A stretch of DNA of 64,000 nucleotides, taken from the NCBI GenBank assembly GCA_902589175.1, contig CACIRX010000002.1, positions 54,783 through 118,782 on the forward strand, read 5' to 3'. Below are positions 1-64,000 of this stretch, in pieces (the stretch's first letter is position 1; the number at the start of each line of letters is the position of its first letter). Under the pieces are notes generated by a model. The model saw only the letters and a program-made list of their open reading frames with translations, was not told the DNA's origin and did not search any database. The position numbers were made by a program, and so were the translations under genes. The stretch is from an uncultured Pelagibacteraceae bacterium. Its GTDB lineage: Bacteria; Pseudomonadota; Alphaproteobacteria; Pelagibacterales; AG-422-B15.

Positions 1-546
1 GCAGACTCAGGTATCAATTCAATTGATGATTTAAAAGGTAAATCTTTTGGATGGGCTGATCCTAATTCAACATCTGGTTATCTAATACCATCAATCGAAT
101 TAAAAGCTGCAGGAATGGATCCAGACTCATACTTTGGCTCTACACAATTTTCAGGTGGTCATGAAAATAACGTTTTGGCAGTTCTTAATGGTGATATCGA
201 TGCAGGTGTGACATGGGTATCTGGAGTTGGTGAATGGAGCGAAGGTTACTCTTCTGGAAATCTGAGAAAAATGGTTGATAAAGGACTATTAAATATGGAT
301 GACATCAAACAGATTTGGTCATCTGCTTTGATACCAAATGGACCGATTGTAATGCCAACTAATATGCCTGTGAGAGCGCATCAGGTCATGGTAGGCATGA
401 AGCAGTGGATCCATGAAAATGACCCACAATGCAGCGAGAATGTTGCAAATGGAGTTGTTAAAGCTTGGGTGCCAGTCGACCATAGTTTCTATGAAACTAT
501 TGTAGCTGCTCGTAAAGCTAAAATTGAAGCTAAAAAAGCCGAATAA
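1..546 (+). CDS. phnD: Phosphonate ABC transporter substrate-binding protein (5' truncated by window)
   Basis: Frame 1 is open from base 1 (ADSGINSIDDLKGKSFGWADPNSTSGYLIPSIELK...), typical PhnD motif; followed by two PhnE permeases. Confidence 0.9.
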   Translation, partial: ADSGINSIDDLKGKSFGWADPNSTSGYLIPSIELKAAGMDPDSYFGSTQFSGGHENNVLAVLNGDIDAGVTWVSGVGEWSEGYSSGNLRKMVDKGLLNMDDIKQIWSSALIPNGPIVMPTNMPVRAHQVMVGMKQWIHENDPQCSENVANGVVKAWVPVDHSFYETIVAARKAKIEAKKAE

Positions 547-562
547 ATTTCGGTAGTTGTTT

Positions 563-603
563 GCTAACTTAAGAGGATGGCATGCCCCATCCTCTTAATT
601 AGC
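563..603 (+). promoter_or_regulatory. Intercistronic hairpin between phnD and phnE
   Basis: 12-bp perfect stem TTAAGAGGATGG/CCATCCTCTTAA (569-580/587-598), extended by GCTAA/TTAGC; no long T-tract. Confidence 0.7.
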
Positions 604-622
604 AGTTTATTTGGAGGAAACA

Positions 623-1477
623 GTGCAATCATCATTGCCAGAAAATTTAATTAAAATTGAAAATAATTTAAAATCTCTTACAAGAACAAGATCAATTTAT
701 TCTTTTCTCTCAATTGCGGCATTGATAGCAGTTATTTATTCGGGTTTAATTGTAGCAGAAACAGGAAATGCGACTAGCATCTGGGTTGGATTACCTAAAT
801 TTTTCGATTACCCAGTTGATCTATTTGTTGGGTCATGGGAATACGGCTATAGATGGAATTTATTGTTACTTGAATACCTTCCAGATTTAATAAGCACTAT
901 TAATATGGCTCTATTTTCAACAGCAATGGGTACGTTGCTAGCCTTTTTTTTAAGTATTTTTTCAAGTCGTAATCTAATCAAAAGTAAAACTACTGTATTA
1001 ATATTTCGACGCATCATGGATATATGCAGATCGTTTCCAGAATTAGTTATTGCGCTTGTTTTGTTGTATCTACTGGGAAAGTCAGCACTGCCTGCTGTAA
1101 TTGCCATCATAATTCATACCGCAGGAGCTCTTGGCAAACTGTTTTCAGAAGCTATTGAGAATGTCGACAAAAATCCAATTGAAGGTCTTGAGTCCTGTGG
1201 AGCTTCATGGTTTACCAGAATAAGATTTGGTGTGGTAACTCAGGCACTCCCTCTATTTCTAACTTACACAATTTTAAGATTTGAGATTAATATAAGGGCT
1301 TCAACTATTTTGGGATTTGTTGGCGCTGGAGGTATCGGTGAGCAACTTTACACTAATATACAGTGGAAATATGAAGCTGACACTATTGCAATAATGTTTT
1401 TACTTGTGTCTACGATCATTACATTGGATTACTTATCAAGTTATTGGCGAAAATCATTAATAGGATTGAAATCATGA
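623..1477 (+). CDS. phnE: Phosphonate ABC transporter permease PhnE
   Basis: PhnE-type permease; the track start (TTG 611) precedes the GGAGG, so GTG at 623 is the more likely start. Confidence 0.88.
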   Translation: MQSSLPENLIKIENNLKSLTRTRSIYSFLSIAALIAVIYSGLIVAETGNATSIWVGLPKFFDYPVDLFVGSWEYGYRWNLLLLEYLPDLISTINMALFSTAMGTLLAFFLSIFSSRNLIKSKTTVLIFRRIMDICRSFPELVIALVLLYLLGKSALPAVIAIIIHTAGALGKLFSEAIENVDKNPIEGLESCGASWFTRIRFGVVTQALPLFLTYTILRFEINIRASTILGFVGAGGIGEQLYTNIQWKYEADTIAIMFLLVSTIITLDYLSSYWRKSLIGLKS

Positions 1478-2883
1478 ACAGGTCTGAAATTATTAAAAAT
1501 TATTCAGATATAGTAGTTACTAAATTTTCATCTAAAATGTGGTCAACTTTTTTAGTGCTCGGGATTATAGTGTATTTAATCATAGCAATTTTAAGCCTCG
1601 ACATATTTCAGATTCATAAAAAATGGAGTCCTGAAAGAGCTTCATTGTTTGCCCTCGACACATATGCACATAAAGACCATGTCACAATGAAATGGAGTGA
1701 ACCAGATGATATAATTATATCCTTTGAAGGAAGCAGGTGGTCTCAGTATGTTGGCCCCTATCAAAAAAGTGACGGTCTTCCAGAAAGGTATCCTGAATGG
1801 ACTTCAATAGGTCCAGAGGGTGAAACAAAAATAAGTTTTAAAAATGGAGGGTTTGCAAATCTATACGATGATAAAGTTACAATAGAAAACTGGCCAGACA
1901 CCAAAGAAACACTTGTTTTTCGTCTTGATGCACAAGGTAAGCCTTACGTTGAAAATGTAGATAATCTCCCAAAATGGATAAGGGTAACGGAAAATAAAAT
2001 AGAGGTAAGACCATCTCTTTACGAAAGAGTTCAAGTTTATTCAAAAAAAGTTGAAGTACATAGGTACAATCTTGGTTGGAACTATTTCTGGTTTGACTTT
2101 GACAGTCCTTTAGAACCATATGGAATTTGGAATGCTATTTCACTTTCATTCTCAGGCGATAGAGTTGACCCCAATATTTCAAATTTTTCGCTTCTAATTC
2201 AAGAATTTCTAAATAATGATATGTGGCATCATGGACAAATATTGTGGGCTTTATTAGAGACAATTTTTATGGCTCTATTGGGCACCCTACTAGCAGCTCT
2301 TCTGGGTTTTCCTCTGGCATTTTTTGCAGCTTACAATGTAACGCCTTTTAAATTTGTTCGAACGATATTAAGACGGTTATTTGATACATTAAGAGGCATC
2401 GATTTTTTGATTTGGAGCTTAATTTTTTTAAGAGCCTTCGGACCAGGACCATTTACTGGAATATTTGCTATTGCAATTACAGATACAGGAACTCTTGGAA
2501 AATTAATGTCTGAAGCAATAGAAAACACTGAAGAAAAGCAACAAGAAGGTGTAGAGTCTACGGGAGCGAATAAAACTCTTCAACACAGATTTGGAATTAT
2601 ACCTCAAATACTTCCTATTTTTATTTCCCAAACTCTTTACTACTTAGAATCAAACACGAGAGGAGCTGTTATTATAGGTGCCATGGGCGCAGGCGGCATA
2701 GGTTTACAATTACTTGGAGCAATAAATACGGGTACCAGTTGGGAAAATGTTATGTATATGTCATTATTGATTTTAGGAGTTGTTATTTTCATGGATACAA
2801 TGTCCGCAAAAGTAAGAAGAGCTTTGATTGGTGATGAAACGCTAGGAGCAGAATTACAATTGGCAAAAATGGCAAAAAAATAA
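1474..2883 (+). CDS. phnE: Second phosphonate ABC permease PhnE2 with large periplasmic insert
   Basis: C-terminal permease domain similar to PhnE; ATG at 1474 gives an ATGA overlap with phnE. Confidence 0.85.
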   Translation: MNRSEIIKNYSDIVVTKFSSKMWSTFLVLGIIVYLIIAILSLDIFQIHKKWSPERASLFALDTYAHKDHVTMKWSEPDDIIISFEGSRWSQYVGPYQKSDGLPERYPEWTSIGPEGETKISFKNGGFANLYDDKVTIENWPDTKETLVFRLDAQGKPYVENVDNLPKWIRVTENKIEVRPSLYERVQVYSKKVEVHRYNLGWNYFWFDFDSPLEPYGIWNAISLSFSGDRVDPNISNFSLLIQEFLNNDMWHHGQILWALLETIFMALLGTLLAALLGFPLAFFAAYNVTPFKFVRTILRRLFDTLRGIDFLIWSLIFLRAFGPGPFTGIFAIAITDTGTLGKLMSEAIENTEEKQQEGVESTGANKTLQHRFGIIPQILPIFISQTLYYLESNTRGAVIIGAMGAGGIGLQLLGAINTGTSWENVMYMSLLILGVVIFMDTMSAKVRRALIGDETLGAELQLAKMAKK

Positions 2884-2936
2884 TTTTTTTTTTGAGATCT
2901 TAATATTTTTTTAACAATCTATTTGTATCATTAATT

Positions 2937-3374
2937 ATGACCAAATTTATTCAATTCTTTTTAATAACGTCGTACATGTTATCATCTCTTGCTCTTGCAG
3001 ACAGTCATGAAGACAATACAATTGGGCAAGCTGGAAGTGACTATTCTACCAATACTGAAAGTACATACGAGAGCAATATAGGAAACTGTGAAGATTTAAG
3101 TGTATTAACGCTCCGTGGATCAGTTAAAAACGATATACAGCGAGCTGACCCAGATTCAGCAACGAAAGCACATAATTTAATGCTTGAAGGAATGGAATTG
3201 TGTAATAAAAATCAAAACGTCCTTGCAAAAATGAAATTGAAAGAGGCTCAAACTATAGCGAGAGAAGGCAATGTTGCCGGACAAGATATGAGAATTGGAA
3301 TTGTTAATGAGTCAGACGAACTGCAAGAAGAGACAGAAAATGAAAAAGAAAAGTCATGGTGGCAGATTTTTTAA
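2937..3374 (+). CDS. Secreted protein of unknown function
   Basis: 145 aa ORF with signal peptide (MTKFIQFFLITSYMLSSLALA). Confidence 0.6.
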   Translation: MTKFIQFFLITSYMLSSLALADSHEDNTIGQAGSDYSTNTESTYESNIGNCEDLSVLTLRGSVKNDIQRADPDSATKAHNLMLEGMELCNKNQNVLAKMKLKEAQTIAREGNVAGQDMRIGIVNESDELQEETENEKEKSWWQIF

Positions 3375-3719
3375 CTACACCTCTTCTAATAACGTACAAA
3401 AGCCAGGATCACTACCATTAAAAAAAGTTTCTATATTAGAAGAACAGTGATTAATCACACATTGGTCTGACTCATAAAAATAATCATCAATATTTTTAGC
3501 TGATTTAATATTCTGCAACATACAAAGACTATACTCATTGAAGTTACTGCTAGGATGAGTATTAAAATATATTTCACAATGAATTATTGTCTCATCGTAC
3601 CCTATTTCTAGAGATGAAGTGTTTTGAAAGTAAGCTATACAACTCTTAAAGTCGTCAGCATAGATGTTTGTGCTCAGCAGAATTTTATAAATGAACATTA
3701 AAAGCACGAATCGTTTCAT
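3375..3719 (-). CDS. Small secreted Cys-containing protein of unknown function
   Basis: 114 aa ORF with signal peptide and several Cys; convergent and abutting the preceding ORF. Confidence 0.5.
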   Translation of the reverse strand: MKRFVLLMFIYKILLSTNIYADDFKSCIAYFQNTSSLEIGYDETIIHCEIYFNTHPSSNFNEYSLCMLQNIKSAKNIDDYFYESDQCVINHCSSNIETFFNGSDPGFCTLLEEV

Positions 3720-3851
3720 GTAATATTATTGTAATATTTCTTAACATTTTTGTAATATTTAAAAATTGGCAAACAATCTATTTTTTAACTATTGTAAAAA
3801 TAACAAATTTATTCAATGACTTATAAAAATAAATACTAAACAGGCATCAAG

Positions 3852-5066
3852 TTGAAAGAAAATAATAGTTTATTTCCTGTTCATACTATTGGAATTGTAA
3901 CAATCATTGGTTACGGATTTTTATTCTATACTATTGCCCCATTAAAAGAGTATATCTCACTTCACACCAATTTAAGTGAGGAATTAATTCTCACAATGTT
4001 TAGTTTAGCACTGTTATTTCAAGCCCTATTAGCGCCTCGGATTGGAAAATGGTCAGACCATCATGGAAGCCTAATCGTAATTAAATACGGCCTGTTATTA
4101 GGTATGATAGGCTCAATTTTTATTGGAATAACAGAGATTGATTTATTTATTTTCAAAAATGTATTGTGGGTGTTTATTTCTATGTTTCTAATTACCTTGG
4201 GGCTTGGTATGTCAACCTATGAAGTAGCGTTTAATGCAGCAGTCCAAATGGATGAAATCAATTCTAGAAAAAATATTTCAATAATTACTTTTTATGGAGC
4301 GGTAGCAAGCACTATTACCTGGCTTTCAATTTATCCACTTATTTACAATGTAGGCTTATTCTATACGTGTTTATTTATTTCAATTATTTTATTAATTGGC
4401 TATGTACTTGTGTCCTCAAAGGAAATGAAATACAAATCAAATATAGAATACTTAAATGAAAGTAAGTTATTATTTAATTGGAATGAGCTAAAGAAGACTC
4501 AAAAAAAATCATTTTTTTACATTACAATATCCTCTTCTTTACAAAATTTTTTTTTTGTAGCATTCACCCTAGCATTGGTAAATTTTTTTACAGAAACATT
4601 TAATGACATTAGTATCGCGGTTTTACTTGCGAGTATATATGGCCCGTTTCAACTTGTAGGAAGATACTTGGAGATGAAAATTGGAAAGCATTACGACGCA
4701 AGATATACAGGCTTAATAGCCTTTTTGTTTGTAATTTTTTCAATTTTTACAGCTCAATTTACAAATAATATTTCTGTTGCCGCAATTAGTATGGCTTTTT
4801 TCGGGATGGGTCACGGTGTTTTAACAATAACATATGGTTATGTCACCAATATGTATTTTGAGTCACAAATTTATGGCCAAGCTAAAGGGTGGATGGCCCT
4901 TTCAAGGAGCATTAGCTTTGCCGTAGGTCCAGCAGTAGGCGCATTTCTTTTTGCGTATAATTTAAACTTATTTACGATTACGATTGTAATAACTGCAATC
5001 TTATCAGCGTTTTCTTTCTTACTAATAATTTTCGAGAAACCTACAAATCAAATGCACGAATTATAA
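3852..5066 (+). CDS. MFS transporter
   Basis: 404 aa, about 12 hydrophobic segments, MFS-like loop (RIGKWSDHHG). Confidence 0.8.
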   Translation: MKENNSLFPVHTIGIVTIIGYGFLFYTIAPLKEYISLHTNLSEELILTMFSLALLFQALLAPRIGKWSDHHGSLIVIKYGLLLGMIGSIFIGITEIDLFIFKNVLWVFISMFLITLGLGMSTYEVAFNAAVQMDEINSRKNISIITFYGAVASTITWLSIYPLIYNVGLFYTCLFISIILLIGYVLVSSKEMKYKSNIEYLNESKLLFNWNELKKTQKKSFFYITISSSLQNFFFVAFTLALVNFFTETFNDISIAVLLASIYGPFQLVGRYLEMKIGKHYDARYTGLIAFLFVIFSIFTAQFTNNISVAAISMAFFGMGHGVLTITYGYVTNMYFESQIYGQAKGWMALSRSISFAVGPAVGAFLFAYNLNLFTITIVITAILSAFSFLLIIFEKPTNQMHEL

Positions 5067-5762
5067 TTTGCTTATTTCTAACTGAATTTTACTTCCAACA
5101 AAATAACTATCACTTATCTCAATTGGTTTGTTATTAATATCTGTATTTGTTGCTTTTGTATGTATTAACGGGTCTCCGACATTAATTTTTAAATATTTGG
5201 ATTGTACATTATTCGCACTCTCTGCTGATACTGTTGTTTTTTTTCTATATATTTTTTTTAATCCATATTTATTAAAGGACAATGTCATAGAGCCAGTTTT
5301 ACGAAAAAATAAATCAAAATTTTTAAATCTTTTTTCTGGGACTAATCTTTCTGTTAAAATAAGTGGAATACCATTAGCTTTAGAGATTGTATAAATATAG
5401 AAAACTGAATCATTTTTTTTTAAATTAAATTCTCTTATTTCATTGCTGTACCCTTTTCTCTTATCTATAGAAATAATATCTACAGCAATATCAGTAGTCT
5501 CTTGATTTAAATTCTGTGATGCCCTTACTGTTTTTCCGATTTTATAATTTATTTTCTTAGAGTTAAGAAAATATCCTAAACCTCTTCTCGAATAAATGAT
5601 ATTTTCTTTTTTAAGGGCCTCGATTCCACGTCTAACTGTATGCCTATTCACCTTAAAAAGCTTAGCATAATAGTTTTCAGAATAGATTTTTTCCCCTAAT
5701 CGAAGCTTACGATTAATAATATCTTTTTTTATTGAGTCCCTTATTTCTTCCCAGGCAAACAT
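5061..5762 (-). CDS. phnF: GntR/HutC-family transcriptional regulator, PhnF-like
   Basis: N-terminal wHTH (YYAKLFKVNRHTVRRGIEALKKENIIYSRRGLGYFL) plus UTRA-like C-terminus; divergent from phnG. Confidence 0.85.
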   Translation of the reverse strand: MFAWEEIRDSIKKDIINRKLRLGEKIYSENYYAKLFKVNRHTVRRGIEALKKENIIYSRRGLGYFLNSKKINYKIGKTVRASQNLNQETTDIAVDIISIDKRKGYSNEIREFNLKKNDSVFYIYTISKANGIPLILTERLVPEKRFKNFDLFFRKTGSMTLSFNKYGLKKIYRKKTTVSAESANNVQSKYLKINVGDPLIHTKATNTDINNKPIEISDSYFVGSKIQLEISKL

Positions 5763-5769
5763 TTAGTTA

Positions 5770-5787
5770 TTGTAACATAATTTTAAT
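5770..5787 (+). promoter_or_regulatory. Candidate Pho box upstream of phnG
   Basis: TTGTAAC-ATAA-TTTTAAT: two 7-mers at 11-nt spacing. Confidence 0.45.
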
Positions 5788-5794
5788 AAATAAA

Positions 5795-5842
5795 TTGAAA
5801 CGAATCGTCATAATTATTATAATATACTTGTATAGTTGTATA
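5795..5842 (+). promoter_or_regulatory. Candidate phnG promoter with overlapping PhnF operator
   Basis: TTGAAA (5795-5800), 17-nt spacer, TATAAT (5818-5823); TATAC-TT-GTATA at 5823-5834 plus another GTATA at 5838-5842. Confidence 0.5.
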
Positions 5843-5849
5843 GATTAAT

Positions 5850-6281
5850 ATGGAAAGAAAATTTTGGCTTAGCACATTGGCTACATGCAATGATGCCCAC
5901 CTAACTTCTCTTTGGGAAAAATTTGGTATTGAGGTAAATTTCACATGGCTTAGAAAACCGGAAATAGGCAGTATAATGTGTCAAGGAAAAATTGGAGTAA
6001 CAGGAAATAATTTCAATTTTGGTGAAGTTACTATTACCCGTTGTCAATTGAAAACCTCACAAGGAAAAATTGGTCACGGATACGTGCAAGGAAGAAATAA
6101 ACATAAGGCTGAAATTGTTGCTATATGCGATGCTTTACTGCAAACAAATAAAAGAGATTTTTTAATCAAAAATATAATACGCCCTCTAGTTGTAAGCGAT
6201 AAAAATTTAAAAAAAGATGTAATGTCAAAATCAGAGTCAACAGCTGTCGATTTCTTTACATTGGTGCGAGGTGAAACTTGA
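5850..6281 (+). CDS. phnG: C-P lyase subunit PhnG
   Basis: 143 aa PhnG-like protein, first gene of phnGHIJKLN. Confidence 0.92.
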   Translation: MERKFWLSTLATCNDAHLTSLWEKFGIEVNFTWLRKPEIGSIMCQGKIGVTGNNFNFGEVTITRCQLKTSQGKIGHGYVQGRNKHKAEIVAICDALLQTNKRDFLIKNIIRPLVVSDKNLKKDVMSKSESTAVDFFTLVRGET

Positions 6282-6282
6282 A

Positions 6283-6837
6283 ATGATTAATACAAATGAA
6301 AACGATTCTATTATAAAAGCCGATGCATTCAGAGCTATATTGTTTGCAACTTCTTATCCTGGATCAATTGAAAAGTTTTTAGAGATAAATAAACCTAAAC
6401 AAATTTCTACATCTTCAGCTTCTATTTTGTCCACTATGTGCGATCACACCAGCACCATTTATATTGGAAAATCATTAGATACTAAATCCTTAAGAGATTG
6501 GGTAGCCTTTCATACAAACTCTAAAATAGTAGATAAAAAATTTGCAAATTTTGCAATTGGTACTTTCCATGACATGTTGCCCCTTACAGAGTTCTCTAGA
6601 GGATCAGACGAGTTTCCGGATAGATCATGTACATTAATAATTGAGACACTCTTTAAATCAGACAATGTAAGTATTTCGGGGCCCGGTATCAAAGGTAGCA
6701 AAGATATCTACTTACCACATGCGAATAAAATAAGTGATGTAAATAACTCCTTCCCCCTTGGTATAGATTTCTATTTTACCAATAAGAGCAATTTTTTTTG
6801 CATTCCAAGATCAATAAAAATTAAAAAGAAAGGATAG
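6283..6837 (+). CDS. phnH: C-P lyase subunit PhnH
   Basis: PhnH-like sequence and synteny; ATG 6283 preferred over GTG 6271. Confidence 0.9.
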   Translation: MINTNENDSIIKADAFRAILFATSYPGSIEKFLEINKPKQISTSSASILSTMCDHTSTIYIGKSLDTKSLRDWVAFHTNSKIVDKKFANFAIGTFHDMLPLTEFSRGSDEFPDRSCTLIIETLFKSDNVSISGPGIKGSKDIYLPHANKISDVNNSFPLGIDFYFTNKSNFFCIPRSIKIKKKG

Positions 6838-6842
6838 TTTCT

Positions 6843-7913
6843 ATGTATGTAGCTGTTAAAGGTGGTGAAAAAGCAATTGAAAATGCTCATAATTGGCTTT
6901 CAGAAATAAGGAGAGGTGATGTTAATGTTCCCAACCTCGAAATTGATCAAATTAAAGAACAGTTGACATTGTCTGTTGAAAGGGTCATGTCAGAAGGATC
7001 ATTATATGATACTGATCTAGCAGCTCTCGCCATAAAACAATCAAGAGGTGACCTTATTGAAGCCATCTTCTTAATCAGGGCCTATCGTACAACTCTACCA
7101 AGATTTGGAACATCCCCCCCTATTAAAACAGAAGATATGGTATGCATGAGAAGAATCTCAGCAACTTATAAAGATATTCCTGGAAAACAAAAATTGGGAC
7201 CTACATTTGATTATACACACAGACTTTTAGACTTTAGTTTACTGGCTGAAGGCAATATACCTAAGGCAGAAAAACGAAAAGTATTAAAGGAAAAAATACC
7301 TCACGTACTGAGATTTTTAAATAAAGAAGGCCTTATTCAAAAAGAAAAAAATAATAATTATCAGCCAAAAGACATCACAAGAAATCCACTTGAGTTTCCA
7401 GCTAATAGAAGTGAGAGGTTACAATCACTTTCTAGAGCCGATGAAGGATTTCTTCTTGCTTTAGCTTATTCAACTCAAAGAGGCTACGCTAGAAATCATG
7501 CTTTTGTAGGTGAATTAAGAATTGGTTATGTAAAAGTTAAGTACAACATTCCAGAATTAGACATTGAGATCGATATTGCAGAAATAATTGTTACTGAGTG
7601 CGAGAGTGTAAATCAATTTCAAGGAAGCAAAAAAACACCCGCACAATTTACACGAGGATATGGATTGACATTTGGTCAATTAGAAAGAAAGGCAGTATCA
7701 ATGGCCCTAGTCGATAGGGCATTAAGGTGGAAAGAAATTGGTGAAGAGTTTGTCGGAGCTCCTGCTCAGGATGAAGAGTTTGTATTGTCACATTGTGATA
7801 ATATACAGGCAACTGGGTTTTTGGAACATTTAAAGTTACCCCATTATGTTGATTTTCAATCAGAGCTGGAATTGGTTAGAAGAATTCGTAAAGAGTATGA
7901 GAAAAACAAATAA
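6843..7913 (+). CDS. phnI: C-P lyase subunit PhnI
   Basis: MYVAVKGGEKAIENAH N-terminus, PhnI hallmark. Confidence 0.95.
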   Translation: MYVAVKGGEKAIENAHNWLSEIRRGDVNVPNLEIDQIKEQLTLSVERVMSEGSLYDTDLAALAIKQSRGDLIEAIFLIRAYRTTLPRFGTSPPIKTEDMVCMRRISATYKDIPGKQKLGPTFDYTHRLLDFSLLAEGNIPKAEKRKVLKEKIPHVLRFLNKEGLIQKEKNNNYQPKDITRNPLEFPANRSERLQSLSRADEGFLLALAYSTQRGYARNHAFVGELRIGYVKVKYNIPELDIEIDIAEIIVTECESVNQFQGSKKTPAQFTRGYGLTFGQLERKAVSMALVDRALRWKEIGEEFVGAPAQDEEFVLSHCDNIQATGFLEHLKLPHYVDFQSELELVRRIRKEYEKNK

Positions 7914-8787
7914 CGTAATTAAGATTAAAGATTTCAAAGTAGACAAAGGTCTACCTTTTGATCAAGAATATAATTTTGCGTATTTAGATGAGAATACAAA
8001 AAAAATGATAAGACGTGCAATAATAAAAGCTTTATGTATTCCAGGTTATCAGGTTCCTTTTGCCTCTAGGGAAATGCCTATGCCATATGGATGGGGAACA
8101 GGTGGAGTCCAAGTTACTGCGAGCTGCTTAACAAAAAGAGACACTTTAAAAATAATAGATCAGGGAGCTGACGATACTACCAACGCTGTATCAATAAGAA
8201 ATTTTTTCAAAAAAACTTCAAATATTAAAACTACTGAAATTACTGAAAAAGCAACACTGATACAAACTAGACATAGAATTCCTGAAACACCATTAAAAAA
8301 GAAACAAATATTTGTTTATCAGGTACCCATCCCTGAACCCTTGGCCTTTCTAGAACCTAAAGTATCTGAAACAATAAAAATGCACTCTCTTTCCGAATAT
8401 GGCGCAATGCACGTAAAGCTCTATGAAGATATATCAAAAAATGGGCATATAGAAACCGCTTACGCTTATCCAGTAAAAACTAATGATCGTTATATAATGG
8501 ATCCATCCCCAATACCAAAATTTGATAATCCTAAAATGAATAACTCACCAGCGATACAGCTATTTGGTGCTGGAAGAGAACAAAGAATTTATGCTATTCC
8601 ACCATATACAAAAGTTAAAAGTCTCGATTTTGAAGACTACCCATTTGACCCATTTAAAGCTGAACACGCGTGTGATATTTGTGGATCAAAGAATACATAT
8701 TTAGATGAGATTATTGTTGATGATGCGGGAAATAAATCTTTTATTTGCTCAGATACAGATTTTTGTAATAAAAGAAAAAATAAATGA
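7897..8787 (+). CDS. phnJ: C-P lyase radical SAM enzyme PhnJ
   Basis: GYQVPFASREMPMPYGWGTGGVQVT and C-terminal CDICGSKNTYLDE...CSDTDFC cysteines; ATG at 7897 overlaps phnI by 17 nt. Confidence 0.97.
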   Translation: MRKTNNVIKIKDFKVDKGLPFDQEYNFAYLDENTKKMIRRAIIKALCIPGYQVPFASREMPMPYGWGTGGVQVTASCLTKRDTLKIIDQGADDTTNAVSIRNFFKKTSNIKTTEITEKATLIQTRHRIPETPLKKKQIFVYQVPIPEPLAFLEPKVSETIKMHSLSEYGAMHVKLYEDISKNGHIETAYAYPVKTNDRYIMDPSPIPKFDNPKMNNSPAIQLFGAGREQRIYAIPPYTKVKSLDFEDYPFDPFKAEHACDICGSKNTYLDEIIVDDAGNKSFICSDTDFCNKRKNK

Positions 8788-9554
8788 TAATCCCTCTTTT
8801 AAAAGTTACAAATTTAAGCAAATCTTATGATAATATTGTTGGATGTAAAAATATTTCAATGTCACTATATCCAGGTGAAGTATTGGGCATTGTCGGTGAG
8901 TCTGGTTCCGGTAAAACAACCTTAATTAACTGCTTATCCGGCAATCTTGAGCCTGATAGAGGAAAAATAATTTTCAATATTAACAACAAAGAAACCGACT
9001 TTTTAAATATATCAGAGTCAGAGAAAAGAAAATTTATTAGAACAGATTTAGCTTTTGTTCATCAAAACCCACGTGACGGATTAAGATTAAATGTATCAGC
9101 AGGTGGTAATATAGGCGAAAAATTAATGTCTGTTGGCTATAGACATTATGGAAATATAAGAAGCTTAGCAACAAAATGGGTGAATAAAGTTGAAATAGAC
9201 AAAAGTAGAATTGATGATCTACCCATTACTTTCTCAGGTGGAATGCTTCAAAGACTTCAAATAGCAAAAAATCTAATAACAAGCCCAAATGTTATTTTTA
9301 TGGATGAACCAACTGGTGGGCTAGATGTTTCAGTTCAAGCTCGTGTTCTTGATTTGATAAGATCACTTGTTAATGAGTTGAACCTTACAGTAATTATTGT
9401 ATCACATGATTTAGCCGTTATCAGATTACTTGCAGATAAAATGATTGTCATGAAAAACGGTACTGTAATCGAGTCTGGTTTAAGCGATCAGGTACTTGAA
9501 GATCCTCAGCAAGAATATACACAGCTATTAGTAAGTTCGGTGTTACACGTTTAG
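8784..9554 (+). CDS. phnK: C-P lyase ABC ATPase PhnK
   Basis: Walker A GESGSGKTT, signature FSGGMLQR; synteny. Confidence 0.93.
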   Translation: MIIPLLKVTNLSKSYDNIVGCKNISMSLYPGEVLGIVGESGSGKTTLINCLSGNLEPDRGKIIFNINNKETDFLNISESEKRKFIRTDLAFVHQNPRDGLRLNVSAGGNIGEKLMSVGYRHYGNIRSLATKWVNKVEIDKSRIDDLPITFSGGMLQRLQIAKNLITSPNVIFMDEPTGGLDVSVQARVLDLIRSLVNELNLTVIIVSHDLAVIRLLADKMIVMKNGTVIESGLSDQVLEDPQQEYTQLLVSSVLHV

Positions 9555-9555
9555 T

Positions 9556-10230
9556 ATGATTAAGGTAAAAAAAGTTAATAAATCGTTTACTTTATTTAAC
9601 CAAAATAACGCGAAGATAACAGTTTTTAAAAATTTAAATTTTGAGGTTAATCCAGGTGAAATTGTAGCCCTTAAAGGACCATCAGGCATAGGTAAATCAA
9701 GTATTTTAAAGATGATTTATGGAAGTTATATAATTGATAAGGGTGCTATAATTATAAATAATAAAAATATTGCCACTCTATCGGCTCAGGAAATACTTAA
9801 ACTTAGAAAAACTTCAATTGGGTATGTGAGCCAATTTTTAAAAGTGATACCCCGTATTTCTGCTTTAGATGTAATAATGGAACCATTATTAAATTCAGGT
9901 GATAATAAAAATAATGCTTATAAAAAATCGATAAAACTTTTAAAGGACTTAAATATTGAGAAGAATTTGTGGCACTTATCTCCGCTAACTTTTTCTGGGG
10001 GCGAGCAACAGAGAATTAATATCGCACGAGGTTTTATAAAAGACCTTCCTTACTTGTTACTCGATGAGCCAACTGCAAGTCTTGACAGTAGAAATCGTGA
10101 TATAATTATCAATTTAATTAAAGCGAAATCTAATAGAGGCGTATCAATTATTGGAATCTTTCATGACGAATATTCTCGAAAAAAGTTGAATGTAAGAGAG
10201 ATTGATCTAAACATTGAAACAAAGCATTAA
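9556..10230 (+). CDS. phnL: C-P lyase ABC ATPase-like PhnL
   Basis: Walker A GPSGIGKSS, signature FSGGEQQR; synteny. Confidence 0.92.
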   Translation: MIKVKKVNKSFTLFNQNNAKITVFKNLNFEVNPGEIVALKGPSGIGKSSILKMIYGSYIIDKGAIIINNKNIATLSAQEILKLRKTSIGYVSQFLKVIPRISALDVIMEPLLNSGDNKNNAYKKSIKLLKDLNIEKNLWHLSPLTFSGGEQQRINIARGFIKDLPYLLLDEPTASLDSRNRDIIINLIKAKSNRGVSIIGIFHDEYSRKKLNVREIDLNIETKH

Positions 10231-10765
10231 AAGAAACGGCAAGGCTTTTATCGTCTTAGGTCCATCAGGATCTGGTAAAAATACCCTTATAAATGGAGCC
10301 TGTAAAAATATCGATAATCTAAAGGCGATCAAAAGATACATTACAAGAACTAAAATAGATATTAATGAAGACTATAACCCTATTGATGAAAAAATATTTA
10401 CACAAATGAAGAGTGAAAATTTATTTTGTACAACATGGAATGCAAATAATTGCAATTATGGTATTCACAAAGATGCAATTGATGATCTTAAAGATGGAAA
10501 AAACATAATATTTGCTGGATCTAGAGAATATATAAATAATATATTATATGATATATCCTCTTCTATCGTTATACACATAAATGCTACTAGCAATTTATTG
10601 AGTCAACGAATTTTTGATAGAAAAAGAGAGAACGAATTCGAAATCAACTCTCGAATAAAAAGAGAAAATTATAATTTACCAACAAGTACAAAATTTGTAG
10701 AAAATAATAGCAGTATTGATCAAGGTATTATGAATTTAACTGCATTAATTAAAAGTTTAATTTAA
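10214..10765 (+). CDS. phnN: Ribose 1,5-bisphosphokinase PhnN
   Basis: P-loop GPSGSGKNT; overlaps phnL by 17 nt. Confidence 0.88.
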   Translation: MKQSIKRNGKAFIVLGPSGSGKNTLINGACKNIDNLKAIKRYITRTKIDINEDYNPIDEKIFTQMKSENLFCTTWNANNCNYGIHKDAIDDLKDGKNIIFAGSREYINNILYDISSSIVIHINATSNLLSQRIFDRKRENEFEINSRIKRENYNLPTSTKFVENNSSIDQGIMNLTALIKSLI

Positions 10766-11465
10766 ACCTTTTTATTTCCTCAAAATGGCCATTTTTATTT
10801 TCACCAAGTAAACTAATTTCATTAAATTCAATTACATTATTTGATATTTTGTAAATTAATTTTTCTAGTTCTAATTTTTGTTTGTTAGATAATTTATTGT
10901 TATTTTGGTTCATTAGCGTCATATGAAATTTAAACTGATCAAAGACGAATGGATATCCCCACTCTTTTAAATATTTGTTTTGCTTAATAGTTAAAGAATC
11001 AGGGATCCTTTTTTTTATTTCTGTTTTATTTAGCTCTGCCCTAAAAGTATCTAGATGTTTAACAAGATCATTCTCAAGGTTTATTAATAATTTGTTTGGT
11101 TTTCTGCTAGTTATGAAAGTAAATTTTTTACTATAAACAATTTTTAAACCTTGTATCTTAAATCTACTATGTTGTGCTGCTATATGGCTAATAACATCAT
11201 AAAAATTTTTTGTTTTAACATTTCTTTTAAGTCTAAATGGTGCCTTTAATGTTGCGTGAAACCCATACTTTGCAGGCTGTTCACAATAGTCTTTAAGTTC
11301 ATCAAAGAATGTAAAACCTCTATTAATAAAATATTTTTGACGTCTTGTTAGTGATATTTTTTTCTTTTTATTGATATCTCTACCTAAAAGGTTTTTTCCG
11401 AAGTTTTCTAAACTCGAGTTTTTTTTAGGCAAAAAGTAAATTGCCACTCTTTTGTAATTAGTCAT
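10749..11465 (-). CDS. DUF1045/TIGR03223-type phosphonate-metabolism protein, 2H phosphoesterase-like
   Basis: Two HxTL motifs (GFHATLKAPF, FHMTLM); convergent with phnN, divergent from phnM. Confidence 0.82.
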   Translation of the reverse strand: MTNYKRVAIYFLPKKNSSLENFGKNLLGRDINKKKKISLTRRQKYFINRGFTFFDELKDYCEQPAKYGFHATLKAPFRLKRNVKTKNFYDVISHIAAQHSRFKIQGLKIVYSKKFTFITSRKPNKLLINLENDLVKHLDTFRAELNKTEIKKRIPDSLTIKQNKYLKEWGYPFVFDQFKFHMTLMNQNNNKLSNKQKLELEKLIYKISNNVIEFNEISLLGENKNGHFEEIKRFKLNF

Positions 11466-11514
11466 AATACTTTAACAATAATCTAATAAATTAGTAATAT
11501 CTTGTTAAATAAAT

Positions 11515-12657
11515 ATGAATGAATTTGTAATAAAAAATGCCCATATTGTTTGTCCGGACGAATCTTTTATGGGCCATGTTTACATTGCAAACGGTATAAT
11601 AAAGGATTTAAGTAAAGGAAATTATACAGGAAATTCTGCTTTCGATTTAAACAAGGATTTCTTAATTCCTGGTTTAATCGAACTTCATACAGATAATATC
11701 GAAAGACATTTAACACCCAGGCCAAAAGTAGAATGGCCAATTATAAACGCATTGCTAGCTCATGATAGAGAATTGTCTTCCGTCGGTATAACCACGGTAT
11801 TTGATGCACTTAGAGTTGGATCGATACCAAAAGGGAACCTTCAAGGTGAATATAAAAAATATGCTAAAGCAACAGCTGACCAAATTTCAACTTTAAAAAA
11901 AAATAAACTTTTTAAAATTGACCATTATATTCACTTGCGTGCAGAAACCGCATCTGAAACGTTAGCAAATGAACTTGATGAGTTTGATGAATCAAGCAAC
12001 GTTAAAATGATAAGCATTATGGACCATACACCGGGACAAAGACAATTTAGAAATACAGATAAATATAAGGAATATTTAGCGGGTAAATATCAACTATCTG
12101 ATGAAGAAATGGAAAATCACTTCTCTAAATTAAAAGCACTGCAGTCAAAAAATAGTGAAATACATATAAAGAAAATATCTGAAGCACAAATGAGATTTCA
12201 ATGTGTTCTTGCGAGTCATGATGACACTACTATAGAAGATGTATTAAGTTCAAAAAATCTAGGAGTTTCAATAGCAGAATTTCCAACCACAATCGAAGCA
12301 GCAAAAGAGTCGCAAAAAGAAGACATGAAAATTATCATGGGTTCGCCAAATTTAATGAGAGGTGGGTCACATTCTGGAAATATTTCAGCTCAAGAACTCA
12401 TAGACGAAAATTGCCTTGATATTTTTAGCTCTGACTATATCCCGTCATCCCTACTTTCTTCAGCTGTCAAATGGGGTTTAGAGTCCGGTAATATGCCAAA
12501 AGCAATTGCCTCTATTTCAAGAAACCCAGCAATAGCTACACAGCTTCTAGACCGAGGTAGTATACAGTGCGGCATGAAGGCGGACCTAGTTAGTTTCAGT
12601 ATTTATAACAATTTACCAATAGTAAAAAAAGTATGGGTATCTGGACAAGCGATATAA
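11515..12657 (+). CDS. phnM: Alpha-D-ribose 1-methylphosphonate 5-triphosphate diphosphatase PhnM
   Basis: Amidohydrolase (FLIPGLIELHTDNIERHLTPRP), PhnM hallmark. Confidence 0.94.
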   Translation: MNEFVIKNAHIVCPDESFMGHVYIANGIIKDLSKGNYTGNSAFDLNKDFLIPGLIELHTDNIERHLTPRPKVEWPIINALLAHDRELSSVGITTVFDALRVGSIPKGNLQGEYKKYAKATADQISTLKKNKLFKIDHYIHLRAETASETLANELDEFDESSNVKMISIMDHTPGQRQFRNTDKYKEYLAGKYQLSDEEMENHFSKLKALQSKNSEIHIKKISEAQMRFQCVLASHDDTTIEDVLSSKNLGVSIAEFPTTIEAAKESQKEDMKIIMGSPNLMRGGSHSGNISAQELIDENCLDIFSSDYIPSSLLSSAVKWGLESGNMPKAIASISRNPAIATQLLDRGSIQCGMKADLVSFSIYNNLPIVKKVWVSGQAI

Positions 12658-13296
12658 TTAATCGTAAAATCGAAGAATAAAATATGCAATTAAGAGTCCA
12701 ATTAATTGCATAAAAATAAACATCAACACGTGCTGTGGATCTATACCGGTAAATGTGTTGGTGAATGATCTACTGATCGTGACAGCTGGATTGGCAAATG
12801 ACGTTGAAGATGTGAACCAGTAAGCCCCAGTTATATATAAAGCCACCGCTATTGCTGGATCTCTTTTTGCCTTTAGTGTGAGCACAATTGTAATTAATAA
12901 GCCTATTGTTGCAACCACTTCAGAGACATGAATATTAATTCCTGTTCTTTCTTTAGTTGAAAATTCAATAAATAAATCATCAAAAATATAATTTGCTAAA
13001 ATGACTCCAGAAGTGCCACCCACTAGTTGAAAAATGATAAATAATATCATCGTTACGTTATTAATATCTGATTTAAATCTAAAATAAAGTGTAACAACTG
13101 GATTAAAATGAGCTCCAGATATAGGACCAAATATTGATATTATCACGTAAAGCATTGCTCCTGTTGCTATTGCATTAGCAAGCAATACAACACCTTCATT
13201 TGTAGGAGATAGATTTTCGGCCATTATCCCTGATCCTACTACCGAGAAAACAAGTAAGAGTGTACCCAGATATTCAGAAAGTATTTTTTTAGGCAT
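12658..13296 (-). CDS. MIP/aquaporin family channel, AqpS-like
   Basis: Two NPA-type boxes (HFNPVV, FANPAV); adjacent to arsC. Confidence 0.85.
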   Translation of the reverse strand: MPKKILSEYLGTLLLVFSVVGSGIMAENLSPTNEGVVLLANAIATGAMLYVIISIFGPISGAHFNPVVTLYFRFKSDINNVTMILFIIFQLVGGTSGVILANYIFDDLFIEFSTKERTGINIHVSEVVATIGLLITIVLTLKAKRDPAIAVALYITGAYWFTSSTSFANPAVTISRSFTNTFTGIDPQHVLMFIFMQLIGLLIAYFILRFYD

Positions 13297-13725
13297 TTAT
13301 TTAAGCAAATTTTCTTTTATTAATTGATCAATATAATCAAATGTAGATCTAAAAAACTTTTTGTGATCGACTTCGTTTAAGTTCTGTTTAACGGGGTCTT
13401 CAATATTGAAATGAAATGTTTTTGGAGCACCCGGCCAGATCGGACATGTTTCTTTAGCGGCATTTCCACACACAGTAACGACATAATCCATAGAGGGAGA
13501 GTTGGGCTCACCAAATACGTCCCAACTTTTACTATAGAGTTTCTCAGTCGGTATTTTCATATCATCTAATAAATCGAGTGTTTTAGGATTTATTATTCCT
13601 GAAGGTGTGCTACCAGCGCTATAGCCTTTCAGACTTTCACTATATTTATAATTGGTAATTGCCTCAGCTATAATGCTTCTGGCTGAATTTTGCGTACATA
13701 AATATAAAACATTTTTAATGCTCAT
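13297..13725 (-). CDS. arsC: Arsenate reductase, LMW-phosphatase type
   Basis: CTQNSARS P-loop; VCGNAAKETCPIWPGAP. Confidence 0.88.
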   Translation of the reverse strand: MSIKNVLYLCTQNSARSIIAEAITNYKYSESLKGYSAGSTPSGIINPKTLDLLDDMKIPTEKLYSKSWDVFGEPNSPSMDYVVTVCGNAAKETCPIWPGAPKTFHFNIEDPVKQNLNEVDHKKFFRSTFDYIDQLIKENLLK

Positions 13726-14423
13726 ATACCAAGAGAATATCCAGCAGATCTAATTGTTCTAATTGGGTCGTATTCAAATCCTTCGTTTAATGCTTTTCTT
13801 AATCTTCTGATATGAACATCAACTGTTCTAGGCTCGACATATGGACTTGTAGTCCATACATAATCTAATAATTGTTGTCTTGAAAATACTTTACCTTGAT
13901 TTTCCATTAAAAAACGCAATAAATTAAATTCCGTTGGTCCAAGACTTATTTCTGTTTTATCCCTGGTGACACGATGCGTTGAAACATCTAATTGAATTCC
14001 CTTATAAGTAAGAACTTCATTATAAAAAATAGGTCTTAAGCGTTTAAGTACTGCTTTAATTCTTGCTACTAACTCATTGACTGAAAATGGTTTTGTTATG
14101 TAGTCATCAATTTCAGTTTCAAATGCTCTTAATTTATCTTCTTCTTCTCCTTTAGCTGTGAGCATAATTAAAGGAATGTTCTTTGTAGTTTTATCTTTAC
14201 GTACTCGTCTACACAATTCTAACCCAGAAATATTTGGGAGCATCCAGTCAACGATTATGAGATCGTATTTAATATCACCAAATATACTATCCAATGCGCT
14301 ATCGCCATCAAAGCATACGTCTACATCAAATCCACTAGCTGTGAGATTGTATTTTAATAATTCAACTATTGAGACTTCATCCTCAATTACTAGGATTTTA
14401 GGTTTCATTACACCTTTTCCCAC
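13722..14423 (-). CDS. phoB: Phosphate regulon response regulator PhoB
   Basis: Receiver plus OmpR-type wHTH; adjacent to phoU/pst. Confidence 0.95.
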   Translation of the reverse strand: MGKGVMKPKILVIEDEVSIVELLKYNLTASGFDVDVCFDGDSALDSIFGDIKYDLIIVDWMLPNISGLELCRRVRKDKTTKNIPLIMLTAKGEEEDKLRAFETEIDDYITKPFSVNELVARIKAVLKRLRPIFYNEVLTYKGIQLDVSTHRVTRDKTEISLGPTEFNLLRFLMENQGKVFSRQQLLDYVWTTSPYVEPRTVDVHIRRLRKALNEGFEYDPIRTIRSAGYSLGI

Positions 14424-15100
14424 TTAATTCTTTTTTCCGACTTACGTTCTAAGGCTTGACCAGTTGTAATGAAGTGAATGTCTTCAGCAATATTTTGAAC
14501 ATAATCTCCTATTCTCTCTATGTTTTTAGCAATCGACAATAAATGTGAACAGCCTGTAATTGTATCTGGGTCTTCTGCCATCGTCTTAAGAAGATCCCTG
14601 TAAATTGATAAATACAATTCATCAATATCGCCGTCTAAATCCCAAGCATTAATTGCTAGCGTATCTGATTTTTGAACGAAGGCATCTAAAACATTTTTTA
14701 TCATTCTTTGAACGTTCTCACCCATATTGACAATTTCTGAAACCGGCGTGTCGGGCATATTTATTTTTACATTTGCAACTCTTTTAGCAATATTGGTAGC
14801 GTGATCACCCATTCTCTCGAGATCGTTTGCAATGCTTAGTGCCGAAAGTACGGTTCTTAAATCATTAGCAAGCGGTTGCCTCATTGCAATTACTTTGTAT
14901 GTTAAAGCATCAATTTCCTTTTCTAAGGCATCTATTTTATTATCATCTCTTAAAATTTCTTCTGCAAAAGCAGTATCTTTATCACCCAAAGCAACAAGAG
15001 AATTGTGAAGCTGTGTTTCAACCAATCCTCCCATTTTAATTAATGTACTATTTATTAAATCTAATTGCTCATCATAAGATGAAACTATGTGTTCACTCAT
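14408..15100 (-). CDS. phoU: Phosphate signalling protein PhoU
   Basis: PhoU-type sequence (MRQPLANDLRTVLSALSIANDLERMGDHATNIAKR). Confidence 0.96.
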   Translation of the reverse strand: MSEHIVSSYDEQLDLINSTLIKMGGLVETQLHNSLVALGDKDTAFAEEILRDDNKIDALEKEIDALTYKVIAMRQPLANDLRTVLSALSIANDLERMGDHATNIAKRVANVKINMPDTPVSEIVNMGENVQRMIKNVLDAFVQKSDTLAINAWDLDGDIDELYLSIYRDLLKTMAEDPDTITGCSHLLSIAKNIERIGDYVQNIAEDIHFITTGQALERKSEKRIKWEKV

Positions 15101-15861
15101 TAACCAAACCTCCCTGTTATATAATCTTGCGTTCTCTGATCTGATGGATTTGAAAAGATTGTTTCAGTCTTATCAACTTCAACTAATTTACCTAAATGAA
15201 AAAAACCTGTCCTTGATGAAACTCTAGCGGCTTGTTGCATCGAGTGTGTAACAATAATTATTGTATATTCTGTTTTAAGATCTCCCATTAATTCTTCAAT
15301 TCTAGCCGTAGCAATTGGGTCTAAAGCTGAACAAGGCTCATCCATTAGAATAATATCTGGATTTACGGATATAGCTCTTGCAATACACAATCTTTGTTGC
15401 TGTCCACCCGAGAGGCCTGTTCCCGCATCGTATAATCTATCTTTAACCTCATCAAAGAGAGCCGCTTTTTTTAGACTGGTAACAACAATTTCTTCTAAAT
15501 CAGATTTATGTTCTGCTATTCCATGTATTCTTGGACCATAAGCTACATTTTCAAAAATAGATTTTGGAAAGGGGTTCGGCTTTTGAAAAACCATGCCCAC
15601 CCGTTCTCTTAGTTGTTCAACTTGCATGTCTGGTGCATAAATATCGTTGCCATCGATTTCTATTTTTCCTTGTACTTTGCATATATCAATAACATCGTTC
15701 ATTCTATTTAAGCATCTAATAAAGGTTGATTTACCACAACCTGATGGACCTATTAAAGCAGTGACTTGTTTTTCTTCCATGTACATGGAAACATCGAAGA
15801 GTGCCTGTTTCTCTCCATAATAAACATTCAAGTTATCTGCTTTTATTTTTATACTTTTCAT
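15100..15861 (-). CDS. pstB: Phosphate ABC transporter ATPase PstB
   Basis: ABC ATPase motifs [18 protein letters not shown]; synteny. Confidence 0.97.
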
Positions 15862-15869
15862 ATTCTATT

Positions 15870-17153
15870 TTACCATTTTGTTTCAAATTTTCTTCTAATT
15901 AATACTGCAGCTAAATTCATTAAAATTAAAAATCCAAGTAACATCATAATTGTAGCTGAAGTTTTTTCAACATAACCTCTTTCTGCGCTTTCTGACCATA
16001 AATAAACCTGAACTGGCAAAGAGGCAGAAGCATCCAGCGGTGTTTGTGGAACATCTACAACAAATGCCACCATACCAATTAATAATAATGGCGCAGTTTC
16101 TCCAAGTGCTTGAGCAAGGCCTATAATTGTACCTGTTAATGCACCAGGCATTGCTACAGGAACTACATGATGCATTACTGCTTGCATTTTGGTTGCTCCG
16201 ACTGCTAATGCTCCTTCTCTTATTGATGGTGGCACCGCCCTTAATGAGGCTCTAGTTGCAATAATTATTGTTGGTAGGGTCATTAAAGATAAGACTATGC
16301 CTCCAACCAGTGGTGTTGACCTTGGCAATCCAAATGTATTTAAAATAATACCAAGCCCCAATAAGCCAAATACAATAGAAGGTACCGCTGCTAAATTATT
16401 AATATTAATTTCAATAAAATCGGTAACTCTATTTTTTGGTGCAAATTCCTCAAGATAAATAGCTGCAAAAATTCCAATAGGAAAAGACAAAATCAAAACT
16501 ACCAAAATTGTGAATAAAGAACCTACTATTGAACCTCCTACTCCTGCCAGTTCAGGTTCTCGGCTGTCACCCCTCATTAAAAATGGTAGATTGAATTCAT
16601 AGCTGACAAGTCCCCTATCTACAAGGTCATCAAAAAATAAAAGTTGAATATCTTTAATTCTTCTTTTGTCTTCATCTAAGTCCCTTGGGTAGTTTCCTTT
16701 ATTAACCTGATCTACATCGTCGGAGGCAGTTAAATATATTGTTTCTGTTTCATTTATATTTGACTTATTCGATTTTAAAAATTCTCTTATTTCTTGCTCA
16801 AATTCAATACTGAATAATCGTATCAACATTTTCTTATCTTTTTTCTCTTCAATATCTGGGAAAAGTCCATAAATAGCCTTTTTGGAAAAAGAATACATTG
16901 ACAGGTTGTTAATATCCTCTGAACTCATTTCAGAAAATTGTGTCGTGTCTTCAATAAGATTTAAAAAAGGTACATCTACCTGGATAACAGTTCTATAAAA
17001 TGCTGAATAGCCAGATGAAAATATATTTAGAAATAAAATAAGCACCCATGCAAGCGCAAAGCTCATTGCACCAATACAATAAATCCTAAATCTTTTCTCT
17101 GAATTTAGCCTTTTATTTAAACTATTTATTCTTTGTTCTATTCTATCAGTCAT
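15870..17153 (-). CDS. pstA: Phosphate ABC transporter permease PstA
   Basis: PstA permease domain; synteny. Confidence 0.94.
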   Translation of the reverse strand: MTDRIEQRINSLNKRLNSEKRFRIYCIGAMSFALAWVLILFLNIFSSGYSAFYRTVIQVDVPFLNLIEDTTQFSEMSSEDINNLSMYSFSKKAIYGLFPDIEEKKDKKMLIRLFSIEFEQEIREFLKSNKSNINETETIYLTASDDVDQVNKGNYPRDLDEDKRRIKDIQLLFFDDLVDRGLVSYEFNLPFLMRGDSREPELAGVGGSIVGSLFTILVVLILSFPIGIFAAIYLEEFAPKNRVTDFIEININNLAAVPSIVFGLLGLGIILNTFGLPRSTPLVGGIVLSLMTLPTIIIATRASLRAVPPSIREGALAVGATKMQAVMHHVVPVAMPGALTGTIIGLAQALGETAPLLLIGMVAFVVDVPQTPLDASASLPVQVYLWSESAERGYVEKTSATIMMLLGFLILMNLAAVLIRRKFETKW

Positions 17154-18537
17154 ATCTCTCCGTATATTTTTTTACGACCTGTAAAGCTATAAAATTTAGA
17201 GCCAATGTAACAACGAACAAGGTTAAACCCAAAGCAAAAGCTGACTGTGTTTTTGGGCTATCAAATTCTTGATCACCGATTAAAATAACAACAATCTGAG
17301 TAGTAATTGTAGTTGCCGCATCAAGCGGATTAGCTGTTAATTTTGCATTTAATCCTGCAGCCATAACAACAATCATTGTCTCCCCAATCGCTCTTGAGAC
17401 AGCTAATAAAAAAGAACCTACAATACCTGGCAACGCAGCTGGCAATAATACTTTAACAATTGTTTCCCTTTTGGTTGCTCCCATGGCATAAGAGCCTTCT
17501 CTTAAACTTTGAGGTACAGATTTTATTACATCATCAGAAAGTGATGAAATAAATGGTATTATCATTATTCCCATAACAAATCCCGCAGCTAGAGCGCTTT
17601 CAGAAGAAACAGTAAGTCCAGCACCCTGACCGATATCTCTCACTAAAGGTGCAACAGTTAACGCTGCAAAAAATCCGTATACAACCGTTGGAATACCAGC
17701 AAGAATTTCAATAATTGGCTTAGCCCAATCTCTGACTTTTGGAGAAGCGTATTCAGACATATAAATGGCTGTGAGTAAACCAACTGGGACTGAGACACAC
17801 ATTGCAATTAATGCAATAAGAAATGTTCCAGCAAATAATGGAACAGCGCCAAATGCATTGGCCAAGTCTCTTGTATCAAGATCTCCAGCTTCTCTTACAA
17901 AAACTCTTTGAGGACTCCAATTTAATCCAAATAAAAAATCGGTTATTGGAACTTGAGAAAAAAAACGCAACGTTTCATATAATAAAGAAAAAATTATTCC
18001 AACAGTGGTCATTATAGCGACAAGTGAGCATGTAAAATACAAGACTAGTAAAAATTTCTCGACAATCTTTCTAGAATTAAGTTTGTTATTAATATTGAAT
18101 AATGAGTAAAGAACCAGTAAACCTGACAACCCAAGAACTGTAACATAAGTTAAGTTTTCACTCGTCTTATTAATATAATTTAATTTATTTACGGCACCAT
18201 TTATAAGAATAGTATTTTCATCAAAAAGTTTTATGCCCAATGCAGTGTTTTCGATTTGGGTAAATAATAAACTTAGTTCTGTTTCTGTATAACTGCCAAG
18301 TGCTATGAAATCACTTAATACATATTGCTCAATAAAAAATGATTTAAACGAAGTAATCATCAACAGTATCAATAACGCTGGCACAACAGCCCATAGAGCT
18401 ACGTAGTACCCATAATAATGACTAAGTGATTTAAGATTTTTTTGATTTGAAGTCCTAAGATTTTTTGCTCTTAAATTTCCTAGAAAATAGCTGGCGATAC
18501 CAATTAGAATAATTAAAGAAATTAATATAAATCCCAT
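17146..18537 (-). CDS. pstC: Phosphate ABC transporter permease PstC
   Basis: PstC permease domain; synteny. Confidence 0.94.
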   Translation of the reverse strand: MGFILISLIILIGIASYFLGNLRAKNLRTSNQKNLKSLSHYYGYYVALWAVVPALLILLMITSFKSFFIEQYVLSDFIALGSYTETELSLLFTQIENTALGIKLFDENTILINGAVNKLNYINKTSENLTYVTVLGLSGLLVLYSLFNINNKLNSRKIVEKFLLVLYFTCSLVAIMTTVGIIFSLLYETLRFFSQVPITDFLFGLNWSPQRVFVREAGDLDTRDLANAFGAVPLFAGTFLIALIAMCVSVPVGLLTAIYMSEYASPKVRDWAKPIIEILAGIPTVVYGFFAALTVAPLVRDIGQGAGLTVSSESALAAGFVMGIMIIPFISSLSDDVIKSVPQSLREGSYAMGATKRETIVKVLLPAALPGIVGSFLLAVSRAIGETMIVVMAAGLNAKLTANPLDAATTITTQIVVILIGDQEFDSPKTQSAFALGLTLFVVTLALNFIALQVVKKYTERYD

Positions 18538-18560
18538 GCTTCACCATAATGCTTATTTAA

Positions 18561-18591
18561 CAACTGAGACAAGCGTAACTTGCCTCAGTTG
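18561..18591 (-). promoter_or_regulatory. Intercistronic hairpin between pstS and pstC
   Basis: 13-bp stem CAACTGAGGCAAG/CTTGTCTCAGTTG with one G-T wobble; no strong T-tract. Confidence 0.75.
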
Positions 18592-18608
18592 TGGATTAAT
18601 CAAGTCTT

Positions 18609-19682
18609 TTAGTCCAGATCGAGTGTTTCTAAGTTAGCAACTCTTGATCTTATATCAGATGCATCACCATCAGATAATGCAACTAAACCGATATCAGTTA
18701 GATATCCATCTTCACCCATTGCATCAGGACTTGTGAAAGCTTCAAGAAACTCTTCAATTCCTGGCACAACACCTACGTGAGCTTTTTTCACATAGAACTG
18801 TAATGGTCGTGCAATTGGGTAAGAATAATCCTGGATACCAGCAAGCGTTGGCTGAATTCCAGTGATCGAAGCAGATTTAATTTTATCTTCGTTAGCTAGA
18901 AGGTAGCTGTAACCAAAGTAACCAAATCTTTCTGGATCCTCTGATAATTTTTGAACTATTAAAGTGTCGTTTTCACCAGCTTCAATAACTCTTCCATCTT
19001 CTCGCACTACTGCACATTTTTTCTTTGCCTTTTCACCGGCATTTTCCCAAAGTGTGTATGCGCCTGCTGCTTTGCAACCTTTTTTCATAATAAGTGAATT
19101 CCAAGCATCTCTTGTACCAGATGTCGGCGGTGCAACTAGGATTTCAATTTTATGATCAGGTAATGAAGCATCAATGTCAGACCATTTTTCATATGGGTTA
19201 TCAATTAAATTTCCAGCAATGACATTACCCTCGCCATCTTTTGCAACATTAGCGGGTACTTTTTCTGCAATTGCTAAAAATAAATGCTCTTGCGTAAAGT
19301 CTGCATCGGCAGCATCTAAGCTATGAGCAAGCGTCAAGCCGTCATTACCAATTGTAATTTCAATTATATCAGTAACGCCATTTTTAGCGCATAATGCCTT
19401 TTCTTTACTTTTAATTTTACGAGACGCATTGGTAATATCGGGGTGATCGGTACCAACTCCAGCACAGAATAATTTCATTCCACCGCCCGTACCAGTACTC
19501 TCAATCACTGGTGTATTAAATCCAGTCTTACCAAATCTCTCAGCAACTACGGTTGCATAAGGGTATACAGTCGACGAACCAACGATTTTTATAGTATCTC
19601 TAGCTTGAGAACTGAATGTAAAAATTGATGAAGCGAAAACTGCAATAATCATTATTTTGATTAATCTCATTATTTTCTCCAT
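18609..19682 (-). CDS. pstS: Phosphate ABC transporter substrate-binding protein PstS
   Basis: Signal peptide, IVGSSTVYPYATVVAERF motif. Confidence 0.95.
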   Translation of the reverse strand: MEKIMRLIKIMIIAVFASSIFTFSSQARDTIKIVGSSTVYPYATVVAERFGKTGFNTPVIESTGTGGGMKLFCAGVGTDHPDITNASRKIKSKEKALCAKNGVTDIIEITIGNDGLTLAHSLDAADADFTQEHLFLAIAEKVPANVAKDGEGNVIAGNLIDNPYEKWSDIDASLPDHKIEILVAPPTSGTRDAWNSLIMKKGCKAAGAYTLWENAGEKAKKKCAVVREDGRVIEAGENDTLIVQKLSEDPERFGYFGYSYLLANEDKIKSASITGIQPTLAGIQDYSYPIARPLQFYVKKAHVGVVPGIEEFLEAFTSPDAMGEDGYLTDIGLVALSDGDASDIRSRVANLETLDLD

Positions 19683-19718
19683 TAAGGTTTAGAATCATTA
19701 CTAACTTATTTTGCCTTG

Positions 19719-19747
19719 ATTACAAAATTATAACGTTTTTGTTACAT
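19719..19747 (-). promoter_or_regulatory. Candidate Pho box upstream of pstS
   Basis: Minus-strand 7-mers ATGTAAC, ACGTTAT, TTGTAAT at exact 11-nt spacing. Confidence 0.65.
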
Positions 19748-20485
19748 TTTTATGAACGTCGGTTTCTCGTTGAAATTTAAGTAACTGATTTTATTAAGAT
19801 ATTTAAAGGGAAGGTAAATTAGTGAGAATATAATAACTGTTAACACAGCCAAATAAGGAATATGCATTGGAGGAGATGGAAATATATCCAAAAGTGTGTT
19901 CGCGGCAGGCGTAATCATTAAATACCAATAATTTACATCTTTAAAGAATTGCGAAATATAAATATTTAATCCATAAATTATAGGTAATAAGCAAATGGCA
20001 AACAAAAGAACTCGTAAAACTGACCACCAGGTTAATTGAACCTTCGTGCATACACAGGCATATATTACACCAAGCAGTAATAAACCATGGCCAAAATAAT
20101 AAGTAATATATTCTGCATCAGGAAATGAGAAATCCAAATCTGGTGTAATGATTGCAAGGAAATTTCCACTTAATCCAAAAAAATAACCTACTTCGAAAAA
20201 GAATTTAATATTTGTAAACACATATAACCCCATTGATATTGCGGCTATATGGCAAATGTGTAATGGCAATACGTCATAAATAGAATGATCATAAAATATC
20301 ACTCGATAAAATGGTTTTATTATCTCATGAGAAATTAATATAAAACCAATTAACAAAAAAATTGATCTAGTTACATTTTTATTATTTATAAATCGAACAA
20401 AGAAAGGAAATAAAATTGAAATAGTCACAATTGTGAAAATTGTTGCCAAATGATGATAACCAAACAAAACAAATTGAGTCGCCAT
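19742..20485 (-). CDS. TIGR02206/YwaF-like integral membrane protein
   Basis: 247 aa, multiple TM segments; lies between phoR and pstS. Confidence 0.65.
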   Translation of the reverse strand: MATQFVLFGYHHLATIFTIVTISILFPFFVRFINNKNVTRSIFLLIGFILISHEIIKPFYRVIFYDHSIYDVLPLHICHIAAISMGLYVFTNIKFFFEVGYFFGLSGNFLAIITPDLDFSFPDAEYITYYFGHGLLLLGVIYACVCTKVQLTWWSVLRVLLFAICLLPIIYGLNIYISQFFKDVNYWYLMITPAANTLLDIFPSPPMHIPYLAVLTVIIFSLIYLPFKYLNKISYLNFNEKPTFIKM

Positions 20486-20525
20486 ATCTTATTTTAACCA
20501 AGATTTGTTAAACTATTATTGCACC

Positions 20526-21620
20526 TTATGAAATGGGTGCAATAGGCAATTCTACTGAAAATGTACTGCCTTGATTTATTTCACTTTTTATATCTAAATG
20601 TCCTCTGTGCTTATTTAAAATATGTTTAACTATGGTTAACCCTAAACCCGTTCCACCGATTTCTTTTGATCTTGCTGCATCTACACGGTAAAAACGTTCA
20701 GTTAATCTTGTTAGATGTTTTGGGTGAATGCCTTCGCTTTCATCTTTGACGCTGATTTTTGATACAAGTTGTGGAAATAGCTTTTTATTATCACTATGAT
20801 CAGTTTGCTTTTTGATTTTTTCTGCCAATATGTCTATTGAGCTGTTTAGTTTTCCATATTTAATCGAATTATCTATAATATTTGTAAAGACCTGTACCAA
20901 CTCATCTTCATTGCCCAATACAAATAAACCCTCACTAAGTTGATGGTTGACTCTTATTTTAATATTCTTTGTCAATGCGTATTCTTTTAGACTTTCCGCC
21001 ACATTATCTATTGTTTTCAATAAATTAACTTTTTTGGTTGGATGAATATGCTCATCAGACTCTATTTTAGATACGACAATTAAATCATCTATCAGTCTTT
21101 TCATGCGAATTGTTTCTTTATCCATAATACCAAGAAACTTAGACATAGATTTTTGATCATCTTTTGCTGGACCTCTTATAGTCTCCAAAAAACCCATGAT
21201 TGTAGCAAGTGGTGTTTTCAGCTCATGACTTACGTTTGCAATGAAAGAAGAGCGTACTCTTTCAATATTTTTTAAAGGAGTTATATTTTTCATGAGAATA
21301 ACATAATTGTCTCTTGTGTTAGTTAATTGGAGATGATTTTTCTCATAACTAATCTCCACATTGTAAAAATTTGTTGATCTAGGTGATAAACTTCCGTACT
21401 CACTATTATATTCAATTATTTCTGTTTCTTTATTTTTATATACATTTTCTAATGCCTCTAAAACTATCGGGCTTCTAATTAAGTTTGTTATATTTTGACC
21501 AGTATAATTATTTTCAAATAAATCTATTGAATGGGAATTTTGAAAAACAATTTTTTGATCGGAATCAAGAACGATGATTGCATCTTCTAGCTTATTAAGA
21601 ATAAAACTGATATTTTCCAT
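20526..21620 (-). CDS. phoR: Phosphate regulon sensor histidine kinase PhoR-like, no apparent TM segment
   Basis: PAS-like N-terminus, HisKA (FIANVSHELKTPLATIMGFLETIRGP), HATPase (GGTGLGLTIVKHIL). Confidence 0.9.
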   Translation of the reverse strand: MENISFILNKLEDAIIVLDSDQKIVFQNSHSIDLFENNYTGQNITNLIRSPIVLEALENVYKNKETEIIEYNSEYGSLSPRSTNFYNVEISYEKNHLQLTNTRDNYVILMKNITPLKNIERVRSSFIANVSHELKTPLATIMGFLETIRGPAKDDQKSMSKFLGIMDKETIRMKRLIDDLIVVSKIESDEHIHPTKKVNLLKTIDNVAESLKEYALTKNIKIRVNHQLSEGLFVLGNEDELVQVFTNIIDNSIKYGKLNSSIDILAEKIKKQTDHSDNKKLFPQLVSKISVKDESEGIHPKHLTRLTERFYRVDAARSKEIGGTGLGLTIVKHILNKHRGHLDIKSEINQGSTFSVELPIAPIS

Positions 21621-21623
21621 TGA

Positions 21624-23117
21624 TTAAACAAATATAATCTTTTGTGATAATTTTTTGTGCTTTGAAAGCATTAAAATAAATTTATTAAATCTACTGTTTA
21701 AAAGTTCTGAATAGTTTTTTGGGATAGAAAATATCAAATTTGAATCTTTTACATAAATACTGATATTGCTGTAATTAAAATTAGATAATTTTCCAATTTC
21801 ATATACAATTCTTAAGAATAATCCAAGCTCAATACTGCTTAATAATTTATTTTTATTTACAACTTTTCTATAATCTTTTATCTCATTTAGATCTATTCCA
21901 TTGTGAAAAACATAAATAACAGTAGCGAGTGTAACTCTGTCAGAATGGCTAAACTTTAATATTTCTGATTTTAATATTTGTTTAAATACAAACAATCCCC
22001 TCTCGTCACGAGCTATACTGTCTCCCGTTGATAAATAACTTATAGAGGACACTCTTATTCTTTTATTTAAATAGGATTTTCTTTTAAAAAAATTATTTGT
22101 GAATAATTTAATATTTTCATAATTTACGGTGCTAGGATTTAATTCGTTAGAAATTGCAGCAACTTTTAATGATTGATATTCAAGCGGATCGCTATTTGAG
22201 CTTAAGTTTATTTTATTAGAAATGTAGCCTTCTCTAATAGCTGTGTATGAAATAACTACTTGCCTAGCAGAGGTCTTATTTATTATTTCCAACGCGACCT
22301 TGGCTGCGTATCGTATAAATGGTGTTTTATCTTTAGTAATCAATGAATATTGTAGCAAGTCCTTTTTTTTAAAATTTGAAACTTCTTCAAGCATCGATAC
22401 AAAGTTATCAAAATCAGGTTTGAAATGATGAATGACTTTGAGAGGATAGCTGTACTTATCAAAATATAATTTAACTAAAGCTCTCCACGTACCGCCCGTA
22501 AGGATTACCCTTTTAAACTTATTTTCATTAAGCCATTCAGTATTTTGTAGAGAGTTTTTGAATTTTTCTATTATTTTTTTATTTTTAGTTTTTGCTCTGT
22601 GAACACCTAGTGGCAAGGACAATGTATTCATTATTTCTTTCTTTTTAACTTCTGCGAGTTCTAAGCTGCCACCGCCGAGATCGGCAACGAGACCACTTGA
22701 TTTTTTTAGACCGACAATACATCCCATGGCAGAAAACTTTGCTTCTTCATCGCCAGTTAATACATGTATTTTCTTTTTAAAAATATTTTCTACATCAGCA
22801 ACAAATGCTTCTCTATTTTTTGCGACACGGACAGCTTCTGTTGCAAAAATTTCATAATTTTTAATATTTGATGAGTCAATCAATTCCTTTATATAATAGA
22901 ACGCATTCATTGCTTTTTTTATAGAGTCTTTATTAAGCTTATTGTTTTTAATTAGATCTTTACCTAACCCACATGAAATTTTTTTGTTAAAAATAGCTAT
23001 CTGATTATACCTAAAGTTTTCAAAAATTTGAAAACGAACTGTGTCAGAGCCAATATCGATTATTGCAATACGTTCGTCATTAAAAAATAATTTTTTTTTG
23101 GGAATTAAATTATTCAT
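21624..23117 (-). CDS. ppx: Exopolyphosphatase / Ppx-GppA family
   Basis: IAIIDIGSDTVRFQIF, GLVADLGGGSLELAEV motifs; adjacent to ppk. Confidence 0.9.
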   Translation of the reverse strand: MNNLIPKKKLFFNDERIAIIDIGSDTVRFQIFENFRYNQIAIFNKKISCGLGKDLIKNNKLNKDSIKKAMNAFYYIKELIDSSNIKNYEIFATEAVRVAKNREAFVADVENIFKKKIHVLTGDEEAKFSAMGCIVGLKKSSGLVADLGGGSLELAEVKKKEIMNTLSLPLGVHRAKTKNKKIIEKFKNSLQNTEWLNENKFKRVILTGGTWRALVKLYFDKYSYPLKVIHHFKPDFDNFVSMLEEVSNFKKKDLLQYSLITKDKTPFIRYAAKVALEIINKTSARQVVISYTAIREGYISNKINLSSNSDPLEYQSLKVAAISNELNPSTVNYENIKLFTNNFFKRKSYLNKRIRVSSISYLSTGDSIARDERGLFVFKQILKSEILKFSHSDRVTLATVIYVFHNGIDLNEIKDYRKVVNKNKLLSSIELGLFLRIVYEIGKLSNFNYSNISIYVKDSNLIFSIPKNYSELLNSRFNKFILMLSKHKKLSQKIIFV

Positions 23118-25239
23118 AACGCATCAGAGAGAGTAGTTTCTTAGGCTTTTTATTTCCTTTTAATTTTCCTCTACCTGACAAACTTGGATTTGACATGAAG
23201 TATTTATGTGCATTAAACGTCTTACCTTTTTGTTTAACTCTTTTGTATGTGCCATCATCGTTCATTATCCACGTTTGCTCATTATCTAGGAAATTGGCAA
23301 CCATTATTTGATTCAGTATTTGCTCATGGACAGTGGAGTTCTTTATGGGGGTCAATATTTCCACTCTTCTATCCAGATTTCTAGGCATAAGATCAGCTGA
23401 TCCAATTAAAACGGTGTTATTTTTTGATGGTATATTAGATTCGTTAGCAAAACAGAAGATTCTAGCATGCTCTAAATATCGGCCAATGATACTCTTTACA
23501 ACAATATTTTCAGAAAGTTTTTTAACTCCTGGTCTTAAGCAGCAAATTCCTCTTATGAATAATTCAATTTTTACTCCCGCCGCAGAGGCCTCATAAAGCT
23601 TGGAGATCATCTGAGGGTCAACCAAAGAGTTCATTTTAAGCCAGATGCCAGATGGTTTACTTTTCTTTGCATTTTTAATTTCGTTATCAATCATTGCATT
23701 AATTTGACTTCGCATTGCGGGTGGAGAGAGCACTATATCATTTAATTTGATTGGAGAAGCATACCCAGTCATGTAATTAAAGATTCTCTCAATATCTTTG
23801 CATATTTTTTCATCTGTCGTAAATAATGACAGGTCTTCATAAGTTTTAGCGTTTTTTGGATGATAGTTTCCTGTGCCTACATGTACATAGCTTTTTAATT
23901 TGCCTGCTTCTCGTCTGATAATTAGACTTGCCTTTGCATGCGTCTTCAATTGAGCAAAACCATATACAATTTGAACTCCTGATTTCTCCATTTGGTTGGC
24001 AAGAGCTAAATTAGACTCCTCATCAAATCTTGCTTTGATCTCAACAACAGCTGTAACACTCTTGCCGTTATCTGCTGCTTTTGTAAGGGCTTTTATAATA
24101 GGACTATCAACAGTGGTTCTGTAAATCGTTTGTTTAATAGCTACTACTTTTGGATCTATAGCAGCCTGATTTAAATAATCAACTACAACATCAAAAGTTT
24201 CATATGGATGATGGACAACAAAATCTTTTGATCTGATGGCAGCAAAACAATTATTATCAAATTGCTTTAACCTTTCAACAGGTCTTGATATGAATTTTTT
24301 AAATTTTAATTTTGGTCTATTTAAATTATGAATCTGCGATAAATCTTGTAAACCAACATGCTTTGATAGAGCAATGACTTGCGCATCTTTAAGATTCAAA
24401 TTTTTTTTTAAAAAGTTTTTCTTTTTAGATGATATGTTTTTTAAAATTTCTAGCCTTACTATTTCCCCTCTTTTTCTTTTTGTTAAAGCTTTTTCAAAAT
24501 ATTTAATCACATCTTCATCATCCTCATATTCGTAATCGATATCACTGTCTCTTATAACTCTGAATATTGCACTATCCAACAATTTAGAATTTGGGAATAG
24601 ATCTTTAAAAAAATATCTAATAATATCTTCAACAAATAAATAGTATTCTTTTTTACCCTCTTGAATAAACACAAGTCTGTTTAATGCTCGCGGAACAATG
24701 ATTACCGAATTAAACGGTTTATTTGAACCTCCTGCCACTAAACTCAATGAAATACACAGTCCTTCATTTGGAATAAATGGAAATGGATGCACTGGGTCAA
24801 TTGAAATTGGCGTTAATATAGGCAGTATTTCTTCATTGAAAAGTTTTTTGAGATTTTTTTTCAATCTTATATTTAATTTATTAGGCGTAATATGAATTAT
24901 TTTTTCTGCATTTAATTCTCTAACAAGCTTTCTAAAAGAAACATCCTGATTCTTAAATATTTTTGCTGATGCATTTTGTGCTGCTTTTAATTGCTGATGT
25001 CCAGTCATGCCGTCATGGCTTATTTTGTTTGGATTATTTTCTATTTCATCCAAAAGACTTGGTATTCTTACCATATAAAATTCGTCCAGATTACTTGCAG
25101 AAATTGAAAGAAAATTAACTCTTTCGATTAACGGCACTTTATTATCATTAGCCTCATCTAAAACTCTTTGGTTAAAAAGAAGCCATGATAATTCTCTGTT
25201 TAAGAACTTATTGTCTGAATTTGTATTTTTTCTTATCAT
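23110..25239 (-). CDS. ppk: Polyphosphate kinase Ppk1
   Basis: FLNRELSWLLFNQRVLDEA, KAVVEIKARFDEESN, THAKASLIIRRE motifs. Confidence 0.96.
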   Translation of the reverse strand: MIRKNTNSDNKFLNRELSWLLFNQRVLDEANDNKVPLIERVNFLSISASNLDEFYMVRIPSLLDEIENNPNKISHDGMTGHQQLKAAQNASAKIFKNQDVSFRKLVRELNAEKIIHITPNKLNIRLKKNLKKLFNEEILPILTPISIDPVHPFPFIPNEGLCISLSLVAGGSNKPFNSVIIVPRALNRLVFIQEGKKEYYLFVEDIIRYFFKDLFPNSKLLDSAIFRVIRDSDIDYEYEDDEDVIKYFEKALTKRKRGEIVRLEILKNISSKKKNFLKKNLNLKDAQVIALSKHVGLQDLSQIHNLNRPKLKFKKFISRPVERLKQFDNNCFAAIRSKDFVVHHPYETFDVVVDYLNQAAIDPKVVAIKQTIYRTTVDSPIIKALTKAADNGKSVTAVVEIKARFDEESNLALANQMEKSGVQIVYGFAQLKTHAKASLIIRREAGKLKSYVHVGTGNYHPKNAKTYEDLSLFTTDEKICKDIERIFNYMTGYASPIKLNDIVLSPPAMRSQINAMIDNEIKNAKKSKPSGIWLKMNSLVDPQMISKLYEASAAGVKIELFIRGICCLRPGVKKLSENIVVKSIIGRYLEHARIFCFANESNIPSKNNTVLIGSADLMPRNLDRRVEILTPIKNSTVHEQILNQIMVANFLDNEQTWIMNDDGTYKRVKQKGKTFNAHKYFMSNPSLSGRGKLKGNKKPKKLLSLMRYE

Positions 25240-25249
25240 TATTAAAGTG

Positions 25250-25765
25250 ATGAAGCATTTATATCTATTGAGACACGCGAAATCAAGTTGGGATGATCCT
25301 AGCTTAAGTGATTATGAGAGACCTCTTTCTAATAGAGGAAAAAACAATTGTAACAAAATTGAAACATTTCTTTCACAAAAAAAAATAATACCTGATATTT
25401 CCTATGTTTCATCTGCAAGAAGAACTGTCGACACATTTAATTTAGTTCTTGGAAAAACACTAAGGACAAGCTCGAAGGTTGTTTTTAGCAAGAAATTATA
25501 TTTATGTGACGAAATCTACCTTTTTGACTTAATCAAAAACACTGAAAATAATTATTCAAATCTTTTAATTGTTAATCATGAACCGACAATTCGAAATTTA
25601 ACAATTGATTTAAGTGCGCCCTCTCAAGATGAGAAATATTTAAATATTAAAAATAAATTTCCTACAGGAAGTCTTGCAATACTCACATCTGATTTAAAAG
25701 ATTGGAGTGAATTAAAATATAATTCATTTAAAGTTACAGATTTTGTTCGACCTAGATTCTTATAG
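25250..25765 (+). CDS. sixA: SixA-type phosphohistidine phosphatase
   Basis: MKHLYLLRHAKSSWDDPSLSDYERPLSNRG; internal ATG at 25250 preferred over 25211. Confidence 0.85.
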   Translation: MKHLYLLRHAKSSWDDPSLSDYERPLSNRGKNNCNKIETFLSQKKIIPDISYVSSARRTVDTFNLVLGKTLRTSSKVVFSKKLYLCDEIYLFDLIKNTENNYSNLLIVNHEPTIRNLTIDLSAPSQDEKYLNIKNKFPTGSLAILTSDLKDWSELKYNSFKVTDFVRPRFL

Positions 25766-25766
25766 A

Positions 25767-26267
25767 TTATATTGATGCAGCGTAATCAATTATGCTATTT
25801 TGGATTTTTATTAATACATCGTTATCGGAGGTTGATTTTATCCAATTATTATTTTTTAATTCTTGAATGAATATTCTTATGTCTAAGGAATCTGCTGTTA
25901 AATCATCACCAACAATATAAACATCAATTTTAATGCGGCTGTTTATATCTTTTTCAATTGAAAACCAATCAGTCAATATAAAGTAGTCTTCTTTGTTGGC
26001 TTCCAACACCGGCATGAATGACAACTTTGCAAGTGAAGCCTTCCATAGCTTTTCTTTATTATTAATTAAATTGTCATTGTTGATTGAGAGTGATTTACTT
26101 ATTTCATCGTTTATCCATTTATTAAGGCTTATCCCCCTTGAGTTAGGATCTGCTGCGTCTTCTCCTCTTATATGGCCAGAGTCTGCCCTTTCTATGCTTA
26201 ATGGAAGTTGAGCGCAGTTGGTGAGAGTGACTAAAATAAAAATGAAAAAAAAATATGCTTTCATCAC
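25767..26267 (-). CDS. DUF3576-like lipoprotein
   Basis: Lipobox-like LVTLTNCAQ; 166 aa. Confidence 0.6.
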   Translation of the reverse strand: MMKAYFFFIFILVTLTNCAQLPLSIERADSGHIRGEDAADPNSRGISLNKWINDEISKSLSINNDNLINNKEKLWKASLAKLSFMPVLEANKEDYFILTDWFSIEKDINSRIKIDVYIVGDDLTADSLDIRIFIQELKNNNWIKSTSDNDVLIKIQNSIIDYAASI

Positions 26268-26303
26268 TTATTAATATTACAAGATTGTTACATATTTATT
26301 AAA

Positions 26304-26336
26304 ATAACCAGAGTGCATTATTTGCACTCTGGTTAT
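26304..26336 (-). terminator. Intrinsic terminator downstream of porin
   Basis: 14-bp perfect stem ATAACCAGAGTGCA/TGCACTCTGGTTAT, followed on the minus strand by TTTTAATAAAT. Confidence 0.75.
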
Positions 26337-26373
26337 CATGATCAATTAACTTGAAAGGATTAAAAAAAGTTAA

Positions 26374-27306
26374 TTAAAAGCCAATTTTGTAGCCAATGAA
26401 GAAGTTTTCAACATCCTCATTTGAACCCACAGAAGCAACATGATATTCAAGTGATGCTTTTACGCCTCCACCGAATGACTTTTGCAAGGAAGCAATAGAG
26501 CCATCGTCATCAGCCGTTGCGCCAGGATTATCTACATCAAAATATTCGTATTGAAAAGTTGCACCCAATCCAGGAATCTTTGGCGTTTTCACACCTACTA
26601 CTGTATAGCTGTCACCGCTATCTGAATCGTATAGACCATAACCAATCGTGTAACCTGCAAGTTTAGGTGCTTTAATACCAATCATATAGTTTTCATCCCC
26701 AGTTCTAGAGTCCGTATTGCCCTCATCGACAATGCCTCCTTTGACTGAAAAACCGGCGATCTTTCCAGATATTGAATAAGCCATTATGTCGTCATAACCA
26801 GCCGTTGTTCCAAATCCGATACCCGCTTTAACAGTAAATCCATTTATCTTAGGTGATGTGTAGACAATTTGGTTGCTATCATCAAAACCTGCTGCACCAG
26901 TAACGCCGTCACCATCTTCATAATCAGCGCTTAGGCCTTGAGGTAATTTTCTCGAGCTTGCAAATGATGATTTTACAGGATGGCTATCCATACTATCAAC
27001 GGGGCCGCCTGAGAGACCATTACCAAAAGAAACTGTGCCCATGTCAGAAATGAATGAAATATCAAAATCACCACCTCCACTAGACTCGTAAGCCATGACA
27101 CCTTCTATACCCATACCATTGTCTAATGTATCTGTGTAAGTCACGTATGCTGATTCTGTAATTGATATTCTTTCCTGAGACGCATAAGAATCTCCAGATC
27201 CCCACAAGCCATTAAAAGTACCGCCAACAGTTACATCTGCTTGCGCACTTGAAAGAGCCATTATACTAGCAAGTGCAGTCGTCGCACTTAAGATTTTGTT
27301 ATTCAT
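26374..27306 (-). CDS. Outer-membrane porin (Gram-negative)
   Basis: Signal peptide, repeated beta-strand pattern, C-terminal ...FFIGYKIGF. Confidence 0.85.
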   Translation of the reverse strand: MNNKILSATTALASIMALSSAQADVTVGGTFNGLWGSGDSYASQERISITESAYVTYTDTLDNGMGIEGVMAYESSGGGDFDISFISDMGTVSFGNGLSGGPVDSMDSHPVKSSFASSRKLPQGLSADYEDGDGVTGAAGFDDSNQIVYTSPKINGFTVKAGIGFGTTAGYDDIMAYSISGKIAGFSVKGGIVDEGNTDSRTGDENYMIGIKAPKLAGYTIGYGLYDSDSGDSYTVVGVKTPKIPGLGATFQYEYFDVDNPGATADDDGSIASLQKSFGGGVKASLEYHVASVGSNEDVENFFIGYKIGF

Positions 27307-27427
27307 ATATTACTCCATTAATTAATTAATAAATGAAGTCATACATGAGATTTCATAAAATTTTAGTTAAGTAAATATTAACAATTATTAAGGTCTTTTA
27401 AAATTTTGTTTCAGATAAATTAATGTT

Positions 27428-27456
27428 ATTTCAACTTTGTTAAAATTATATAACAG
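27428..27456 (-). promoter_or_regulatory. Candidate Pho box upstream of porin
   Basis: Minus-strand CTGTTAT, TTTTAAC, TTGAAAT at exact 11-nt spacing. Confidence 0.6.
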
Positions 27457-27586
27457 TTTATTTTTTTATATGTTTAAACGTGTTTTTTTTATTTCAAAAT
27501 TATTTCAATTTAATTTCTGATTATTAATTTTTTATTTCAAATTCATTAAGATGATTACTGTATAAAAAAATTTTTTTGAAGTGTTG

Positions 27587-28594
27587 TTATTTTGCAACGC
27601 GTGATGCAGTTTGATGTGACAAAAACAGCTTAGAAACCTCATGCCAATCAAATTTTTTACTATAATTTATACAATCTGTACGACTCACTTTTCTCGCCTT
27701 TTCAATTGAATTAATTAAATTATGATCAAGACAATTATGTTTAAAATTATTAAAAACATCAATTGGACCTGGAACAGGATATGCGGCCACGGGAAGTCCA
27801 CTGGCGAGAGCCTCGATCATGACCATTCCAAACGTATCTGTTTTACTTGGAAATACAAAGATATCTGAAGATGCATAGTACTGGGCCAGTTCATTTCCTT
27901 TCTTCGCTCCTACAAAAACTGCATCAGTATATTTTTTTTCTAATTTTTTCTTAGAGGGTCCATCACCTACAAGTAGTTTTGTGCCTTTTAAATTTAATTT
28001 AAGAAAATCTTCTAATGATTTTTCCTTAGATATTCTTCCTACATATAAATAAATTGGTTTTTCTAAATTGAGATCAATCTTGTTCTTCGGATTAAAAGCT
28101 TTTATATCAACGCCCCTGGACCATTTAACTGTCCTTTTAATTCCATGTGAATTAAGTTCATCTATAATTGAATTAGAGGATACCATTACTGCGCTAGAAT
28201 TTTTGTGAAACCATTTCAAAATTTTATATGTAAAAGATACAGGTATCTTAGCCATCGTGTTTATATATTCAGGAAATTTTGTACAATACGAGGTTGTAAA
28301 CGCATAATTATTCTTTGAACAATAATTCCTAACCGCTAAGCCAATAGGTCCCTCTGTAGCAACGTGTATAAAGTCAGGCTTAAACTTCTCAATGATCACG
28401 CCAATTTTGAACCAATGATTAATCGCAAGTTTTATTTCAGGATAAATAATCAGTGGAATTGTAATAAATTTATCTGGAGTTATGTACCTAACCTCATGTC
28501 CTTGACTTGTAAGTTTATCACCAAGTGTTTGATAAGTTCTAACAACACCATTTATTTGAGGTAGCCATGCGTCTGATGCGATGAGTATTTTCAA
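27587..28594 (-). CDS. GT4 glycosyltransferase, candidate Agt (P-stress glycolipid synthesis)
   Basis: GT4 features (SDAWLPQINGVVRT; PSKTDTFGMVMIEALASGLPVAAYPVPGP); directly downstream of plcP-like gene. Confidence 0.8.
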   Translation of the reverse strand: MKILIASDAWLPQINGVVRTYQTLGDKLTSQGHEVRYITPDKFITIPLIIYPEIKLAINHWFKIGVIIEKFKPDFIHVATEGPIGLAVRNYCSKNNYAFTTSYCTKFPEYINTMAKIPVSFTYKILKWFHKNSSAVMVSSNSIIDELNSHGIKRTVKWSRGVDIKAFNPKNKIDLNLEKPIYLYVGRISKEKSLEDFLKLNLKGTKLLVGDGPSKKKLEKKYTDAVFVGAKKGNELAQYYASSDIFVFPSKTDTFGMVMIEALASGLPVAAYPVPGPIDVFNNFKHNCLDHNLINSIEKARKVSRTDCINYSKKFDWHEVSKLFLSHQTASRVAK

Positions 28595-29413
28595 TTAACT
28601 TAATACCTTTACGGAGTCCTTATGTTTGTTGATAATTTCATACTTTTCAGCGATATCTTTCCAGAAAAGAATTTCCATTGATCCATCAAAATTTTCTATC
28701 ATAAAGGAGCAACTTTCTACCCAGTCCCCATCATTATAGTAATGAACTCCATTTATTATTCGATGTGAAGCATGATGAATATGTCCGCAAATAACTCCTT
28801 TTAGATTTTTCTTTTTTGCATAACCTGCAACTATTTCTTCGTACTTATTAATGTAAGAAACAGCATTTTTTACTTTTAATTTCAGATACTTTGAAAGCGA
28901 CCAATATTTCAAACCCAATAATAATCTTAATTGATTAAATCTTCTATTTAGCCATAAAGCTAAATCGTATGCGCTAGCGCCAAGATGGGCTAACCAGGGT
29001 GCGATATTGATAATTGAGTCAAATTTGTCTCCATGCAGTATAAGATATTCAGATCCATCTACTGTCTTATGTTTGATTTCATTAACTACTCTAATTTCGC
29101 CTAGTGTTATTGGCACAAATTTTCTAACAAGCTCATCATGATTTCCTGATACATAAAACACTTTAGTTCCATGTCGTGCTTTTCTTAGAATTTTTTGTAT
29201 TACATCACTGTGACTTTGTGGCCAGTACCATCTATTTTTAAGTCGCCACCCATCTATAATATCTCCAACTAAGTATAGGTAATCTGATCTGGTATTTTTT
29301 AAAAAATCAAGCAACTGTTCAGCTTGACAGCCTTTTGACCCTAAATGAATATCTGAAATAAATATGGAACGATATTTTAAGAGAGGAATAACATTATTTT
29401 TTTCGTTGACCAT
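28595..29413 (-). CDS. plcP: Calcineurin-like metallophosphoesterase, candidate PlcP phospholipase C
   Basis: Motifs SDIHLG, GDIIDG, GNHDE, HGDKFD, GHIHHA; adjacent GT4 gene; upstream Pho-box-like repeats. Confidence 0.8.
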   Translation of the reverse strand: MVNEKNNVIPLLKYRSIFISDIHLGSKGCQAEQLLDFLKNTRSDYLYLVGDIIDGWRLKNRWYWPQSHSDVIQKILRKARHGTKVFYVSGNHDELVRKFVPITLGEIRVVNEIKHKTVDGSEYLILHGDKFDSIINIAPWLAHLGASAYDLALWLNRRFNQLRLLLGLKYWSLSKYLKLKVKNAVSYINKYEEIVAGYAKKKNLKGVICGHIHHASHRIINGVHYYNDGDWVESCSFMIENFDGSMEILFWKDIAEKYEIINKHKDSVKVLS

Positions 29414-29493
29414 AAATTTGGTAAAAAAGAATCAATCTTCATTACATTACCAATAATTTATGAAAGATTTGTTAAGCCATACTTTCTAGAAAT

Positions 29494-29533
29494 CTGTCAT
29501 AAAATTTTAATATTCTTGTAATTTTTATGACAA
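29494..29533 (+). promoter_or_regulatory. Candidate Pho box cluster
   Basis: CTGTCAT (29494), TTTTAAT (29505), TTGTAAT (29516) at exact 11-nt spacing; ATGACAA (29527), the inverse of TTGTCAT, follows. Confidence 0.7.
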
Positions 29534-29555
29534 AATTAAAAATTATAATTTAATC

Positions 29556-29642
29556 ATTGAGTAACTAGACAGAAGACTGAACTTCCTCATTTAATCCTCC
29601 ACCCTTCCAAATATAAATGGGGAAGTTCTTCTCTTATTTCAA
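29556..29642 (+). ncRNA. Candidate Pho-regulated small RNA with CCUCC loop
   Basis: TATAAT at 29544-29549 downstream of Pho repeats; 14-bp stem GAACTTCCTCATTT/AAATGGGGAAGTTC (29579-29592/29615-29628, one wobble); loop AATCCTCCACCCTTCCAAATAT; U-rich 3' tail; no ORF. Confidence 0.4.
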
Positions 29643-29702
29643 TTAGGGTAATTTGTATATTGGGATCATTATAAGAAAAAAGAGGAAAAATCAGGATTTT
29701 AT

Positions 29703-29740
29703 AAAAAAAAGACCCGTCCAAGTATAAATTGAACAGGTCC
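29703..29740 (-). terminator. Intrinsic terminator
   Basis: Minus-strand GACCTGTTCAA...TTGGACGGGTC stem followed by TTTTTTTT, just after the stop of 29763..30182. Confidence 0.8.
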
Positions 29741-29762
29741 TTAATTTATAGATTAAGTATGT

Positions 29763-30182
29763 TTAAAATGTTCTACCAATTCTCATTCCTGCCCTGTCGT
29801 ACAAGACATTCATCAGAATGAAGACAAGTATACTAGCCACCATAGGAACTGGATTAGCGCCCCCATCTTCGCCCATAAATAAAACAATTTGCCTTATAGA
29901 AGTAACAAAGGATCCAACCAACATCATTCTAAAAAACACTGTAGATTGTTCAATTGGTGCCAGTAAACATGCAGTAAAACCTACTGCAAAAACTATATAA
30001 ACCCACCCGAGATTTGCAAACAGCTGAATATGTGCTGCATCAACATCGCTCGGATTTGTTCCTATTCGCTCTGCAAAGGCTAATACCGGCTCATTGTCTA
30101 TAAACATAAAACCATAAAAGAGAAATAAAACTATTAAGAAACAAATTATTACTCTGCTTATTGTGTCTTCAACTTTAATCAT
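29763..30182 (-). CDS. Small integral membrane protein of unknown function
   Basis: 139 aa, about 4 TM segments. Confidence 0.65.
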   Translation of the reverse strand: MIKVEDTISRVIICFLIVLFLFYGFMFIDNEPVLAFAERIGTNPSDVDAAHIQLFANLGWVYIVFAVGFTACLLAPIEQSTVFFRMMLVGSFVTSIRQIVLFMGEDGGANPVPMVASILVFILMNVLYDRAGMRIGRTF

Positions 30183-30192
30183 TTTGTTCCTC

Positions 30193-30987
30193 CTAAAAAT
30201 TACTTTGGTTTCTGAAAAAGATAGTCAAAAATACAATGAAATTTAGAACTATAAAAAATGCCAATAATGGGTTACCACCATCGGGAAATGTCACACTTCC
30301 AACTAACATTGCACAAAAGAACATCGTTCCTGCAACTGCACTCATTGATACTAAAACTCCACTCAGTCCAGCTCTGAACTGATAAACAAGAGCAATCAGT
30401 ATAGCTATGTTTATCATAGTTATTCCTAATACACTGTGTTCAGATTGAGGATTGCTTTCTAATAGTGGAGATTGCTCAATAAAACCGCCTGGATATATGA
30501 AGTAAGAAACAACATTAAACAGCACTGCGGCAATTGCAATATATCCCATGATTTGAGTTGTTTTGTCAGTAACTCCAAACGGAGTTCCAGCTTTCTCAAT
30601 TGCGAGTGGATAACCAGCTCTAAATCTTGCTATGGCTAATAGCACAAACAAAATTATCCACGCATAAAGACCGGTATAGTTTTCTCCACCGCTTAGCTGC
30701 AATGACATCGCAACCCATATTAATTGAAGTAGAACGACAGGCAGTGCATAAGCAAAAAATGCCCTCTCTAACCCTTTGAAACCCATATATAGAATGCCTA
30801 CATAGGCTACAAAATTAACCGCTCCAAACCAATTTAAGAAAAATTCTGTAGTTAAGTTATCTTCGAATGTTGGATATCGATCAATCATGTAATCATAATT
30901 GAACATCATTATACATCCATAAACGAAGAATATAAGGCCTGAAATAAACATACAGGCTTTAATTACGTTATCGTCTGTTTTAAACAT
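30193..30987 (-). CDS. Integral membrane protein of unknown function
   Basis: 264 aa, multiple TM segments; apparently co-transcribed with 29763..30182. Confidence 0.65.
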   Translation of the reverse strand: MFKTDDNVIKACMFISGLIFFVYGCIMMFNYDYMIDRYPTFEDNLTTEFFLNWFGAVNFVAYVGILYMGFKGLERAFFAYALPVVLLQLIWVAMSLQLSGGENYTGLYAWIILFVLLAIARFRAGYPLAIEKAGTPFGVTDKTTQIMGYIAIAAVLFNVVSYFIYPGGFIEQSPLLESNPQSEHSVLGITMINIAILIALVYQFRAGLSGVLVSMSAVAGTMFFCAMLVGSVTFPDGGNPLLAFFIVLNFIVFLTIFFRNQSNF

Positions 30988-31155
30988 ATAACCCCCTATA
31001 ATTGTTATATGATCGGAAGGTTAATTATTTATTTCTTTGTTAGAAAGTGAATTTTTTATATAAAGTGACTAATTTTTATAACTTGTTATCTTGGTAAATA
31101 TATATTTAATAAAAATTTGATAATTAGTTAAAGTAAAATATTAGAATTATAATTT

Positions 31156-32037
31156 ATGCAATTGATTCAATTAATAATTGATGGTGTGGCCTCAGGATGC
31201 ATATATGGACTGGTGGCATTAGGATTTGTCTTAATTTACAAAGCTACAGAAACCATCAATTTTGCTCAAGGCGATATTCTTATGCTCGGAGCATTTGTGG
31301 CCTACTCACTTATTGGAATTTTAGGCATGGACTACCTCACTGGATTCGCTCTTACTGTTTTAATTATTGCTGTATTTGGGTTTTTCCTTGATGCCGTTGT
31401 AGTGAGACAGATTATTGGGCAGCCTGCATTTGCTACCGTAATGCTAACTATCGGTTTAGGTTTTATTTTTAGAGGATTTGCATCAATTTACTGGGGCACA
31501 GACATATTTTCATTTAGTACACCTTTCTCTGGAAAAATAACTGAATTTAACGGTCTTATAATTTCCTACGTAAACCTTTCTATAATAATTGGGACTGCAA
31601 TTCTAATGTCTGCACTTTATTTCTTTTTTACATTTTCAAAAATTGGTGTGGCAATGAGAGCGTCTTCAGAAAACCAATTAGCTGCTTACTATATGGGAAT
31701 ACCGGTTAAATTTATTTTTTCATTAATATGGTCAATTTCTGCAGGAGTTGCCGCCGTAGCGGGTGTACTACTCGCTCCAATTACATTGGTAGACACATCA
31801 ATCTCATTGATTGGTTTAAAAGCATTTGCTGCAGCTGTTCTAGGAGGATTTGGATCAATACCTGGAGCAATTGTTGGAGGCATTATAATAGGTATTGTCG
31901 AACAATTATGTGGAACTTACGAAAATTATTTGTTTGAAGGAGTGAGAGAAATATCTGCTTACCTCGTTCTTATCTTAACATTAATTATTTATCCAAGAGG
32001 TTTGTTCTCAGATAAAGCTGAGGTCAAAAAAGTTTAA
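31156..32037 (+). CDS. livH: Branched-chain amino acid-type ABC permease LivH
   Basis: GVASGCIYGLVALGFVLIYKATETINFAQGD. Confidence 0.92.
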   Translation: MQLIQLIIDGVASGCIYGLVALGFVLIYKATETINFAQGDILMLGAFVAYSLIGILGMDYLTGFALTVLIIAVFGFFLDAVVVRQIIGQPAFATVMLTIGLGFIFRGFASIYWGTDIFSFSTPFSGKITEFNGLIISYVNLSIIIGTAILMSALYFFFTFSKIGVAMRASSENQLAAYYMGIPVKFIFSLIWSISAGVAAVAGVLLAPITLVDTSISLIGLKAFAAAVLGGFGSIPGAIVGGIIIGIVEQLCGTYENYLFEGVREISAYLVLILTLIIYPRGLFSDKAEVKKV

Positions 32038-33110
32038 TGAGATTTATTTTTAAAACTAAATATTCACAAGATATAAATATTGCAAAACATAACGGTGATC
32101 GTTTTTGGTATTCACTGCTTATTTTAATCATGGTTGCGTTACCACTTGTATTAGATGATTTTTACTTAGGTGAAATCTCATATATTTGCATTCTATCCAT
32201 TGCTGGTATTGGTTTAATGATATTATCTGGATACACAGGTCTTGCATCCTTAGGTCATGCTGCGTTCTTAGGAGTTGGCGCTTATACTCATGCCTTCTTA
32301 CTAACTAATGGAATACCTTTTTATGCTTCAATTCCTATCGTAATAGTTGTTTCATTTCTTGTGGGTGCAGTAATTGGAATACCAATCCTACGCTTAACAG
32401 GGATGTACTTAGCTATTGCAACATTAGCCTTGGGCTTTATTGCGGAACATGTTTTTATAAAATGGGAACACTTTACAGGCGGTAACAGAGGATTGCCTGT
32501 GCCTCAACCTGAATTCTTAGGTATGAGTTTTTATGACAGTGTGTTCTTTTATTATGTCTGCCTTGTATTTCTTATTGCCGCGATGTTTGCGGCGATCAAT
32601 ATACTTAGATCACCAACTGGAAGAGCTTTTGTAGCAATCCGAGACAGTGAAATTGCAGCACAAAGTTTAGGCGTAAACTTAGGTCTCTATAAAGCTTTAT
32701 CATTCGCTATTTCTGGAGCTTTTACTGGATTAGCTGGCGCATTACTTGCTCATTACATTGGCTACTTAGCTCCAGATATATTTAATATCTTTTTATCTTT
32801 AACGTTACTTTTGCTCATCGTTGTTGGTGGAATGGGAAGTTTACATGGAACAGTATTTGGAGCAATATTTGTTGGCTTCTTACCGCAATTAATTGCCATC
32901 TGTCGTGACTATTTACCAAGCTCAATTGGTTCACAGCCAGGTCTTGAGCCAATGTTGTTTGGACTAATACTTGTATTCTTCATTTTATATGAACCACTTG
33001 GGATTTATGGAAGATGGATGAAAATAAAATTATTCTTTGAACTGTTTCCTACTTACAAAAGACAAACATTTAAGAAGCAAAAAGTATTTACTAAATCGGA
33101 CCGAGTATAA
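32037..33110 (+). CDS. livM: Branched-chain amino acid-type ABC permease LivM
   Basis: LSGYTGLASLGHAAFLGVGAYTHA. Confidence 0.92.
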   Translation: MRFIFKTKYSQDINIAKHNGDRFWYSLLILIMVALPLVLDDFYLGEISYICILSIAGIGLMILSGYTGLASLGHAAFLGVGAYTHAFLLTNGIPFYASIPIVIVVSFLVGAVIGIPILRLTGMYLAIATLALGFIAEHVFIKWEHFTGGNRGLPVPQPEFLGMSFYDSVFFYYVCLVFLIAAMFAAINILRSPTGRAFVAIRDSEIAAQSLGVNLGLYKALSFAISGAFTGLAGALLAHYIGYLAPDIFNIFLSLTLLLLIVVGGMGSLHGTVFGAIFVGFLPQLIAICRDYLPSSIGSQPGLEPMLFGLILVFFILYEPLGIYGRWMKIKLFFELFPTYKRQTFKKQKVFTKSDRV

Positions 33111-33868
33111 TGAGTTTGTTTGAAGTAAAAAATATCACTGTGGCATTTGGAGGAGTAAAAGCCCTTAATGATGTATCATTCGGTGTCGACAAAGGAGAAA
33201 TATTTACAATAATTGGACCTAACGGAGCGGGTAAATCAACACTCTTCAATGTCATAAGCAGAATCTATGAGCCAAGCAAAGGTGAGATATATTTTGAAAA
33301 TCAAAACATTTCAAAAACTAAGCCTCACAATATATCTAAGCTTGGAATAGCAAGAACATTTCAAAATTTAGAATTATTTGAAAATGCAACTGTTCTACAG
33401 AATTTACTTCTTGGACGACACATTTATAAAAAAACAAATATTTTATCTGAGGTATTTTTTACACCCAGTGCCCGTAAACAAGAACATGAATACAGACTTA
33501 AAGTTGAAGAAGTAATTGACTTCCTAGACCTTCAACATTACCGAGATACTCTTATAAACGGCCTTCCCTACGGTGTTCGCAAAAATGTTGAACTTGCAAG
33601 AGCTCTTTGCACTGATCCAAAATTACTTCTATTAGATGAACCGTCATCGGGATTAACAAATGAGGAAACAATTGATCTTGGCTTTTGGATAAAAGATATT
33701 CAATCTTTATTAGGAATTACCATAATTATGATTGAACACGACATGAGTTTTGTAAATAAAGTGTCAGATCGTATACTTGCACTCAATTACGGTAAGATAC
33801 TCGCATCTGGTCTACCTGAGGAAATTAAAAATAATGTTGATGTTAAGCAAGCTTATATGGGTGAATAG
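33110..33868 (+). CDS. livG: Branched-chain amino acid-type ABC ATPase LivG
   Basis: GPNGAGKSTLFNVISR; GIARTFQNLELF. Confidence 0.93.
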   Translation: MSLFEVKNITVAFGGVKALNDVSFGVDKGEIFTIIGPNGAGKSTLFNVISRIYEPSKGEIYFENQNISKTKPHNISKLGIARTFQNLELFENATVLQNLLLGRHIYKKTNILSEVFFTPSARKQEHEYRLKVEEVIDFLDLQHYRDTLINGLPYGVRKNVELARALCTDPKLLLLDEPSSGLTNEETIDLGFWIKDIQSLLGITIIMIEHDMSFVNKVSDRILALNYGKILASGLPEEIKNNVDVKQAYMGE

Positions 33869-34645
33869 TTAAATAATTAAAATAATATAGAACATCCATA
33901 TTGGAATAAATAATATCCAATACCCATACATCCACACCATCCCAACTACTCCGCCCCAATCGTTACTTTCAAAAGATAATTTTCGATCATTAATTGAGTT
34001 TTTTAATTCCACTTTAACCTTTGATAAATCCACTTTGAATTCTTGAGCTTTGATTTCAGGGTTGGTATTTATTCTTTTTGTTATTGACTTTAAATGCAGC
34101 ACTTGCCACGGAAGATATAAAGCTCCAAAAACAATATTAATAATAATAAGTGAATGATGAGCATTTGATAGATCTAAGCTAAGCATAGCTATGCTTAAAA
34201 TCGTATTAATGGAAAATATTACAAACCATCCAAACTCTTCATAAAAGTAAAAACGTTCGTATTTTAAAAGTATTGCACCCCAACAAAAGAATTGTGAAAT
34301 AATTACCTGAATGACCATTAACCGAGAAATTAAATCAACAAACATATACTGATCAGAATTAATAATCCTGAGCACATAACTAAACATATAGATATATGTC
34401 ACCTCAACGATGGTTACTAAAAATCGTGTCACAAATACTGAAGAAATAACTGTGTCAATAATCACTGATTTAGAAGCATAATTTACAGGAAACAAACATC
34501 TAAATGCAGAAACTGATATTAAAATTATAGCAGGAACAACAAGGAATAAGTCATTGCTAATGTTTGCTATTGTTAAAGAGGCCCAAAGTAGAAATAAATT
34601 AGAAATGACGCCTATTCTAAGTCCTTGTAGGAAATATTTATACAT
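33869..34645 (-). CDS. Integral membrane protein of unknown function
   Basis: 258 aa, multiple TM. Confidence 0.6.
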   Translation of the reverse strand: MYKYFLQGLRIGVISNLFLLWASLTIANISNDLFLVVPAIILISVSAFRCLFPVNYASKSVIIDTVISSVFVTRFLVTIVEVTYIYMFSYVLRIINSDQYMFVDLISRLMVIQVIISQFFCWGAILLKYERFYFYEEFGWFVIFSINTILSIAMLSLDLSNAHHSLIIINIVFGALYLPWQVLHLKSITKRINTNPEIKAQEFKVDLSKVKVELKNSINDRKLSFESNDWGGVVGMVWMYGYWILFIPIWMFYIILII

Positions 34646-35038
34646 CTAAGGTCCTAATTTGTATTTGCCTGGGTGAACAGCTGATAAAATTAATAAGCCA
34701 GCAATTATTCCTGTATTTTTAACAAAATTTTGAAGCTCATGTCTTTGCTCCAAACCTTCACTCATATTCCAAAAATCATGCATATAATAATTTATTAGTA
34801 TTGTGAGTAGCGCTAATACAAAGGCAGATAATTTAGAATAATAGCCGACTAAAATTGAAATTGAACACATGCCTTGTAAAATAATTGTAATTATTAAAGA
34901 TATTTCTGTATATGGCACCTGATGATCAAACATATAATTAAGAGTAAATTCATAATTAAATAATTTGAATATTGCTCCAAAAACTAAAAAATAAATTCCA
35001 ATTATTATTCTTCCTAAAAGTAAATTAACATTACTCAT
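34646..35038 (-). CDS. DoxX-family membrane protein
   Basis: 130 aa, 4-TM DoxX-like pattern. Confidence 0.65.
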   Translation of the reverse strand: MSNVNLLLGRIIIGIYFLVFGAIFKLFNYEFTLNYMFDHQVPYTEISLIITIILQGMCSISILVGYYSKLSAFVLALLTILINYYMHDFWNMSEGLEQRHELQNFVKNTGIIAGLLILSAVHPGKYKLGP

Positions 35039-35039
35039 A

Positions 35040-35576
35040 TTAATCGTTCCAATTCATATACTTTTTACAGCCCGGAGGTATATCTTCAAAATAACTAAAT
35101 CCTTCTTGCCAAATATAACCTGCCTTGAGACAGCATGAAAGTTTTTCATCTGTATCACTGTGAAAATCATAACATATTTTCTCTAATGGGACTCTTTTTT
35201 GATAGTTAAATATCTCAATTCCAAAAATTACAATCGAGCTGACTAATAGATATAAAATCCCAACACCTATGCTTAAAATTCTAAATTTAGAAACTAATGG
35301 TATAAAAAATAAATAAAATAACGTAGGCAGTGGAGCAAACATGGCTACCAAAATGTATGATGCATAATTAGGTATAATAAACTGAACATTTAGTTCGTTT
35401 GTGTAGTAGTAATCTATGAAAGGCAAATAAGATAAATATGCTAAATAAAGAAGCCACAATAGAAGAAAAAAAGATTGGAAGCTTAATAGTTTATTGTGAG
35501 ATATTCTCTGACGAAATAAATAATATGGAAGTGAGTAATAGGCTATTATTTTTATCGTTAAGTAAAAATAAAACAT
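35040..35576 (-). CDS. Membrane protein of unknown function
   Basis: 178 aa, several TM segments, Cys-containing C-terminus. Confidence 0.5.
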   Translation of the reverse strand: MFYFYLTIKIIAYYSLPYYLFRQRISHNKLLSFQSFFLLLWLLYLAYLSYLPFIDYYYTNELNVQFIIPNYASYILVAMFAPLPTLFYLFFIPLVSKFRILSIGVGILYLLVSSIVIFGIEIFNYQKRVPLEKICYDFHSDTDEKLSCCLKAGYIWQEGFSYFEDIPPGCKKYMNWND

Positions 35577-36646
35577 TACTTATTTACTAGCTTCCAAATA
35601 CCGCTATCTTCGTTATCAATAATAACATAAATCTCACCAGCACTATTTGTTTCTACATCGCGAACTCGACCGACTTTTTCAAATAACGTAGTTTCATTTC
35701 TTGCTTTTTTACCATCAAATTCGAGTGAAATTAATCTTTGTGCCTTTAAACTGGTCACTAAAATTTTATTTTTTAATTCGGGAAACAGGTCTCCCCCATA
35801 AAATGTCATGTCGCTGACCGCAATTGATGGGACCCATGTATAAATTGGTTTTAAAAGTCCTTCTTTCCATGCACTTCCGTCACCAATAATTGAGCCATCA
35901 TAATCAATTCCTCCCCAAGCAACATCCGCCCAACCGTAGTTAGTGCCTGCCTCTACTTTTCCAAAAAAATCACCACCTCTTGGCCCATGATTTGTAATAT
36001 ATATTTCACTATCATTTGGATAGAGCATTATGCCTTGAGGATTTCTAAGTCCTATTTGATAGATCTCAGGTAACCAGTCTTCGTTCATTGAATATGGATT
36101 ATCCTTAGGTGCGGTTCCATCTTTATTAATTCGTATCATTTTTCCAAAGTAACTTGCTGGATCCTGAGCAACACTTCCGTACCCGCGCTCACCAATACTT
36201 GCATACAATAAATTATCTTTAAACATTAGTCTTGATCCCCAGTGAATGTTGTTCCATGAAGAACCCGATTGGAAAATATTTTCTATTTTGCTGAAACTAT
36301 CGTTTTCAATAAAACCTCGAGCTATTGACGTGCTGGTTTTATCATCTCCTCTGTCTTCTGTATAACTTACAAAGATCTCACCATCTTCATAAATAACATC
36401 GAGCATTCCAGCTTGCCAGTGCGGTTGAACAACTTTTAAATTATGAGGATAATTTTTTACTTCTTTTGTTGTTAAATTAATTTTTAAAATTTCACCTGAT
36501 TTTTGTGTAAGAAATAATTCATTATCATTAATAAAACTCATACCCCATGGCTTATTAAGACCAGAGATGACTTTTTCTAATTTGTATTCTGATGCATTTA
36601 AATTAAAGGTGAGTAAAAAAAAGATTATTGAGATAAGAAATTTCAT
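35576..36646 (-). CDS. PQQ-dependent sugar dehydrogenase-like (YliI/glucose-sorbosone dehydrogenase family)
   Basis: Signal peptide; GLNKPWGMSFINDNELFLTQKSGEI; GLRNPQGI; NHGPRGGDFF. Confidence 0.88.
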   Translation of the reverse strand: MKFLISIIFFLLTFNLNASEYKLEKVISGLNKPWGMSFINDNELFLTQKSGEILKINLTTKEVKNYPHNLKVVQPHWQAGMLDVIYEDGEIFVSYTEDRGDDKTSTSIARGFIENDSFSKIENIFQSGSSWNNIHWGSRLMFKDNLLYASIGERGYGSVAQDPASYFGKMIRINKDGTAPKDNPYSMNEDWLPEIYQIGLRNPQGIMLYPNDSEIYITNHGPRGGDFFGKVEAGTNYGWADVAWGGIDYDGSIIGDGSAWKEGLLKPIYTWVPSIAVSDMTFYGGDLFPELKNKILVTSLKAQRLISLEFDGKKARNETTLFEKVGRVRDVETNSAGEIYVIIDNEDSGIWKLVNK

Positions 36647-36651
36647 TATTA

Positions 36652-37035
36652 TTAATTTAATCTATTTACCGCGTGCTCTTCTAATTGCTCTTTTGTAACA
36701 AAGTTCAAAGAATTTAAATGACAACTTTCAAGGTGTACTTTTGGCGCAACACCTGCATCATATGCTTCTTTCCATCTCAAAGCGCAAAGGCACCAGCGAT
36801 CACCTTCTTTTAATCCAGGAAAATTAAATTCAGGTCTTGGTGTTGATAGATCATTTCCCTTAGATTTACTGAATTCCAAAAAATCATCAGTCATTACTGC
36901 ACAAACTACATGGCTTCCATAATCGTGTTCGTCAGTGTTGCAGAAACCGTCTCTAAAATATCCTGTCATTGGATCATAGCAACAAGCTTCAATCTCATCA
37001 CCAAATATGTTAATCACCATCTCTTTTTCAGACAT
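36652..37035 (-). CDS. DUF2237 family protein
   Basis: CCYDPMTGYFRDGFCNTDEHDYGSHVVCAVMT...CLCALRW. Confidence 0.85.
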   Translation of the reverse strand: MSEKEMVINIFGDEIEACCYDPMTGYFRDGFCNTDEHDYGSHVVCAVMTDDFLEFSKSKGNDLSTPRPEFNFPGLKEGDRWCLCALRWKEAYDAGVAPKVHLESCHLNSLNFVTKEQLEEHAVNRLN

Positions 37036-37044
37036 ATAAATTAC

Positions 37045-37260
37045 TTATACCAAAAGATATATATTACCAATTATAAACAAGGGAATTTGAAGTCCAAAAT
37101 TTGTTAATATTGCACGATCTGCAACCATGTATCCTACTATTGTCCATCCAATCGCACCTGTTCCATGAACAAATATATTTAAGGGATAAATATTTAAATT
37201 AGTCAGCAAAATACCAACCAAGATAAAAAAAGTACTGGCCCACTTAAGTCGATTAATCAT
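37045..37260 (-). CDS. Small membrane protein
   Basis: 71 aa, 2-3 TM segments; adjacent to DUF2237 gene. Confidence 0.5.
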   Translation of the reverse strand: MINRLKWASTFFILVGILLTNLNIYPLNIFVHGTGAIGWTIVGYMVADRAILTNFGLQIPLFIIGNIYLLV

Positions 37261-37355
37261 AATAATCCTTTCAAATAAATAGCTGAAAAATCTGCTTGAT
37301 TTAAAAAGCTCGATAAAGTCTAATACTCAAATTATTTATAAATCTGGGAAAAACA

Positions 37356-38333
37356 ATGATTAAAACAAAAATTACAGAAATGTTCGAAATAGATCATCCA
37401 ATAGTACAGGGCGGTATGCATTATGTTGGTTTTGCTGAAATGGCTGCTGCTGTTTCTAATGCAGGAGGCTTAGGAATAATCACCGGTCTTACTCAAGCCA
37501 GTCCAAAAGATCTTGCAAACGAAATAGCTCGTTGCAAAGATATGACTGACAAGCCAATTGGTGTTAATTTGACTTTCCTTCCAGGTTTTGCAAACCCAGA
37601 TTATCCTGGTTATATAGAGTCAATTGTAAAAGGTGGTGTAAAAATTGTAGAGACTGCCGGAAGAAGTCCTGAAAAATTTATGCCACTTCTTAAAGATGCT
37701 GGAATAAAAGTAATACATAAATGCACGTCTGTTAGGCATGCACTCAAGGCAGAAAAAATTGGGTGTGACGCGGCGAGTGTTGACGGTTTTGAATGTGGTG
37801 GTCACCCTGGTGAAGATGATATTCCAAATATGATACTTTTACCTCGTGCTTTTGAAGAATTAAAAATTCCTTTTATTGCTTCTGGTGGTATGGGGAATGG
37901 CCAACAACTCGTAGCTGCTCTGGCTATGGGGGCTGAGGGTGTAAACATGGGTACCCGTTTTATTGCAACTAAAGAAGCTCCTGTACATCAAAATGTAAAA
38001 GAGGCCCTAGTCAATGCAAGTGAACTTGATACAGAGTTAATTATGCGTCCATTAAGAAATACTGAAAGAGTCTTAAAAAATGATGCAGTTACAAAAATAC
38101 TCGAAAAAGAAAAGTCCTTAGGAGATGATATTCAAATTCAGGATATATTTGGAGAAGTTGCAGGAGTGTATCCAAAAATCATGCAGGAAGGCGCGATGGA
38201 TGCTGGTGCTTGGAGTTGTGGAATGGTGGCTGGATTAATTCATGATATACCAACTTGTAAGGAACTGATTGAAAGAGTTGTTTCTGAAGCCGAGGAAATA
38301 ATTGCCTCTAGACTATCAAAAATTGCTGTCTAA
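37356..38333 (+). CDS. Nitronate monooxygenase / NPD-family flavoprotein
   Basis: HPIVQGGMHYVGFAEMAAAVSNAGGLGIITGLTQ; GGMGNGQQLVAALAMGAEGVNMGTRFIAT. Confidence 0.9.
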   Translation: MIKTKITEMFEIDHPIVQGGMHYVGFAEMAAAVSNAGGLGIITGLTQASPKDLANEIARCKDMTDKPIGVNLTFLPGFANPDYPGYIESIVKGGVKIVETAGRSPEKFMPLLKDAGIKVIHKCTSVRHALKAEKIGCDAASVDGFECGGHPGEDDIPNMILLPRAFEELKIPFIASGGMGNGQQLVAALAMGAEGVNMGTRFIATKEAPVHQNVKEALVNASELDTELIMRPLRNTERVLKNDAVTKILEKEKSLGDDIQIQDIFGEVAGVYPKIMQEGAMDAGAWSCGMVAGLIHDIPTCKELIERVVSEAEEIIASRLSKIAV

Positions 38334-38355
38334 ATAAAAATAATAATTAAAAACT

Positions 38356-38379
38356 ATTACCAAACATAGGTAATTTTTT
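38356..38379 (+). terminator. Weak intrinsic terminator
   Basis: ATTACC-AAACATA-GGTAAT followed by T-run. Confidence 0.5.
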
Positions 38380-38409
38380 ATTATGGGATTCTAATAGTAT
38401 TCCGTTTCA

Positions 38410-38817
38410 ATGCCAGAGAATAACAATAATGAAATCGCAGAAACAATTAAATCTGCACTAGAGTTCTACAAATACGAACTTGACCTACCACTTACTAACT
38501 TTATTTTTCAATCTCCTCTTCATTGGAACGTAATGACAATAATTGCATTAGCAACATTTGATCCTGAACAAACAACATCTTTTCAGCATTTATGTGAGTC
38601 TATTTCACCTAAAACAGGCTCTAAATCTTCAATACAATCTATTATAGAGTCCGGAATACAGAAAGGATTTATCGAAAAATCTCCCCTCGTTAATGATAAG
38701 CGCATTAAAAGTTTGAAATTAACAAATACCGCAACAAAAGATTATGAAAACTGGGTGAGAGCAGATGCAACGACGTTTGGACCTTTAAATGGAGTTGCTA
38801 TGAAAACACCAAAATAA
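38410..38817 (+). CDS. MarR-like winged-helix protein
   Basis: 135 aa with wHTH-like pattern (IIESGIQKGFIEKSPLVNDKRIKSLKLTNTA). Confidence 0.6.
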   Translation: MPENNNNEIAETIKSALEFYKYELDLPLTNFIFQSPLHWNVMTIIALATFDPEQTTSFQHLCESISPKTGSKSSIQSIIESGIQKGFIEKSPLVNDKRIKSLKLTNTATKDYENWVRADATTFGPLNGVAMKTPK

Positions 38818-39147
38818 ATGGTTATTAACTATAGTAAAATTTTTTTATTCGTCTTAATCATATTTTTATCAATTTACATTTCTCGTTTAAGCAATTTTCT
38901 TAATGCGCTGGTATTCGCTGCATCTTGCATATTTGCATATTTTTCTGGATATGGATTAAGAGAGTCAGTATTTAATCCAAATATTTATCAGAAAACTCTA
39001 GGAATAATTTTTTGCCTTACTATTATTGGAATTATAATTTATGCAAATGTTGCCTTTGGAGTGAGTTCTTTAATTAATGGCATTAATATTGAAATGCTTT
39101 TTTGGTCAATTATTTTTTTACTTAGATTAATTAATTTTTTCGATTAA
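38818..39147 (+). CDS. Small membrane protein of unknown function
   Basis: 109 aa, about 4 TM; abuts preceding gene. Confidence 0.5.
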   Translation: MVINYSKIFLFVLIIFLSIYISRLSNFLNALVFAASCIFAYFSGYGLRESVFNPNIYQKTLGIIFCLTIIGIIIYANVAFGVSSLINGINIEMLFWSIIFLLRLINFFD

Positions 39148-39958
39148 TTTTTTTTCTTGTACCGGGCCTAGGCGGAGTTTCTGCGCCACCTGCAAAACAT
39201 TGAGCAATGGACATCCAATCATGCGCTATATCGCCAGATACATTAAGATTAACGTCTTCAATATTTCTTACCTGCGTAACAACTTGACAGAAATCTTCTG
39301 CCTTTCCTGTTATTTTATTTTCATTTGTCGGATTATTAAACTCCCAAACCTCACCAGATGGTGCTGTTAGTTCTAATCTTGGGGTTTCTTCAGGAAGTTC
39401 TTTCTTATTTATTGTGAAACAATATTTAAATGTGTTATTTCCAATAATAACTATGTTTTTAATACGATCCTCATTAATTCTATCGACACCAAGTGTATCA
39501 TATAACTCTTGAGCATGCGCCCATGTCTCCATGTGTCTTGCGCTTATTGAGGATCTTGCACTCATGTCCGGCCCCATCCATTTAACTCTCTTTTTTGGAT
39601 CAGCAGCTGCAAATCGTTTAGTCATTTTCTCATAATATGATTTCCAAGTATCTAATAATTCTCTTCCTTTGACTCCCTTAGTTATAGTTTCCTCAAATTG
39701 ATTCATCGTTGAACCTTTCCCAAGCATTTCAAGAGCGCTGTTGGCAAAGTTTTTCCAATCATCTCCATCTTGAAGAGATAAATCTGCAGCATAATTCCAT
39801 ACATGAAGGTGGCCGATAACGTTGTTAAAGTTCCAACCTTTAAACTGAGTTTTTTCCTCATAATCACTATCACTTAAAGATGATAATAATTTGTAAACTG
39901 CATTGCTTTCATCACAAAAATCATAAGCTTGTTGTAATTCTAAATTTTGATCTGTCAT
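39131..39958 (-). CDS. TIGR03084-like maleylpyruvate isomerase/DinB-fold family protein
   Basis: GWNFNNVIGHLHVWNYAADLSL; SARHMETWAHAQELYDTLG. Confidence 0.75.
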   Translation of the reverse strand: MTDQNLELQQAYDFCDESNAVYKLLSSLSDSDYEEKTQFKGWNFNNVIGHLHVWNYAADLSLQDGDDWKNFANSALEMLGKGSTMNQFEETITKGVKGRELLDTWKSYYEKMTKRFAAADPKKRVKWMGPDMSARSSISARHMETWAHAQELYDTLGVDRINEDRIKNIVIIGNNTFKYCFTINKKELPEETPRLELTAPSGEVWEFNNPTNENKITGKAEDFCQVVTQVRNIEDVNLNVSGDIAHDWMSIAQCFAGGAETPPRPGTRKKINRKN

Positions 39959-40761
39959 TTTGACCATTTCGGTTTACGTTTCTCAATAAAAGATGCAATG
40001 CCTTCTCTACCTTCATCGCTTAACATGCGTTCAGCAAAACCTTTTGCAGCAAAATCGATCATTTCACTTCTCTCTAAATGTCTTGTTGCTAGGACAATTT
40101 CTTTTGTAATAGCGTTTGCTCCAGGGGCACAATTCATAACTCCTTTTATTATATCAGACTCAATATTTTTTAAATCATTAGCATCTTTTGCTATAAAATC
40201 TGCTAATCCCATTTCAAATGCTTCTTTACCTGTAAACCGTGCTGCCGTAAGCATGATGCGTCTAGCTTTAGCTAAACCTATTCTTTGTGCTACAAAAGGA
40301 GCAATTTGAGCAGGAGGTATTCCAAGGGTAGTTTCTGTTAAAGCAAATTTACAATCTTCAGTCACTACCACGATATCCCCAGCACAAAGCATTCCAAGAC
40401 CACCAGCCATCGCTGCACCTTCTGCTAACATTACAACTGGCTTTGGATAAGAGTTTATCATATCAAAAAATGCGCCGGTCAAGGCACTGGCTTCTTCAAC
40501 ATCTTTCATTCCCTGCTCTCCACCTTGAAAACCAGTTTTAAACATTTTTAAATCTCCACCTGCGCAGAATATTCCCCCTTCACCTCTCATGGTAACGCCT
40601 CTCACACCTAAGTCATCACGTGCTGCATCAAAAATATTTTTAATATCATCAGTCAACTCGCTGGTTAATGCATTTCTTTTTTCTGGTTGATTGAATGAAA
40701 TTGTTAACCATTCATTCTCTATGTTCACTTTACAGGCTTTTGTTTCTGGCAATGTAGTCAT
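39955..40761 (-). CDS. Enoyl-CoA hydratase/isomerase family protein
   Basis: Crotonase motifs GGIFCAGGDLKMF, EGAAMAGGLGMLCAGDIVV. Confidence 0.88.
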   Translation of the reverse strand: MTTLPETKACKVNIENEWLTISFNQPEKRNALTSELTDDIKNIFDAARDDLGVRGVTMRGEGGIFCAGGDLKMFKTGFQGGEQGMKDVEEASALTGAFFDMINSYPKPVVMLAEGAAMAGGLGMLCAGDIVVVTEDCKFALTETTLGIPPAQIAPFVAQRIGLAKARRIMLTAARFTGKEAFEMGLADFIAKDANDLKNIESDIIKGVMNCAPGANAITKEIVLATRHLERSEMIDFAAKGFAERMLSDEGREGIASFIEKRKPKWSK

Positions 40762-40763
40762 AC

Positions 40764-41894
40764 TTATAAATTGTTAATAATTTTCAATGGTTCGTAATTA
40801 TAAATGTTCTTTGTTCTTCTCATAGCAATATCTGTATTTTTTAGCATAAAATTTCTTAGTAATTTCAAAATTGGGTTTCCTAAATGATTTATATATCCTT
40901 GATATCTTGAAGATCTTTTAATTGCATTAGTCCTACCCACCCTCAATTTCTCATAATTATTTCTTATAAAATTAAAATCGTCAGATTTGTTTACTAAATT
41001 TCCGAATATGTATGCATCTTCCAGTGCCATAGCGCCGCCTTGACCCAAAAAAGGCATCATCGGATGCGCCGAGTCTCCCAATAAAGTTATTTTACCACTG
41101 GAAAAAGAATTAAGAGATTTTCGATCAAATAAACCCCATTTATAAACTTTTTTTGAAGATTGAAATAATGGTTTAATGAAACTTCCATAGGATGAGAAAT
41201 CCTCTAATAAATCCTCATGACTTCCCTCTTCTCTCCAACTTTCATTATTTTTTATTTTGTTTTTTTTCACTGCAATAAAACTTGTTTCGAGTTTTTCATT
41301 AACAGGGTAACAGACGATATGGCTATTTTTACCTAGGTATATATTTATCCTTTTGCTATCGGACGAACCAATACCTCTCCATGCGGTATAGCCTGAAAAA
41401 GTAATTTTATCCTTTTTGATTTTATTTGTTCTAATTAGTGATTTTATCCCATCGCAGCCTGCAATGTAGTCTACACTTATATTTTCCTGATTTTTGAAAA
41501 CTAATTCTTTTTCTTTTACTATATCTAACAATTCATGATTAAATTTTATTTCTCCACCTAGATTAATAAATTTCTCATACAGTTTATTTATCAAGACTTT
41601 TCTATTTGATGTAATTACATCTCCAAATTCATTGATATTGAGTTTTTTTATAACATTTCCCTGATCATCTCTCCAAGCAATATCTAATGGAGAGCAAGAC
41701 TCTGCTCTAACAGCATCTAAAATATCTATTTCATCTAGTATTTTACAAGCATTGGGAGTTAATGATATGCCTGCACCATGTTCACTTAGTGCGCTTGATC
41801 TTTCAAAAATTACACATTCTTTTCCAGATCCCTTTAGAACACAACCTAAAGTAAGACCAGATATGCCTCCACCAATTATACCAATTTTTTTCAC
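40764..41894 (-). CDS. FAD-dependent aromatic-ring monooxygenase family
   Basis: GIIGGGISGLTLGCVL; GDSAHPMMPFLGQGGAMALEDA. Confidence 0.88.
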   Translation of the reverse strand: MKKIGIIGGGISGLTLGCVLKGSGKECVIFERSSALSEHGAGISLTPNACKILDEIDILDAVRAESCSPLDIAWRDDQGNVIKKLNINEFGDVITSNRKVLINKLYEKFINLGGEIKFNHELLDIVKEKELVFKNQENISVDYIAGCDGIKSLIRTNKIKKDKITFSGYTAWRGIGSSDSKRINIYLGKNSHIVCYPVNEKLETSFIAVKKNKIKNNESWREEGSHEDLLEDFSSYGSFIKPLFQSSKKVYKWGLFDRKSLNSFSSGKITLLGDSAHPMMPFLGQGGAMALEDAYIFGNLVNKSDDFNFIRNNYEKLRVGRTNAIKRSSRYQGYINHLGNPILKLLRNFMLKNTDIAMRRTKNIYNYEPLKIINNL

Positions 41895-42505
41895 TGCTTA
41901 ATTCCTATAAAAACAATAATTGTACTTTCAGCTTTAACTGTAAAGCTATCTCCATTTACTTCGTTACTTATGCCATGAGAAAAAGATTTCAATTTTTCAT
42001 TATTCAAATCATACTTTAAACCGCTTGTTTTAATTTTATTATCTGGTGACAATGAAATAATTGATACCGGCACATTTTGAGCGTTTATTTTTGTATTTTC
42101 TCTCACAAAGATTATTCGATAAAAACTTGTTATTAGTTCAATTTGCAAAATATCTGAGTAAGTGCTGGCTATCAGAACATTTGCCATTGAATGATCTTCC
42201 CTCAAACCGCTACTTCCTAATATCACGACTTTTTTAATACTATTTTCCTTGCAATAATCTAACGTTTTTTCTAAATCAGTCTTATTCTGATCGGATAATT
42301 CAATAACTTCTATTTTACTATCAAGATCATCAATTGTGGCGGAGTCAAGATCACCTAAAATTAGATTAGGCTGAACTCCTAATTCTTTTAAATTTTCCGA
42401 TTTAGCATCAATACTAATAAAGTAATCGTTACTATCTATTATTTTTTTTACGTAATTAGATTTTGAGACTTTTCCGTTTGCAATTAAGACAGCGCTCTTT
42501 ATCAA
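41891..42505 (-). CDS. Thiamine pyrophosphokinase
   Basis: LGVQPNLILGDLDSA; GSSGLREDHSMANV. Confidence 0.82.
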   Translation of the reverse strand: MIKSAVLIANGKVSKSNYVKKIIDSNDYFISIDAKSENLKELGVQPNLILGDLDSATIDDLDSKIEVIELSDQNKTDLEKTLDYCKENSIKKVVILGSSGLREDHSMANVLIASTYSDILQIELITSFYRIIFVRENTKINAQNVPVSIISLSPDNKIKTSGLKYDLNNEKLKSFSHGISNEVNGDSFTVKAESTIIVFIGIKQ

Positions 42506-42518
42506 GTTTATACCTTAA

Positions 42519-43676
42519 TTAGTAATTAATTGGTCCAGAGATTACTTCAAATCTCTCATTTTGAACTTGAAAGAAATAAGAAATATTACTTCCTTGTCTT
42601 TGATCAGAATTAAAAGTTACCGAGCCAAGTTTTAGTGGATCCTCGTAATCTTTGAGAGTTTCCATAGCCTCAACAAAGCTATCAACAGTTAAATCTTTTC
42701 CGGCTCTTTTGATGGCTTCAACAACTATATCTGCAAAAATATATCCATAGATGGCTCCCGTATTAGGATCTGTTGCATATATAGATTTAAATTTATCCCA
42801 CCATTTTTTTTCAATTTCATTAGCCGTATCGTAATAAGGAAATACGACAGAATTTAAACAGTACAGCCCATTCATTACTCCATTTGGTTGTTCTGCCACA
42901 ACTGTGTAATAGCTTGCTGAAGTTGTCACAAAATCAACATCTGTCCAATTTATTTCCTTTGCTTTCATAAATGGTAATATTGTTGTTCGAACAATTGTTC
43001 CCATCGCTACTAAATCACATCCTGCATTATTAAGTTTTTTTATTTGAGCAGTGAAGTCAGTATCTGTAGGCTTTGCTGACGCACTCTCAACTAATGTCAT
43101 ATTCATTGCTGCAAGTTGATCATCTACAGCATCAACAATTTCCTGTCCAAAATCAGTATCTTCATACAAAACACATACTGACTTTCGATTGTTATTTTCA
43201 ATAAGATATTTCAATCCTGTTCTGATCTGATCATAATATGTTGAGCCTGATGTAAACTTCAAACGATCATAGGGTTCAAACATTGATCGTGCAGCTGTAA
43301 GAGGAAATAAACTTGGGATATTCATTGATAGTTGATCAGACATCACTGCATTGTTCATTGGCGTACCAAGAGAACCCAACATAAAGCCAATTTTATCTTT
43401 TCTTAACAGTTTATTAGCTGCTTGCACCGCTCTTGGGACGGTGTATTGATGGTCTTCAACAATAAATTTTATTGTTCTGCCATGAGCTCCGCCCGCTTGA
43501 TTAAATTCATCAATTCGCATGTTTACGCCATCAACACTTTGTTTTCCAATCATAGAGGCGGGTCCACTTAGATCAGTATGCATTCCAATTAAGATCTGAT
43601 CTTCTGTAATGCCTTGGTCAGCAAACGATTGGCAAGAGAGAAATAATGAAAGAAATAAATAAACAAAAATTTTCAT
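42519..43676 (-). CDS. LivK-type ABC substrate-binding protein
   Basis: Signal peptide; ILIGMHTDLSGPASMIGKQSVDGVNMRIDEFNQAGG. Confidence 0.9.
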   Translation of the reverse strand: MKIFVYLFLSLFLSCQSFADQGITEDQILIGMHTDLSGPASMIGKQSVDGVNMRIDEFNQAGGAHGRTIKFIVEDHQYTVPRAVQAANKLLRKDKIGFMLGSLGTPMNNAVMSDQLSMNIPSLFPLTAARSMFEPYDRLKFTSGSTYYDQIRTGLKYLIENNNRKSVCVLYEDTDFGQEIVDAVDDQLAAMNMTLVESASAKPTDTDFTAQIKKLNNAGCDLVAMGTIVRTTILPFMKAKEINWTDVDFVTTSASYYTVVAEQPNGVMNGLYCLNSVVFPYYDTANEIEKKWWDKFKSIYATDPNTGAIYGYIFADIVVEAIKRAGKDLTVDSFVEAMETLKDYEDPLKLGSVTFNSDQRQGSNISYFFQVQNERFEVISGPINY

Positions 43677-44852
43677 TTAGTATGTATATTCTTTGTTATC
43701 CGTTTGAATAAAAGTTCCATTTTGAACTTCAAATAAATAAGCAACATTTGCACCTAAATGTTTTTCTGGGGACCAAGAAAGTACTGTGTCGCCAAAAGGT
43801 ATTTTATAATCATTTATGCTTTCTAATGCATTTAGGAAGCTGTCTGTCGTTAAGTCACGGCCAGCAATTTCTAAAGCCTTAGCAGTTATATCCATGTACA
43901 TATAACCATAAGCTGAACCTATGTTTGGCATATTACCAAAAGTCGACTCATAGGTGTCAATCCAATCACAAATTTCGGGTGAGCAGTTTGCTTTACTTGG
44001 AGTATCAAATTGTGCAAATGTATAAAATCCATCTGTTACACCATCAGGTTGCGATGCTATAACAGGGTGAAAACTTGCAACCTGGCCAAAAAATAATACA
44101 TCCCATTTCATCTGCCTAGCTTTTGTATAACCAAGAATTGTATCTTTAACAATTGTACCCATTGCAACAGCTTCACAGTCTGCATTTTTTAATTTTGTAA
44201 TTTGAGAGGTTAAATCAGTATCAGTCGGCTTATTAGTTGCTTTTTCATGCAACTCTAAACCCATTTCGTTTAGTTGGTCTACAGTGGCTTCGTATGTTTC
44301 TTGTCCAAAATCATTGTCTTGATAAAGAACGCATATTTTATTTTTTCCTCTCTCATTGATAGCCCACTTAACTCCAGCTCTGATTTGATCGTAATAACTT
44401 GAAAGAGCTCCAAATTTTAAACGATGTAAAGGCTCAGTCATTGATCTTGCTGATGATAGAGGAAATAAATTTGGTATATCTTTTTTCTCTTGAGCTTCAA
44501 ACACAGCATTGTTCATTGGCGTACCTAAACTTGCAACCATCAGAAATATCTTATCTTTATTTAGCAGCTTGTTTGCTGCCTGGACTGCGCGAGGAACTTG
44601 GTATTGATGATCTTCAGCAATGATTTTAAGCATTCTTCCATGAATACCTCCTGATTTATTAATTTCATCAATTCTCATTTGAACACCTTCAACGGAATAT
44701 TTTCCAAATGAAGAAACTGGTCCACTTATATCCGTATGCATGCCAAGAATGATTTCATCGTCAGAAACACCTTGAGAATAAGAATTGTGGCCAAAAGTTA
44801 ATAATAGTGCCAATAAAATTGTAAAAATTGAAAATCGCTTACTTATCATCAT
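43677..44852 (-). CDS. LivK-type ABC substrate-binding protein (tandem paralogue)
   Basis: Clearly homologous to 42519..43676 by eye (IILGMHTDISGPVSSFGKYSVEGVQMRIDEINKSGG). Confidence 0.9.
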   Translation of the reverse strand: MMISKRFSIFTILLALLLTFGHNSYSQGVSDDEIILGMHTDISGPVSSFGKYSVEGVQMRIDEINKSGGIHGRMLKIIAEDHQYQVPRAVQAANKLLNKDKIFLMVASLGTPMNNAVFEAQEKKDIPNLFPLSSARSMTEPLHRLKFGALSSYYDQIRAGVKWAINERGKNKICVLYQDNDFGQETYEATVDQLNEMGLELHEKATNKPTDTDLTSQITKLKNADCEAVAMGTIVKDTILGYTKARQMKWDVLFFGQVASFHPVIASQPDGVTDGFYTFAQFDTPSKANCSPEICDWIDTYESTFGNMPNIGSAYGYMYMDITAKALEIAGRDLTTDSFLNALESINDYKIPFGDTVLSWSPEKHLGANVAYLFEVQNGTFIQTDNKEYTY

Positions 44853-44900
44853 TCGTCCTCTTGAATTTAAAAGGAAATCTTATTATTTCACAGAGGAAAA

Positions 44901-46724
44901 TCAAGCAGATTGATACATGCTTTCAATGATATCGCCGTATTTTTGATTTATGAATTTGCGTTTCAGCTTCATAGTCGGAGTAAGCTCATCGTCTTCGGCT
45001 GTTAATTGTATATCAATTAATGAGAATTTTTTTACTTGTTCTACAGAGGCAAATTTTTTATTTACTTTATTGACCTCATCATCGATCAAGGAAACTATTT
45101 CCTCTGATTTACAGAGACTTTCAAAATTAGAAAATGGTATGTCATTATCCTGAGCGTGTTTCATCACATTCTCTTCATCTATCATTATTAGACATGACAA
45201 AAACTTTCTTTTATCACCAATTACAACAGCATCTGATATAAATGGACTAAATTTTAATTCATTTTCTATTTCAGATGGAGATATATTTTTTCCGCCAGCT
45301 GTAATGATTATGTCTTTTTTTCTATCTGTAATTTTTAAATTTCCATAGTTATCAATTTCACCAACATCTCCTGTATGCAGCCATCCATCAATCAGAGTTT
45401 CTTTTGTTTGTTCAGGTTTATTTAAATAACCACAAAACACGCCTGGACCTCTAAATAAAATCTCTCCATCCTGCGCAATCCTTACTTCAGAATCATTAAC
45501 GGCTCGTCCAACATGTCCTAGTTTTATTTCTCTGGAATAAAATGCAGTTCCAACTCCAGCAGTTTCTGTCATTCCCCATCCTTCTCTCATATCTATACCA
45601 AGTGAGAGATACCAATTTATGAGATCAGGTGATATAGGCGCAGCGCCACTTAGTGCGTAACGACAGTTATTCAAACCGAGAAGTTTTTTTATATTTTTTA
45701 AAACCAGTTGATTACATATCCAATAAGATAATTTCAATGATAAAGGAGGTTCTTTTCCGTCTATGAAGTACTCTTTATATTTAGAGCCAACATTTATTGA
45801 AAATTGATAAAAGAACTTGCCAACGAAAGTTGCATCTTTCATTAATATTGTAATCGATGAATAAAACTTTTCCCAAATCCTTGGGACTGCAATAAATACC
45901 GTTGGAGAAACTTCTCGAATATTTTCAGGAACTGTATCAATACTTTCTGCAAAATTAACTACTGCACCTGTTTTTAAAGGGATCATAACTGAAACTGACC
46001 GCTCCAATATATGACATAACGGAAGAAACGATAATTGTTCCTCGTGTTCCATTACATCAAAGATGTCATATCCAGTATTTATAGAATAAAGTAAGTTTGT
46101 GTGATTAATCATCGCACCCTTTGAAGGCCCTGTTGTACCTGATGTGTAAACTAAAATTGCAATGTCATCTGGACTTACATTATTTACTAAACTTTCCCAA
46201 AGATTGGGGTTTTCTTGATTAGTTTTTTCACCAATTTTTAAAAACTCTTCATAGCTAAGAACTTGATCATCATGAAAGTCATTTAACCCTTCCATATCGA
46301 AGACAATAATTTGTTTTAATGAAGGACACTCACCTCTTACTTCTAAAATTTTATCAAGCTGTTCTTCATTTTCAGCAAAATAAAATTTTGTAGCACTATC
46401 ATTTACTAGATACTTAACCTGTGCAGCCGAGTCTGTTGTATACACTCCACTAGAAATTCCTCCCGCACCGATTGTCCCCATATCAGTATAAAGCCACTCA
46501 GGATTTCCTTCACTTGCAATTGAAACCACATTACCTTTTTCTAGTCCTAGAGCGTGAAGAGCAAGACCAGTTAGTTTTGCCTTTTCTCCATAGTGAGACC
46601 ATGGGATTTCTTGCCAAATACCAAGATCTTTTTCTCTCATGGCAACTCTTTCTCCACGAGATTTAACCGAGTCCCAAAAAAGTCTTGGAATTGTATTTAT
46701 CTCCACATTTTTTTCTTTTTCCAA
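44901..46724 (-). CDS. AMP-dependent long-chain acyl-CoA synthetase
   Basis: VYTSGTTGPSKGAMINHTN; GWGMTETAG; ITAGGKNISPSEIE. Confidence 0.92.
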   Translation of the reverse strand: MEKEKNVEINTIPRLFWDSVKSRGERVAMREKDLGIWQEIPWSHYGEKAKLTGLALHALGLEKGNVVSIASEGNPEWLYTDMGTIGAGGISSGVYTTDSAAQVKYLVNDSATKFYFAENEEQLDKILEVRGECPSLKQIIVFDMEGLNDFHDDQVLSYEEFLKIGEKTNQENPNLWESLVNNVSPDDIAILVYTSGTTGPSKGAMINHTNLLYSINTGYDIFDVMEHEEQLSFLPLCHILERSVSVMIPLKTGAVVNFAESIDTVPENIREVSPTVFIAVPRIWEKFYSSITILMKDATFVGKFFYQFSINVGSKYKEYFIDGKEPPLSLKLSYWICNQLVLKNIKKLLGLNNCRYALSGAAPISPDLINWYLSLGIDMREGWGMTETAGVGTAFYSREIKLGHVGRAVNDSEVRIAQDGEILFRGPGVFCGYLNKPEQTKETLIDGWLHTGDVGEIDNYGNLKITDRKKDIIITAGGKNISPSEIENELKFSPFISDAVVIGDKRKFLSCLIMIDEENVMKHAQDNDIPFSNFESLCKSEEIVSLIDDEVNKVNKKFASVEQVKKFSLIDIQLTAEDDELTPTMKLKRKFINQKYGDIIESMYQSA

Positions 46725-47470
46725 CGTCTCTCTCCTCTTATACCTTCATCTTGCTGTCCAAGATAAAATTCTTTTATATCTTCTTTTTCTAAAAGCTCTT
46801 TACTGTTTCCTTCCATTACAATTCGACCAAGTTCCAACACATAACCGAAGTCGGAGTTACTAAGTGCAATATTAGCGTTTTGCTCAACTAAAAGTATTGT
46901 AGTTTTTAATTCTTTATTTATTCGAATTATAATTTCAAATATTTCCTTAACTAGCTTAGGCGATAACCCTAATGACGGCTCATCTAAAAGCATAATTTCT
47001 GGCTTGCTCATAAGAGCTCGACTGATGCATAACATTTGCTGCTCTCCACCAGATAATAAACCAGCTGGTTGGTTCATCCTTTCTTTTAGTATTGGAAAAT
47101 ATTCAAAAACTTGTTCAATATCTCTATTTATTTCTTTCTTATCTGATCGTGTATAAGCACCCATTTGAAGATTCTCAATTACGGAACAATAAGGAAATAC
47201 TTCTCTACCTTCAGGAGCATGACTCATTCCTAGTCTTAATATTTTATCGGGATCTTTTTTTTGAATTTCACTTCCATTTAAATAAACTTTTCCTTTTCTA
47301 GGATCAATTGCTCCTGATATAGTTTTGAGAATTGTTGTTTTCCCTGCCCCATTAGATCCAAGGATCGTTACTATAGAACCCTGATTAACTTTAAAACTAA
47401 TACCTCTAATGGCCATGATTGGCCCATAATAAGTTTCAATATTTTCAACATTTAAAAGAGATTTAGACAT
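46697..47470 (-). CDS. livF: Branched-chain amino acid-type ABC ATPase LivF
   Basis: GSNGAGKTTILKTISG; LLSGGEQQMLCISRALM; LDEPSLGLSP. Confidence 0.92.
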   Translation of the reverse strand: MSKSLLNVENIETYYGPIMAIRGISFKVNQGSIVTILGSNGAGKTTILKTISGAIDPRKGKVYLNGSEIQKKDPDKILRLGMSHAPEGREVFPYCSVIENLQMGAYTRSDKKEINRDIEQVFEYFPILKERMNQPAGLLSGGEQQMLCISRALMSKPEIMLLDEPSLGLSPKLVKEIFEIIIRINKELKTTILLVEQNANIALSNSDFGYVLELGRIVMEGNSKELLEKEDIKEFYLGQQDEGIRGERRWKKKKMWR

Positions 47471-48063
47471 TATTTAAACACCACTTCAATATCATCAAAG
47501 TTTGCTTTTAGGTTCGCAAGACACCTCATGGGGCTTACATTCTGCTCAAAAGCAAGTTCTTTAGTGGGCCTAATTGTAATCTCTAAATATGTAGATTCAA
47601 CTAAACTTTTTCTTAGTTTTTCATCTACAGCAAAATAATACTGTGTAGTTGGCGATGCAAATAAATCTGATAAATATGATGAGGCCTTCGAATATTTGTC
47701 ATCTCCATAACCACTGCTTTGAGTCAATATGTCGATGGTTTTAACAAAATAATCTCTACACTTGTAATTCGTTGAAAGATAATTTCCTTCACTAAATCCA
47801 TAATTTTGCTCAAAAGATATAGATGCGATTATTCTCTCATTTCTCCAATCATAATAGACATTCGTTATCACGTTCTCTTCACCTAAATGATTTTTAACAT
47901 ATGATGTAAGATCTTCTTCAAATCTGATTAGTCCAAAATCTAATAAATTAATTTTATTTGAGGATAATGTATTAAATAAATTATTATTGAACAAAGTTTT
48001 TTCTTCTGAGAAAGAATTAATCATTGAAAGAAAAAAAATGAATATTACAAAAATAATTTTCAT
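47470..48063 (-). CDS. Secreted protein of unknown function
   Basis: 197 aa with signal peptide. Confidence 0.55.
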   Translation of the reverse strand: MKIIFVIFIFFLSMINSFSEEKTLFNNNLFNTLSSNKINLLDFGLIRFEEDLTSYVKNHLGEENVITNVYYDWRNERIIASISFEQNYGFSEGNYLSTNYKCRDYFVKTIDILTQSSGYGDDKYSKASSYLSDLFASPTTQYYFAVDEKLRKSLVESTYLEITIRPTKELAFEQNVSPMRCLANLKANFDDIEVVFK

Positions 48064-48067
48064 TTGT

Positions 48068-49855
48068 CTAATCTAACAGATTTGCAGGAATTGGTATCAT
48101 CTGGTCTAATAGTATTTGTGCGTAAGCTTTGCCTTGAGGATCGTTTCTAAGACTTGCTGGCCCTCCGCCGCCAAGAACATCATTTAAAATGAAATTTATA
48201 GAATTTGAGCCTGGTAAAAAGTATCTCTCAACAGACCCCTCAAGAAAATCAGAAAAGCAATCCTTAACAGCTTTTTCATCAAGAAAACTGCATATTGCTG
48301 GATAAAACTTTGGATCTCTTGCAATTATGCCAATGTTTGCTTTATTGCCTTTATCGCCACTTCGTCCGTAAGCAACTTTAATAAGCGGCACATCAACAAA
48401 CTTTTCATTTGCATCTTCAAAATCAGGAGCTGTTGTTTTTTGAATACTGTTCAAGTCAAATTGTTCAGATTGTGATATCTTTATCTCACTATTTGAAGAA
48501 CCATTATCTATTGTTACGTTCACTTGATCCTTATCAATTAAAAATGAGAACAACCTTACAATTGGTGACGGTTTTGGTCGCCCTCCAACAAATCCAGACA
48601 AACCTGGAGGAGTTGCTAGGCCTAAGCCAACAGACTCTTTAAGCATAATACCAACCGCTCTAATATCTTGATGTTTAGCTGCAAATTTAAGAACTACTTC
48701 GCGGTTATTCTCATTTGATGATTTCTTGCTGTATTGACTGTTATCGCCAATAATTTCGATACTTGTTTCATCAAAATCAGCAATATTCATCATACGCATT
48801 ATCATCTTTGATCTCTCAAATATTGCTTCTCCATATGTACGAGCTTTTTTAGCAGCATCTATACCGACAAATGAACAGACATGACCTGCCCTGAAACCAT
48901 CAGCATAAGTTGCACAAACTTTATACTGGTTAGGAGCTGGATAACCTTTTGCTCCAGAGATTTTAACTTTATCTTTTTCGGTTTCTTCAATTTTTACATT
49001 TGAAAAATCACAAATAACATCAGGTAATATATATGCTTGAGGATCACCTATCTCATACAGCATCTGTTCAGCGACAGTTCCAAAACTTACCATGCCGGTT
49101 GAATTTTTTGACTTAGTACAATCGAAACTGCCATCTTCAGAAACTTCCACAATGGGATAGCCTATTTGATGCAGATCTTTTGATACTAATTCCCAATCAG
49201 TGAAATTACCTCCGGTACTTTGTGTTCCACATTCAATAATGTGACCAGCTAAACTACCTGCAGCAAGTTTGTCATATTCTTTTTCATTCCATCCGAACGC
49301 ATAAATACATGCACCTAATGTAACTGCGCTATCAACACTTCTTCCAGTAATTACTATATCAGCGCCACTTTTAAGAGCTTCAGCTATAGGAAATGCACCA
49401 AGATATGCATTAATGCTTGCTATTTTGTCCTCAGCAGGAAAATCTTCATTTGAATACATTTCCTTTATATTCAGCTCTGAAAATTTATTCTTTTCCTTCA
49501 TTAAATCATCACCTAATACGACTGACACTTTTAAATCCAATTTAAGTTCTTTAATTAATTCTCTGATGGCCTCAGCGCATGCCTCTGGGTTTACGCCTCC
49601 AGCATTGCTGAGAATTTTTACTTTTTGATCTGCTATTTGTCGCAAATTTAACTTTAATACACTTGATACAAAATCTACTGCATAACCTTTTGTGGCATCT
49701 TTTACTCGAGCCCTTGCCATAATTGACATTGTGATTTCTGCCAAATAATCATAAACAATAAAGTCTAGATCGTTTCCATTCAATAATTGAGGTGTTGCAA
49801 TAACGGAATCGCCCCAAAATCCACTTGCCCCACCTATTCTAAGTTTTTTTGACAT
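48068..49855 (-). CDS. DUF1446/AtuA-family protein with C-terminal AtuA-like domain
   Basis: IGGASGFWGDSV; DIVITGRSVDSAV; VAYGRSGDKGNKANIGII. Confidence 0.87.
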   Translation of the reverse strand: MSKKLRIGGASGFWGDSVIATPQLLNGNDLDFIVYDYLAEITMSIMARARVKDATKGYAVDFVSSVLKLNLRQIADQKVKILSNAGGVNPEACAEAIRELIKELKLDLKVSVVLGDDLMKEKNKFSELNIKEMYSNEDFPAEDKIASINAYLGAFPIAEALKSGADIVITGRSVDSAVTLGACIYAFGWNEKEYDKLAAGSLAGHIIECGTQSTGGNFTDWELVSKDLHQIGYPIVEVSEDGSFDCTKSKNSTGMVSFGTVAEQMLYEIGDPQAYILPDVICDFSNVKIEETEKDKVKISGAKGYPAPNQYKVCATYADGFRAGHVCSFVGIDAAKKARTYGEAIFERSKMIMRMMNIADFDETSIEIIGDNSQYSKKSSNENNREVVLKFAAKHQDIRAVGIMLKESVGLGLATPPGLSGFVGGRPKPSPIVRLFSFLIDKDQVNVTIDNGSSNSEIKISQSEQFDLNSIQKTTAPDFEDANEKFVDVPLIKVAYGRSGDKGNKANIGIIARDPKFYPAICSFLDEKAVKDCFSDFLEGSVERYFLPGSNSINFILNDVLGGGGPASLRNDPQGKAYAQILLDQMIPIPANLLD

Positions 49856-49915
49856 TTGAATGATTATATCTATTTTTGTTATAATTGGTTAAATAATTAA
49901 ATTGTCTAATACATT

Positions 49916-50311
49916 ATGAGTTTTTTCAAATCAATAAACAATGCTTTCGTGAAATGTTTTGATTTTAAGACCAGAGCCAACAGGGCTGAGTTTTGGTACT
50001 TTTACTTGTTCACAACAGCTGTTGGTTTTGTTGGATTGCAGCTTGATATGTTTTTTCAATTACAACTAGTCGGTATTGAATTAGCTAATTCAACAGAATC
50101 AATAATGCTAGGGCCCATGTATATTTTTTTATATTTTCTTTTTATTGTTCCAAGTTTCGCACTATACGTAAGAAGACTGCATGATGTAAATCGTTCAGGT
50201 TGGTGGCTCTTAATTGTACTGGTTCCTTTTATTGGAATAATTACTATTATTTTTTTTATGTGCTTAAAAGGAACAGAAGGTAGTAATGATTTCGGAGAGG
50301 TCTCTTCTTAA
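49916..50311 (+). CDS. DUF805 membrane protein
   Basis: RANRAEFWYFYLF; YVRRLHDVNRSGWW. Confidence 0.88.
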   Translation: MSFFKSINNAFVKCFDFKTRANRAEFWYFYLFTTAVGFVGLQLDMFFQLQLVGIELANSTESIMLGPMYIFLYFLFIVPSFALYVRRLHDVNRSGWWLLIVLVPFIGIITIIFFMCLKGTEGSNDFGEVSS

Positions 50312-50484
50312 TTTTCGTTTGACTTATTTTTTGCTTTAAATGCTTTCGGGCCGCTGCAGCTGCTACACCCTGAGCCTTCATTTAAAACTTCACTCTCAAT
50401 GTCTTTTTCTAATAAACTAAACGTTGCAATTCCTAATAGTAAGAATATTGGAATGAGAATTAATAAGTTTTTTTTAATTGTCAT
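50308..50484 (-). CDS. Small single-TM protein with CSSC motif (not in supplied ORF track)
   Basis: Read directly: MTIKKNLLILIPIFLLLGIATFSLLEKDIESEVLNEGSGCSSCSGPKAFKAKNKSNEN*; start overlaps the stop of the flavin reductase-like gene. Confidence 0.6.
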   Translation of the reverse strand: MTIKKNLLILIPIFLLLGIATFSLLEKDIESEVLNEGSGCSSCSGPKAFKAKNKSNEN

Positions 50485-50950
50485 TTTTCAAGGTTTGGTA
50501 ATTACTTCTATAATAAATAAGTGGATTTCTGTTGTCGTCAATTTTTAAATCTTCAACCTTACCTATTACTAAAACATGATCAGCAATATCAATTTGTTGA
50601 TAAACCGATAACTCAATGTGGCCTAAAGTATTATCCAAAATGATATTATTGCTTGATGATATAGTATGACTTGTTTTACTCACTTTTTCAGGATCTTTTG
50701 TAGCAAACAAACGTGATATTTCTTCTTGTTCGTTTGAAAGAAAGTTAATTACAAATGAATTATTTTTTAAAAAGTCTATATGGTCGGTTTCAGACTTATA
50801 AATATTAAAGATAATCAAAGGTGGCTTTAAGCTTAGAGAGGCGAATGAATTAATTGTAAATCCACTTTTATGTGAGGTGGCTACTGCAACTCCTGTTGCA
50901 AAAGAGCCGAATGCTTTTTTTAGAATATTTTCCTCAAAATCAACTGTCAT
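50474..50950 (-). CDS. Flavin reductase-like domain protein
   Basis: FGSFATGVAVATSHKSGFTINSFASLSLKPPLIIFNI. Confidence 0.85.
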   Translation of the reverse strand: MTVDFEENILKKAFGSFATGVAVATSHKSGFTINSFASLSLKPPLIIFNIYKSETDHIDFLKNNSFVINFLSNEQEEISRLFATKDPEKVSKTSHTISSSNNIILDNTLGHIELSVYQQIDIADHVLVIGKVEDLKIDDNRNPLIYYRSNYQTLKNDN

Positions 50951-50963
50951 TTAAGTAATTAAA

Positions 50964-51908
50964 TTAAATTAATACAGAACGAAGCATAGAAACATACCCA
51001 CTTTTAATCTCTAGATCTTCATTAGAATGTTTCTTAAGTATCATCTCGTGAGCTTTCTTGAGTTTGTAACATGGAACAAACATGAATAAGTGATGCTCAA
51101 GATGGTAATTTACGTAATATGGAGCAACAAAGGCTCTTTCTATAATATTTGCATACGTAGTACGTGCATTATTAAAGTCATTTTTAGATTTTACACCAGC
51201 ATGTTCTGCTATATTTCGAATTCTTAAAAAAAGCTGAAAAAATGTGAAAAGTGGTAACAACCAAAATGCTAAAAAATACCACCATTGTCCCAAAATCCAA
51301 AAAATTAAAAATATAATCATATTTGAAATTAATATTCCATACAGTGTATTTCTAGACTCAAAGCCACTAATTTTTTTTCCGTCATTTTTTTTTGTATCAC
51401 TTTTAAGTAATGTTTTAAAAATCAATTCATATCTTTGAACAAGGCCTGATACGCCAAAAATATCTCTCAGCACTTTTCTTAACATGCTCTTTTTTTCTAC
51501 AGGAAATGGTTTGGATAAACTTAAGTCTGGGTCATCTTCAAGTTGAGTATTCCTATGATGGGCTAAGTGGTAATGTCTGTATCCGTAGGTATCCGACCAC
51601 ACCGGAAAAGCACAGATCCATTGTGATAGATGGTTATTTAGCTTTGTATTGTTAATAATTAATCCATGTGCCCCCTCATGCATTAATATTGCTAGGCCAA
51701 GTTGTCTTCCAGCAATTACAAGAACTGCTGCTAAAAAAGTAAATATATTTGGAAATAAAGAGTAAATTAAAACTGATAAACCAATTATAAACCAGGCATG
51801 AAATAATAAAGCGATGCCTTTAAAATCGCTTTTCTCTTTTAAATAATCAACTTCAGTTTCTGATAAAACTTCATTTGGTTTCAAAAATGGTGTTAATTTT
51901 TTTTTCAT
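50964..51908 (-). CDS. Fatty acid desaturase family protein
   Basis: Histidine boxes HEGAH, HLAHH, YHLEHH. Confidence 0.88.
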   Translation of the reverse strand: MKKKLTPFLKPNEVLSETEVDYLKEKSDFKGIALLFHAWFIIGLSVLIYSLFPNIFTFLAAVLVIAGRQLGLAILMHEGAHGLIINNTKLNNHLSQWICAFPVWSDTYGYRHYHLAHHRNTQLEDDPDLSLSKPFPVEKKSMLRKVLRDIFGVSGLVQRYELIFKTLLKSDTKKNDGKKISGFESRNTLYGILISNMIIFLIFWILGQWWYFLAFWLLPLFTFFQLFLRIRNIAEHAGVKSKNDFNNARTTYANIIERAFVAPYYVNYHLEHHLFMFVPCYKLKKAHEMILKKHSNEDLEIKSGYVSMLRSVLI

Positions 51909-52084
51909 TATTACTATATATATATATATAAAATTTTAGAGATTTCACACCCCATGGAATAATCTAATTATTACATATAGTTAGTAAAGTTATTAATTAA
52001 TAACACTATCTATTAAATGTAATAAATATCATATTTTTGAAATACAGATCCCATACAATTTTTAGAAACATTAAGGAGATAAAT

Positions 52085-52789
52085 ATGAATAACTTTCTAA
52101 AAACCTTGTTGGTTTCATTATCATTATTTGTACTCACTATCACTTATTCAAAAGCCTGGGTAATGGATGTTTGGACAATTGAAGGAATGGACGCTCAAGA
52201 ATTATCAGATGCAACAGCTGCCTACAAAGAAAAAGCAATGGCAGGTGGTGCTAAAATGGTAAACATTAGATCATCCTCAAAACTTAGAGGTGATAAACCA
52301 GGTGATACTACATTTGTTCAAGTTTACTACAATAATTTTAGTGATATGATGAGTGATCAAATGTTAGCAGCTGCAAATCCTGATTGGTTTGCTAGTACTT
52401 ATGGCAAAATAAACCAAGATGCTTCAAGTAACAATGCAATCATGGCAAATGATAAGCCAATGCCTGAAGGGGGAGCTGCTGGTCAAACTGTTGCCTACGC
52501 ATTTGTTGAAATAACTAGCGGTATAAACTTTTTATTAAATATGCCAAAGTTTCAAGAAGTGATGCAAAGTGCAGGAGCAAAAGTTCAGGTGGATAGTTTG
52601 AATTGTGCTACGTGCGGAGAGTCAGTACTTCCTGCAAATGCAATGATTTATTTCGCAGCAGCAAATATGAAAGATATGGGTGAAGCAATGGATATATTTG
52701 CATCCAGTGATATACAAAGATGGGTTTTTGCAAATATTGCACCTCATATAAATATAACTGACGCTGGCGTCTTAGCTTTTAATAATTAA
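52085..52789 (+). CDS. Secreted protein of unknown function
   Basis: Signal peptide MNNFLKTLLVSLSLFVLTITYSKA; ATG 52085 follows AAGGAG; CATCG motif. Confidence 0.6.
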   Translation: MNNFLKTLLVSLSLFVLTITYSKAWVMDVWTIEGMDAQELSDATAAYKEKAMAGGAKMVNIRSSSKLRGDKPGDTTFVQVYYNNFSDMMSDQMLAAANPDWFASTYGKINQDASSNNAIMANDKPMPEGGAAGQTVAYAFVEITSGINFLLNMPKFQEVMQSAGAKVQVDSLNCATCGESVLPANAMIYFAAANMKDMGEAMDIFASSDIQRWVFANIAPHINITDAGVLAFNN

Positions 52790-52826
52790 TCCAATTATTT
52801 AGTTGTCCCAAAGTTTATTGGGGCAA

Positions 52827-54011
52827 CTAAGTAAGCATATAATTCCTTGAATCAGGAACAGTTTTCTTGTTTTTTGATAATTGCATTTGAAAGACAACTA
52901 AAGTTGACTCCTCAAAGGAAGCTTGAGAGGATGAAAGGTAGAAGTCCCACATTCTACAAAATTTTTCATCATAAATTTCTTTGACCTTGTCTATGTTGTC
53001 ATAAAAGTTATATCTCCATCTTTTTAAAGTTTCTGCATAATGAAATCTTAAAACCTGAACATCTGTTAATGAAAGGCCTGATTTTTCTACTCTAGATACT
53101 GTTTCACTAAGTGCAGGAATATATCCACCTGGAAATATATATTTATCAATCCAAGGGTCAGTATTACCTGGCTCGTTTAATCTTCCAATAGTATGAATAA
53201 GGGCCACTCCACTATCATTTAAAAGATCATAGACCTTATTAAAAAATTCCTGATAATGAGCTGTTCCAACGTGCTCAAACATACCAACAGATACTATTCG
53301 ATCATATTTTTCATTAACATTTCTATAATCCTGCAATCTATATTCAACCTTTTCTAACTTTTCTCTAATTTTTCTTTGCTGTGCATAAGCAATTTGCTCT
53401 TCGGATAGCGTTACCCCAACAACATTTGCATTTGATTTTTTATAAATGTGTGCTGCCATTCCACCCCAACCGCAGCCAATATCTAAGACTGATTGATTTT
53501 CTTCAAGAAGAAGTTTTTTTGAAATTAATTCTTTTTTATTAATTTGAGCCTGTTCTAACGTATCATTTGGAGAGTTAAAGTAGGCACAAGAATATTGTCT
53601 ATCCGGATCTAAAAATAGTTCGTAGAGTTTATCAGATAAATCATAATGATGGGCAACGTTTCGTTTTGATTTTGATATGTAGTTACTTGTAGTAAGTTTA
53701 TTTGATATTGCTCTAACTACTTTTGAGAGCTTCATCACCCAATGATCAATATCTACTTCCGTATTAGCAAAAATTAGTTTTAAGAAATCATGAATACGTC
53801 CCTCCTCTACCACAAGTGATCCATTCATATAACTTTCACCAAAATGTACTGATGGGTTCATCAATAATTTTATCTCTGAGAAGTTATTTGTAGTTCTGAT
53901 CTTTATGGGATCTCCTGTTCCATCGCCGTACGTATTAATTTCGCCATTCGGCATTACCCATGTGAGGTTTCCTGTTTTTATGATTTTAGAGAGAAGGCTT
54001 TTTGTTATCAT
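52827..54011 (-). CDS. Cyclopropane-fatty-acid-phospholipid synthase family
   Basis: VAHHYDLSDKLYELFLDPDRQYSCAYF; VLDIGCGWGGMA. Confidence 0.92.
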   Translation of the reverse strand: MITKSLLSKIIKTGNLTWVMPNGEINTYGDGTGDPIKIRTTNNFSEIKLLMNPSVHFGESYMNGSLVVEEGRIHDFLKLIFANTEVDIDHWVMKLSKVVRAISNKLTTSNYISKSKRNVAHHYDLSDKLYELFLDPDRQYSCAYFNSPNDTLEQAQINKKELISKKLLLEENQSVLDIGCGWGGMAAHIYKKSNANVVGVTLSEEQIAYAQQRKIREKLEKVEYRLQDYRNVNEKYDRIVSVGMFEHVGTAHYQEFFNKVYDLLNDSGVALIHTIGRLNEPGNTDPWIDKYIFPGGYIPALSETVSRVEKSGLSLTDVQVLRFHYAETLKRWRYNFYDNIDKVKEIYDEKFCRMWDFYLSSSQASFEESTLVVFQMQLSKNKKTVPDSRNYMLT

Positions 54012-54056
54012 GTGCTAAATTTAATATAATCTTGAGAGAATTTTCAATAATAAAAA

Positions 54057-55127
54057 TTAAGCTGGCTTTTCTGTTAAAATAATTAAAATCTTACTATTTT
54101 CATCAATTCCACTTTCTGGATATTTTTTTGCTTCTTTGATAGCAGCGTATCCTGCCCCACCTGATGGAGAAGTATCAAATTTGTTTTGTTTTAAATCTTC
54201 AACCGCAATATCTGCATCTTCATCTTCAATAGTCATAAAATTTGTACAAGTTATTGCAAGTGATGATAGAGCTTTTATCGAAGGGCTTTTACAATCTAAT
54301 CGTCCCATATTAGAAACACCACCTGTGACAGTTACTGCTTTTCCTTCGATTATAGACTCGAGCAATACGGGAGCCTTTGTGGGTTCAACAATTATTATTT
54401 TTGGATCATTACCAAAATATTTTCTCATATAGGTTGCAATGGATGCAGGAAAACCTCCCACTCCGGCTTGTAAAAATATATGTGTTGGAGTTTCATCGCA
54501 TTTTGTGCACGCTTCATCTGCAAGAACTAAATATCCCTGCATAACTCTCAAGCCGTGATCGTATCCTTTCCAGGTTACATCTGACAAAAGCATCCAATTG
54601 TTTTTCTCAGCTTCTTGCTTTGCACCCTCTAAACTCTCTTCATAGTCATTGCCGCATACAACAACCTCTGCACCAAAACTTCTAATTTTATCTGCAAAGC
54701 TTGAAGGGACATTTTTAGATAAATAAATTACTGCCTTTGCTCCAAATATTCTTGCGCCAGCTGCTAGAGAAATCCCATGATTACCTGCACTTGCTGATAT
54801 ATAAGTTTTTCCATTTAGAGCCGAACTCCATTTTGCATCCTTACTGAAAGATTTTAAATTTTCTGCAGCATCACTTGCAATTACAAACGCTGCACCAAGC
54901 GCTTTAAAACTTCCAAGGCCCATTCGGTCTCTTTCATCCTTAAACCATAATTTATTTATACCTAATTCATGACTTAATTTGGCTGACTCAGCTAACGGTG
55001 TTTCAGCGGCTTTGGGACACAAACTCAAAAGCTTTTTTACAGCCTCAACATCTGTACTAACAGGATCAATGCCATTATCTCCTGGAAGTCCTTTTTTAAA
55101 ATATGGATTTGTAATAAACTTTTTCAT
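54057..55127 (-). CDS. PLP-dependent lyase, diaminopropionate ammonia-lyase-like
   Basis: KDERDRMGLGSFKALGAAFV; SASAGNHGISLAAGARIFGAKAVIYL; SPSGGAGYAAI. Confidence 0.75.
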   Translation of the reverse strand: MKKFITNPYFKKGLPGDNGIDPVSTDVEAVKKLLSLCPKAAETPLAESAKLSHELGINKLWFKDERDRMGLGSFKALGAAFVIASDAAENLKSFSKDAKWSSALNGKTYISASAGNHGISLAAGARIFGAKAVIYLSKNVPSSFADKIRSFGAEVVVCGNDYEESLEGAKQEAEKNNWMLLSDVTWKGYDHGLRVMQGYLVLADEACTKCDETPTHIFLQAGVGGFPASIATYMRKYFGNDPKIIIVEPTKAPVLLESIIEGKAVTVTGGVSNMGRLDCKSPSIKALSSLAITCTNFMTIEDEDADIAVEDLKQNKFDTSPSGGAGYAAIKEAKKYPESGIDENSKILIILTEKPA

Positions 55128-55156
55128 TAAATAAAAACCTTATCAGATTTAAAAAT

Positions 55157-56041
55157 ATGCGTATATTTATTAGCTATACTATAATAAGTTTTTTTTTAGC
55201 TTCAGCTGTGTTTTCTGATGAAAAACCAGGAAGAAACTTCACTGATCTTCCTGATATTGATGATGGTTATAATATTCATGTTTTGTACGTTTTACCAAAA
55301 GATGGTGTTGATAAAGAATATGATCTTGATAGCAAAATAAGCATGTTAATGTATCAAATCGATAAATGGTTTAACTCAAAAACTAAAGATAGATTATTTG
55401 CAGATGGTCAAAATCTTAAATTTGATCGTAAAGATGATAGTAAAATTGATATAACCTTTTTAAGATTGGATATTAATGATGATGAAATATCCAAACACGG
55501 AATTCAGGCAGTTAATGTATTACAGCCTGCAATAAGTAGATTTGGTTTTAACGACCCAAAAAAAGTTTATTTCATCATCTATGGCGGCTCTAACAGAGAT
55601 GTTTGTGCGTCTTCTCAACTTCCAAGTTATGCAACAGAGGGTGTAACAGCTAACACGGCAGCCCTTTATTACCCAGGAAAAAGAAGTGGATCATGTATTG
55701 AAAACAATGGTGGTTTTAAACCTGAATTTAATGAAACTGCTAAAGCTGCTCTTCATGAGATCCTGCATGTTTTGGGGGCCGTACCACAGTGTGCAGAAGA
55801 TCATCTCGTTTTTAAAGATGAAGGCACGATCAATGATGGCATCGGAGGGCACCTATCAATACCTGGTGATATAATGTACAGCGTACAATCTAATAAAACT
55901 TACGATAAAGCGAAACATTTAGATTTCAAAAGTTCAAATTATTATAATCACAATAATGAAAATTGTTTAGATATTGCAAAAAGTAGATATGTGCTTCCAA
56001 CAGTGAGTAATCCTCAACTGCCTACTTTTTCAACAAAATAA
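55157..56041 (+). CDS. Secreted putative zinc metallopeptidase
   Basis: Signal peptide and HEILHVLGAVPQCAEDH (HExxH plus downstream Gly/His). Confidence 0.55.
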   Translation: MRIFISYTIISFFLASAVFSDEKPGRNFTDLPDIDDGYNIHVLYVLPKDGVDKEYDLDSKISMLMYQIDKWFNSKTKDRLFADGQNLKFDRKDDSKIDITFLRLDINDDEISKHGIQAVNVLQPAISRFGFNDPKKVYFIIYGGSNRDVCASSQLPSYATEGVTANTAALYYPGKRSGSCIENNGGFKPEFNETAKAALHEILHVLGAVPQCAEDHLVFKDEGTINDGIGGHLSIPGDIMYSVQSNKTYDKAKHLDFKSSNYYNHNNENCLDIAKSRYVLPTVSNPQLPTFSTK

Positions 56042-56042
56042 G

Positions 56043-56561
56043 TTATGGTGTTGCAGCTGGTATTGGCGAATAATTATACATAACATAAAGTTGCTGGTAG
56101 CATAGCTTGCCTGTTTTCGCTGCATAATCTTGATGGTACTCTTCTGCAGGATAAAACTCTACTGTTTCTCTAATTTCTGTAACTATTGGGTTTTCAAACT
56201 TGCCTGATAAATCTATTTTTTCAATTTTACTCTCAATAATTTCTTTTTCATATTCGCTGTTGTAAAAGAGTATCGATTTATATTGCTCCCCAATATCAGG
56301 ACCTTGACGATTTAAGGTTGTGGGATCATGAATGATAAAAAATGTATCAATCAATTCATTAAAAGTAACTTCACTGCTATCATAATCAATCTTGACCACT
56401 TCAACGTGTCCTGTCTCGCCAGTTAAAACATCCTCATATCTAGGATTGTCTAAATGACCACCAGAATAACCTGAGGTTGCATTGATAACACCAGGCATTT
56501 GTTCATATAAAACCTCAACACCCCAAAAGCACCCTGCACCTACTATTAAAGATGATAGCAT
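56043..56561 (-). CDS. msrA: Peptide methionine sulfoxide reductase MsrA
   Basis: GAGCFWGVE; GYSGGHLDNPRYEDV; FFIIHDPTTLNRQGPDIGEQYKS. Confidence 0.95.
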   Translation of the reverse strand: MLSSLIVGAGCFWGVEVLYEQMPGVINATSGYSGGHLDNPRYEDVLTGETGHVEVVKIDYDSSEVTFNELIDTFFIIHDPTTLNRQGPDIGEQYKSILFYNSEYEKEIIESKIEKIDLSGKFENPIVTEIRETVEFYPAEEYHQDYAAKTGKLCYQQLYVMYNYSPIPAATP

Positions 56562-56598
56562 ACTAGTTGATATAAATTGCTTGTGGAAAATTCAATAT

Positions 56599-57702
56599 TT
56601 ATTTTCGGTCAGCCACAAGCATTTCATCATAAAACCACAATCCGTCATGATCACGAATTATGTCCTCAATACACTTAATATAACTTTGATCTGCTTCCTT
56701 TTCCTTAACCATTTGATCACTTATTTGAGCAACATATGTGCAAGCATTCCATGCAGAAAATACTAATGATGTGGCAATACCACTGTTTATCTCATTTGGC
56801 TGCGACCTCAGTTTGTATTCAAATATCTCTGGTTCTCTGAAATGAATTTTACCATTAAGTTCATTACCTAAGTTATTTTTCATGTACTGAATGATGTCAT
56901 GACCTTTATTTGGAAATGGATTTTCATCAGGCCAAAGTTGATTAATTGCATTGAGACCAGGGTCATTTCCGTAAGAGTGAAAAGCAACCATTTTTCCATT
57001 TGGCGCTAGCAAACTAACCATAGGTTTAATTACATTATTAACTTTTTTTTCAACACTCGCTCGTGAGCGATATGCTTGTGAAACAATAACTAAATCAAAT
57101 TCATTAATAGACTCGTTTTTAGATGGAATTATTTGATCTAATGTGAATTCATGATCTTTTCTATATATGCAAATTACAGATGGATTTTCATAAGTTGTAT
57201 TGCCTTGTTTATTTTCTTCAACTCTCCAATTTTCTTTTAAAAGTGGGCCCAACTGTCTTAATTGCTCATAGAAGCCAAATGAAGAATCACCATCTAATGC
57301 AATGCTGCTCCAGTTCATATTTTGTTGCTTAGACTCGTTATTTGATTTGAGATGCCCAGCTTCAGAATAGTGTAAATTAGATATTGTAAAAACCATATTT
57401 GGATGTTCAACAAATCTGTCAGCAAGTTTTTCAATTGTAATTCTTGCATCTTCCATGCTTACATCTTTGCAAGAAACATAAAAAGGAACAGTTGGAAATT
57501 TTTGATGGGCAATTCGAAGCACATTCATTAATACAGCTCCATCACCTACCCCAGCATCAAATATTTTTAGAGCTGGTTTTACTGGTTTCAATTCATTAAT
57601 TATATGAGATAGCTTTTCAGCTATTACTGCCTTTTCATTTGTAGTTGTTACAAATAATAAATATCTCTGTCGATTGTCAAAAAAACGGACCTCTTCTGCC
57701 AT
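56599..57702 (-). CDS. SAM-dependent methyltransferase-like protein
   Basis: LKIFDAGVGDGAVLMNVLR (motif I-like); internal ATG at 57702 (MAEEVRFFDNRQRY) preferred. Confidence 0.65.
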   Translation of the reverse strand: MAEEVRFFDNRQRYLLFVTTTNEKAVIAEKLSHIINELKPVKPALKIFDAGVGDGAVLMNVLRIAHQKFPTVPFYVSCKDVSMEDARITIEKLADRFVEHPNMVFTISNLHYSEAGHLKSNNESKQQNMNWSSIALDGDSSFGFYEQLRQLGPLLKENWRVEENKQGNTTYENPSVICIYRKDHEFTLDQIIPSKNESINEFDLVIVSQAYRSRASVEKKVNNVIKPMVSLLAPNGKMVAFHSYGNDPGLNAINQLWPDENPFPNKGHDIIQYMKNNLGNELNGKIHFREPEIFEYKLRSQPNEINSGIATSLVFSAWNACTYVAQISDQMVKEKEADQSYIKCIEDIIRDHDGLWFYDEMLVADRK

Positions 57703-57729
57703 ATTTAATCTTAACAAGTTGCCAAAAAA

Positions 57730-57927
57730 ATGAAACACTCAACTTCAATGGATACAGATGATTTAGAGCCAATTATTAAGCCAAAAGAAATTGATTTTGA
57801 TACATTGAGTATAGAAGAACTCAAAGAATATATCATAGCACTTAACGAAGAAATTAAGAGGGCTGAAAACTATATTTCATCAAAAGAAAAAGATCGTCTA
57901 AATGCCGAGAATTTATTCAAGAAATGA
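57730..57927 (+). CDS. DUF1192 family small protein
   Basis: 65 aa; DDLEPIIKPKEIDFDTLSIEELKEYIIALNEEIKRAE. Confidence 0.75.
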   Translation: MKHSTSMDTDDLEPIIKPKEIDFDTLSIEELKEYIIALNEEIKRAENYISSKEKDRLNAENLFKK

Positions 57928-58151
57928 TTAATAGATACGGCTTAGTTCCATTAGCATTCGCGCTTTTCGTTTTTGTAATTTTTTTTACATCTCTTGTCCC
58001 TTCACTGCACAAAAGTTGTATTGATCGTAATTTGGCTGTTTTAAATAATTTAGATGAGGCTAAATATTCAGAAAGCGAAATAAAAGAACTTGGTTTATCG
58101 ATTGGGACTGGCTGCAGAGAAGATAATTCCTTTCAACTTGCAGCCAATTAA
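57924..58151 (+). CDS. Small single-TM protein of unknown function
   Basis: 75 aa; ATGA overlap with DUF1192 gene. Confidence 0.5.
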   Translation: MINRYGLVPLAFALFVFVIFFTSLVPSLHKSCIDRNLAVLNNLDEAKYSESEIKELGLSIGTGCREDNSFQLAAN

Positions 58152-58155
58152 AATT

Positions 58156-58449
58156 TTAGCTTGGAAAATTTAAGAGGGCATCCTCAGTCATAACTGTCAT
58201 CACCGTTGTCTCAGTTAAAGCTCCTGCCTCTTGCCTGGCTTTAGTTAATTCTTCGTCGTTTTTAAAAGCCATAAGTCCTTCTTTATCGTCATAATGCATA
58301 ATAACTACCATCGAGTTATCATCTTCAGCATGAGATCCAGCAAATATAATTCTGCCTTTAAAGCCCTCTAGTTTATGTTTATTTTCATGAACCATATCTT
58401 TCCATGATTTAAAACCTTTTGATAATTTTTGTGTAAGCATTACATACAT
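58156..58449 (-). CDS. Small alpha/beta-barrel-like protein of unknown function
   Basis: 97 aa; dimeric alpha/beta-barrel-like pattern. Confidence 0.5.
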   Translation of the reverse strand: MYVMLTQKLSKGFKSWKDMVHENKHKLEGFKGRIIFAGSHAEDDNSMVVIMHYDDKEGLMAFKNDEELTKARQEAGALTETTVMTVMTEDALLNFPS

Positions 58450-58473
58450 ATTGTTATCTCCTTTTTTTAATAA

Positions 58474-58824
58474 TTACTCACCCCATTTACCTGCAAATTC
58501 ATAAACAACAGCAGGATCATCACCTACAACCCATCCATCGTGACCAGGTGCAATTGAATACGCATCACCAGCAGTATAAGACATTTCAGTGCCATCGTTG
58601 TGCTTAACTGCAACTGTTCCACTCACAATCACTCCCAAATGCGTTGCTTGGCAACTATCTGTCCCCACTGTAGGCTTGATATCATTCGACCACTTCCATC
58701 CTGGTTCAAGTGATAATTTCATTATACGTTGTCCACCTACATTTACGGCTTCAATTTTTGCGTTATTGAAATTGTCATTAATTTCATCCGCATTTGCAAA
58801 ACTTTTAACCTCAACACTATTCAT
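58474..58824 (-). CDS. Cupin-domain protein
   Basis: GVIVSGTVAVKHNDGTEMSYTAGDAYSIAPGHDGWVVGD. Confidence 0.75.
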   Translation of the reverse strand: MNSVEVKSFANADEINDNFNNAKIEAVNVGGQRIMKLSLEPGWKWSNDIKPTVGTDSCQATHLGVIVSGTVAVKHNDGTEMSYTAGDAYSIAPGHDGWVVGDDPAVVYEFAGKWGE

Positions 58825-58833
58825 AATTACTCC

Positions 58834-59214
58834 TTATTTCTTCATTGCATTAAACGCTGTGAGCGTATCATCAAAAGTCATCATGACTTTGAATTGATTG
58901 TTCTCAACTTCAAAGTAATGACCAAACATAGTATCCATACCATCAGCAGTTCCTTTCACTAATGCAAATACTTTGTTCCCTTCACTAATCATTGCTTGGG
59001 GCGTAACCATAAAATTATCCCAGTACTCAGGGATTTTTGACATATTTGCAATGAAATTTTCCTTACCTTTATGCACACCTGCTAATGGATGTTTTCCTTC
59101 TTCTCCTGGAAAAGTCCATGTTATGTCGTCATGAACTATTTCACTAAAGAATGTCTCCATATCTCCAGAGCCGAATAAATCATAACCTCTTTGAACTACC
59201 TCTTTTACGTCCAT
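58834..59214 (-). CDS. SnoaL/NTF2-like protein
   Basis: 126 aa; DLFGSGDMETFFSEIVHDDITWTFPGE. Confidence 0.75.
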   Translation of the reverse strand: MDVKEVVQRGYDLFGSGDMETFFSEIVHDDITWTFPGEEGKHPLAGVHKGKENFIANMSKIPEYWDNFMVTPQAMISEGNKVFALVKGTADGMDTMFGHYFEVENNQFKVMMTFDDTLTAFNAMKK

Positions 59215-59333
59215 ATTAACCTCCTAGTCATAATATAAATTTTAGACATAATTACTTCTTTAAATAAAAATATTATGAACTATCTTAGTGAAACTTTTAT
59301 GACAAATTTTTATACCTTTTTTAAGGAGTTAAT

Positions 59334-60197
59334 ATGACTGATCTCAAAGGAAAAACGTTATTTATAACTGGTGCTACTAGAGGCATTGGATACGCAATTG
59401 CTGAACGTGCTGCAAAAGATGGTGCTAATATAGCAATCATTGCCAAGACGACTGAACCGCAACCAACATTGCCTGGTACTATTTTTACTGCTGCTGAGGA
59501 TTTGATTAAAGCTGGCGGTAATGCAATTGGTATAAAAACAGATATAAGATTCGAGGATCAGGTGCTTGCTGCTGTTGAAAAAACTGTAGAAACATTCGGT
59601 GGTATTGATATTTGTGTTAACAATGCAAGTGCTATTAGCTTAACGCCAACTGTAAATACAGAAATGAAAAGATACGACTTGATGCATAACATTAATACTA
59701 GAGGAACGTTTCTTGTTTCTAAATCATGCATTCCTCATTTAAAAAAAGGAAACAATCCACATATTCTAAATCTAGGTCCACCGCTAAACATGGAAAGTCA
59801 GTGGTTTAGTCCGCATGTAGCTTATACTATGGCAAAATATGGAATGAGCATGTGTACACTAGGAATGTCAGAAGAATTAAAGTCATCAGGCATTGCAGTA
59901 AATTCATTATGGCCAAGAACGATGATTGATACAGCTGCTGTTAACAATATTTTAGCGGCATCAATGGATGACCAGGGCAAAAGTAAATGCAGAACACCTG
60001 CTATCATGGGTGATGCTGCATATGTAATACTTACTCAGGATTCCAAAAAATTTACTGGAAACATGTGTGTTGATGACAGTACGATGATGAAAGCTGGTAA
60101 GACGGATTTATCTGAATATCTTGCAACTCCTGATGCTGAACCATTTCCAGATTTCTTTGTAAACAAGGATGATGGTGAAGATATTATTCTAAGTTAA
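59334..60197 (+). CDS. SDR-family oxidoreductase (HSDL2/AtuG-like)
   Basis: TLFITGATRGIGYAIAERAAKDG; AYTMAKYG. Confidence 0.88.
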   Translation: MTDLKGKTLFITGATRGIGYAIAERAAKDGANIAIIAKTTEPQPTLPGTIFTAAEDLIKAGGNAIGIKTDIRFEDQVLAAVEKTVETFGGIDICVNNASAISLTPTVNTEMKRYDLMHNINTRGTFLVSKSCIPHLKKGNNPHILNLGPPLNMESQWFSPHVAYTMAKYGMSMCTLGMSEELKSSGIAVNSLWPRTMIDTAAVNNILAASMDDQGKSKCRTPAIMGDAAYVILTQDSKKFTGNMCVDDSTMMKAGKTDLSEYLATPDAEPFPDFFVNKDDGEDIILS

Positions 60198-60324
60198 ATA
60201 ATCCTATGGAGCAGTTTAGTTTTAAACAGTTCTTACAAATTATTTATAGAATACTCACCTTTCCATTAATGGCTCTTGTTGTCTTTTTGGTTTTGATGTT
60301 GTTTTTGTATTTTTTTTGATTTGA

Positions 60325-60498
60325 TTATTCGTCGAAGCGTTTGGTGTTACAAGACTGCAAAGCTGTATCATAATCATCATTATGTTCGCCAGAGCAACAT
60401 GGATCAATATTAATCTTACAATTTGGGCATTGATAGTGACCATGTACATCAATTGGAATTATTGAAGTATTACACCATTGGCAGTTTTGCTGGGTCAT
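60325..60498 (-). CDS. Small Cys-rich zinc-ribbon-like protein (not in supplied ORF track)
   Basis: Read directly: MTQQNCQWCNTSIIPIDVHGHYQCPNCKINIDPCCSGEHNDDYDTALQSCNTKRFDE*; CxxC...CxxC arrangement. Confidence 0.7.
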   Translation of the reverse strand: MTQQNCQWCNTSIIPIDVHGHYQCPNCKINIDPCCSGEHNDDYDTALQSCNTKRFDE

Positions 60499-60567
60499 TT
60501 TTTAATACCAAATATATTTATCAAATATATTAATTGATTCTTACAAGGAATTATCTATAAGGATCAT

Positions 60568-60623
60568 CAATCCACGTTATCATCATGAAAAGCTTAAATA
60601 CTTTCCGTATTTAGGCTTTTTTC
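60568..60623 (+). ncRNA. Candidate short sRNA ending in an intrinsic terminator
   Basis: TTGATT-16nt-TATAAG (60534-60561); 14-bp hairpin AAAAGCTTAAATAC/GTATTTAGGCTTTT (60588-60620) with T-run. Confidence 0.35.
60588..60622 (+). terminator. Intrinsic terminator
   Basis: 14-bp stem with one wobble and TTTTTT tail. Confidence 0.75.
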
Positions 60624-60665
60624 ATTTTTAATTCACATTGTGGGAGTGCTTGATATTATTTAGTT

Positions 60666-60813
60666 GATGATAATGTGGAGGTTAAAAAGTTGACGCCACC
60701 AACATTGTAAGGGGTGGTGTCCACAACCATTTCAAAAATATTCTAAAATCTACATGACGTAGATGTTTGAAATAAAACTAAAATAAACCCCATCTCTTTA
60801 GATGGGGTTTTTT
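60666..60813 (+). ncRNA. Candidate structured sRNA (~145 nt)
   Basis: TTCACA-16nt-TATTAT (60632-60659); stems GACGCCACC/GGTGGTGTC and ATCTAC/GTAGAT; terminator hairpin at 60785-60810; no ORF. Confidence 0.4.
60785..60813. terminator. Bidirectional intrinsic terminator
   Basis: 11-bp perfect stem AAACCCCATCT/AGATGGGGTTT with TTTTTT on + side; abuts stop of 60812..61441 on -. Confidence 0.85.
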
Positions 60814-61441
60814 ATTTTCCGTTTGTTTTTTTATAAAAATATACAGATATAGAATAGAAAACTATCGTTCCAATAATCCACGCTGATTGAGATTGAAGAG
60901 TTATATTTCTTTCACCAAAATTTATTAATGTTGGATTAAAATAAGGACCAAATGGCATCAATGGTGCCCATGAGATTACTGCATCGCCTCCTACTTGATT
61001 GTGATAAATAACAGCTTCCACTAAAAAATTTTGGCCCATGAACCAAGTGAAAAAAATAAACAAGATCATTAAATGAAATTTCTCATACTCAAGAGCTCTT
61101 TTTGGAAAAATCCAAAAAACAAGAATAATTGCAAACCAAACAATTCCTGTATCGGCTAATGAGTTTACTAACCAATTAATTTCCATTGGAATTGCACATG
61201 TCATTGCACCAGATCTTCTGAGATTAACCGGATCACCATCAATAAGTCCAAAATTAACCCATATTTCCCATCCAAGCGCAGCAATTAAAAATGAAGATAA
61301 TAATGTTAATGAAATCCATTTCTTCATTTGATTTTTATATATTAGATACAAAGATAAAATTATTGGAGCTATTGCAGATAGATAAACGATGATGGTTCTT
61401 CTCCACTCAATTGAGTCCAATCCACATTCAAACAGCCACAT
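60812..61441 (-). CDS. Integral membrane protein of unknown function
   Basis: 209 aa, about 6 TM. Confidence 0.6.
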   Translation of the reverse strand: MWLFECGLDSIEWRRTIIVYLSAIAPIILSLYLIYKNQMKKWISLTLLSSFLIAALGWEIWVNFGLIDGDPVNLRRSGAMTCAIPMEINWLVNSLADTGIVWFAIILVFWIFPKRALEYEKFHLMILFIFFTWFMGQNFLVEAVIYHNQVGGDAVISWAPLMPFGPYFNPTLINFGERNITLQSQSAWIIGTIVFYSISVYFYKKTNGK

Positions 61442-61445
61442 ATAT

Positions 61446-61994
61446 TTACTCCAAGAATTCTAATTCTTTGACGTAAAGTTCAGCATAATGGTCCCTGCCA
61501 TATGCTACAATTCCAATTGAAGTGATTTTTTTTGGATTAATTTGATTTGCCAGCAACATACCAGATTTTTTAAAATCCCTAATCGGCATAATGAACTCAT
61601 CATATTCATTTTTTACATTAAATTCATATGAATAATACTGCCAAGGTAAGATTGTCCCTGTTGTGCGTAAAAAAATGTAGTATTTTTCATTATTTCCCCG
61701 AGCTACTATTCTTATACTGTCGGCCTTACTTAAATTAATGTCTTTTAATTCCTTACGTATTTGTATGAATCCACCATTATTCTCAGTACTAACGTTTCCT
61801 GTTAGTAAGGCATTGCTTTTACCGTCAATATTAATGAATTCAACTTTACCGCTAGATATACCGCCCATTACGTCGTCTGCAATATATCGCCAACTGCTTG
61901 GGTTATCGAAATTGTCTCTCAAATTATTTTCACTATATAAATTGTTGTATGAAAATATAGTAATTAAGAAAACTAAAAAACATCTTATAATCAT
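61446..61994 (-). CDS. CIA30-family protein
   Basis: NPSSWRYIADDVMGGISSGKVEF; IRIVARGNNEKYYIFLRT. Confidence 0.82.
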   Translation of the reverse strand: MIIRCFLVFLITIFSYNNLYSENNLRDNFDNPSSWRYIADDVMGGISSGKVEFINIDGKSNALLTGNVSTENNGGFIQIRKELKDINLSKADSIRIVARGNNEKYYIFLRTTGTILPWQYYSYEFNVKNEYDEFIMPIRDFKKSGMLLANQINPKKITSIGIVAYGRDHYAELYVKELEFLE

Positions 61995-62034
61995 TAAATT
62001 TAACCCCGAAAAATTAATCAGGAATTTATTATAT

Positions 62035-62199
62035 TTAAAATAATTTAGTTATTACAAAATATAAAATAATGGCAATTGCAACGAATGAATACCAGGTAAT
62101 TACTGTATTTCTCGCTTTATTTGGGTTTAGTTTTTTCGGATGCTTGAGATCTTCCTCTGTAGGTACTGGGCCAAGTTTGTGATAAAATTTCTTTTTCAT
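62035..62199 (-). CDS. Small single-TM protein
   Basis: MKKKFYHKLGPVPTEEDLKHPKKLNPNKARNTVITWYSFVAIAIILYFVITKLF; track start lies inside the tRNA, internal ATG 62199 used. Confidence 0.65.
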   Translation of the reverse strand: MKKKFYHKLGPVPTEEDLKHPKKLNPNKARNTVITWYSFVAIAIILYFVITKLF

Positions 62200-62207
62200 A
62201 AAAAAAG

Positions 62208-62283
62208 TGGCGAGCCCGCTCGGGTTCGAACCGAGGACAACTCCCTTAAAAGGGGAGTGCTCTACCAACTGAGCTACGGGCTC
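62208..62283 (-). tRNA. tRNA-Lys(TTT), CCA encoded
   Basis: GAGCCCG acceptor stem, CTCCC-CTTTTAA-GGGAG anticodon arm, GGTTCGAACC T-arm, GCCA 3' end. Confidence 0.97.
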
Positions 62284-62350
62284 TTAATTTGAGTTTATAT
62301 ATGATTATTATCTAAAATATATAGGTATTTTTGTATTTCAAGTGGATATC

Positions 62351-62659
62351 TTACATCATGTCTAGTTCTAATCTTGCAACATCCGACATGCGAGACATAT
62401 CCCATGGTGGATCCCATACAAGATCAACTGCAACATTTTTTACCCCAGGTACAGCATCGACAGCTTCTTTTACTTTTTTTGGCATTTCATCTGCTACAGG
62501 ACAATTTGGTGTAGTTAATGTCATTTGAATAATAACATCATTATCAGGAGTAACCTCACATTTGTAAATTAGACCTAATTCGTACAAATCAACTGGAATT
62601 TCAGGGTCAAATACAGTCTTTAATGCATCTATAACTTTTTGATCTTCTACTTTTTCCAT
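62351..62659 (-). CDS. SufT/MIP18-like (DUF59) Fe-S assembly protein
   Basis: VFDPEIPVDLYELGLIYKCEV; MTLTTPNCPVADEMP. Confidence 0.9.
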   Translation of the reverse strand: MEKVEDQKVIDALKTVFDPEIPVDLYELGLIYKCEVTPDNDVIIQMTLTTPNCPVADEMPKKVKEAVDAVPGVKNVAVDLVWDPPWDMSRMSDVARLELDMM

Positions 62660-63241
62660 TTAGTTAAATAATTCTACAAAATCCTCATAGCCTTCTTCAC
62701 TTAACTTCTCTAGAGGAACAAATCTTAAGGAAGCCGAATTAATACAATATCTTAATCCAGTTTCAGTGGGTCCATCATCAAATAAATGGCCTAGGTGTGC
62801 GTCGCCATATTGACTTCTTACCTCTGTGCGAACCATTCCATGGGATTTATCAACAACTTCTACAATTTCAATTCCTTTTATTGGCTTATCAAAACTCGGC
62901 CAACCTGTTCCTGAATCAAATTTATCTAAAGAGGAAAATAATGGTTCTCCTGAAATTACATCAACATAAATCCCAACATCTTTACTATTCCAATATTCAT
63001 TAAAAAATGGCCTCTCTGTTCCATTCTCTAAAGCAACAATTCTCTGTTCTTCAGTAAGGTTATTAATAGCTTCCTGTCTTTCTTCAGGCGTGGCAGAACA
63101 CCAGAAAGGTGTATCCATTACTTCTACTTTTGACATATCGTACTCCTCTAAGTTTATATCGGCAAACGACCGGTTTCCATAAATAAGTTGCAAAACAATA
63201 AATAATACAAGCAGTGCAAGATACACAGGATATAGTCTCAT
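62660..63241 (-). CDS. msrB: Peptide methionine sulfoxide reductase MsrB with N-terminal TM/signal segment
   Basis: [57 protein letters not shown]. Confidence 0.92.
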
Positions 63242-63243
63242 AA

Positions 63244-63678
63244 TTAATCTTTTAAAGCCTGGTTAAAAGCATGCCATGCCATTGTTGCGCACTTTACCCT
63301 CATTGGAAATCCACCTACTCCCTTTAAGGCATAAAGTGAATCTTCCTCATTTAAAACCTTTAGGTCTTCATCTGAACCTGAAACAAGATTTGTGAAATCC
63401 TTAAATATTTCCTCAGCCACTTCAATTTTTTTACCTTTTAATTTTTCTGTCATTAATGATGCAGAGGCAAGTGATATGGCACACCCCTCGCCTGTGAATT
63501 TAATGTCTTCTATTATATTTTGATCATTAAGAAGAAAAGTAAGCTTTAAATTATCACCGCACAAAGGATTATGACCATCGGCACTTTTATTATGAGGTTC
63601 ACATTCGCCAAAATTTCTTGGTTCACGTCCGTGATCTAAAATTATTTCTTGGTAAAGATCATTTATTAAATCATTCAT
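63244..63678 (-). CDS. sufU: SufU/NifU-like Fe-S scaffold protein
   Basis: [50 protein letters not shown]. Confidence 0.92.
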
Positions 63679-64000
63679 TTATTAAAAAACTCCTTACACT
63701 TATTTAGCGCAATAATAAATTTATCAACTTCTTCTAATGAATTATACACACCAAAAGATAATCTGGCCGTTGAATTGACACCGAGATGTTTCATTAAAGG
63801 CTGGCAACAGTGATGACCTGCTCTAATTGCTATTCCTTCAACATCTAAAAACGAAGATACTTCGTGGGAGTGAACATTTTTAATATTAAAGGATATGATA
63901 GAATTCCTTTTATTATCTCCACCATGAATTTCGATAAAATCAATTTCGTTTAATTTATTAAATGCATATTTAGTGATTTCATTTTCATGCTCGATAATAT
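63675..64000 (-). CDS. sufS: Cysteine desulfurase SufS, C-terminal part (truncated by window)
   Basis: Read directly: ...[67 protein letters not shown] overlap with sufU. Confidence 0.9.
   Translation of the reverse strand, partial: IIEHENEITKYAFNKLNEIDFIEIHGGDNKRNSIISFNIKNVHSHEVSSFLDVEGIAIRAGHHCCQPLMKHLGVNSTARLSFGVYNSLEEVDKFIIALNKCKEFFNK

Follow-up and report, generated by a model that had tools for sequence, protein, structure and literature searches.

Small RNAs that expose a CCUCC motif have been described in the Rhizobiales, where the SmelA075 and SmelA099 sRNAs carry CCUCCUCCC loops and the CCUCC loops were described as anti-Shine-Dalgarno (anti-SD) motifs; AbcR1, CyaR and RNAIII were named alongside them (PMC3927594). 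The sRNA candidates of S. meliloti include RNAs with predicted PhoB sites and RNAs induced by phosphate starvation, the latter without an evident PhoB site (PMC2573895). Candidate structured RNAs have also been reported for Pelagibacter ubique, in a paper whose text does not contain the word 'phosphate' (PMC2704228).

The DNA analysed here, called the window, is a stretch of 64,000 nucleotides from a SAR11 single cell (Pelagibacteraceae). SAR11 cells rank among the most numerous in the sea and have few known regulators. The minus strand of the window carries a phosphate island of aquaporin- and ArsC-like genes, phoB, phoU, pstB, pstA, pstC, pstS, an acyltransferase gene, phoR, a gene for a Ppx/GppA protein and ppk, and the porin, agt and plcP genes come after the ppk end of this list. 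The plcP-agt pair swaps phospholipids for phosphorus-free lipids. Both phoB and phoR are encoded in this genome, in the same island as pst. The phosphate genes at 12658-29634 form a variable island: several plcP-less genomes of the genus are also without phoB and pstS, and others keep phoB-pst without agt-plcP. Other Pho-type sites were observed on the minus strand. A strong three-unit box (22.4 bits) at 26304-26276 sits immediately ahead of a DUF3576 lipoprotein-like gene (25767-26267) and suggests a further phosphate-regulated gene, and an array at 27456-27428, CTGTTATATAATTTTAACAAAGTTGAAAT, lies upstream of the porin gene (26374-27306), which is probably phosphate-induced. The features beyond the start of plcP, with which this report is concerned, are collected in Table 1.

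Table 1. Features of the agt-plcP module and of the predicted RNA gene at its edge (window coordinates).
Feature	Position	Strand	Remarks
agt-like glycosyltransferase gene	27587..28594	-	same module as plcP
plcP (metallophosphoesterase) gene	28595..29413	-	divergent neighbour of the RNA
PhoB-type box	29494..29533	+	four 7-mers at 11-nt period, the fourth weak
Units of the box	29494-29500; 29505-29511; 29516-29522; 29527-29533		CTGTCAT; TTTTAAT; TTGTAAT; ATGACAA
-10 hexamer	29544..29549	+	TATAAT; exactly 10 nt past the box in 21/21 genomes
Predicted short noncoding RNA	29556..29645	+	~90 nt with inferred ends; predicted from its place behind the -10, a conserved block and the lack of a plus-strand gene downstream
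Stem-loop	29579..29628	+	14-15 bp; arms 29579-29592 and 29615-29628
Hairpin loop	29593..29614	+	AATCCTCCACCCTTCCAAATAT; contains CCTCCACCCTTC at 29596-29607; anti-SD-like
T-rich tail, possible termination zone	29629..29645	+	from ~29634 host flank, not module

The sequence-only reading had proposed 7-mers at 11-nt spacing followed by a TATAAT at 29544, and both letters and spacings were correct. Scored against the E. coli consensus (CTGTCAT three times) the box was the best in the window, yet this score was reached in 18/100 shuffles; a simple Pho-pattern search of the genome gave mostly chance matches (266 against 175 in a reversed control). Given that the plain consensus is too weak alone, it was replaced by a unit model trained on eight pstS boxes drawn from several of the family's lineages, the site at 29494-29533 not being used in building it. 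With this model the site scored 19.5 bits, where 0.01 such sites are expected per shuffled 64-kb window, and ranked third in the window behind the pstS box, itself a training box, and the site before the DUF3576 gene. It resembles the pstS box of genome G005, TTGTCATAAAATTGTAATATTTATGTGAC. Read on the minus strand the box scored -7.2 bits. It thus reads well in the plus direction only and points at the hairpin rather than at plcP.

The direction of the box bears on the idea that it serves plcP-agt on the minus strand, by divergent or symmetric use, with no functional RNA being made. The gene plcP is a phosphate-starvation gene, plcP clusters have predicted Pho boxes (PMC4796936), a sigma-70-like TTGTCA-18-TAAAAT lies on the minus strand inside the box, and most sampled plcP genes of another SAR11 family each have a minus-facing box, of which TTTTAACAAATTTGTAAC is an example. 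However, besides the score of -7.2 bits, the best minus-facing two-unit match nearby reached 3.9 bits, what faces plcP in the studied genus is a degenerate match of 3.0 bits (GCTTAACAAATCTTTCAT), and the conserved plus-strand -10 and hairpin would be left unexplained. We consider this use of the box improbable, and the earlier suggestion that the box is partly palindromic and may also serve plcP is weakened, as it is not usefully palindromic for PhoB. In the other family (L139, L146, L131 and others) many sampled genomes have plcP and a diacylglycerol-kinase-like gene pointing away from each other, and the gap between the two holds two opposing Pho-type boxes, the second facing the kinase-like gene on the plus strand. 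Since PlcP yields diacylglycerol, the kinase-like gene may recycle or control it. By comparison, in the studied genus the RNA stands where the other family has the divergent gene.

A covariance model of the RNA matched 21 of 398 genomes of the order, and these are exactly the genomes of its own genus that have an intact plcP locus; G040, where plcP is just a fragment at the end of a contig, was not counted as having one. The box, the 10-nt spacing, the -10 and the hairpin are kept in all 21. No match was found in the other 377 order genomes searched, 169 of which carry a plcP homologue, nor were there further copies in this genome or in IMG/VR, and the site has no Rfam match. Among the searched genomes the RNA is confined to a single SAR11 genus. 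Within the box the 21 genomes differ by a minimum of seven changes, three in the 28 unit positions and four in the 12 linker positions. The hexamer occurs as TATAAT, TATTAT, TACAAT, TATAGT, TATCAT, TAGAAT and TATGAT; its changes, at least six, all fall at positions 3-5 while T1, A2 and T6 are invariant, for which the chance is ~0.016 if every position were equally changeable. This pattern is as in a working -10. No part of the module varies more than the eight bases that separate the hexamer from the RNA. From the box and the hexamer we infer PhoB binding and transcription towards the hairpin, with a 5' end close to the position given in Table 1.

The hairpin starts 29 nt past the hexamer. The 14-bp stem with one wobble and the 22-nt loop that had been noted were confirmed; the wobble is a U-G, and counting an A-U closing pair the stem is 15 bp and the loop 20 nt. 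Three places in the window have a hairpin with a stem of 14 bp or more, no more than one G-U and a loop of up to 25 nt; 10 dinucleotide shuffles gave none. The 86-nt RNA folded better than shuffles (z of -2.7 for type A and -3.7 for type B, the two sequence types described below), while a 125-nt piece including flank did not (z -0.36). The tail said to be U-rich is T-rich (TTCTTCTCTTATTT) but interrupted, and has no continuous run of T. A simple terminator scan, which accepts loops of 3-8 nt only, made no call at the hairpin. A small plus-strand open reading frame was rejected, the open frame having no preceding start codon and a 1-nt deletion in G035.

The RNA exists as two sequence types, a nearly uniform type A (18 genomes) and a type B (G020, G031, G015) that is ~22% diverged from it with the stem and the loop core kept. 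CCTCCAC in the loop is invariant in all 21 copies while other loop positions change, and the whole 12-mer CCTCCACCCTTC is identical in both types except for changes in G035 and G041. In the stem, one pair runs from G-C through G-U to A-U and another has gone from U-G to C-G. The stem is broken by one mismatch in G028 and by one deletion in G035. Covariation is weak, with one pair altered on both sides and 19 of 500 shuffles scoring as high. Between the types the RNA is more diverged (~22%) than the 4-fold sites of plcP (~10%). The plcP alleles are mosaics of two types, exchanged between species, and differ by just 0-11% at 4-fold sites among the RNA-carrying genomes. This indicates that the locus was exchanged recently, so the conservation of type A should not be over-read: much of the agreement across its 18 copies is recent common descent, and the exchange inflates it.

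An invariant loop might also reflect a feature of the opposite strand. The complement of the loop contains GGAGG-N5-ATG, with GGAGG and ATG 4-5 nt apart in all copies, which could start a tiny leader open reading frame of the plcP mRNA. The peptide is not conserved, however (MRKFSLLSSYSMIKL versus MGKFSFL), the promoter would need to sit outside the module where the types share no related sequence, and the upstream gene in the window has its own strong terminator at 29742-29708. The leader frame was rejected on these grounds, and we regard it as very improbable indeed.

The edge of the module was located by two comparisons. In genomes with neither plcP nor the RNA (G033, G032, G024) the sequence to the right of 29634 directly adjoins the acyltransferase gene. 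The type B copies lie in another genomic place, beside a ZnuA-like gene, and their homology to type A stops at 29627. The agt-plcP-box-hairpin module thus ends a few bases past the hairpin, which is the final element of the exchanged unit. Both contexts have a convergent gene next and no plus-strand gene downstream; in the window the next one begins at 31156, 1.53 kb on, which bears out the earlier statement that none follows for about 1.5 kb. Because the neighbours are convergent in both places the RNA is not the 5' leader of a downstream gene, and that candidate was ruled out. In the window two membrane-protein-like genes (139 and 264 aa, 29763-30987, minus strand) that have no Pfam or NCBIfam match follow the module, and diverged versions of this pair adjoin it in other type A genomes.

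This position is also what would be expected under the main rival explanation, in which transcription activated by PhoB escapes outward from the region of the plcP promoter and the hairpin does no more than stop it before the convergent neighbour, perhaps also halting read-through of the neighbour from the other side. The RNA would then be a by-product that has no target. The hairpin being exactly last in the module, the convergent neighbour in both contexts and the failure to find a target among the best genome matches and the window genes (below) all fit such a terminator. The stem is strong, but terminators do not usually have a 20-nt loop, neither strand has a perfect U tract, the sole strong Pho box faces the RNA and not plcP, and the constancy of CCTCCAC in 21/21 copies, while other loop positions vary, would be left unexplained. 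We think this explanation unlikely, though it is the strongest of the alternatives. The score of the box, the preserved spacing, -10 and hairpin, the position at the module end and the lack of a plus-strand gene beyond it together support a PhoB-driven stand-alone RNA, and we consider it highly probable that a PhoB-type promoter makes a short plus-strand RNA here. The box, the -10, the hairpin, their linkage and the absence of a downstream gene are supported by the genome comparison. The 3' end of the RNA would lie in the interrupted T-rich tail.

The function of the loop is less certain. The sequence-only reading had assigned an anti-SD loop to a PhoB-induced RNA that represses translation. 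The Pho-type promoter aimed at a conserved stand-alone hairpin RNA stood up to analysis, and so did the motif, with CCUCCAC kept in 21/21 copies, whereas translational repression is still a proposal. No match to Hfq (PF17209) was found in any of 54 family genomes, including those 99-100% complete, with control genomes positive, and none to ProQ (PF04352) in the same 54. The usual assumption of an Hfq-dependent sRNA thus does not hold in this host, and any pairing must proceed without either protein as far as the Pfam models detect them. A genome search for targets with GRRGGGTGGRGG gave 98 matches, about equal to the 89 of the reversed control, and the best complements of the loop are within coding sequence or antisense to the RNA gene itself. 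Against start sites in the window the loop was no better (mean -5.9 kcal/mol) than the reversed loop (-5.8). The target prediction that had been suggested for the CCUCC loop thus produced no convincing or conserved mRNA among the best genome matches and the window genes. An anti-SD role is plausible, and a trans-acting anti-SD regulator is a serious possibility to which we would give somewhat less than even weight.

The whole is, in our judgement, best explained by the following scheme, which we hold to be slightly favoured. On exhaustion of phosphate, PhoB would activate a promoter that fires away from plcP-agt and turn on a stand-alone noncoding RNA of ~90 nt, composed of a short single-stranded 5' part and then the 14-15-bp hairpin with its C-rich loop. 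Pairing of the CCUCCAC loop with G-rich ribosome-binding sites may then lower translation of some mRNAs without Hfq. In SAR11 the RNA gene would form the end of a lipid-remodelling module that can be exchanged. More tentatively, a phosphate-starvation riboregulator free of Hfq and ProQ may travel in this module, in which case gain of plcP-agt would bring with it an RNA that retunes translation in the host under phosphate limitation. If true, a phosphate-controlled RNA inseparable from lipid-remodelling genes would add a post-transcriptional layer to phosphorus saving, and would show that a metabolic module can carry a regulatory RNA along when it is exchanged.

The SAR11 RNA is probably a small RNA under phosphate control, new in itself but of a kind already known. 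Like SmelA075 and SmelA099 it exposes in its loop a CCUCC core complementary to the Shine-Dalgarno sequence and has a stand-alone gene; unlike them, with their three or four hairpins and CCUCCUCCC, it has a single hairpin and CCUCCACCCUUC (PMC3927594). There is no sequence homology between them, and the SAR11 host family shows no Hfq. Like the S. meliloti candidates it is an intergenic RNA of an alphaproteobacterium and has a predicted PhoB box, but it is not homologous to them and its box, -10 and hairpin are conserved together (PMC2573895). As with the candidates of Pelagibacter ubique, it is a SAR11 noncoding RNA obtained by comparison, though the present RNA was found only in one genus of another family (PMC2704228). 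The Type 2 plcP-agt clusters, for which Pho boxes are predicted, have the same lipid-remodelling genes in the same regulon, and no RNA gene is reported there in the available part of PMC4796936, unlike in the studied SAR11 genus. Where the studied genus has the RNA, many of the plcP genes sampled in the other SAR11 family are opposite a diacylglycerol-kinase-like gene.
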